The notes below the pieces were generated by a model that was not told where the DNA came from, did no database searches, and saw nothing but the letters and a program-made list of their open reading frames with translations. A stretch of 29,131 bases of DNA from a virus: the IMG/VR virus record IMGVR_UViG_3300038855_000049, positions 1 to 29,131 of that record. One strand, given 5' to 3'. Both the position numbers and the translations under genes were made by a program. Shown piece after piece: positions 1-29,131 of the stretch; within the stretch, counting starts at the first letter, position 1; every line of letters starts with the position of its first letter.

Positions 1-488
1 GTTTTGCTTTCGGTGAACTCAAGCTTATGGAAGGTTCTGCAAAGATCATCTCCCTTATTGCCAGAGACGAGAACCAACATCTTATTCTCACCCAAACAAT
101 CCTTAAAAATTGGAGAGAAGGTGACGACCCAGAAATGAAAGATATTATGGAGGAAGAAGAGGAGTGGACATATGCAATGTTTAAGAAATGTGTCAATGAG
201 GAGAAGAATTGGGCAGAATATCTCTTTAAAGATGGTAGTATGATAGGGTTAAACGATAAATTACTGTATCAGTATGTTGAATGGATTGCTAATCGTCGCA
301 TGAAGTCTATTGGTTTAAAACCAATCTATGACGTTCCCGCTAGAAACAACCCATTACCTTGGACTCAGCACTGGATTTCTTCTAAAGGACTTCAAGTTGC
401 ACCACAAGAAACGGAGGTAGAGAGTTATGTTGTCGGCGGTATCAAGCAGGATGTCAAAGATGATACGTTTGCTGGTTTCACTTTATGA
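1..488 (+). CDS. nrdB: Ribonucleotide reductase class I small subunit, 3' end only
   Basis: The reading frame is open from the window edge (frame starting at base 3), so the gene begins upstream. NrdB (beta/R2) houses the di-iron tyrosyl radical that lets NrdA reduce ribonucleotides to deoxyribonucleotides. Visible are the ARDENQH helix with the conserved Glu and His iron ligands, the LFKDGSMIGL and EWIANRRM segments, the PW..HW and VAPQE.EV.SY stretches typical of the R2 C-terminal third, and an acidic, Phe-containing tail (DTFAGFTL) of the kind that docks onto NrdA. The earlier ligands and radical tyrosine lie outside the window. It overlaps the next gene by ATGA. Confidence 0.95.
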   Translation, partial: FAFGELKLMEGSAKIISLIARDENQHLILTQTILKNWREGDDPEMKDIMEEEEEWTYAMFKKCVNEEKNWAEYLFKDGSMIGLNDKLLYQYVEWIANRRMKSIGLKPIYDVPARNNPLPWTQHWISSKGLQVAPQETEVESYVVGGIKQDVKDDTFAGFTL

Positions 489-718
489 CAGATTCTTCAA
501 CAGAAAATTGGCGCGAGGAGTATCAAGGAATGAAACGCCTGACGAAGTATCAGGTGGAGTTGCTGCGGAATGGACCAAAGAGTCTTTCACAATCGTGGAT
601 TCTGGGAGCAATGCACAACGATTGGAAAAAGAAGAAGGGTATCAAGGAACCAGAACCTCCGAATTGCCAATCAAGTCTGGAAGAGTTCCTGAAGTCTCAC
701 AAGGATCAGGGGATTTAG
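485..718 (+). CDS. Small cyanophage protein with a GP...NDWKK.KG motif
   Basis: A 77-residue soluble, charged protein of unknown function, starting at an ATG that overlaps the nrdB stop (ATGA), so probably translationally coupled to it. The core 'LTKYQ...L..GP......I.GAMHNDWKKKKG' recurs in the 58-residue protein at 26861-27037 (LTDKQ...L..GP......I.GTMYNDWKKRKG). The two are therefore members of one small family within this genome. The C-terminal part (EPEPP onward) is unique to this copy. No catalytic motif is visible. Confidence 0.75.
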   Translation: MTDSSTENWREEYQGMKRLTKYQVELLRNGPKSLSQSWILGAMHNDWKKKKGIKEPEPPNCQSSLEEFLKSHKDQGI

Positions 719-770
719 ATTACTCTATGAAGGAACATTTCTTTTCACCACTTAACCCTACTAATAAATA

Positions 771-992
771 ATGGGACAACAAACTATCAAATTCAGTATC
801 AAACAAGATGGCACTGTAATCGAAGAGGTTGCTGGTGTTGTAGGTACTGATTGCCAAAACTTGACTAGAACGATTGAAGAGAAACTGGGAACCGTTATTA
901 AGGTTCAACACAAACCAGAATATTATCAGTCTGTAATTCTAGATGAAGATGAAACTGTTGAAGAATTTACCCACGATTCAGAGGGATGTTAA
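771..992 (+). CDS. DUF2997 family protein
   Basis: A 73-residue protein with the pattern 'IKFSI..DGTVIEEVAGV.GTDC..LT..IE..LGTV' typical of DUF2997, a small family found next to ycf35 in cyanobacteria. Here it is also immediately followed (TAATG overlap) by a Ycf35/DUF1257 protein, so phage gene order mirrors the host operon. One Cys (residue 27) lies in the conserved GTDC motif. Its biochemical role is not established. Family assignment is from recalled motif similarity, not from a search. Confidence 0.75.
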   Translation: MGQQTIKFSIKQDGTVIEEVAGVVGTDCQNLTRTIEEKLGTVIKVQHKPEYYQSVILDEDETVEEFTHDSEGC

Positions 993-1384
993 TGTCTCAC
1001 TTTAGTACCATAAAGACTAAGATTAAAGAAAGGCCTTACTTGGTTGAAGCACTTGAATTAATGGGTCATGATGTCAAGCAGAATCAGGAACTTGTTATCG
1101 CCAATCCTGACCATGCTGCGGATCATCCTGTGGTTCTTGCCGAAGTTGCTATCACAAATGATATCGGGTTCCGGTGGAACTCAGAGACTGATACGTATGA
1201 TCTTTATTCTGATCATGCCACTTGGAGCCTTAATGTTCCTCCTACTAGGTTTGTAGATAAGGTTACCCAACAGTATGCAAGGATGACAATTTATAATACT
1301 GTTAAGGAAATGGGTATGACTGTTGATGAAGAGTGGGAAATGGATGATAATAGTTTGGAGATTACTGTATCAAATTGGGTATAG
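992..1384 (+). CDS. ycf35: Ycf35-like protein (DUF1257)
   Basis: A 130-residue protein beginning MSHFSTIKTKI, the hallmark N-terminus of the chloroplast/cyanobacterial Ycf35 (DUF1257) family. An in-frame ATG lies two codons upstream, but the ATG at 992 gives the family N-terminus and overlaps the preceding stop as TAATG, so I chose it. The middle ('GFRWN...YDLYSDHATW') and C-terminal helix with 'QQYARMTIYNTVKEMG' also fit. The function of Ycf35 is unknown. Carrying it with DUF2997 suggests the pair acts as a unit. Confidence 0.85.
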   Translation: MSHFSTIKTKIKERPYLVEALELMGHDVKQNQELVIANPDHAADHPVVLAEVAITNDIGFRWNSETDTYDLYSDHATWSLNVPPTRFVDKVTQQYARMTIYNTVKEMGMTVDEEWEMDDNSLEITVSNWV

Positions 1385-1413
1385 ATTTTCCTAATGAAGT
1401 TGAATTATATGAA

Positions 1414-1420
1414 CTAAATA
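1414..1420 (+). promoter_or_regulatory. Possible T4-type late promoter (CTAAATA)
   Basis: CTAAATA lies 25 nt before the GIY-YIG nuclease start. It matches the late-promoter core described for T4-like cyanophages. About four random copies of this 7-mer are expected on one strand of a window this size, so this site is only a candidate. Confidence 0.3.
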
Positions 1421-1445
1421 AGACAATGACAGTTAAAATTATGGG

Positions 1446-1910
1446 ATGGAAACCACCACAGAGGCCTGCGTGGGTGAAGGAGATTATGAAAATCCCTGGA
1501 CCTATGAGGGTTCAACTTTTACTTCTGCTGATATTAACGAGTTCTTCGGTTTTGTCTACAGGATTACAAATCTCCAGAACGGTAGGCAATACATCGGGAG
1601 GAAGTACTTCACACAGCGGAGAAAGCTTAGAGGTAGCAGACGCAAACGGACGAGTGAAAGTGACTGGAAAACATACTACGGAAGTTCTAAAGAACTTACA
1701 GAGGACAGGAAACTTCTGGGGTCTAACTGTTTCAAAAGAGAAATCCTCAGTCTCCACAGAAGTAAAGGACAAGTAAACTTCGAAGAAACCAAACAGTTGT
1801 TTCTTCATAATGTCCTAACAGAAACTCTTGACGGAAAAACACCTTTATATTATAATTCCAATATATTAGGACGTTACATGCGTAAGGATTACTTTAATCC
1901 TGATATATAA
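1446..1910 (+). CDS. GIY-YIG family nuclease, probable homing endonuclease
   Basis: A 154-residue protein. The GIY-YIG-type core starts near residue 33: GFVYRITN....RQYIGRKYF, with FVY and YIG as the two half-motifs, followed by a conserved Arg/Lys run and a 'DWKTYYGSS' segment. GIY-YIG domains cut DNA, and many phage members are free-standing homing endonucleases. It sits between ycf35 and petE as a typical intergenic nuclease insertion, 3 nt before petE. Another frame starting at a TTG (1375-1776) covers the same DNA, but this frame carries the recognisable domain. I see no dedicated DNA-binding domain. Confidence 0.75.
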   Translation: METTTEACVGEGDYENPWTYEGSTFTSADINEFFGFVYRITNLQNGRQYIGRKYFTQRRKLRGSRRKRTSESDWKTYYGSSKELTEDRKLLGSNCFKREILSLHRSKGQVNFEETKQLFLHNVLTETLDGKTPLYYNSNILGRYMRKDYFNPDI

Positions 1911-1913
1911 CAT

Positions 1914-2237
1914 ATGAAACTTTTAATCACAGCATTCATTACATTGTTCCTTGCTCTACCTGTATGGGCAGTAGACATAACAATGGGTTCAGGTGGCAAT
2001 CTAGTCTTTGAACCAAACGAAGTAACTATCTCTGCTGGAGAAACGGTTACATTTATTAATGGAGATTTGCCACCACATAATATGGTAGTAGAAGGGTTTC
2101 CAGAACTTTCACATCCAGACTTATTGTTTGTAGGTGGAGAAAGTTTTAAAGTTACCTTTACTAGATCTGGAGATTATGAGTTCCAGTGTGAACCTCATGC
2201 AGGTGCTGGAATGAAAGGAGTTATTCACGTTTCATAA
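1914..2237 (+). CDS. petE: Plastocyanin
   Basis: A 107-residue precursor of the blue-copper protein that carries electrons from cytochrome b6f to photosystem I in the thylakoid lumen. It has a Sec-type signal peptide (residues 1-19, ending PVWA) and the cupredoxin strands. The four copper ligands are visible as His55 (PPHN), Cys92, His95 and Met100 (QCEPHAGAGMKG). All are intact, so the protein should be functional. Its stop overlaps the talC start (TAATG), linking light-driven electron transport with carbon metabolism in one transcript. PetE is a known auxiliary gene of cyanophages. Confidence 0.95.
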   Translation: MKLLITAFITLFLALPVWAVDITMGSGGNLVFEPNEVTISAGETVTFINGDLPPHNMVVEGFPELSHPDLLFVGGESFKVTFTRSGDYEFQCEPHAGAGMKGVIHVS

Positions 2238-2911
2238 TGAAAATCTTTTTAGATACTGCTAATTGCCAAGAAATCCAGAAGCATTACAGCACTGGGTTAA
2301 TTGATGGTGTAACAACTAATCCTTCTTTGATACTTAAGTCACATCGTAAACCAGATGATGTTTATGCTGAACTTAAGAACATGGGTATACCTGATATTAG
2401 TATGGAAGTAGTTGATCATACTGTAATTGATATGCTTAGGGAAGCACATCGATTGGTTGAACTATTTGGTGAGTGTACTACTATTAAGGTTCCTTGCACT
2501 CCTGATGGATTGATGGTGTGTAATCAGTTAGCAAAGGAAAATATAAGAGTCAATGTAACTCTTATTTTTTCACAAGCACAAGCAATCCTTGCTGCTAAGG
2601 CAGGAGCAGCATATGTATCACCATTTGTTGGTAGAGTTGACGACAATTCATTTGGTGGACTATGTTTAGTTAAGGATATTGCTAAGGTATTTCGTGAGCA
2701 TATGGTAAGAACTCAAGTTCTAGCAGCATCCTTGAGAGGTGTAAGGGATGTAGGTAGAGCATTTGAGTATGGTGCTGACATTGTTACTATGCCAACAGCA
2801 GTCTTTGAGAAGATGTACAAACATATCCTAACTGATAAGGGGTTAGAATTGTTTGATCATGATTATCAATCAACTTTAAATTACTTAAATGAGAATCCAC
2901 CTGTGGTATAG
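2237..2911 (+). CDS. talC: Transaldolase (TalC type)
   Basis: A 224-residue short-form transaldolase/fructose-6-phosphate aldolase-like enzyme. It moves three-carbon units between sugar phosphates in the pentose phosphate and Calvin pathways. Visible motifs are FLDTAN (Asp6), the GVTTNPS loop (24-30), the Schiff-base lysine Lys84 in TTIKVPCT, the VNVTLIFS strand, SPFVGR, and the late MPTAVFE segment. Length matches the family. This is the cyanophage transaldolase that is thought to push infected hosts toward NADPH and ribose production. A hairpin followed by a U run lies inside the coding sequence at 2543-2570. Confidence 0.95.
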   Translation: MKIFLDTANCQEIQKHYSTGLIDGVTTNPSLILKSHRKPDDVYAELKNMGIPDISMEVVDHTVIDMLREAHRLVELFGECTTIKVPCTPDGLMVCNQLAKENIRVNVTLIFSQAQAILAAKAGAAYVSPFVGRVDDNSFGGLCLVKDIAKVFREHMVRTQVLAASLRGVRDVGRAFEYGADIVTMPTAVFEKMYKHILTDKGLELFDHDYQSTLNYLNENPPVV

Positions 2912-3086
2912 TGAAGATATGAAAAAGTGGCGTTGGTGCATAACCGACACACCACGAGATTGGGGTGCGACTAGACAAGAAACAGGAGATGCAGATACTT
3001 TAGATGAAGCAATGGAAATTATTGCCAAAACAGCCAAGAAGATGATAGGTTCTGGAGAACCAGTTGCTGGTTGGTTTGGCGCTTAA
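2889..3086 (+). CDS. Small conserved cyanophage protein
   Basis: A 65-residue protein beginning MRIHLWYSEDMKKWRW and overlapping the end of talC by 23 nt. A later start (ATG at 2919) is possible but would lose the N-terminal strand that looks conserved with related phage ORFs I recall. It is rich in Trp and charged residues and has a C-terminal amphipathic helix. No enzyme motif is seen and the function is unknown. Confidence 0.7.
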   Translation: MRIHLWYSEDMKKWRWCITDTPRDWGATRQETGDADTLDEAMEIIAKTAKKMIGSGEPVAGWFGA

Positions 3087-3097
3087 CGGATAGAACA

Positions 3098-3349
3098 ATG
3101 GTAAGCGTAAGATGCCGTCAATGCGGCAAAGAGTTGGCATCACACCCAACTAAAACATATTCATGTGGTTGCTCTAACATGACAACTGTTAGAGGAGAGA
3201 ATGTGACAGCTAAAGATTTGACAAAGGTTGTTATGCTAAACAGTGGAAAACGTGTTAAGGATGATAACGCTTTGACTGCTACTGATCTTCAATGGCAGGA
3301 AGAACGAAGAAAACGTAAAGTAAAGCGTTTGGATTTTGAAGTAAGGTAA
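3098..3349 (+). CDS. Small putative zinc-ribbon protein
   Basis: An 83-residue protein. The ATG at 3098 is preferred over an upstream in-frame start at 3071, because it leaves an 11-nt gap after the previous stop. An N-terminal CRQCGK...YSCGCSN pattern (CxxC then CxC) could bind one zinc. It is followed by 'TVRGENVTAKDLTKVVMLNS', and the C-terminus is Arg/Lys-rich (ERRKRKVKR), which could contact nucleic acid or another protein. Function unknown; similar small zinc proteins are common in T4-like cyanophages. Confidence 0.7.
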   Translation: MVSVRCRQCGKELASHPTKTYSCGCSNMTTVRGENVTAKDLTKVVMLNSGKRVKDDNALTATDLQWQEERRKRKVKRLDFEVR

Positions 3350-3430
3350 CAGAACTATAAAGAGAGTATAAAGGATATAGATAGTTAGTACGGGACATGT
3401 TATAGTCTCAAGACATTACCTTCCAAGCCA

Positions 3431-3649
3431 ATGCTAAATCTCGACGAACGATACCATTCTTATCTTGATGGTAGTAAGAAGATGAGAATAGATGGAGTCG
3501 AGGAAAGAGTAACTGGTTATGGATATCTGGATGATGGAAAAGATATTACAGGGTATTATGTTACAACTGAGAATTATAAGTTACGTTATAATAATGATCA
3601 AGTATTTCTGGGGATGGAAGCCGTAAGAGGATTGCAAAAGGTCAAATAA
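3431..3649 (+). CDS. Hypothetical protein
   Basis: A 72-residue charged, Tyr-rich protein with no recognised domain. It is separated from the previous gene by 81 nt without a clear promoter and is followed directly by a strong bidirectional terminator, so it ends the nrdB-petE-talC transcription block. Confidence 0.6.
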   Translation: MLNLDERYHSYLDGSKKMRIDGVEERVTGYGYLDDGKDITGYYVTTENYKLRYNNDQVFLGMEAVRGLQKVK

Positions 3650-3675
3650 AAAACCCCCTAGGTGGGGGCTTTTTG
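3650..3675. terminator. Bidirectional intrinsic terminator
   Basis: A CCCCC-TAGGT-GGGGG hairpin (3654-3658 with 3664-3668) is flanked by an A run on the left and CTTTTT on the right. Transcripts from either direction would therefore end in a U run. It sits between the + strand gene ending at 3649 and the converging minus-strand gene ending at 3724, as expected for a shared terminator. Confidence 0.85.
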
Positions 3676-3723
3676 TATTAAATTTTTGCTAAGGTGGGTG
3701 GGAATGAGAAAATGATAACAGAA

Positions 3724-3891
3724 TCAAAGTAAGACCTCCTTACAGATACGTTTACAACTTGACTGGTCATCTTCACACTCAATTAAGCATTCGTAATAGT
3801 CGTTGAGTTTCGATTCTTGTTCATTGAACACTAACTGTTCGGAATGACTATTCCATCCTGCTAGTTGATTGTAAGACAATGTTCTACGCAT
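3724..3891 (-). CDS. Small Cys-rich protein, only minus-strand gene in the window
   Basis: Read on the minus strand, ATG (complement of 3889-3891) opens a 55-residue protein beginning MRRTLSYNQLAGWN, preceded by a good Shine-Dalgarno (GGAGG about 10 nt upstream). It has a C-terminal CLIECEDDQSSCKRICKEVL stretch with a CxxxC...CxxxC arrangement that could form a helical hairpin with disulfides or bind metal. Codon usage looks coding, and it converges on the bidirectional terminator at 3650-3675. I recall similar short proteins in marine cyanobacteria and their phages. Function unknown. Confidence 0.75.
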   Translation of the reverse strand: MRRTLSYNQLAGWNSHSEQLVFNEQESKLNDYYECLIECEDDQSSCKRICKEVLL

Positions 3892-3966
3892 TAAATAATG
3901 CCCTCCGTGTTTAGTGGACTTTCATAATGAAGGAATTTAGGTTCATCTTGTTTCCTCCTTTCTCTC

Positions 3967-3973
3967 CTAAATA
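3967..3973 (+). promoter_or_regulatory. Probable late promoter (CTAAATA)
   Basis: CTAAATA in a non-coding gap 37 nt before the ATG at 4011, at the head of a new + strand gene series that starts just after a divergent minus-strand gene. Position and sequence fit a T4-like (gp55-dependent) cyanophage late promoter. It argues against the longer upstream start at 3927. Confidence 0.55.
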
Positions 3974-4010
3974 CTATTTAGCATATTTGTTTTCATTTGA
4001 CAACAATTCA

Positions 4011-4151
4011 ATGAAGAAGTATTTCGACAAAGTAGTAGCATGGGATAGAAACCTTGCTAAGAAGTTTCAAGACAAGTTTAATTTAACTGACTATCAAATG
4101 CTCTGCGTCTCATTCGCTAAAGGATTTGTAATCGGTGCCATCCTCCTCTGA
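4011..4151 (+). CDS. Small hypothetical protein
   Basis: A 46-residue protein beginning MKKYFDKVVAWDRNL, with a C-terminal hydrophobic stretch (VSFAKGFVIGAILL) that may insert in a membrane. The same frame opens at 3927, but the late-promoter motif at 3967 and the typical MKK start favour 4011. Function unknown. Confidence 0.6.
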   Translation: MKKYFDKVVAWDRNLAKKFQDKFNLTDYQMLCVSFAKGFVIGAILL

Positions 4152-4320
4152 TATTGTCTGGTCAATCATTTGGATGATTGCCATCCTCCTCGTTGGAGTT
4201 TCTTATTCCATTTATTGGATTTTTACATACGATGACAGAACACAGCCAAGAAACGAAGATAGCAATTCTGGAAGCGAAAGTGGAACACATGGTGGATCAT
4301 GTCAAGGAATTGACCCTTAG
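4135..4320 (+). CDS. Possible small single-pass membrane protein
   Basis: A GTG-initiated 61-residue frame overlaps the previous gene by 17 nt and covers the otherwise empty 4152-4231 gap. Residues about 7-31 form one strongly hydrophobic helix (DIVWSIIWMIAILLVG...YWIF). The rest is polar and overlaps the next gene in another frame, so only the membrane half occupies unique DNA. An alternative ATG start exists at 4174. I rate it as plausible, not certain. Confidence 0.4.
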   Translation: MPSSSDIVWSIIWMIAILLVGVSYSIYWIFTYDDRTQPRNEDSNSGSESGTHGGSCQGIDP

Positions 4321-4807
4321 AGTTCGTGCTAATGAAAAAGTAGTTGCTTCTGTTAGTCTTTTAGGTGTTATAGCCTGTACCTTTATTGGTGCAGGTTATT
4401 TTGCTCCAAAGGCAGAAGCATGTAGTCTTCCTGCAGATGGAAGGCCTGCAAATTGTCCAGAGAATTGGGAGCTTGGTGTTAAACCTGATCCTCCTGATCC
4501 TACTCCAGGGACAACTCCAGGGACATCAAATGGTGTTTCGAGACAACATAGATATAGTGAAAAATATTCATATAGACCTAAACCTTATCCAGGGATGTTA
4601 CCGGATAATTCTGCTACTATTAGCAACTGGATGAGTAAGATGAAACAGTGGGAATTGGAACAGACGATTAGGGATCCGGAGTTTGATATAAATAATGCAC
4701 TTGCGGAATATTTCAACAATGGCGGCAATGACCCCACCGAGCAGGAAGAGCTGCTACAATTTTCGAGTGACGGAGATAAACAGAGTATTGGATGGAGATA
4801 CGATTGA
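4232..4807 (+). CDS. Membrane-anchored coiled-coil protein, unknown function
   Basis: A 191-residue protein starting at ATG 4232 (an upstream TTG at 4178 is less likely). Residues 1-38 form a predicted amphipathic coiled coil (TKIAILEAKVEHMVDHVKEL). About 43-62 are one transmembrane helix (VSLLGVIACTFIGAGYF). Then come a Cys/Pro-rich linker (DPPDPTPGTTPGT) and a polar C-terminal region. The topology recalls tail-anchored or spanin-like envelope proteins, but no diagnostic motif (such as a lipobox) is seen. Its end overlaps the nuclease gene by 89 nt. Confidence 0.65.
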   Translation: MTEHSQETKIAILEAKVEHMVDHVKELTLRVRANEKVVASVSLLGVIACTFIGAGYFAPKAEACSLPADGRPANCPENWELGVKPDPPDPTPGTTPGTSNGVSRQHRYSEKYSYRPKPYPGMLPDNSATISNWMSKMKQWELEQTIRDPEFDINNALAEYFNNGGNDPTEQEELLQFSSDGDKQSIGWRYD

Positions 4808-5183
4808 TGTAACAATCGATCTTGGATTCGATCTGTTTAAGAAAGAACGTGTGAGAGTAGCAGGAGTTGACACACCAGAGAAGCGCACCCGTGATTTAGA
4901 AGAAAAGGAACTAGGAATAGATGCTACTAATTGGTTGAAGAAAAAGTTAGAAGATACTATTGCTGGTGATGGAGATGAACTTACTATCAGGACTGAATTA
5001 GTCGGTGGTATGGGTAAGTATGGTAGACTACTTGGATGGTTGTATATAAATGAAGAAACTGTATCACTTAATGAGCAGATGATTGAAGAAGGTTATGCTT
5101 GGGCATATGATGGTGGTACTAAGCAGAAAGATTTTGAACAACTACGTGAAATTCGTAGAGTACATGGCACTTTAGTGGAGTAA
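4719..5183 (+). CDS. Staphylococcal nuclease-like (SNase/thermonuclease) protein
   Basis: A 154-residue protein with the OB-fold nuclease domain. It shows 'VLDGDTIDVTIDLG' (first strands, calcium-binding Asp), 'VRVAGVDTPE' with Arg46, Asp51 and Glu54 matching the catalytic Arg35/Asp40/Glu43 of S. aureus nuclease, and 'KYGRLLGWLY' with Arg103 matching Arg87. Catalytic residues look complete. The ATG at 4719 keeps the full domain, giving an unusually long 89-nt overlap with the previous gene; a second ATG lies at 4728. No signal peptide is present, so it probably acts on nucleic acid inside the infected cell. Confidence 0.85.
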   Translation: MAAMTPPSRKSCYNFRVTEINRVLDGDTIDVTIDLGFDLFKKERVRVAGVDTPEKRTRDLEEKELGIDATNWLKKKLEDTIAGDGDELTIRTELVGGMGKYGRLLGWLYINEETVSLNEQMIEEGYAWAYDGGTKQKDFEQLREIRRVHGTLVE

Positions 5184-5187
5184 AACA

Positions 5188-5370
5188 ATGGAAAAAGTAT
5201 TAGAACAAGCGTTACCACAAGTAACAAAAACAATAGAACCAACACCACCTTTACCACCTGCAGAACCAGAAGGAGGATTTCCTTGGTGTGGGACTGGAAT
5301 TGTAGTGTTAGTTGTTGTTGCTGCACTTGTTGGTAGAAAACTTCTTTCAAAATCAGATGATGATGACTAA
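5188..5370 (+). CDS. Small membrane protein
   Basis: A 60-residue protein with a Pro-rich N-terminal half (EPTPPLPPAEPEGG), one transmembrane helix at about residues 33-52 (WCGTGIVVLVVVAALVG) and an acidic tail ending DDDD. Start ATG is 4 nt after the nuclease stop. Function unknown. Confidence 0.6.
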   Translation: MEKVLEQALPQVTKTIEPTPPLPPAEPEGGFPWCGTGIVVLVVVAALVGRKLLSKSDDDD

Positions 5371-5540
5371 TGAAAACACCTAATGGAACTCTTCCTGTTG
5401 ATATGAGTGAAACCTTCTATAGAGAGGGGTGGAAGTATTGTCGTTATCTTATTACAGATCCTAGATCTGATGTTTATTTAAAAATGGCTAGAAAAAATGC
5501 AAGTACCAAATTGGAACCATCACTACAGAACATTACTTGA
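5370..5540 (+). CDS. Small hypothetical protein
   Basis: A 56-residue protein (MKTPNGTLPVDMSETFYREG...) whose ATG overlaps the preceding stop (TAATG). It contains a 'GWKYCRYLITDPRSDVYL' stretch and no membrane helix. It exactly fills the gap between its neighbours. Function unknown. Confidence 0.6.
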   Translation: MKTPNGTLPVDMSETFYREGWKYCRYLITDPRSDVYLKMARKNASTKLEPSLQNIT

Positions 5541-5549
5541 GGGTTAATT

Positions 5550-5795
5550 ATGTCAGTATTAAAGAAAGGATTTAACGGTGGCCTCTGGGCATTCCGTTTA
5601 GTATTTGCAGTGGTAGTAGCAGAACTTGCTATTGTTGCAGGAACTGTAGTGGGATGTTTTGAGGAAGATATCTGTACAGATGCAGACACTCAAGCAATTA
5701 AAGAAACGATGCAAGGACTAGCAACAAAGAGTTTTGCATTGTATGCTGCTGAGAAGGGTATTAACTCTAACAGTAAGAAGGAAGAAGAAGCATAA
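5550..5795 (+). CDS. Small membrane protein
   Basis: An 81-residue protein with a long hydrophobic segment at about residues 12-36 ([20 protein letters not shown]), then a polar region with two Cys and a Lys/Glu-rich C-terminus. It overlaps pyrE by TAATG, so it is probably co-translated with it. Function unknown. Confidence 0.6.
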
Positions 5796-6337
5796 TGGAT
5801 GGTCGCGAATTTCGTGACGAACTCCTAGGATTGTTGAAAAAAGATGCTTACCGTAAAGGTGAGTTCACACTTTCTTCTGGGAAGACGAGCGAGCATTATG
5901 TTAATTGCAAGCCTGTGATATTAAATGGTAGGGGACTTACCCTTACCAGTCTTTTGATGTTAAAGGAAATTTCTACCAGGGTAGTAGCAGGACTTACTCT
6001 TGGTGCTGATCCTTTAGTGTCTGGTGTGGCAGTCTGTTCTGCCTTAGATGGTAGGATGATTGATGCCTTGATTGTTCGTAAAGAACCTAAAGGACATGGT
6101 ACAGAGGCATGGATAGAGGGACCTTTACCTACTAAGGATACTAAGATTACTGTATTAGAGGATGTAGTTACTACTGGTGGTAGTTCTATTAAAGCAGTAG
6201 AGAAACTACGTGAATCTGGTTATGTAGTAGAGCGTGTTGTAACTATCATAGATAGGCAAGAAGGTGGTGCTGATGCAATGAAGGCAGCGGATTTAGAATT
6301 AAAATCGTTATTTACATTGGAGGATTTCAATGAGTGA
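5795..6337 (+). CDS. pyrE: Orotate phosphoribosyltransferase
   Basis: A 180-residue enzyme of de novo pyrimidine synthesis that joins orotate and PRPP to give OMP. Visible are the N-terminal '[20 protein letters not shown]' orotate/PRPP-binding segment, '[11 protein letters not shown]' with the flexible-loop basic residues, and the type I PRPP motif [11 protein letters not shown] (121-131). Length is close to the usual 180-210. It would supply UMP for phage DNA together with ribonucleotide reductase. It overlaps the next gene by 8 nt. Confidence 0.92.
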
Positions 6338-6602
6338 ATTCCAATCTGACATTAAGGATAGGAAGTATGATGAGGAAGGTAACGAGTTAGATAAGCATGG
6401 ATTTAAAATTAAGATACTTCCTGATGGATTAGAATCAGTTCGTAAGTCAGTTGAGAATGGTGAACAACTGTGTGGATTGGATAGGAATCTAATGGCAAAA
6501 TTACTTAAAGGAGAGTGGAATCAGTACACCACCTCAGATCATTCAGGACGAACTAGTAAAAAGATAGTGATAGAGTATGACATTAAGCATAATACCTCTT
6601 GA
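6330..6602 (+). CDS. Hypothetical protein
   Basis: A 90-residue charged soluble protein beginning [21 protein letters not shown], coupled to pyrE by an 8-nt overlap. No domain is recognised. A sigma70-type promoter for the following gene overlaps its stop codon. Confidence 0.6.
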
Positions 6603-6627
6603 CAAGGTGTTGTACTTATCTTAAACT
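6599..6627 (+). promoter_or_regulatory. Sigma70-type early promoter
   Basis: TTGACA (6599-6604), 17-nt spacer, TAAACT (6622-6627). The consensus -35 box overlaps the preceding stop codon. The next start codon is 21 nt downstream of the -10 box. Confidence 0.7.
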
Positions 6628-6648
6628 AACAACGTTAACTTTAGACCG

Positions 6649-6861
6649 ATGACACGTTCGCTTGTAGACAAATTCCATAAGCATTTACCATTGTTAGAAC
6701 AAACAGTAAGGAGGGAGTGCGACTTAGACCATTCAAATCCAAAGTTATACAGAAAAGTTTATCGTTATTTTCGTGATAAGGGGGTTGAGTTTTACGATAA
6801 CCCCGATGATGATTATGAGTTAGTTGTTGAAGAACTTGCTAGTGAGTTAAAAAAATTATGA
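6649..6861 (+). CDS. Hypothetical protein
   Basis: A 70-residue helical, charged protein (MTRSLVDKFHKHLPLLEQTV...) read from the promoter at 6599. It ends Lys-rich and overlaps the next gene by ATGA. Function unknown. Confidence 0.65.
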   Translation: MTRSLVDKFHKHLPLLEQTVRRECDLDHSNPKLYRKVYRYFRDKGVEFYDNPDDDYELVVEELASELKKL

Positions 6862-7082
6862 AAGTAATTATGGAACGGTATCCATACCGTTATGTGGAGA
6901 CGGGAACCCTAGACAATGGGTTCCCTGACTTTAGAATCCAGAAGCAGAATGAGTACACCAAAAGATATAAAGATATGTATCTATGTGATAATGGTATGCA
7001 ACTTACCACTGCTATTGAGGATTTTGAGTATACAAAATGGTTAGATCCTGAAGGCGTCCCTGCTTACAGGAAGTATAACTAA
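6858..7082 (+). CDS. Hypothetical protein
   Basis: A 74-residue Tyr-rich protein (MKVIMERYPYRYVETGTLDNG...), translationally coupled to the previous gene. It has no membrane segment and no recognised motif. Its stop codon lies within the CTAAATA late-promoter-like sequence. Confidence 0.6.
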   Translation: MKVIMERYPYRYVETGTLDNGFPDFRIQKQNEYTKRYKDMYLCDNGMQLTTAIEDFEYTKWLDPEGVPAYRKYN

Positions 7083-7085
7083 ATA
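7079..7085 (+). promoter_or_regulatory. Probable late promoter (CTAAATA)
   Basis: CTAAATA located 24 nt upstream of the ATG at 7110, spanning the previous stop. It could drive the coiled-coil protein and read on into the glycan island, for which I see no other clear upstream promoter. Confidence 0.5.
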
Positions 7086-7109
7086 GCACAACACACTTAT
7101 TTTAGAAAA

Positions 7110-7334
7110 ATGGCAGCAAGAGGAAAAGCATCTACATCATCAACTGGAGCATCTATGTCCAAGTATGATGTTGAGGTAGAAGCAAGACTTCAAGCATTGG
7201 AGAAGGCAGTAAAGGAACTTCAAAATCATTCTCATGATGGTGGTTCTATAGATGATGCAACACTACTTAAGTCCGAACAATTCAAAGGACTTGCTGAAGA
7301 TGTTGCTCGTATGCGTAAGACACTAGGAATCTGA
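7110..7334 (+). CDS. Small coiled-coil protein
   Basis: A 74-residue protein with a Ser/Thr-rich N-terminus (ARGKASTSSTGASMS), a heptad-like helix 'VEARLQALEKAVKELQNHSHDGG', and a second helix. The NHSHDGG turn resembles His-Asp-Gly turns seen in phage tail and baseplate proteins, and the late-type promoter is consistent with a virion component. That role is inference. Its TGATG overlap couples it to the epimerase. Confidence 0.55.
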   Translation: MAARGKASTSSTGASMSKYDVEVEARLQALEKAVKELQNHSHDGGSIDDATLLKSEQFKGLAEDVARMRKTLGI

Positions 7335-8425
7335 TGACCTGTACAGCATTAGTATTAGGAGCTGGTGGTTTCATCGGCTCCCATATGGTGAGGCGTCTTA
7401 AGTCCGAAGGATACTGGGTGCGTGGGGTTGACCTCAAGCGTCCAGAATTTTCATCTACGGAAGCAGATGAATTTATTCAAGGTGACTTAACTGATCCTCT
7501 ATTTGTTGAGAAGATACTTCGTTATACTGGATCAACTGGGAACTTCTATAAACAGGACGTTCCAAGAAAGTATTGGAACCCATTCCACGAAATTTATCAA
7601 TTCGCGGCTGACATGGGTGGCGCAGGTTTCATCTTTACAGGTGAAAATGATTCAGAAATCATGCATAACTCTGCTAGTATTAACTTAAATGTTCTTCATG
7701 AGCAGAAAAAGTTAAATAATCTCTTAGATCATAACTTTACTAAGATTTTCTATAGTAGTTCGGCATGTATGTATCCTGCATTCCATCAGGAGAGTACTGA
7801 AGATCCTAAACTACCAGAGAGCCTTGCTTATCCAGCACAACCGGACTCCGAATATGGATGGGAAAAACTTTTCTCCGAGAGGTTATATCTCACTTACAAT
7901 CGTAATCATAATATCCCTGTTAGGATTGCTCGTTACCACAACATCTTCGGACCAGAAGGAACGTGGAAAGGAGGAAGAGAGAAAGCACCTGCAGCAATCT
8001 GTCGCAAGGTTGCAGAAGCGGAGAACGGTGGATCTATCGAGGTGTGGGGAGATGGCTTACAGACTCGTTCCTTCTTGTTCATTGACGAATGCATTGAAGC
8101 AACTAGACGGTTAATGAAAGGTGATTTCATGGGACCAGTGAATATTGGTTCTGAGGAGATGGTAACCATTGATGAACTAGTTAACATCACTGCTAGAGTT
8201 GCTGGTAAGGAGATTGAGAAGGTTCACATCACAGATTCTAATGCTATTGGTGTCCGCGGTAGAAACTCATGCAACGATCTCATTAGAGAGAAACTTGGAT
8301 GGGATTATGAACAGTCTTTAGAAGAGGGTATTCGTAAAACATATGAATGGATATGTGAACAGAACCCTAAAGCTATTCATGATTATGAGAACTTCCCAGT
8401 TGATGCTGAACTTATCACGAATTGA
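7334..8425 (+). CDS. GDP-mannose 3,5-epimerase (GME-like)
   Basis: A 363-residue short-chain dehydrogenase/reductase of the extended class, with a GAGGFIG nucleotide-binding loop (9-15), SSSACMYP with the catalytic Ser/Cys region, and YGWEK giving Tyr174 and Lys178. The segment 'HNIFGPEGTWKGGREKAPAA' is the signature I know from plant GDP-mannose 3,5-epimerase. That enzyme makes GDP-L-galactose and GDP-L-gulose. This is the first gene of the glycan island and would give an L-sugar nucleotide. A general NAD-dependent sugar epimerase is the main alternative. Confidence 0.85.
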   Translation: MTCTALVLGAGGFIGSHMVRRLKSEGYWVRGVDLKRPEFSSTEADEFIQGDLTDPLFVEKILRYTGSTGNFYKQDVPRKYWNPFHEIYQFAADMGGAGFIFTGENDSEIMHNSASINLNVLHEQKKLNNLLDHNFTKIFYSSSACMYPAFHQESTEDPKLPESLAYPAQPDSEYGWEKLFSERLYLTYNRNHNIPVRIARYHNIFGPEGTWKGGREKAPAAICRKVAEAENGGSIEVWGDGLQTRSFLFIDECIEATRRLMKGDFMGPVNIGSEEMVTIDELVNITARVAGKEIEKVHITDSNAIGVRGRNSCNDLIREKLGWDYEQSLEEGIRKTYEWICEQNPKAIHDYENFPVDAELITN

Positions 8426-8477
8426 TACGGAAAAATTCCTCCACATTATTAATCGTTATGATGAATTATTAAAATGA
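8415..8477 (+). pseudogene. Remnant of a cupin gene 5' end (scar)
   Basis: A 20-codon frame reading SRIDTEKFLHIINRYDELLK then TGA matches the N-terminus of the intact cupin 0.7 kb downstream (SRIDPDKLLHIIHRFYEIEK). At DNA level 8415-8464 matches 9115-9164 with about eight mismatches, including a shared ccacattatt block. It has no start codon of its own, and its frame overlaps the epimerase end and the oxygenase start. This looks like a leftover from insertion of the oxygenase gene or from gene replacement. Confidence 0.75.
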
Positions 8478-9103
8478 AAAATATTGAACGTATTATACCT
8501 CCTAATTTTGGTTGGTTAGAATTAGAATTAGAAAAGAATGAAATTGATTATTTGTGGAGATGTATAAAAGATAAAAAGGATGATGCTAAAAAGAATCTTG
8601 CAGGAAATATAACAGGTAGTTATCAATTACCGGATAAATCTAATTGGTTTTTTCTTAATGTTCTTAAACCTTTATGTGCAGAGTATAGGGATCAATTTAA
8701 AAATCTAGCATCTAAGGTTCCTATTAATCATCTCCATCCATTCTTTCTTCAAAGTTTCTGGGTAAATTTTCAGCATCAAAATGAGTTTAATCCTATGCAT
8801 TCCCATGGTGGAGTTTATAGTTTTGTGATTTGGTTGAAAATTCCCACATCATATTTTGAGCAAAAGAAGAATCCAATTGCATTGAATTCAAATAATAATA
8901 GTGTATCTAATTTTGAATTCATGTATCCTAATATCTTAGGTTCTCTTGAACCTTTCACTTATGAGATGTCTCCTAAATTAGAAGGTACTATGTTATTTTT
9001 TCCTGCTCAATTAAAGCATGCAGTATATCCATATTATAATTGTGATGAAGAGAGGATAAGTATTTCAGGAAACATTGCATTAAATACTGCTGAGACATTA
9101 TGA
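8474..9103 (+). CDS. Putative 2-oxoglutarate/Fe(II)-dependent oxygenase
   Basis: A 209-residue protein of the kind common in cyanophages. The double-stranded beta-helix motif is visible: 'NPMHSHGGVYSFVIWL' with His109 and His111, a distal His182 (QLKHAVYPY), and Arg194 before 'ISISGNI' as the 2-oxoglutarate anchor. Such enzymes hydroxylate proteins or small molecules using O2 and 2-oxoglutarate; the substrate here is unknown. The gene appears more A+T-rich and Asn/Lys-rich than its neighbours and is flanked by a cupin-gene repeat, suggesting it was inserted into the island. Confidence 0.7.
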   Translation: MKNIERIIPPNFGWLELELEKNEIDYLWRCIKDKKDDAKKNLAGNITGSYQLPDKSNWFFLNVLKPLCAEYRDQFKNLASKVPINHLHPFFLQSFWVNFQHQNEFNPMHSHGGVYSFVIWLKIPTSYFEQKKNPIALNSNNNSVSNFEFMYPNILGSLEPFTYEMSPKLEGTMLFFPAQLKHAVYPYYNCDEERISISGNIALNTAETL

Positions 9104-9528
9104 AGAAAATCTATTCACGAATTGATCCGGATAAACTCCTCCACATTATTCATCGTTTCTATGAGATAGAAAAGAGAACAGATGTAGCACCAGAAGATCA
9201 GTTCATTCAACTTGCTACATTGAGGATGGAGGAGGGTAAAACTTTCCGTCCTCATCAACATATATGGAAACCTGCTCCAAGAGAACAGGTTATTGCTCAA
9301 GAATCTTGGGTGGTTATAAAGGGTTCTGTTAAGTGTCATTTATATGATACGGATGGAGAACTCTTAAAAGAGGTGGTGATCCGTCAGGGAGATTGTTCCA
9401 TGACATTTGAAGGTGGACACACTTATACTATTCTAGAGGACGATACCGTTGTCTATGAATATAAAACTGGCCCTTATACAGGTCAGGCGAACGATAAGGT
9501 ATTTTTAGATGAACTCAATAAAGATTAA
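9100..9528 (+). CDS. Cupin-fold protein, WbuC-like
   Basis: A 142-residue single-domain cupin. Candidate metal ligands are His52 and His54 (RPHQHIW), an intervening Glu, and His107 (GGHTYTI). The 'SWVVIKGSVKCHLYD' strand is also typical. Similar cupins (WbuC) occur in O-antigen and capsule clusters, with unclear catalytic role (isomerase-like or binding). It overlaps the oxygenase by ATGA and the methyltransferase by 20 nt. Confidence 0.7.
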   Translation: MKKIYSRIDPDKLLHIIHRFYEIEKRTDVAPEDQFIQLATLRMEEGKTFRPHQHIWKPAPREQVIAQESWVVIKGSVKCHLYDTDGELLKEVVIRQGDCSMTFEGGHTYTILEDDTVVYEYKTGPYTGQANDKVFLDELNKD

Positions 9529-10051
9529 TCTTGGTTGTGGCTGGAGAAATTTCGGTCCCGATTGGATACACATTGATGGTGGAGTCTACCCTCATTTAGA
9601 TCATAAGGACATCATCAATTTTCCCTATGAGAACGTAGATTTGATTTATGCGTCTCATGTGTTAGAATACTTTGATCGGGATGAGGTAGTTCCAATCCTA
9701 AAAACATGGAAGAGTAAACTAAAACCATGGGGTATTCTTCGTTTAGCCGTTCCCGATTTCAATAGCCTGTGTGAAATTTATTCTCGCACAGGTAATATTG
9801 ATAAAGTTCTAGGTCCTTTGTACGGTAAAATGCCTATGGGTGATAAAACCATTTATCATAAGGCTGTTTATGATTACAATTACTTAGTAGAACTTTTAGA
9901 TTCTGTTGGATTTATAGCAATTCATAAATGGGATTGGCGTGAAGTCGAACATGGTAAATATGATGATCATTCACAAGCATATTATCCACATATGGATAAG
10001 GAGAATGGTATTCCTGTGAGTTTGAACGTGGAGGCACACAATGGGATTTGA
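9509..10051 (+). CDS. SAM-dependent methyltransferase (class I)
   Basis: A 180-residue protein with the SAM-binding INLGCGWRNF motif (LGCG at 8-11), acidic HID at the end of strand 2, and the 'VDLIYASHVLEYFDRDEV' motif common in glycan-cluster methyltransferases. It probably methylates a sugar or a sugar precursor of the island's glycan; the acceptor is not predictable. It starts inside the cupin gene and ends inside the aminotransferase gene, so translation is coupled. Confidence 0.8.
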   Translation: MNSIKINLGCGWRNFGPDWIHIDGGVYPHLDHKDIINFPYENVDLIYASHVLEYFDRDEVVPILKTWKSKLKPWGILRLAVPDFNSLCEIYSRTGNIDKVLGPLYGKMPMGDKTIYHKAVYDYNYLVELLDSVGFIAIHKWDWREVEHGKYDDHSQAYYPHMDKENGIPVSLNVEAHNGI

Positions 10052-10634
10052 ATTAGTTACTAAACTTGAGGATAAAGTAGCATCATTTTTTGGTGCTCCC
10101 TATGCAGTCGCTACAGACTCATGTACTCATGGTATAGAACTATGTTTAAGGTATGAACAACCCTATGAAGTTACTTTTCCTACACATACTTACCCTTCAG
10201 TACCATTCTTAGGAGAGAAACTAGGATTAAGATGGACTTGGAAAGAAGAGGAGTGGGTAGACTATTATCAGATTGGTAATACAAATGTTTATGATGCTGC
10301 TGTTCTATGGAAACTAGGTGGGTATATGCCTGGTACACATATGTGTTTGAGTTTTCAATACCAGAAGCACCTTAAGATTGGTAGGGGTGGAATGATTCTT
10401 ACAGATAATAAAGAAGCATATGAAATGTTGTCTGAAATGGTGTATGATGGTAGGAATAGTAGAGACATTCCTTGGCGGGAACAGAACATCAGGACAGTGG
10501 GGTATCATTATTATATGACACCTGAAGCAGCAGAGACTGGACTCAAACAGTTTGAGGATGCAGTCATTAGAGAACCTAAAATCTGGTCAGATATTGACTA
10601 TCCAGATCTTAGAACCATGGATGTGTTTAAGTGA
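10041..10634 (+). CDS. Short DegT/DnrJ/EryC1-type PLP aminotransferase
   Basis: A 197-residue protein matching the N-terminal and PLP-binding part of sugar aminotransferases: 'FFGAPYAVATDSCTHGIELCL', the cofactor-side Asp85 (VYDAA), and the Schiff-base lysine Lys109 in 'SFQYQKHLKIGRGGMILTD'. Family members are usually 370-400 residues, so the C-terminal domain is largely missing, although the frame itself closes cleanly. It may be a trimmed but active form, a binding protein, or decayed. Full-length enzymes convert keto-sugar nucleotides to amino sugars. Confidence 0.75.
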   Translation: MGFELVTKLEDKVASFFGAPYAVATDSCTHGIELCLRYEQPYEVTFPTHTYPSVPFLGEKLGLRWTWKEEEWVDYYQIGNTNVYDAAVLWKLGGYMPGTHMCLSFQYQKHLKIGRGGMILTDNKEAYEMLSEMVYDGRNSRDIPWREQNIRTVGYHYYMTPEAAETGLKQFEDAVIREPKIWSDIDYPDLRTMDVFK

Positions 10635-10792
10635 CTTTAAAAGATTATGATGGACCTAAAAAAGATTGGACTGATGAACAGTGGTTACAGCATGCATGGG
10701 TACAGAGATGGAATCCCTGGATATCTGAAGCAGATAGAGAGTATTGGAGGGATAAGATAAGTGATCTTACCAGGAACAACCATAGTAATTGA
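10631..10792 (+). CDS. Small Trp-rich hypothetical protein
   Basis: A GTG-initiated 53-residue frame (MTLKDYDGPKKDWTDEQWLQ...) whose start overlaps the aminotransferase stop (GTGA) and whose end overlaps the next gene by 32 nt. It is helical with six Trp residues. It fills an otherwise uncoded 126-nt gap, which supports it being real. Function unknown. Confidence 0.55.
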   Translation: MTLKDYDGPKKDWTDEQWLQHAWVQRWNPWISEADREYWRDKISDLTRNNHSN

Positions 10793-10961
10793 TAATCCTA
10801 CGTCCATTTACCATGGGTATAGGGGATTTGTACAGAGATTAAGTGGTGATAAGGCTGCCGTTCTCTTTGATGATTTGTCCCCTTGGGAAAAGTTAATAAC
10901 ATTTCCACTAACTGATATTAAAGAAGATACAACAGGACCTCAATTTTATAAAATGAAATGA
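10761..10961 (+). CDS. NdhS-like small SH3-fold protein
   Basis: A GTG-initiated 66-residue protein preceded by a GGAGG-type ribosome site. The pattern 'ILPGTTIVIDNPTSIYHGYRG' then 'VQR.....AAVLF....W.KLITF.L..I' resembles what I recall of cyanobacterial NdhS (DUF3252). NdhS is the ferredoxin-docking subunit of the NDH-1 complex that supports cyclic electron flow around photosystem I. If right, it is a photosynthetic auxiliary gene hidden inside the glycan island, in line with the phage's petF, petE and psbA. The assignment is from memory; any SH3-like barrel is the alternative. Confidence 0.55.
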   Translation: MILPGTTIVIDNPTSIYHGYRGFVQRLSGDKAAVLFDDLSPWEKLITFPLTDIKEDTTGPQFYKMK

Positions 10962-11923
10962 AGACAGCTTTTATTACTGGAATCAGTGGACAAGATGGAA
11001 GTTATCTTGCTGAGTATCTTCTAAGTCTTGGATATGAAGTTCATGGTATTCTTCGTCGCCACTCTGTAGCAGAGAACCAAGATGCAAGACTAAGAGGTTT
11101 AGGTGATTGGGTTACCACTCATTATGGTGATTTGACTGATGAACTATCCTTGGTTCGTATTCTTACAGAGAATCAGTTTGATGAGATTTATAATCTTGCT
11201 GCTATGAGTCATGTACGTATCAGTACTGACATGCCTTCCTTTACTATCAAGACAAACAGTCTTGGTGTATTGAATATGTTAGAACTATGCAGGGTACTTC
11301 AACCTAATGCTAAGTTCTATCAGGCCAGTTCTTCTGAGATGTTTGGGAACTCTATAGATGAGGATGGATGTCAGAGGATAACTACTCCTATGCATCCTGT
11401 TTCACCTTATGGCTGCTCTAAAGTACTGGCGTATAATCTTGTTAGGCATTATCGTGCTGGTTACAGTAAACATTACGTCAATGGAATCCTTTTTAATCAT
11501 GAATCCCCGCGCAGGGGATCGAACTTCGTCACCAACAAAGTGGTGAAGACTGCTGTTCAAATTAAGAAGGGACAACGTGATAACTTAGAACTAGGTAACC
11601 TTGATTCTAGTAGAGATTGGGGACATTCTAAGGATTATGTGCGTGGTATGCATATGATTATTACCAACGATGAACCAAAGGATTATGTTATTGCTACAGG
11701 TGATACGAGAACTGTTCGTGACTTCTGTAGATATACCTTTGATGCACTTGGTATGAACTATGAGGATTATGTTACACAGAATCCTAAGTTTATGCGTCCT
11801 GAGGAACTCAAGTTCCTTAAGGGAGACTCCACTCCTATCCGTGAGGAACTAGGGTGGGAACCAGAGTATACTTTCGAGAGTATGCTTGATGAAATGATCG
11901 AATTTTGGATGAACAATGTTTAA
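10958..11923 (+). CDS. gmd: GDP-mannose 4,6-dehydratase
   Basis: A 321-residue SDR enzyme converting GDP-mannose to GDP-4-keto-6-deoxymannose, the first step to GDP-L-fucose, GDP-rhamnose or GDP-perosamine. Diagnostic are ITGISGQDGSYLAE (NADP loop), 'GILRRHS', 'SSSEMFG', the catalytic YGCSK (Tyr151, Lys155), 'FNHESPRRG' and 'SRDWGHSKDYV'. All key residues are intact. No GDP-fucose synthase (WcaG/Fcl) is seen in the window, so the next step must come from the host or from elsewhere in the phage. It overlaps both neighbours by a few bases. Confidence 0.95.
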   Translation: MKTAFITGISGQDGSYLAEYLLSLGYEVHGILRRHSVAENQDARLRGLGDWVTTHYGDLTDELSLVRILTENQFDEIYNLAAMSHVRISTDMPSFTIKTNSLGVLNMLELCRVLQPNAKFYQASSSEMFGNSIDEDGCQRITTPMHPVSPYGCSKVLAYNLVRHYRAGYSKHYVNGILFNHESPRRGSNFVTNKVVKTAVQIKKGQRDNLELGNLDSSRDWGHSKDYVRGMHMIITNDEPKDYVIATGDTRTVRDFCRYTFDALGMNYEDYVTQNPKFMRPEELKFLKGDSTPIREELGWEPEYTFESMLDEMIEFWMNNV

Positions 11924-12683
11924 GAACTCTACGTACCATGGACCAACTCAGTTGTCATTAGAGACTGAGTTTGAAAAGAAAGTCAGTGTCTCCTTTGATA
12001 CTCTCCAGAAGGATGAGGATGCAGAGGTTAAGGTGTTGGTGGTGGTTGAACCACCTTGTGTTCATGGGTTTGATGACACAGTTAGAGAACATGCTAAGGA
12101 GTTTGATTTAATACTCACATATCGTGAGTGGTTGGTAGAGGAACTTGAGAATGCACAGTTGTTTAATTGGGCAAACTGTTGGATTAATGATGCTACTATA
12201 GATAAACGTAACCAGATAAGTTTCCTTACTACTAATAAGGGATGGTGTGAGGGACATAAGTTACGTCAGGAGATATGGTATGCTTTAGAGGATTATGATG
12301 AGATAAATGATTTTGAAGTGTGGAAGAAGAGGACTCCACCTTCTATACCTAACAAAAACGTTGCTTTAGAAAATGCTAAGTTCACCATTAGTCTCGAAAA
12401 TAGCGAGATCAATAACTACTTTTCTGAGAAGTTACTCGATTGCTTCGAAACTAAAACCATCCCTTTGTATTGGGGTTGTCCTAACGTTGGTACATATTTC
12501 AATATGGATGGAATCTTTCACTTTCATACTATTGAAGAGATGGAAGACTTGATTAATTCTTTGACACCTGAACTATATGATGCTAAACTAGAAGCGGTGG
12601 AAGATAATTATCTTCGTGGCAAGAAGTACCATCATGCCACTGATAGAGTTGCTGAGGAAATTCGTAACTTTATCTCTAAATAA
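11916..12683 (+). CDS. GT10-like (alpha-1,3/1,4) fucosyltransferase
   Basis: A 255-residue GT-B glycosyltransferase. The C-terminal half has 'KFTISLENSEINNYFSEKLL' and 'TIPLYWGCPNVGTYFN', which follow the GT10 donor-site signature (FxxxFENS...Y.TEK...a..PV..G). This family uses GDP-fucose, which fits the gmd gene directly upstream (8-nt overlap). It has no membrane anchor, so it likely acts on the cytoplasmic face on a lipid-linked or nucleotide-linked acceptor. A related GDP-sugar transferase is possible. Confidence 0.75.
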   Translation: MFKNSTYHGPTQLSLETEFEKKVSVSFDTLQKDEDAEVKVLVVVEPPCVHGFDDTVREHAKEFDLILTYREWLVEELENAQLFNWANCWINDATIDKRNQISFLTTNKGWCEGHKLRQEIWYALEDYDEINDFEVWKKRTPPSIPNKNVALENAKFTISLENSEINNYFSEKLLDCFETKTIPLYWGCPNVGTYFNMDGIFHFHTIEEMEDLINSLTPELYDAKLEAVEDNYLRGKKYHHATDRVAEEIRNFISK

Positions 12684-12701
12684 CCCACATTATTACTCAT
12701 T

Positions 12702-13445
12702 ATGCAACAGGTAGGTAAGCATTGTTGGTGCAGTCCTAAGTCAGGCATCATCCTTGCAGAGAGTACATGGCAGAATGTCCTTGTACCAGATAGTGATTAT
12801 AAGTTCCTTCAAATGAGGGATCCTTTTAATCGTGTTGTTAGTATGTACCTCAACAAGATTGTGGACATAGATGTTAGGCATCTTGCTGACGTTAAGAGAG
12901 AGCGTTGGGTACCTTGGATTGATGTACCAGATCCATATGATAACATAGAGTCACGTGCAGAAGTTTATAAGAACTATCTTACACATACTGGACCAGGATG
13001 CTATCGTCTTCCTATGCCAGATAAGAGTTTATTGGATGTTACATTTCAAGATTTTGTTTTCGAAGTATTAGATAATTTAGATTTATACCAGTGGTTTGAT
13101 CCTCATTTTTCATATCAAACTAAGTTTTTCTTTACAGGTGATGTAGAGATGACCTTTGATGATGTTGTAATGCTTGAAGATTTACCAGAAGCATATGAGA
13201 TACCTGCTAAGGCATTGGGTATAGAACTTGATTTAAGTCCAGAGGCATTAGCAAAGGCAGGTAGGGTAGGAGAGAAGGAAGATATTGATGGACCATTCCA
13301 TCAGTGGACAGTAAGACAATGGTGGGACTTAGGTAAATCACCACTTGCAAAATACTACGATTCGTTCTATACTGATGAAATCAGAGATAAGGTTCGCGAA
13401 CTTTATCAACCTGACTTTGACCTCATTACTCAAGCACAAGAATGA
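12702..13445 (+). CDS. Putative sulfotransferase
   Basis: A 247-residue protein with both PAPS-binding signatures. PKSG at residues 12-15 resembles the 5'-phosphosulfate loop, and 'MRDPFNRVVSMYLNK' (38-52) is the 3'-phosphate-binding motif. The C-terminal 'VRELYQPDFDLI' is typical of carbohydrate sulfotransferases. It would place sulfate on a sugar of the island's glycan, consistent with its position among glycosyltransferases. The N-terminus is short for the family. A CTAAATA late-promoter-like sequence lies 19 nt upstream, at 12676. Confidence 0.75.
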   Translation: MQQVGKHCWCSPKSGIILAESTWQNVLVPDSDYKFLQMRDPFNRVVSMYLNKIVDIDVRHLADVKRERWVPWIDVPDPYDNIESRAEVYKNYLTHTGPGCYRLPMPDKSLLDVTFQDFVFEVLDNLDLYQWFDPHFSYQTKFFFTGDVEMTFDDVVMLEDLPEAYEIPAKALGIELDLSPEALAKAGRVGEKEDIDGPFHQWTVRQWWDLGKSPLAKYYDSFYTDEIRDKVRELYQPDFDLITQAQE

Positions 13446-13816
13446 GCATTTACAATGATTGCAAAATCATTATCAATCTGAACCAACTGGTGAAGGATAG
13501 ACCCTGTGGAAGGGACTTAGATGATGAGCATGTGGATAACATTGCTGGTGACTTGCGAAAGAGAATGACATTCGATTCTCTTTTTGGACAAGTTGATACT
13601 GCCATCTGGGAGTATGCAGAGGATTGCAACATCGATTTATCAGATGATGAAGAGTGTCGTGAGTTTGGATTCACTATTCCTAAGTATGGTGAGATAGCAC
13701 CTGAACCTGGACGTGAGTCTTACTTAAATGAAATTGAAAAGAACAAGAAAGAGTTTGAGGTGGTTGACTTAGTGTCACCTTCATGGACAATCAAAGTACC
13801 TAGACGCAAGAAATGA
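13442..13816 (+). CDS. Hypothetical protein in the glycan island
   Basis: A 124-residue acidic protein (MSIYNDCKIIINLNQLVKD...) with no recognised motif, coupled by ATGA overlaps to the sulfotransferase before and NAD synthetase after. The N-terminal half is helical and Asp/Glu-rich, and the tail is basic (KVPRRKK). Function unknown. Confidence 0.6.
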   Translation: MSIYNDCKIIINLNQLVKDRPCGRDLDDEHVDNIAGDLRKRMTFDSLFGQVDTAIWEYAEDCNIDLSDDEECREFGFTIPKYGEIAPEPGRESYLNEIEKNKKEFEVVDLVSPSWTIKVPRRKK

Positions 13817-14595
13817 ATTACGAACAACTTGAATATGATATTGTAAGGTGGTTGAAAGACTACTATTACATGTATGCTTTGGATTCATTTGTAGTTGGAG
13901 TGTCAGGTGGAATTGATTCTGCTGTTACTTCTACCCTATGTGCTAAGACAGGACTACCTGTACATGCAGTAGGGATGCCTCTCTATCAGGATACTACTCA
14001 GGAATCACTTTCTGATAGACATTTAGAATGGTTGTCATTAAACTTTCCTAATGTTAGGAGTCATAAGTTTGATTTGAGTGACACCTTTGATGTGTTTATT
14101 GAAACAATGGGTCCACAGTTTACTTCTAAACATGCGGAAGCAAATTCTAGATCTAGATTGAGGATGGTTACTCTATATCAAGTTGCTGCTTGTCAGCGTG
14201 GTGTTGTTGTGGGTACAGGAAACAAGGTGGAGGATTATGGAGTCGGTTTTTATACTAAGTATGGTGACGGTGGCGTTGACATTGCTCCCATTGCTGATCT
14301 CTATAAGACACAAGTCTGGGGATTAGGTGAGTACATGGGTGTTCCTCAAGAGATTGTTGAGGCAGAACCTACTGATGGATTATGGGATGATAAGAGAACA
14401 GATGAGAGTCAACTTGGTGCTTCCTATTCAGATCTTGAATGGGTGATGGAGAATAACATTCCAGAAGATACTGCGGATGATTATGATGAGGAGAAGAGAG
14501 CAGCAATTCAACAATATCATAAGTTTAATAAGATGAATAAGCACAAGATGTTACCTATACCAACATTCAAACTGGAGAAAGACTATGTACAATGA
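13813..14595 (+). CDS. nadE: NAD+ synthetase (NH3-dependent type)
   Basis: A 260-residue N-type ATP pyrophosphatase that amidates nicotinic acid adenine dinucleotide to NAD+. It has the SGGIDS P-loop (31-36), 'GTGNKVEDYGVGFYTKYGDG' and 'IADLYKTQVWGLGEYMG', and 'PTDGLWDDKRTDESQLGASY', all characteristic of NadE. No glutaminase domain is present, so it would use free ammonia. It lies between a hypothetical and a sugar dehydrogenase (11-nt overlap) and may keep up the NAD used by the dehydrogenase and by infection metabolism. A glycan-specific amidation role is an alternative. Confidence 0.88.
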   Translation: MNYEQLEYDIVRWLKDYYYMYALDSFVVGVSGGIDSAVTSTLCAKTGLPVHAVGMPLYQDTTQESLSDRHLEWLSLNFPNVRSHKFDLSDTFDVFIETMGPQFTSKHAEANSRSRLRMVTLYQVAACQRGVVVGTGNKVEDYGVGFYTKYGDGGVDIAPIADLYKTQVWGLGEYMGVPQEIVEAEPTDGLWDDKRTDESQLGASYSDLEWVMENNIPEDTADDYDEEKRAAIQQYHKFNKMNKHKMLPIPTFKLEKDYVQ

Positions 14596-15784
14596 TCTTG
14601 ATTCGTTGGATAATTTTTTAGATAGAAAAGACAATCCTAAGATAGGTGTTATAGGAGCAGGTAGGTTAGGTATATGTTTTGCTTTGTTGGTAGATGAGGC
14701 AGGGTTTAATGTAACAGTATCTGATGTTAGAGAAAGTTATGTTAAAAATTTAAATGAACGTGTCATTAGTACTAACGAACCATTAGTAGCAGATCTGTTA
14801 AAGGATTCTAGGATTAAAGCAACAACTTCTAATAAAGAAGTAATTGAAGAGTGTGATATCATTTACACCTTTGTTGCTACTCCTTCTACTCAGGATGGTA
14901 ACTATGATGTCAGGTCTGTATGGAGTGTTGTTGAAGACTTTAAGAAGGTAGGGAAGGATAAGATATTTGTTGTTGGTTGTACTACCAATCCAGGAGATTG
15001 TGATGAGTTTAGATATGCTTTGGTACCACATAATGTAAGAGTCTTTTATAACCCAGAGTTCATAGCACAGGGTTCTATCATTAAAGGACTACGTGAAGCA
15101 GATATGGTACTTTGTGGTGGAGACTATCAAGCTCATGAAGGATATGATAAGATATTCAACATCTATAGAGCGATACAAAAGACTCCACTTAACTTCCATA
15201 GTATGAGTTTGACTGCTGCTGAGATGACTAAGTTAGCAGTTAATTGTTATCTTACAATGAAGATTAGTTATGCTAATCAGGTTGGTGAGGTGATGAATAA
15301 GTTTGGTTTGAGTGAAGAGATAGATACTGTACTGGATGCTATTGGTGCAGACAGTAGAGTTGGTTCGAAGTATTTGGGTTATGGATTTGGGTTTGGTGGT
15401 CCGTGCTTACCAAGAGACAATCGTGCTTTTGCTCATGCTGCAGAAAGAGTTGGACTTAAAAATAACATTGGACTGACGATTGATGCATTTAATGATGAGC
15501 ATGCAGATTACTTAGTAGATACTTTATGTGAGAAGAATAAGGACAAGAAGGTTCCTTTTTATTTTCCTGATGGAATTGCATATAAGAAGGGAACAGATAT
15601 ATTAGAAGAGAGTCAACAGTATAAACTGTTTAAGGAGTTATTGAAGAGAGGATATAGGGTTGTTGCTATGGAGTTGCCAGAAGTTGTAGAAAAGGTGTAT
15701 AATGATTTGATGTATACATGGCCTGGGAAGTTCCAATTCATTTATAATGAGGAACAAAAACCCAATGAGGTAATAGAAATCTAA
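14585..15784 (+). CDS. UDP-glucose/GDP-mannose dehydrogenase family protein
   Basis: A 399-residue NAD-dependent sugar-nucleotide 6-dehydrogenase. The N-terminal Rossmann GVIGAGRLG (21-29), 'VATPST' and 'YNPEFIAQGSII' are followed by the central 'EMTKLAVNCYLTMKISYANQ' helix and the catalytic Cys274 in 'GFGFGGPCLPRDN'. Such enzymes oxidise UDP-glucose to UDP-glucuronate or related sugars in two steps. The C-terminal NAD/UDP domain seems short and divergent, so substrate cannot be assigned. It would add an acidic sugar to the glycan. Confidence 0.88.
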   Translation: MYNDLDSLDNFLDRKDNPKIGVIGAGRLGICFALLVDEAGFNVTVSDVRESYVKNLNERVISTNEPLVADLLKDSRIKATTSNKEVIEECDIIYTFVATPSTQDGNYDVRSVWSVVEDFKKVGKDKIFVVGCTTNPGDCDEFRYALVPHNVRVFYNPEFIAQGSIIKGLREADMVLCGGDYQAHEGYDKIFNIYRAIQKTPLNFHSMSLTAAEMTKLAVNCYLTMKISYANQVGEVMNKFGLSEEIDTVLDAIGADSRVGSKYLGYGFGFGGPCLPRDNRAFAHAAERVGLKNNIGLTIDAFNDEHADYLVDTLCEKNKDKKVPFYFPDGIAYKKGTDILEESQQYKLFKELLKRGYRVVAMELPEVVEKVYNDLMYTWPGKFQFIYNEEQKPNEVIEI

Positions 15785-16668
15785 TGCTTTATATCTACAC
15801 TCCTGCTGACGGTAAGAACACCGAAGGTATTGGTGCTATGGCACAGTACCAAATACACACCTACAACCTATGTCAGGCGATTGTAGGTGCTAGGTATCTT
15901 GGTAGAGACTTCACTAACTTACAACACTATCAGGGGTATAGTACACAGGAAGAGTTTTGTCAGGAGTGTACTGATTTCTTTAATTTCCCTAATCGTGTAG
16001 AGATACCTGATGCTGAGGTGGTTAAGTTTGATAACTTTACACCAGAGTTTGAGGAGTTTGTAGAGAAGTATCAGAACAGTTCAGAGGTTAAGGTTGTTGA
16101 GATTAATAACTTTGCTTTGATGCCATGGGCAGATAGTAATATACAGTGGTGGGGGAAACAGAATATTTTTGAACCTTTAGTTCCTTACATGCAGTTTGAT
16201 ACATCTAAGTATTATTTAAATGAAGATAAATTGAATGTTTCAATGCATATCAGGAACTTTATGCCTGATAGGGATAATGATCATTCAATTACCAGAGAGT
16301 ATTATGAACCTGGTAGTCCGAAGGAAAAATATTTTATCAACTTAATGAATAATATTGAGGGAGCATTTGACTTTGATAAAGAATTCCATATCTATTCTCA
16401 AGGACAAGAGGAATGGTTTGATAACTTCTTGAACCAAGGATGGAATGTTCATCTTCATATCAATGAACATCCATTGACATCTCTGTATCATATGATAAAA
16501 TGTGATATAAGAGTTATGTCTAACAGTTCGATGAGTTATCTTGCTGCTCTGTATGGTCAGGGACTTTCTATTGCTAGAGATAATTTCCCACATGGTACCC
16601 TCAATACAGTCTACACTGACACAGATGGTAACTTTGATAAATCCCTTGTGAGTGTAGATCCAAAATGA
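15784..16668 (+). CDS. Fucosyltransferase-like glycosyltransferase
   Basis: A 294-residue protein without close recognised family, but with two features of the GT11/GT23/O-fucosyl group. These are 'LNVSMHIRNF.PDRDND' (HIR at 155-157, resembling the HxRRxD GDP-binding motif) and a late 'VMSNSSMSYLAALYGQG' (resembling ISNSTxSWW). It directly precedes two clear GT11 enzymes (ATGA overlap), supporting a GDP-sugar transferase role. The N-terminal part (IYTPADGKNTEGIGAMAQYQ) fits the acceptor-side G-rich loop. Confidence in the exact family is moderate. Confidence 0.6.
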   Translation: MLYIYTPADGKNTEGIGAMAQYQIHTYNLCQAIVGARYLGRDFTNLQHYQGYSTQEEFCQECTDFFNFPNRVEIPDAEVVKFDNFTPEFEEFVEKYQNSSEVKVVEINNFALMPWADSNIQWWGKQNIFEPLVPYMQFDTSKYYLNEDKLNVSMHIRNFMPDRDNDHSITREYYEPGSPKEKYFINLMNNIEGAFDFDKEFHIYSQGQEEWFDNFLNQGWNVHLHINEHPLTSLYHMIKCDIRVMSNSSMSYLAALYGQGLSIARDNFPHGTLNTVYTDTDGNFDKSLVSVDPK

Positions 16669-17537
16669 TTGGTTATAATAGATTAGGTGACAACGGAAGG
16701 TTTGGTAATCAGATGTTCCAGTATGCATCCCTTAGAGGGATAGCAGCAAAGCATAAGTATGACTGGTGTGTTCCACCACCAGACACATATAAGCAAGCAA
16801 ACTATGGATTGTTTGATTGTTTTAAATTACCAGGTGCTGAGGGTCATGTAGGAAATGTTCCTCAAAACTTTGAGACAGTTGATGAAACTACCTTTGCTTT
16901 TGATAAGGAACAGTTTGATTCGTTCCCTGACAACGTTAACGTTGATGGATACAGACAGACTGAAAAATATTTTAAGCATATTGAGAATAAAATACGAAAG
17001 GACTTTGCTTTTTTACCTGAGATAATGAAGCCCTGTCGTAAATTTATGAAGCAATTTGCTGGTGGTAGGGTTGTATTCCTCCACGTTAGACGAGGTGATA
17101 ATGTAGGACGTCCGGATTTTTATCCCATGCCTAGGGTTGAGTACTATAAGAGGGTATTAGATAAGTACTTCCCAACAGAAGAGTGTTTGGTTATTAGTGA
17201 TGACCCAGCGTGGTGTAAGAACGAACCATTCTTTGATCAGGATAGGTTCTTTGTTTCAGATAATGCAGACAAGTATGATCATCAAACCTTAGAGGGAGAT
17301 GGTTCTATGAAGCAGTCAACAATACCATACGTTGACTTATGCTTGATGTCTTTGTGTACTGATGCTATAATATCTAACAGTACGCTTTCTTGGTGGGGTG
17401 CCTGGTTACAGAAAGATAAGGATCATAAAGTTATCGCTCCCAATCCCTGGTTCGGCGATAGACTATCCCATAATGATCTTTCTGACTTGCTCCCAGAAGG
17501 ATGGATTACCGAAAACTTTGAGGAGACTGGGAACTGA
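16665..17537 (+). CDS. GT11 fucosyltransferase (alpha-1,2 type), first of a tandem pair
   Basis: A 290-residue GT11 enzyme. It has the N-terminal 'GRFGNQMFQYASLRGIA', the GDP-fucose-binding HVRRGD (140-145), and 'AIISNSTLSWWGAWL' near the C-terminus, the three family motifs. These enzymes move L-fucose from GDP-fucose to a galactose-like acceptor. It lacks a membrane anchor. The next gene is a diverged copy (TGATG overlap). Confidence 0.9.
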   Translation: MIGYNRLGDNGRFGNQMFQYASLRGIAAKHKYDWCVPPPDTYKQANYGLFDCFKLPGAEGHVGNVPQNFETVDETTFAFDKEQFDSFPDNVNVDGYRQTEKYFKHIENKIRKDFAFLPEIMKPCRKFMKQFAGGRVVFLHVRRGDNVGRPDFYPMPRVEYYKRVLDKYFPTEECLVISDDPAWCKNEPFFDQDRFFVSDNADKYDHQTLEGDGSMKQSTIPYVDLCLMSLCTDAIISNSTLSWWGAWLQKDKDHKVIAPNPWFGDRLSHNDLSDLLPEGWITENFEETGN

Positions 17538-18328
17538 TGCTGGCATTTGATCATCTTGGTCGTATGGGACAATTGGGAAACCAGATGTTTCAGTATGCAT
17601 CTCTTAAAGGAATAGCAACTAATCGTGGGTTCGATTATATGGTTGCTAATCATGAGGATACAGTTGTTGATTCTCTTGGCAATCGTCTTCGGTGTGAGTT
17701 GTTTAAACCCTTTGATGTTAATGTTCGTACTGGCATATTGAATGGGCAGTATGTGCAGGAACCCCACTTCCATTTTAGCGAAGACTTATTTAATAATTGC
17801 CCTGATGATGTATCTTTAATTGGATACTATCAGTCACCAAAGTACTTTAATCATATCGCAGATGATATTAGATATGATTTTAAATTTAGACATGAGTATC
17901 AGAAACCATGTGAAGAGATGATGGAGGAGTTAGATAATCCAGTTGCTCTTCATGTTCGTAGGGGTGATTTCATTACTAATGTTGAGAATCATTTCAACCA
18001 GACGATGGAATATTATGATGAAGCAGTTAAATATTTCCCTGATAGACAGATAGTAGTATTTTCAGACGATCCAGAGTGGTGTAAGGAAACATTTGAAGGT
18101 GATGAGTATTTGGTATCGGAGAATGAGAATCCTTATGTAGATATGTGTCTCATGTCTATGTGTTCTGATTTTATTATTGCTAACAGTACATTCAGTTGGT
18201 GGCCTGCATGGTTATCTACTAACCCAGACAAGAAAGTTATCTATCCTAAGCAGTGGTTTGGTATCACTGGTTATACTAAGGACCATGATGTTTCAGATTT
18301 ATTTCCTGGGAGTTGGATAAAATTGTGA
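17537..18328 (+). CDS. GT11 fucosyltransferase (alpha-1,2 type), second of a tandem pair
   Basis: A 263-residue GT11 enzyme with 'GQLGNQMFQYASLKGIA', HVRRGD at 139-144 and 'FIIANSTFSWWPAWL'. It shares the same motif order as its upstream neighbour but differs in the middle, including a shorter region after the HVRRGD motif. Tandem duplication followed by divergence suggests different acceptors or linkages. It overlaps the next gene's ATG (TGATG). Confidence 0.9.
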   Translation: MLAFDHLGRMGQLGNQMFQYASLKGIATNRGFDYMVANHEDTVVDSLGNRLRCELFKPFDVNVRTGILNGQYVQEPHFHFSEDLFNNCPDDVSLIGYYQSPKYFNHIADDIRYDFKFRHEYQKPCEEMMEELDNPVALHVRRGDFITNVENHFNQTMEYYDEAVKYFPDRQIVVFSDDPEWCKETFEGDEYLVSENENPYVDMCLMSMCSDFIIANSTFSWWPAWLSTNPDKKVIYPKQWFGITGYTKDHDVSDLFPGSWIKL

Positions 18329-19134
18329 TGGAGAATACTACATTCATTGTTCCACTGAGGATTGAATCTCATGACAGACTCCGCAACGTTATTGTGTCTA
18401 CCTGTTATCTTCTTGATAACACCGATTGCAAGATCATTATTCAAGAGGTGGATACTGCATCTACTTTCGCTGCTACTGCAGCCCCTCAAATCAAGGAGTG
18501 TGTTGGTGATAAGACAGTAAGGTTACATCATGTCTTTGAGGAGAGTAAGGATCAAATTTTTCATCGCACCAGGATATTAAATGATATGACGATGATGGCA
18601 GACACTCCTGTCGTCGTGAACTATGACTGTGATATATTATTACCCCTTACATCTTATGAGGAAAGTGAAAAACTTATTATGGATGGTACTCACGATGTCG
18701 TTTATCCATATGGTGATGGCAACTGGCAGTACCAAGTCTTTGCTGACGATGACCTGGTTTCTAGGTTTATCAATGACGAATATGACCTCTCTGTGCTTAG
18801 AGAGAAGTCAAAAATATATGATGCCAAGTACGGTTTTTGTCAGTTCTTTAACCGTGAAAAATATATAGAAGGAGGGTTAGAGAATGAGCACTTCATTGCG
18901 TATGGCTATGAAGATAACGAGAGGTGGTATCGATTTAATACTATGGGTTATAATGTTGGCAGACTTGATGCTCATATTTACCACCTTGAGCATGCTCGTA
19001 CTGCCAACTCGTGGTTTACGAACCCGTACATCCAAAACAACAAAGACCTCTACGAAAGAATCAACGGAATGAATGGTGAAGAACTTAAAGAGTATTACAG
19101 CAACTTAGATTATGTCAAACTTCGCACTCGATAA
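18328..19134 (+). CDS. Glycosyltransferase with DxD motif (GT-A, GT7/galactosyltransferase-like)
   Basis: A 268-residue protein. The ATG at 18328 overlaps the preceding stop and is preferred to an upstream TTG (18313). 'VVNYDCDILLPL' carries a DCD metal-binding motif (100-102), and 'HFIAYGYEDNERWYRF' resembles the acceptor-side GWGxED motif of GT7-type galactosyltransferases. A late His in 'HIYHLEHAR' could be the metal ligand. Donor and acceptor are unknown. It overlaps the GT25 gene by 23 nt. Confidence 0.75.
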   Translation: MENTTFIVPLRIESHDRLRNVIVSTCYLLDNTDCKIIIQEVDTASTFAATAAPQIKECVGDKTVRLHHVFEESKDQIFHRTRILNDMTMMADTPVVVNYDCDILLPLTSYEESEKLIMDGTHDVVYPYGDGNWQYQVFADDDLVSRFINDEYDLSVLREKSKIYDAKYGFCQFFNREKYIEGGLENEHFIAYGYEDNERWYRFNTMGYNVGRLDAHIYHLEHARTANSWFTNPYIQNNKDLYERINGMNGEELKEYYSNLDYVKLRTR

Positions 19135-19954
19135 GAACAAGTCTGCATATAAGTTGCAGGGATTCCCACCATGCCTCTGGATTAATTGTGATAAGGATTC
19201 ACATAGAACAGAGTTCATGAGTGATCAGTTTGATTACTGGAATATAAAGAATCATATTAGGATTTCTGGTATAGATGCTAGAGATGATGAAGAAGATGTC
19301 GCTAGTTATCTAAAAGGTATAGTACCAGACATGTTAAATGCTGGTGAGGTTGGATGTTGTCTATCTCATATGAAGGCAATCAGATATTTCTTAGATGAGA
19401 CTGATTATCCTGAAGTTATGATAATGGAGGATGATGTAGACTTCTCTACTGTAAAGTTCTGGAATTTTAGTTGGAATGATTTGTATGCTAATCTTCCTTA
19501 TGATTATGATTGCATGCAGTTCACCTGTATTAATCCTGCAGAGGTGCATATTACTATGCATCCTAGATTCATTAATGATTTTTCAGCAGCAGCATATCTT
19601 ATTACTAGACATCATGCAGAGAAGGTTTATAAGAGGCATATAAGAGGTGACAAATATAGATTAGATAATGGTGTATTACCACGTGCTACATCAGAAGATT
19701 GTATCTTATATTCTGGTAAGACATATGTATTTCCAATCTTTTTATTCTCTATGAACCATGGTTCAGCAATTCATGATGAGCATTTAGATATATTTCATAA
19801 GAATAGTTATCAGGGTGTGAATGATTTTTGGACCCAGCAAGGTAGTACGGTAACCATACAGCAATTGATGAAATATGAACCATATGCATACGGTTTACCA
19901 CCAGGTTATGATGTAAATGGACGTATTCCCAGAGCAGATCAAGAGGGGGCTTGA
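19112..19954 (+). CDS. GT25 family glycosyltransferase (LPS-type)
   Basis: A 280-residue protein with 'GEVGCCLSHMKAIRYFL' (from residue 79) and 'VMIMEDDVDF' (103-111), the signature of GT25 LPS galactosyltransferases (LgtB/LpsA). It also has a late 'FLFSMNHGSAIHD' region. It is the last gene of the glycan island; its stop overlaps the TTGACA box of the promoter for the outer-membrane protein gene. The likely role is transfer of a galactose-type sugar. Confidence 0.85.
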   Translation: MSNFALDKNKSAYKLQGFPPCLWINCDKDSHRTEFMSDQFDYWNIKNHIRISGIDARDDEEDVASYLKGIVPDMLNAGEVGCCLSHMKAIRYFLDETDYPEVMIMEDDVDFSTVKFWNFSWNDLYANLPYDYDCMQFTCINPAEVHITMHPRFINDFSAAAYLITRHHAEKVYKRHIRGDKYRLDNGVLPRATSEDCILYSGKTYVFPIFLFSMNHGSAIHDEHLDIFHKNSYQGVNDFWTQQGSTVTIQQLMKYEPYAYGLPPGYDVNGRIPRADQEGA

Positions 19955-19979
19955 CAATTTCGTAAAGATCTGTTAAGAT
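19951..19979 (+). promoter_or_regulatory. Strong sigma70-type promoter for the beta-barrel gene
   Basis: TTGACA (19951-19956), exact 17-nt spacer, TAAGAT (19974-19979). It overlaps the stop of the GT25 gene. The following bases GATAAATATT also resemble a T4-like late box (TAAATA), so the site may be used both early and late. The leader to the ATG at 20104 would be about 115 nt. Confidence 0.8.
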
Positions 19980-20001
19980 AAATATTAACACATAAGACAA
20001 T

Positions 20002-20076
20002 GGGCCCGAAATAATCGTCACCCTGCGTATAATGTTATGAACCCAGTCGAGGGTTCTATCATCCGCAGGCTTTTTT
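20002..20076 (+). promoter_or_regulatory. Folded 5' leader of the beta-barrel gene, possible attenuator
   Basis: An outer stem CCTGCG (20022-20027) with CGCAGG (20064-20069) encloses an inner hairpin GAACCC-AGTCGA-GGGTTC (20039-20056). A run CTTTTTT follows (20070-20076), so the whole can act as a terminator. GGGCCC at 20002-20007 could instead pair with the GGGTTC strand using two G-U pairs, which would break the inner hairpin. It lies between the promoter and start codon. I do not match it to a known RNA class. Confidence 0.55.
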
Positions 20077-20103
20077 ATGCTTGCGAGACACTTTCTAAGA
20101 AAA

Positions 20104-20487
20104 ATGTTTAAACCTCTAATTGCAGCTGCTGCAGCTGCTCCTCTATTCGCTGGCGCTGCTTTTGCAGGTCCCTACGTTAACGTAGAAGCCAATGCATCAT
20201 ATCCAGACGGCGAGTATACAACTGCTACAACTGATTTCCATATCGGATACGAAGGTGGATCTGAAGACGGTAAGGTTGCTTACTATGTTCAGGGCGGCCC
20301 TGGTTTCGTTCATACTGAAGACGGTGACGATACCGAGACTGAAATCTCTGGTAAGGCCGGTGTAAGTGTTCAGGTTGCTGACGCTGCTTCAATCTATGGC
20401 GAAGTTTCTGGTATCTCTAACGAGGACTCCGATGGAGACGACATCATCGACTTCGGTGGTAAGTTGGGTGTTAAGTACGTTTTCTGA
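20104..20487 (+). CDS. Small outer-membrane beta-barrel (porin-like) protein
   Basis: A 127-residue precursor starting at ATG 20104. The upstream in-frame ATG (20077) lies in the leader U run and would spoil the signal peptide. Residues 1-21 are a clear Sec signal (MFKPLIAAAAAAPLFAGAAFA). The mature part alternates hydrophobic and polar residues in strands (YVNVEANASY, FHIGYEGG, VAYYVQGG, SIYGEVSG) and ends LGVKYVF, with the terminal Phe recognised by the BAM machinery. It has Asp/Gly-rich turns (ISNEDSDGDD). It would place a phage protein in the host outer membrane. Codon use looks richer in G+C than its neighbours, suggesting high expression. Confidence 0.7.
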   Translation: MFKPLIAAAAAAPLFAGAAFAGPYVNVEANASYPDGEYTTATTDFHIGYEGGSEDGKVAYYVQGGPGFVHTEDGDDTETEISGKAGVSVQVADAASIYGEVSGISNEDSDGDDIIDFGGKLGVKYVF

Positions 20488-20507
20488 TTCAGTAAACGCA
20501 CATAATT

Positions 20508-20537
20508 AGAGGAGGGGGTTTCACCCCTCCTTTTTTT
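20508..20537 (+). terminator. Strong intrinsic terminator
   Basis: AGGAGGGG (20510-20517), loop GTTTCA, CCCCTCCT (20524-20531), then T7. It ends the beta-barrel transcript. Confidence 0.92.
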
Positions 20538-20541
20538 ATGC

Positions 20542-20631
20542 TATAATATAGTGCCAGAGAAATACTGGCTGCTGCAGTCTCCTTTGGTAGTTTCAGGACT
20601 GGAGGCGATAGGAAACTACCACTCTTTTTTC
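20542..20631 (+). ncRNA. Structured RNA element: small RNA or riboswitch-like leader with pseudoknot
   Basis: TATAAT (20542-20547) directly follows a terminator. About 6 nt later begins a compact fold: hairpin GCCAG/CTGGC (20553-20557 with 20565-20569), then a 10-bp perfect stem TGGTAGTTTC/GAAACTACCA (20585-20594 with 20612-20621) followed by TTTTTT (20625-20630). The segment CAGTCT before this stem can pair with GGACTG in its loop (20575-20580 with 20596-20601), forming an H-type pseudoknot. No good -35 box is seen. It may be a free small RNA of about 80 nt or a regulated leader of the gene at 20638. Confidence 0.55.
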
Positions 20632-20637
20632 TGAACT

Positions 20638-20820
20638 ATGAAAAGAACTCCGGAAGAAATAGTTACTCATCCTCTTTGGATGATTCCAGTATTCATGCTA
20701 TTGATATTTGGTTTCATTGAGGGTGTTCACACTACAGCGCATTGGTATATGGAAATGGATGTACATGGATATTGTATGCAGAATAAAGAACACTTAGAAA
20801 GGCAAGACGATGAGTGGTAA
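20638..20820 (+). CDS. Small single-pass membrane protein
   Basis: A 60-residue protein with a hydrophobic helix at about residues 13-32 (LWMIPVFMLLIFGFIEGV), followed by a His/Met/Cys-containing polar C-terminus. Its ATG lies 8 nt after the U run of the structured RNA element, with no strong Shine-Dalgarno, so that element could control it. It overlaps the VOC gene. Function unknown. Confidence 0.55.
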   Translation: MKRTPEEIVTHPLWMIPVFMLLIFGFIEGVHTTAHWYMEMDVHGYCMQNKEHLERQDDEW

Positions 20821-21145
20821 CTTTTTACATCACGTTGCTATACGTGTAAAGGATATGGATAGGGCAGTGTCATATTACATGTCACTAGGGTTTCATTGTG
20901 AATGGGAGAGTGATGATTGGTCATACTTTGAGGAAGGTATAGCATTACTAGGACCAGGATATGATAGAGCAGATCCACATGTTGCGTTCTATCTACAGAC
21001 ACATGATGAACTGAAGGTAAAGTGGAAAGAGTTAATGGATCAAGGATATTCATGTTGCAGACCATATAAACATAGGGATGGAAGTGTGTCCTTTTACACA
21101 CGTGATCCAGAAGGTAACCAGTTAGAATTTTTATGTGATAAATAG
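20810..21145 (+). CDS. VOC (glyoxalase/bleomycin-resistance fold) protein
   Basis: A 111-residue single VOC domain with the N-terminal 'LHHVAIRVKDMDRAVSYYMSLGF' beta-alpha-beta module and the C-terminal 'YTRDPEGNQLEFL' module. The metal ligands expected at the strand starts are present (His8, Glu106). This superfamily includes lactoylglutathione lyase, dioxygenases and metal-binding stress proteins; half-size proteins act as dimers. The substrate is unknown, and detoxification is only one possibility. Confidence 0.8.
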   Translation: MSGNFLHHVAIRVKDMDRAVSYYMSLGFHCEWESDDWSYFEEGIALLGPGYDRADPHVAFYLQTHDELKVKWKELMDQGYSCCRPYKHRDGSVSFYTRDPEGNQLEFLCDK

Positions 21146-21165
21146 ATTAGTTTTGTCTAAAATTA

Positions 21166-21957
21166 ATGACTGCGCTGATTGATCCTAAAAAATATACTGA
21201 GACGGTGGAGCGTTTACGCTCCTTTTTTTTGGCTAAAAACTTTTACGAAGTCCACACACAAAACCGTCTAAGTATCCTTGCTGCTTGTGAAGATCCAGAA
21301 ACAGTAGCAACATACAACTATGGTGGTAATGTTTGGCCACTTCCTCAGACTGGCCAGATGTGGTTAGAATATGAATTACTTTCTAACCCTGAAGCATCAG
21401 GGTTTTTTTGTGTCTCAACGTCGTATAGAGCAGAACCTAACCCTGTACCAGGAAGACATGAAACTATCTTCCCCATGTTTGAATTTGAGATGAAGGGAGA
21501 TGTGGATGATCTCAAAGCAATGGAGATTGAACTATGTCAGTACCTTGGGTTACCTGCTCTTGATATTAAAACGTATGCTGATTGGGCAGAGCAGTACAAG
21601 GTAAGGGAACTAGACCACGGACACGAAGCAGCAATAGGAACTGGTATGATTACAGAGTTCCCTGAATGGACATCACCCTTCTGGAACATGTCTAGAAATG
21701 GGGATGGTACTAGTAGAAAGATTGATGTTATCCTTGGTGGTATGGAAACCATAGGCAGTGCTGAGAGGAGCACAGACAAGGATCAGATGAGAGACACCTT
21801 CCATACTATCTCTGATGGTGGGTATGCTCAGTTACTCTACAGAAAATTTGGCAAAGAAAGAGTCGAAGCAGAACTAGATGAGTTCTTAAACTTCGACTTC
21901 TTCCCTCGCAGTGGTGGAGGAATCGGTATGCAACGCCTTATGTCAGCACTCAGCTGA
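21166..21957 (+). CDS. Stand-alone class IIb aminoacyl-tRNA synthetase core (Asp/Asn/Lys type)
   Basis: A 263-residue protein corresponding to the catalytic domain of AspRS/AsnRS/LysRS or archaeal AsnRS-like asparagine synthetase, without the N-terminal OB-fold that reads the anticodon. Visible are 'LPQTGQMWLEYELL', motif 2 'STSYRAEPNPVPGRHETIFP' with Arg-Ala-Glu and Arg-His, an EFEMKG strand, and motif 3 'GGGIGMQRLMSAL'. ATP- and amino-acid-site residues look intact. It could charge the tRNA encoded 7 nt downstream, make asparagine, or modify a protein (as EpmA does). Two perfect terminator-like hairpins lie inside its reading frame (21207-21230, 21385-21409). Confidence 0.85.
   Translation: MTALIDPKKYTETVERLRSFFLAKNFYEVHTQNRLSILAACEDPETVATYNYGGNVWPLPQTGQMWLEYELLSNPEASGFFCVSTSYRAEPNPVPGRHETIFPMFEFEMKGDVDDLKAMEIELCQYLGLPALDIKTYADWAEQYKVRELDHGHEAAIGTGMITEFPEWTSPFWNMSRNGDGTSRKIDVILGGMETIGSAERSTDKDQMRDTFHTISDGGYAQLLYRKFGKERVEAELDEFLNFDFFPRSGGGIGMQRLMSALS
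21207..21230 (+). terminator. Terminator-like hairpin inside the synthetase gene (1)
   Basis: GGAGCG-TTTA-CGCTCC (21207-21222) followed by T8, read in frame as Val-Glu-Arg-Leu-Arg-Ser-Phe-Phe-Leu. It meets all criteria of an intrinsic terminator about 40 nt into the gene. Confidence 0.7.
21385..21409 (+). terminator. Terminator-like hairpin inside the synthetase gene (2)
   Basis: CCCTGA-AGCA-TCAGGG (21387-21402), extendable by two A-T pairs, followed by T7. It is in frame within Asn-Pro-Glu-Ala-Ser-Gly-Phe-Phe. Confidence 0.7.
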
Positions 21958-21964
21958 CATTCCT

Positions 21965-22050
21965 TGTGAGGTGGCGAAATTGGTAAACGCTCCAGGTTGT
22001 TTCCCTGGTGTTCCTGGCGGGACTTGTTGGTTCGATTCCAACCCTCACAG
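21965..22050 (+). tRNA. tRNA with GUU (Asn) anticodon but class II variable arm
   Basis: A full cloverleaf is readable. Acceptor TGTGAGG/CCTCACA is 7 bp. D arm GCG/CGC has GG in the loop. Anticodon stem is CCAGG/CCTGG with loop TTGTTTC (anticodon GTT at 21999-22001). A 17-nt variable region folds GTTCC-TGGC-GGGAC. T arm is GTTGG-TTCGATT-CCAAC. Position 73 is G (22050) and CCA is not encoded. The long variable arm and D arm look like tRNA-Leu, but the anticodon and G73 are those of tRNA-Asn, whereas Leu needs A73. Residue 37 is T, not the usual purine. It starts 7 nt after the synthetase-core gene. Confidence 0.85.
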
Positions 22051-22095
22051 TTTAAAAGAATATTTAGATATTTGTCAGGGAATAGGTATAATTAC

Positions 22096-22125
22096 TTGAC
22101 AGAAATTTAATGTTTGCTATATAAT
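22096..22125 (+). promoter_or_regulatory. Consensus sigma70 promoter for the hli cluster
   Basis: TTGACA (22096-22101), 18-nt spacer, TATAAT (22120-22125): both boxes perfect. The hli start codon lies 23 nt downstream of the -10 box. Strong early expression is expected. Confidence 0.9.
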
Positions 22126-22148
22126 TATGTTACGTTTCTTAACAAACA

Positions 22149-22352
22149 ATGACTTCTTCTTCTTCAAATGTTATCACCGAAGACGGTGGACGCCAGAACA
22201 TTTACGGAAAAGAACCTAAAATTGAAGTTATCGATGCTAAGGATCAACTCACCAGAGCAGAATTGACCAACGGACGTTGGGCAATGATGGGATTCTGGGC
22301 AGCAGTTGGTGCTTATGTAAGTACAGGACAAATCATTCCTGGAATCTTTTAA
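22149..22352 (+). CDS. hli: High-light-inducible protein (Hli), full motif
   Basis: A 67-residue one-helix chlorophyll-binding protein. The helix carries the complete ExxNGRxAMxGF motif (ELTNGRWAMMGF), then 'WAAVGAYVSTGQIIPGIF', a C-terminal tail seen in cyanophage and Prochlorococcus Hli. Hli proteins dissipate excess light energy and help assemble photosystem II. This is the first and longest of three Hli-type genes, read from its own consensus promoter. Confidence 0.95.
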   Translation: MTSSSSNVITEDGGRQNIYGKEPKIEVIDAKDQLTRAELTNGRWAMMGFWAAVGAYVSTGQIIPGIF

Positions 22353-22409
22353 CATTGAAAGGTCTCTTTCTAATGCTCATTTCTAACCCTTTAATCTAAG
22401 AAAAGAACA

Positions 22410-22532
22410 ATGGACAACGCAAGCAATTTACAAATATGGCAGCAGGCTAATGGCCGTGCCGCAATGATGGGATTCTGGTTTCTAACCATTTCTTATCTCT
22501 TCACAGGACAACTTATCCCAGGTATGTACTAA
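22410..22532 (+). CDS. hli: Short Hli-type protein (Gln in place of Glu)
   Basis: A 40-residue protein consisting almost only of the Hli helix: 'QQANGRAAMMGFW' then 'TGQLIPGMY'. Arg and Asn of the pigment-binding motif are kept, but the Glu three residues before Asn is Gln. It is too short to stand out among open reading frames, but the family motif is clear. It overlaps the next gene (TAATG). Confidence 0.88.
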   Translation: MDNASNLQIWQQANGRAAMMGFWFLTISYLFTGQLIPGMY

Positions 22533-22651
22533 TGGAAGACTACAACTTTAAACTCGCAGAGAAAGCGAATGGTGCAGCCGCTCTGATTGGTTGTTTCTTA
22601 GCATTCGTTTCATATACGTTCACTGGACAGTTAATACCTGGTGTTTTCTAA
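22532..22651 (+). CDS. hli: Short Hli-type protein (Ala in place of Arg)
   Basis: A 39-residue protein with 'AEKANGAAALIGCF' and 'TGQLIPGVF'. Glu and Asn of the Hli motif are present, but Arg is Ala, Met is Leu and Phe is shifted by a Cys. The ending TGQLIPG is shared with the preceding gene. It may need a partner Hli for the Glu-Arg ion pairs. It is coupled to both neighbours by TAATG. Confidence 0.82.
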   Translation: MEDYNFKLAEKANGAAALIGCFLAFVSYTFTGQLIPGVF

Positions 22652-22788
22652 TGACTCTTCTGTGGTCTCTTAGAGACACAGGTATGGTATGGGTTGTGAG
22701 TATGGTAGTACTAGAATTCTACCGTCAATACATGCACAACCCTGCAGTCCATACCTTTTTTCAGTCTCAAGGTATTTTTCTCTTCTAA
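22651..22788 (+). CDS. Small hydrophobic protein in the hli operon
   Basis: A 45-residue protein beginning MTLLWSLRDTGMVWVVSMVV, with one hydrophobic segment and a C-terminal 'HTFFQSQGIFLF'. It overlaps the preceding hli stop (TAATG). It lacks the Hli motif. The DNA also contains a terminator-like structure (22681-22761). Function unknown. Confidence 0.55.
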   Translation: MTLLWSLRDTGMVWVVSMVVLEFYRQYMHNPAVHTFFQSQGIFLF

Positions 22789-22800
22789 TTCTTAACAAAA

Positions 22801-22807
22801 CTAAATA
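22801..22807 (+). promoter_or_regulatory. Probable late promoter (CTAAATA)
   Basis: CTAAATA in the 55-nt gap after the hli operon, 36 nt before the next start codon; the spacing resembles the site at 3967. Confidence 0.5.
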
Positions 22808-22843
22808 CTTACTCGTAAATTATCCGGAAATCAAGACAACCCT

Positions 22844-23044
22844 ATGGGCGAACTAATGTACGCAACTGAATCAGTTTCACCATTATGGGCAGTGATATTC
22901 CCTTTCATTCCAGTTCTTATACTGTTAGGGTTTTACTTTGCCGCTGGTGGTGGGTTTAATGATGACGATGATGATGATTTTGGTGGGGGTAAAGGAATAC
23001 GAGTAGCACAACCAGTTCCCGTTACCGTACCCTCAGGCGCATAA
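22844..23044 (+). CDS. Small membrane protein with Asp-rich tail
   Basis: A 66-residue protein. One transmembrane helix (about residues 13-33, LWAVIFPFIPVLILLGFYFA) is followed by a Gly/Asp run (NDDDDDDFGGG) and a Pro/Val-rich end. It is preceded by a late-promoter motif. Function unknown. Confidence 0.6.
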   Translation: MGELMYATESVSPLWAVIFPFIPVLILLGFYFAAGGGFNDDDDDDFGGGKGIRVAQPVPVTVPSGA

Positions 23045-23118
23045 TGTATCAACTAGCATTTCTTTCAACTGTAGCCGCATACGTATACTTCAATGGTGCT
23101 CAATACGCTCTTCAATAG
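23044..23118 (+). CDS. Very small hydrophobic peptide
   Basis: A 24-residue frame (MYQLAFLSTVAAYVYFNGAQ...) overlapping the previous stop (TAATG). It is hydrophobic like the tiny subunits of photosystems or cytochrome b6f, but I cannot match it to any. Support is the tight coupling and lack of another gene here. Confidence 0.45.
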   Translation: MYQLAFLSTVAAYVYFNGAQYALQ

Positions 23119-23194
23119 TCCTTGGTATCCTCTCTATGAGTTCGGATTCTTTGTCTCTGTTGGTATGACAGCAGGTTCCTTAGGTTTGCTTTAG
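23093..23194 (+). CDS. Very small hydrophobic peptide
   Basis: A 33-residue frame (MVLNTLFNSPWYPLYEFGFF...) overlapping the previous peptide by 26 nt and ending just before the petF promoter. One possible membrane helix (FGFFVSVGMTAGSLGLL). Function unknown. Confidence 0.45.
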   Translation: MVLNTLFNSPWYPLYEFGFFVSVGMTAGSLGLL

Positions 23195-23202
23195 CACACA
23201 TA

Positions 23203-23231
23203 TTGACAGGTTATAACAATGAGAGTAGAAT
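23203..23231 (+). promoter_or_regulatory. Sigma70-type promoter for petF
   Basis: TTGACA (23203-23208), 17-nt spacer, TAGAAT (23226-23231); petF starts 27 nt after the -10 box. Confidence 0.85.
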
Positions 23232-23258
23232 ATATATTATTGACTTGTTTAAAAGACT

Positions 23259-23555
23259 ATGGCTTCGTATAACATCACTCTTCGTTCTCCTGATGGAACT
23301 GAAACATCATTCGATTGTGGTGAAGATACGTATATCTTAGATCAGGCAGAAGAAGAAGGTTTAGATCTTCCATCTTCATGTCGTGCTGGTGCATGTTCTT
23401 CATGTGCTGCTAAGGTACTAGAAGGTACAGTCAACCAAGAAGATCAATCTTTCCTAGATGATGACCAACTTGAGAAAGGATATGCACTTTTATGTGTTTC
23501 TTATCCTGAGTCTGATTGTGTAATCGAAACTATGAAAGAAGAGGAACTTTATTAA
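23259..23555 (+). CDS. petF: Plant-type [2Fe-2S] ferredoxin
   Basis: A 98-residue soluble electron carrier accepting electrons from photosystem I. The cluster ligands are Cys41, Cys46, Cys49 ([11 protein letters not shown]) and Cys79 (LLCVSYP), with the standard CX4CX2CX29C spacing, and the acidic surface expected for partner docking. Length is normal. It could serve FNR, ribonucleotide or bilin reductases, or NDH-1. It has its own early promoter and overlaps the next gene (TAATG). Confidence 0.95.
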
Positions 23556-23782
23556 TGGTACTACACATGAGAGAACAATTATTAGCAGCCATCAAGGCTC
23601 ATGCACAAGGTGAAATCGCAAAACACAAGGTAAACGTGAATGTTTATCTTGAACATCCGGTAGGTATTGGTGAACACTCTGATGTCAGTGAAGCAATTCA
23701 AGTAGAACTGGATAAGATAGCAAGATATCACGACCAGATAGAGGTCATCGACAAGTACTTTAAATCACCTAGCGGTAATTAA
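23555..23782 (+). CDS. Small conserved hypothetical protein
   Basis: A 75-residue helical protein ([20 protein letters not shown]...). The ATG at 23555 overlaps the petF stop, and an internal ATG (23567) is the alternative. It ends 1 nt before the TTG start of glycogen phosphorylase. The pattern of two helices joined by a 'NVNVYLEHPVGIGEHSD' linker is one I associate with a common cyanophage protein of unknown role. Confidence 0.65.
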   Translation: MVLHMREQLLAAIKAHAQGEIAKHKVNVNVYLEHPVGIGEHSDVSEAIQVELDKIARYHDQIEVIDKYFKSPSGN

Positions 23783-23783
23783 A

Positions 23784-26177
23784 TTGAATCTATACAATGG
23801 TATCTCCGAACGTCTTTTCTACACGTTAGGGAAGCGTCCGGAGACTGCTACCTCTCATGATATTTACATGGCATTATGTTATGCCGTTAGGGATCAGATG
23901 ATGTCTTATCATCTTGCTCCAGAGGTATGTAATAATCAGAAAGAGATATCATATCTTTCTGCTGAGTTTCTTATTGGACCTCAGTTAGGTAACAATCTTT
24001 TGAATCTTGGTATTCAGGAGGAAGCAAAGGAAGCATTACATCAGTTTGATTTAACCCTAGAGGAGGTTCTAGAGCAAGCAGAGGAACCTGGACTAGGTAA
24101 TGGAGGATTGGGACGCCTTGCAGCGTGTTATATGGAGTCTTTAGCAACTCTTGAAGTACCTGCTACAGGTTATGGAATCAGATACAAGTATGGAATTTTT
24201 AGACAAAAGATACTAGAGAATCAACAAGCAGAAGTAACAGACAATTGGTTGCATGGAGATTGGCCATGGGAGTTGTGTCAACCAAGTGAGTCTGTTGATG
24301 TAGGATTTGGTGGTAAGGTAGAGCATTATACATCTGATCAAAATAACTATAGGATTCGTTGGGTACCTGAGGAGCAGGTAGTTGCTGTTCCTTATGATGT
24401 ACTTCAGTTAGGTTATAGAGTTAACTGTTGCAATAGAATAAGATTATGGAGAGCAGATGCTAAGGAGACATTTGATTTCTTTGCATTTAATATTGGTGAC
24501 TATCTTGGTTCAGTAGAACAGAGTGTACAGTCTGAGACTATTTCCAAGGTTCTTTATCCTAATGATGGTACAGATGCGGGTAAGTTATTAAGACTGAAGC
24601 AACAGTTTTTCTTTGTTAGTGCTTCTCTACAGGATATGTTCCGCAACCTAGAGAAGTGTCATGTTCCTCTAGAAGAGTTTCCTAATCGGTATCAGGTACA
24701 GTTAAATGATACCCATCCATCTGTTGCAGTAGCAGAGATGATGAGGTTACTTGTGGATGAAAGGCATGTAGAGTGGGAACAAGCATGGGAGATTACAACT
24801 AAGTCTATTGCATATACAAACCACACTCTATTACCAGAAGCATTAGAGACGTGGAGTCTTAAACTCTTTAAGAGTTTGTTACCTCGTCACCTAGAAATAA
24901 TCTATGAGATTAATCGTAGGTTCCTACAGGTAGTACGACTTAACTATCCTGGTAATGATGAGATACAAGAGAAACTATCTATTATTGGTGAGGGACAGAA
25001 CAAATATATTCGTATGGCACACCTTGCCACAGTAGGTTCACATCATGTTAATGGTGTTGCTGAGTTACATTCAGAATTGATTAAGACTAAGTTGATGCCA
25101 GAGTTCTATGACTTGTGGCCTCATAAGTTTACGAATGTAACTAATGGTGTGACACCACGTAGATGGTTGGCATCATGTAATCCAGCATTGACTGAGGTAT
25201 TAGATGAGTATGTTGGTCCTGATTGGGTAACCAATATGGATAAACTGAAACAACTTGAGGAGCATCAGCATGACTCATCGTTACTTGAGAAAGTTGCGGA
25301 GTCTAAGATACTTGGTAAGCACAGACTTGCTGAATGTATTGCTAGTAGTTGCGGCATTCTGGTTGATCCTAGTAGTAAGTTTGATGTACTGGTTAAAAGA
25401 ATACATGAATATAAACGTCAACATCTATTGGCTCTCCAGGTTGTTCATCAGTATTTGCGTATTAAGTCTGGTGAATCCTTTGCTCCCAGGACTGTTATCT
25501 TTGGTGGTAAAGCAGCTCCTGGATATTATATGGCTAAGCATATCATTCATTTCATATGCAGTGTTGCTGAGGTTATTAATAGCGATCCCGCCACACAAGA
25601 TGTCCTTAAGGTAGTATTCTTACCAAACTACAGTGTGAAGTTAGGTGAGAAGGTATACCCTGCTGCTGATGTGTCAGAACAAATCTCTACTGCAGGTAAG
25701 GAAGCATCTGGTACAGGTAATATGAAGTTCCAAATGAATGGTGCTGTTACTATTGGTACATTAGATGGTGCTAACGTAGAGATACGTAACCAAGTAGGAG
25801 AGGATAATTTCTTCTTGTTTGGTAAGACAGAAGATAGGTTGGATGAGATGAGGCAAGAGGGATACCATCCTCAAGATTTTATTGGATCAAATCTTCAAGA
25901 GGTTATAGATCTAATTCAGTGTGGACACTTCAGTGGTGGTGATAGGTATATGTTTAAACCATTGTTAGATAATCTTATATACCATGATCCCTTCTTTGTA
26001 CTTGCAGATTTTGATGATTATGTGGATGCACAAGATGAAGTTAACAATAGGTGGACAAATCGGGAAGAATGGAATAGAATGTCCTTGCTAAATACTGCAC
26101 GGTCTGGTTTCTTCTCTTCTGATAGATCCATCAGAGATTACTGTCAGACCATATGGAATCATGACACCAATCGATAA
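23784..26177 (+). CDS. glgP: Glycogen/maltodextrin phosphorylase
   Basis: A 797-residue GT35 enzyme that releases glucose-1-phosphate from glycogen using phosphate and PLP. Family blocks are intact along its length: 'YLSAEFLIGPQLGNNLLNLG', 'GLGNGGLGRLAACYMES', 'VQLNDTHPSVAVAEMMRLL', 'FTNVTNGVTPRRWL', 'VKRIHEYKRQHL', and the PLP site 'EASGTGNMKFQMNGAVTIGT' with Lys648. The best start is a TTG right after the previous stop; the first in-frame ATG is 28 codons later and would cut the conserved YTLGKRPETAT region. It is full length and apparently active, so the phage can mobilise host glycogen. The following gene overlaps its end by 17 nt. Confidence 0.95.
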   Translation: MNLYNGISERLFYTLGKRPETATSHDIYMALCYAVRDQMMSYHLAPEVCNNQKEISYLSAEFLIGPQLGNNLLNLGIQEEAKEALHQFDLTLEEVLEQAEEPGLGNGGLGRLAACYMESLATLEVPATGYGIRYKYGIFRQKILENQQAEVTDNWLHGDWPWELCQPSESVDVGFGGKVEHYTSDQNNYRIRWVPEEQVVAVPYDVLQLGYRVNCCNRIRLWRADAKETFDFFAFNIGDYLGSVEQSVQSETISKVLYPNDGTDAGKLLRLKQQFFFVSASLQDMFRNLEKCHVPLEEFPNRYQVQLNDTHPSVAVAEMMRLLVDERHVEWEQAWEITTKSIAYTNHTLLPEALETWSLKLFKSLLPRHLEIIYEINRRFLQVVRLNYPGNDEIQEKLSIIGEGQNKYIRMAHLATVGSHHVNGVAELHSELIKTKLMPEFYDLWPHKFTNVTNGVTPRRWLASCNPALTEVLDEYVGPDWVTNMDKLKQLEEHQHDSSLLEKVAESKILGKHRLAECIASSCGILVDPSSKFDVLVKRIHEYKRQHLLALQVVHQYLRIKSGESFAPRTVIFGGKAAPGYYMAKHIIHFICSVAEVINSDPATQDVLKVVFLPNYSVKLGEKVYPAADVSEQISTAGKEASGTGNMKFQMNGAVTIGTLDGANVEIRNQVGEDNFFLFGKTEDRLDEMRQEGYHPQDFIGSNLQEVIDLIQCGHFSGGDRYMFKPLLDNLIYHDPFFVLADFDDYVDAQDEVNNRWTNREEWNRMSLLNTARSGFFSSDRSIRDYCQTIWNHDTNR

Positions 26178-26478
26178 TGTCTACACTAAGCATGAAGTAG
26201 ACAGCCTGATTGCACAGGCAAAAGAAGAAGCACATGAGGCAGATAGAATCCTCATGGCAAAGCACAATCGTAATGCCACCATAATTAGTATGATTCTGGG
26301 GTTTATTTGTCTTGCTCTTTTCCTTGATGGGTTGCTACGTATCCTTGGAATCATTCCACCGTTTATGGATTTGGATGTAAATGTTTTAGATGATGTGGTG
26401 GAGAAGGTTGAAGAGGATGTCATGCCAATGGTACAAGATACACTTTCAAAAGCAAAAGGTTACATTCCTAGGATATAG
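26161..26478 (+). CDS. Membrane protein, unknown function
   Basis: A 105-residue protein with an N-terminal charged helix (EVDSLIAQAKEEAHEADR), one transmembrane segment at about residues 41-64 (ISMILGFICLALFLDGLLRILG) and an acidic amphipathic C-terminal helix. It starts inside the end of glgP and overlaps the next gene. Confidence 0.6.
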   Translation: MTPIDNVYTKHEVDSLIAQAKEEAHEADRILMAKHNRNATIISMILGFICLALFLDGLLRILGIIPPFMDLDVNVLDDVVEKVEEDVMPMVQDTLSKAKGYIPRI

Positions 26479-26852
26479 TGGATAATCTATCAGTATTTTT
26501 ATTTGCCATTGCGGGTATATCAACGTTAGTTGGTGCTTTTTATTTGATGGCTAGTGCTGGAATGTCTAGGGAGGTTCAGGATTATAATTGGCATCCAATG
26601 AAAGATGGTGGTATAGAGTCACCAGAGTTTAAGAAGTATATGAGAACTGTTACTAAGAGGGTACATCCTGAGATGGTTGATGTTGAACCTGGTGAAGAGT
26701 TAATGGGTGTTACGTTTGAGAAGAAAGATAGTTGTAGTCTTGAGGAGTATAAAGATTTGCAGGCAAGGATAGAAATATTAAGAGCCGAATTGGAGAGTGA
26801 GGATGATGATGAGGATGATGATGGTGGTGATGTTATAATTAGTAGGGTTTAG
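26478..26852 (+). CDS. Membrane-anchored acidic protein, unknown function
   Basis: A GTG-initiated (TAGTG overlap) 124-residue protein. An N-terminal membrane helix (about 4-27) is followed by a soluble region, a coiled-coil-like helix (YKDLQARIEILRAELE) and a Glu/Asp-rich run before IISRV. Its neighbour is also single-pass, and the two may work together. Confidence 0.6.
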   Translation: MDNLSVFLFAIAGISTLVGAFYLMASAGMSREVQDYNWHPMKDGGIESPEFKKYMRTVTKRVHPEMVDVEPGEELMGVTFEKKDSCSLEEYKDLQARIEILRAELESEDDDEDDDGGDVIISRV

Positions 26853-26860
26853 GAGGTATT

Positions 26861-27037
26861 ATGGATACAGAAATGTTTGATGCTATTAAAAAATGGGAAA
26901 CTGAGTATCCTACTATGGAGGGTATTAAATTAACAGATAAACAGAAGCGTATCTTGAATAAGGGACCAGAACATAATGAAGGTATGATATATGGTACCAT
27001 GTATAATGATTGGAAAAAACGTAAGGGGTACGAGTAA
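26861..27037 (+). CDS. Small protein, paralogue of the one at 485-718
   Basis: A 58-residue protein (MDTEMFDAIKKWETEYPTME...) preceded by a strong AGGAGG site. Its second half, LTDKQ...L..GP......I.GTMYNDWKKRKG, matches the protein at 485-718 in spacing and sequence, so they share ancestry. It overlaps the next gene (TAATG). Function unknown. Confidence 0.7.
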   Translation: MDTEMFDAIKKWETEYPTMEGIKLTDKQKRILNKGPEHNEGMIYGTMYNDWKKRKGYE

Positions 27038-27321
27038 TGGTTTTCTTAATCTCAATCATGTCATTTGCAAATTTTGTATTCTATCCATTGGTGATAGGTA
27101 CAATCATTGCTGTGATTATAGAACAGATATTCAGAGCAAGAGGAGATGAAGATAATCCTAAGGACGTTAGGAATGTAATGCTTTCTATGGGAGTAAGAAA
27201 ATATCTCTATAGACAAGCGTGGATTTTTAATGTAATATGGTTCATAGGATACTTTATCCTAATGTTTACTGTTGGAAGACAACAACCACAGGCAATGCCT
27301 GATTTAATATGGCAGGGTTAG
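27037..27321 (+). CDS. Two-helix membrane protein
   Basis: A 94-residue protein with transmembrane segments at about residues 7-28 and 62-79, joined by a charged loop (RARGDEDNPKDVRNV). No family is recognised. It overlaps the NifU-like gene by 13 nt. Confidence 0.6.
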   Translation: MVFLISIMSFANFVFYPLVIGTIIAVIIEQIFRARGDEDNPKDVRNVMLSMGVRKYLYRQAWIFNVIWFIGYFILMFTVGRQQPQAMPDLIWQG

Positions 27322-27557
27322 AACTCAATGATTTGAATGTCAATGCAGTACTTGATGAGATCCGTCCTTATGTAGAAGCAGATGGTGGGTATCTAGAGTA
27401 CGTTGCTATTGATTACTTGAAGGAGGGACCAATTGTTATGGTTCGAATGTTGGGTGCTTGTGCAGGATGTGCTATGAGTGCTCAGACAATGACTATGGGT
27501 ATTGAGAAATTAGTTATGGAAAGATTTCCTGAAGTTCAAAGAGTGATTGCAGTATGA
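27309..27557 (+). CDS. nfu: NifU C-terminal (Nfu)-like Fe-S scaffold protein
   Basis: An 82-residue single NifU C-terminal domain. It has 'VLDEIRPYVEADGGYLEYV' and the cluster-binding CxxC (Cys51, Cys54) in 'GACAGCAMSAQTMTMGIE'. Nfu dimers assemble or carry [4Fe-4S]/[2Fe-2S] clusters to acceptors; in cyanobacteria Nfu serves photosystem I. Here it could mature the phage ferredoxin or maintain host photosystem I clusters. It is coupled to the next small gene by ATGA. Confidence 0.9.
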   Translation: MAGLELNDLNVNAVLDEIRPYVEADGGYLEYVAIDYLKEGPIVMVRMLGACAGCAMSAQTMTMGIEKLVMERFPEVQRVIAV

Positions 27558-27721
27558 AGATTACACAGAAGATTATTGATGACCTCACTGAGGCATTAGC
27601 ACACAAGAAGAAGGATGGTACTGAAAATTGGAAGGATGGTGATGAGATTGATGTTTGTTTAGGTGGAACCTTTGCAAATGACAAGTTTATTTCTTTGATA
27701 AATCGCTCTAAAGATAAATGA
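27554..27721 (+). CDS. Small hypothetical protein
   Basis: A 55-residue frame (MKITQKIIDDLTEALAHKKK...) with ATGA overlaps at both ends (Nfu-like before, purC after), which makes it very likely real. It is charged, with 'DGDEIDVCLGG' in the middle. Function unknown. Confidence 0.6.
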   Translation: MKITQKIIDDLTEALAHKKKDGTENWKDGDEIDVCLGGTFANDKFISLINRSKDK

Positions 27722-28428
27722 GTCTTATGAAAGAGTTGGTTAAAGGCAAAGTCAAGACTGTCTATGCCGTTGATAATGTAGAACATGTCATGATAATGTA
27801 TCATGATAGGGTGACTGCTGGTAATGGAGAGAAGGAAGATACTATCAGTGATAAGGGTAGTATTAATTGTCAGATAACTGATATCCTTTTTAAGGAATTA
27901 GAGAAGCAAGATATACAGACACATCGTATTGAACGTGTAGGACATACGATGTTGTGTCAGAAGGTAGATATTATTCCTGTAGAGTTTGTAGTGAGGAACA
28001 TTGCTGCAGGTTCTATTGTCAGACAGACTACTCTTAAGGAAGGTAAGGTATTTGATTTTCCTTTGGTAGAATTCTATCTTAAGGATGATAGTAAGAATGA
28101 TCCACTGTTGACAGAGGATCGTATGACTCTGATGGGTTATGATAATATGACACCTATCGTTATGAAGTGTCTTGCTATCAATATGATACTTAAAGACATC
28201 TTTTCACGCATAGGACTTACACTTGTTGATTTCAAATTGGAGTTTGGTTATGATTCCGGACAAAATTTATTGTTAGCTGATGAATTATCACCTGACAGTA
28301 TGCGACTCTGGAAAAAAGGGACGCAAGAGAGTATGGATAAGGACATTTTTAGGAAAGGAGACGGTAATATAATTCCTGCGTATCAAAAGATACTTGACGA
28401 TTTAGTTACATTACTTTATAATAAATAA
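27718..28428 (+). CDS. purC: SAICAR synthetase
   Basis: A 236-residue enzyme of purine synthesis that joins CAIR and aspartate. Diagnostic are the N-terminal 'KGKVKTVYAVDN', 'FVVRNIAAGSI', 'LTLVDFKLEFGYD' and 'LADELSPDSMRLW' motifs. Length equals that of typical bacterial PurC. Start codon overlaps the previous stop (ATGA). It would raise purine supply for phage DNA. Its last codons contain the promoter for psbA. Confidence 0.95.
   Translation: MSLMKELVKGKVKTVYAVDNVEHVMIMYHDRVTAGNGEKEDTISDKGSINCQITDILFKELEKQDIQTHRIERVGHTMLCQKVDIIPVEFVVRNIAAGSIVRQTTLKEGKVFDFPLVEFYLKDDSKNDPLLTEDRMTLMGYDNMTPIVMKCLAINMILKDIFSRIGLTLVDFKLEFGYDSGQNLLLADELSPDSMRLWKKGTQESMDKDIFRKGDGNIIPAYQKILDDLVTLLYNK
28394..28422 (+). 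promoter_or_regulatory. Sigma70-type promoter for psbA, inside the purC 3' end
   Basis: TTGACG (28394-28399), 17-nt spacer, TATAAT (28417-28422). The predicted start, near 28429, coincides with the beginning of the structured leader. The overlapping ATAAATA could also act as a late box. Confidence 0.75.
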
Positions 28429-28515
28429 ATTGGCGGGAAACCGTCCTTACTACCCCTAACCGAGGCCATGGGGACAAGCCTCTCATCTTACAAGTACAAA
28501 ACGCTCTATTAACAA
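28429..28515 (+). promoter_or_regulatory. Structured psbA leader (candidate PhotoRC-type RNA)
   Basis: It has a hairpin GGCGG-GAAA-CCGTC (28432-28445) with a GNRA tetraloop. A probable H-type pseudoknot follows: CCCC (28453-28456) with GGGG (28470-28473), and GAGGC (28462-28466) with GCCTC (28478-28482). The remaining 33 nt to the ATG are unstructured. PhotoRC-I/II RNAs are conserved structures known upstream of psbA in cyanobacteria and cyanophages. I propose the identity from position only, as I cannot compare with the family model. Confidence 0.55.
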
Positions 28516-29131
28516 ATGACTACTCTTCAAAAGAAGGATAGCGCATTATTACAAGGGTGGCCTCAGTTTACTGAGTGGGTTACATCAACTAACAATCGTT
28601 TATATGTTGGTTGGTTTGGAGTTCTAATGATTCCATGCCTTCTCACTGCTGCTACTTGTTTTATAATCGCTTTCATTGCGGCACCACCTGTCGATATAGA
28701 TGGTATCCGCGAACCTGTTGCTGGTTCTTTAATGTATGGTAACAACATCATTTCTGGTGCTGTTGTTCCTTCAAGCAACGCAATCGGTATGCACTTCTAT
28801 CCCATCTGGGAAGCAGCAACCATTGACGAATGGTTGTACAACGGAGGTCCATATCAATTAATAATCATGCATTTCCTTATTGGTATCTGTGCTTACATGG
28901 GTCGCCAATGGGAATTGTCTTATCGTTTAGGAATGAGGCCCTGGATCTGTGTTGCTTACTCTGCACCCGTCTCAGCTGCCTTTGCAATATTCCTCATTTA
29001 TCCGTTCGGACAAGGAAGTTTCTCTGACGGTATGCCGTTGGGGATCTCAGGGACGTTCAACTTTATGTTTGTCTTCCAAGCGGAACATAATATCCTTATG
29101 CATCCTTTCCATATGTTGGGAGTTGCGGGGA
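28516..29131 (+). CDS. psbA: Photosystem II D1 protein, 5' part (runs off the window)
   Basis: The first 205 codons of D1, the reaction-centre protein replaced after light damage. Conserved blocks are present: '[18 protein letters not shown]', '[18 protein letters not shown]', '[17 protein letters not shown]', the TyrZ region '[15 protein letters not shown]', and '[19 protein letters not shown]' with the His ligands for manganese and chlorophyll. The residue at the D1 130-type position is Gln (GRQWEL). No intron is seen up to the window edge. Phage D1 keeps photosynthesis running during infection. Confidence 0.98.

Follow-up and report, generated by a model that had tools for sequence, protein, structure and literature searches.

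Many marine phages carry an enzyme core resembling asparaginyl-tRNA synthetase (AsnRS), here called C2C, immediately followed by a class II-shaped tRNA, and the two form a conserved unit. The C2C family to which this enzyme belongs occurs in both viruses and cells, and its link to pyrimidine synthesis is well supported, making a pyrimidine role for the family likely. A fuller explanation, which we put forward tentatively and at somewhat less than even probability, is that C2C is an AsnRS-derived pyrimidine enzyme to which a host-charged, poorly decoding phage tRNA delivers asparagine. The window, that is, the whole stretch of DNA analysed here (29,131 nucleotides, positions 1 to 29,131 of the IMG/VR virus record IMGVR_UViG_3300038855_000049), is a contig of 29 kb from a T4-like cyanophage with high-light-inducible genes, transaldolase and ferredoxin, as read from its open reading frames (ORFs). 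The nearest relatives of this phage are P-SSM7, P-SSM2 and P-SSM5.

The C2C protein of the window matches Pfam PF00152 (tRNA synthetases class II D, K and N) over nearly its full length (E 1.5e-12, 47.7 bits vs cut-off 25), with motifs 2 and 3 intact. Its AlphaFold2 model (pLDDT 91.4) is nearest in structure to AsnRS with Asn-adenylate (1x54, E 5e-18) and comprises the catalytic fold alone. The length of 263 aa leaves no room for an OB-fold, and no N-terminal OB-fold anticodon-binding domain was found in either the ORF or the predicted structure. The pocket residues Q61, T62, Q64, L67 and E68 are invariant among 32 family members. In the alignment the pocket has Leu-Glu as in AsnRS, Leu67 occupying the position of the AspRS specificity lysine, while the side-chain-binding role of R201 is one that we take from knowledge of class IIb enzymes. 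C2C nevertheless falls far under the curated cut-offs of the AsnRS models (TIGR00457, 15.0 vs 342.6 bits; NF003037, 17.1 vs 414 bits) and reaches 23 bits against the cut-off of 389 for the archaeal-type asparagine synthetase A model NF005055. No NCBIfam equivalog over cut-off was found for the family, its PHROG (29758) has no function assigned in PHROG, and the P-SSM2 and P-SSM7 copies are annotated as 'tRNA ligase' (T4-GC 194). Viral and cellular C2C have the same active-site residues; no virus-only catalytic residues were obvious, the virus-specific residues falling outside the motifs. This shared active site suggests that both probably catalyse the same reaction.

Table 1 Features of the window that bear on the C2C-tRNA pair and its pyrimidine context.
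Feature	Position	Strand	Details
pyrE, orotate phosphoribosyltransferase	5795..6337	+	TIGR00336, 138.6 bits vs cut-off 106.8
C2C, AsnRS-like class IIb catalytic core without OB-fold	21166..21957	+	263 aa; PHROG 29758
C2C pocket motif QTGQMWLE, residues 61-68	21346..21369	+	From alignments
C2C class II motif 2 region, residues 83-110	21412..21495	+	R88, E90, H98, F102, E106 and E108 invariant
C2C R201 in GSAER	21766..21768	+	Aligns with side-chain-binding arginine of AsnRS/AspRS; invariant
C2C motif 3 region, residues 248-263	21907..21954	+	R248, G254 and R257 invariant
Class II-shaped tRNA, anticodon GUU	21965..22050	+	No encoded CCA; starts 7 nt past the C2C stop
tRNA U33 and G34-U35-U36-U37	21998..22002	+	G34-U35-U36-U37 at 21999-22002
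tRNA variable-arm stem-loop GUUCC-UGGC-GGGAC	22010..22023	+	From sequence; matching helix covaries
tRNA A72 and discriminator G73	22049..22050	+	A72 pairs with U1 (21965); G73 at 22050; near-invariant

The two genes are separated by only 7 nt (21958-21964). The tRNA scores 51.9 bits with Rfam RF00005 (gathering score 29), the covariance-model check that the first-pass annotation had suggested, and ARAGORN reads it as tRNA-Asn(gtt) at 21964-22051. PF00152, RF00005 and the AlphaFold2 model together confirm the arrangement first described for this locus, a class IIb core without an OB-fold lying 7 nt before a GUU tRNA. The GUU anticodon, U37, G73 and the folded variable arm (a variable region of 17 nt with a 5-bp stem) are likewise all as had been claimed. 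The structure of the C2C-adjacent tRNA is not due to chance: in a hand-checked alignment of 24 related tRNAs, standard pairs fill 99.8% of cells, and two-sided compensatory changes number 150, compared with 42.7 in shuffles.

Conservation within this tRNA is unevenly distributed. Among 140 distinct sequences of C2C-linked tRNAs, G34, U35 and G73 are each present in 139, U36 and the U1-A72 pair each in 138. Normal decoding needs U33 and a purine at position 37, yet U33 is found in 105/140 (75%) and purine-37 in just 14/140 (10%), whereas control tRNAs of the same viral loci have them in 109/112 (97%) and 108/112 (96%), respectively. The window tRNA retains U33 but has U37 in place of the purine, and across the family neither position is conserved. 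Position 37 is U in 120/140, A in 12, C in 6 and G in 2; the unusual U37 to which attention had been drawn is therefore real in the window and common, but it is no universal hallmark of the tRNA family. Bacterial Asn identity resides in the anticodon and G73 (PMC9976931), and G34-U35-U36 and G73 are found in both the window tRNA and its family. U1-A72 can be recognised by amidotransferases, while the LeuRS determinant is A73 (PMC9976931), so that G73 speaks against charging by LeuRS despite the Leu-like body of the phage tRNA. The retention of GUU, G73 and U1-A72 together with the loss of U33 and purine-37 indicates that the tRNA looks selected for charging with asparagine, either directly or through amidation of attached aspartate, and not for decoding. 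Since C2C lacks an anticodon-binding domain, we infer that the kept anticodon fits a host AsnRS or AspRS better than C2C itself.

A few variants and mis-assignments were encountered. The class II tRNAs beside C2C in L221, L229 and L231 belong to a small branch that has a true GUC (Asp) anticodon and a different D arm, with U1-A72 and G73 kept. Other ARAGORN calls of Lys(ttt) or Asp(atc) beside C2C are mis-parses where the loop reads NNGTTTN. Codon compensation was rejected as the main reason for the tRNA: P-SSM2 has a single tRNA, namely the C2C-linked one (PMC3037559), and the loop is without decoding features.

The pair extends well beyond the window. P-SSM7, P-SSM2 and P-SSM5 carry C2C at 76-79% identity followed by the same tRNA, and scans of IMG/VR for C2C each returned at least 593-599 confirmed relatives. 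A class II tRNA lies within 400 nt downstream of C2C in about 203 of the 225 fetched viral loci that have at least 150 nt downstream of the gene (a structure-based finder detected 196 of them and the covariance model a further 7). The neighbours thus clearly do co-occur in related phages, as the pairing proposed from the window alone had anticipated. In the remaining viral loci, about 22, C2C has no adjacent tRNA; three long contigs of such phages yielded no class II tRNA elsewhere, and a fourth (G185) carries an ordinary tRNA-Asn and tRNA-Asp instead. An ordinary tRNA-Asn(gtt) and tRNA-Asp(gtc) stand side by side at L345:2253-2412, on the phage contig of L247, which has C2C and no class II tRNA. 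Divergent C2C relatives at 46-47% identity without the tRNA were seen in huge phages and two viral contigs (L004, L005, L167 and L168). In the literature searched, with subscription journals mostly outside it, no description of the C2C-tRNA pair or of its pyrimidine link was found.

Cellular members of the family were identified in 125 genome-contig loci at 50-71% identity, carried by Patescibacteria, Bacteroidota including Aureispira, Midichloriaceae, Pasteurella atlantica, Myxococcota and others. In a tree built from 89 representatives, the tRNA-linked viral C2C form one clade (support 93/95) inside the cellular diversity, with the huge-phage relatives falling outside that clade. Adjacency to the tRNA is restricted to the tRNA-linked viral clade, and adjacency to pyrimidine genes is spread across many cellular clades. 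No class II GUU tRNA was found in 16 cellular genomes with C2C that were searched. A hidden copy elsewhere in cells was considered and rejected: the covariance-model hits scored no more than about 70 bits, and the ones examined were tRNA-Leu; a pattern search of the same 16 genomes gave one match, which was unrelated.

The cellular gene neighbourhoods point to pyrimidine synthesis. PyrE/PyrF-type genes lie within 5 kb of C2C in 21/80 genome loci and PyrD-type genes in 19/80, two of the latter (L087 and L096) being phage-like; in Bandiella the genes run C2C, pyrF, a PyrE-like phosphoribosyltransferase, pyrD and prs. Gene content agrees with this, as judged on genomes of unknown completeness. 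PyrB passes its cut-off in 1/22 C2C genomes (G028, which looks contaminated) vs 14/14 control genomes. Within the order of Aureispira, 7 of 150 genomes have C2C and none of these 7 has a PyrB match, compared with PyrB over cut-off in 121 of the 143 genomes without C2C (Fisher p 5e-6, with genomes treated as independent, which they are not fully). CarA is over cut-off in 2/25 C2C genomes vs 10/10 comparators, which were picked for having PyrB and so do not form an independent test; in one of the two positives, G004, a carbamoyltransferase scoring under its cut-off is found 3 kb from CarA, an arrangement suggestive of arginine synthesis. For PyrC, 0/25 C2C genomes vs 9/10 comparators have a match over cut-off, sub-cut-off relatives persisting in some large genomes. 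The later steps are largely retained, with PyrD in 17/22 and PyrF in 24/26 C2C genomes. C2C therefore tends to occur with pyrD, pyrE and pyrF and without PyrB and CarA, the distribution expected of a carbamoyl-phosphate-independent route, except that several Patescibacteria and Dependentiae carriers have no PyrD match. At a number of Patescibacteria loci (L093, L094, L105, L107, L127 and others) the neighbours of C2C are not pyr genes but DnaX, a Dus-like flavoprotein and, at some of these loci, SerRS.

Phages show pyrimidine genes as well. The pyrE family of the window is also present in P-SSM2, P-SSM5 and P-SSM7. Single-cell virus fragments aside, these same three cyanophages (6 records) are where both C2C and close pyrE relatives were found in a set of 514 gp23-matching records, 463 of which bear cyanophage names. 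The gene order in L269 and L270 is a short pyrD, C2C, the tRNA and a pyrE-like gene whose start codon lies close behind the CCA end of the tRNA; L297 has the C2C-tRNA-pyrE part of that order, and in L087 and L096 a short pyrD is near the pair. The link is not universal, with pyrE found in just 4/19 large virus records searched. The short PyrD-like protein near C2C in phages L087, L096, L260, L269 and L270 is divergent (229-236 aa). In L087 this protein scores above the cut-off of Pfam DHO_dh, but neither in L087 nor in L270 does it reach any NCBIfam PyrD cut-off, and tblastn did not find it in P-SSM2 or P-SSM7.

We propose that C2C in cells would take the place of PyrB and, in most cases, of CarA and PyrC too. 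Most simply, it would join asparagine, bicarbonate and ATP to form dihydroorotate or a close precursor without carbamoyl phosphate, and PyrD, PyrE and PyrF would then convert the dihydroorotate into UMP. In composition, dihydroorotate is asparagine plus CO2 minus water (C4H8N2O3 + CO2 - H2O = C5H6N2O4), so that, by chemical reasoning, a single ATP-dependent, asparagine-binding enzyme could replace CarAB, PyrB and PyrC. That asparagine is the substrate of C2C we regard as an even call. Marine phages would have acquired C2C and added a dedicated tRNA, which the host AsnRS (or AspRS with GatCAB) would charge by way of GUU, G73 and U1-A72, and which, poorly suited to decoding, would hand its asparagine to C2C. 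The case for the tRNA being a non-decoding carrier is equally balanced. Because cells and some 22 viral loci have C2C without an adjacent tRNA, the tRNA is not strictly required; it would be an extra, a carrier of asparagine loaded by the host, of use where little of the free amino acid is available. Some genomes of one Synechococcus-like cyanobacterium have asnB and others do not, and asnA was found in none of them (PMC9716671). A more demanding version, in which C2C synthesizes dihydroorotate in a tRNA-dependent manner from bicarbonate, ATP and asparagine borne by a dedicated, non-decoding tRNA, the ester protecting the alpha-carboxylate during ring closure, seems to us rather unlikely. Further points stand against the pyrimidine reading and its chemistry. 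Many Patescibacteria copies lie by other genes and several Patescibacteria and Dependentiae carriers have no PyrD match, so the role may be a different one in these groups. The proposed reaction would also require activation of a carbamate, and the group that class II active sites normally activate is the alpha-carboxylate.

These data also bear on other explanations, beginning with the private charging system that the first-pass annotation had put forward, in which C2C, by way of the acceptor end or the variable arm, loads asparagine onto the class II tRNA, and this tRNA reads Asn codons during infection. The tight and widespread linkage of the two genes, the Asn identity elements with the kept GUU, and a fold and pocket like those of AsnRS, with the class II motifs intact, are all in keeping with it, as is the known carriage of tRNAs and synthetases by phages (PMC7162821). 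It leaves unexplained, however, why GUU should be near-invariant beside an enzyme without an anticodon-binding domain; U33 and purine-37 are not kept, C2C in cells comes without such a tRNA and is correlated with the absence of PyrB, and the active-site residues common to viral and cellular C2C make the same reaction likely in both. Private charging is possible, yet a pyrimidine role is the more likely of the two, and as a complete account of the pair private charging is quite unlikely. If C2C instead charged the tRNA for a non-ribosomal step outside pyrimidine synthesis, such as peptide or lipid modification, the conserved pair and the loop positions unsuited to decoding would both be accommodated, but no partner enzyme is seen in common across the loci and the recurrent neighbours with a known pathway are the pyr genes; we give this reading little chance.

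Production of asparagine by another route, also raised in the first-pass annotation, is conceivable in general terms but would leave the absence of PyrB and CarA unaccounted for. Its specific form, in which C2C is an ammonia-dependent asparagine synthetase like archaeal AS-A and the phage tRNA takes up the asparagine made, draws on the same architecture (a class IIb core without an anticodon domain), on 3rex among the structural matches of the C2C model and on weak matches to asparagine synthetase A models; the patchy asnB and unseen asnA of the Synechococcus-like population suggest that free asparagine could be scarce in some hosts (PMC9716671). The best such model nonetheless scores 23 bits against a cut-off of 389, and the missing PyrB, CarA and PyrC and the pyr operons would go unexplained, making this form improbable. 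Altered anticodon loops that let phage tRNAs escape host nucleases have been reported (PMC10264068), and the tRNA might accordingly be a nuclease-resistant replacement tRNA-Asn, charged by C2C or unrelated to it. The loss of U33 and purine-37 would, however, also harm decoding, and placement between C2C and a pyrE-like gene would have no explanation; we consider this very improbable.

The proposed pyrimidine enzyme can be set against known systems. C2C resembles AsnRS in its catalytic fold, motifs 2 and 3, the QxxQxxLE and GSxxR pocket and its best structural match, 1x54, but differs in having no OB-fold, in scoring far under the AsnRS cut-offs, in its pyr gene context and in its exclusion with PyrB. 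Like archaeal asparagine synthetase A (AS-AR, 3rex), it would be a stand-alone class IIb core without an anticodon domain that serves metabolism and not translation; unlike AS-AR, whose model it matches far below cut-off (23 vs 389 bits), it accompanies pyr genes and, in phages, a tRNA. The C5 pathway, in which aminolevulinate synthesis depends on Glu-tRNA and uses ordinary tRNA-Glu, is a parallel in that C2C and its tRNA would be a case of primary metabolism using an aminoacyl-tRNA, although the fold and amino acid differ and the phage tRNA is a dedicated one. With the carbamoyl phosphate/PyrB/PyrC route C2C would share the intermediate reached, dihydroorotate, but CarA and PyrB are absent in nearly all C2C genomes and PyrC is over cut-off in none of 25.

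Synthesis of dihydroorotate by C2C without carbamoyl phosphate, if real, would represent a previously unseen entrance to pyrimidine synthesis, would explain how free-living bacteria, relatives of Aureispira among them, live without CarA and PyrB, and would mean that phages carry a shortcut to pyrimidines. If the tRNA carries asparagine, it would add a rare instance of an aminoacyl-tRNA in primary metabolism, with a purpose-made tRNA. P-SSM2 and P-SSM7 have been isolated and sequenced and the C2C gene is small, which makes the claim directly testable. Elsewhere in the window, ORFs resembling glycogen phosphorylase (23784-26177) and SAICAR synthetase (27718-28428) were read from the sequence and are likely host-type metabolic genes.
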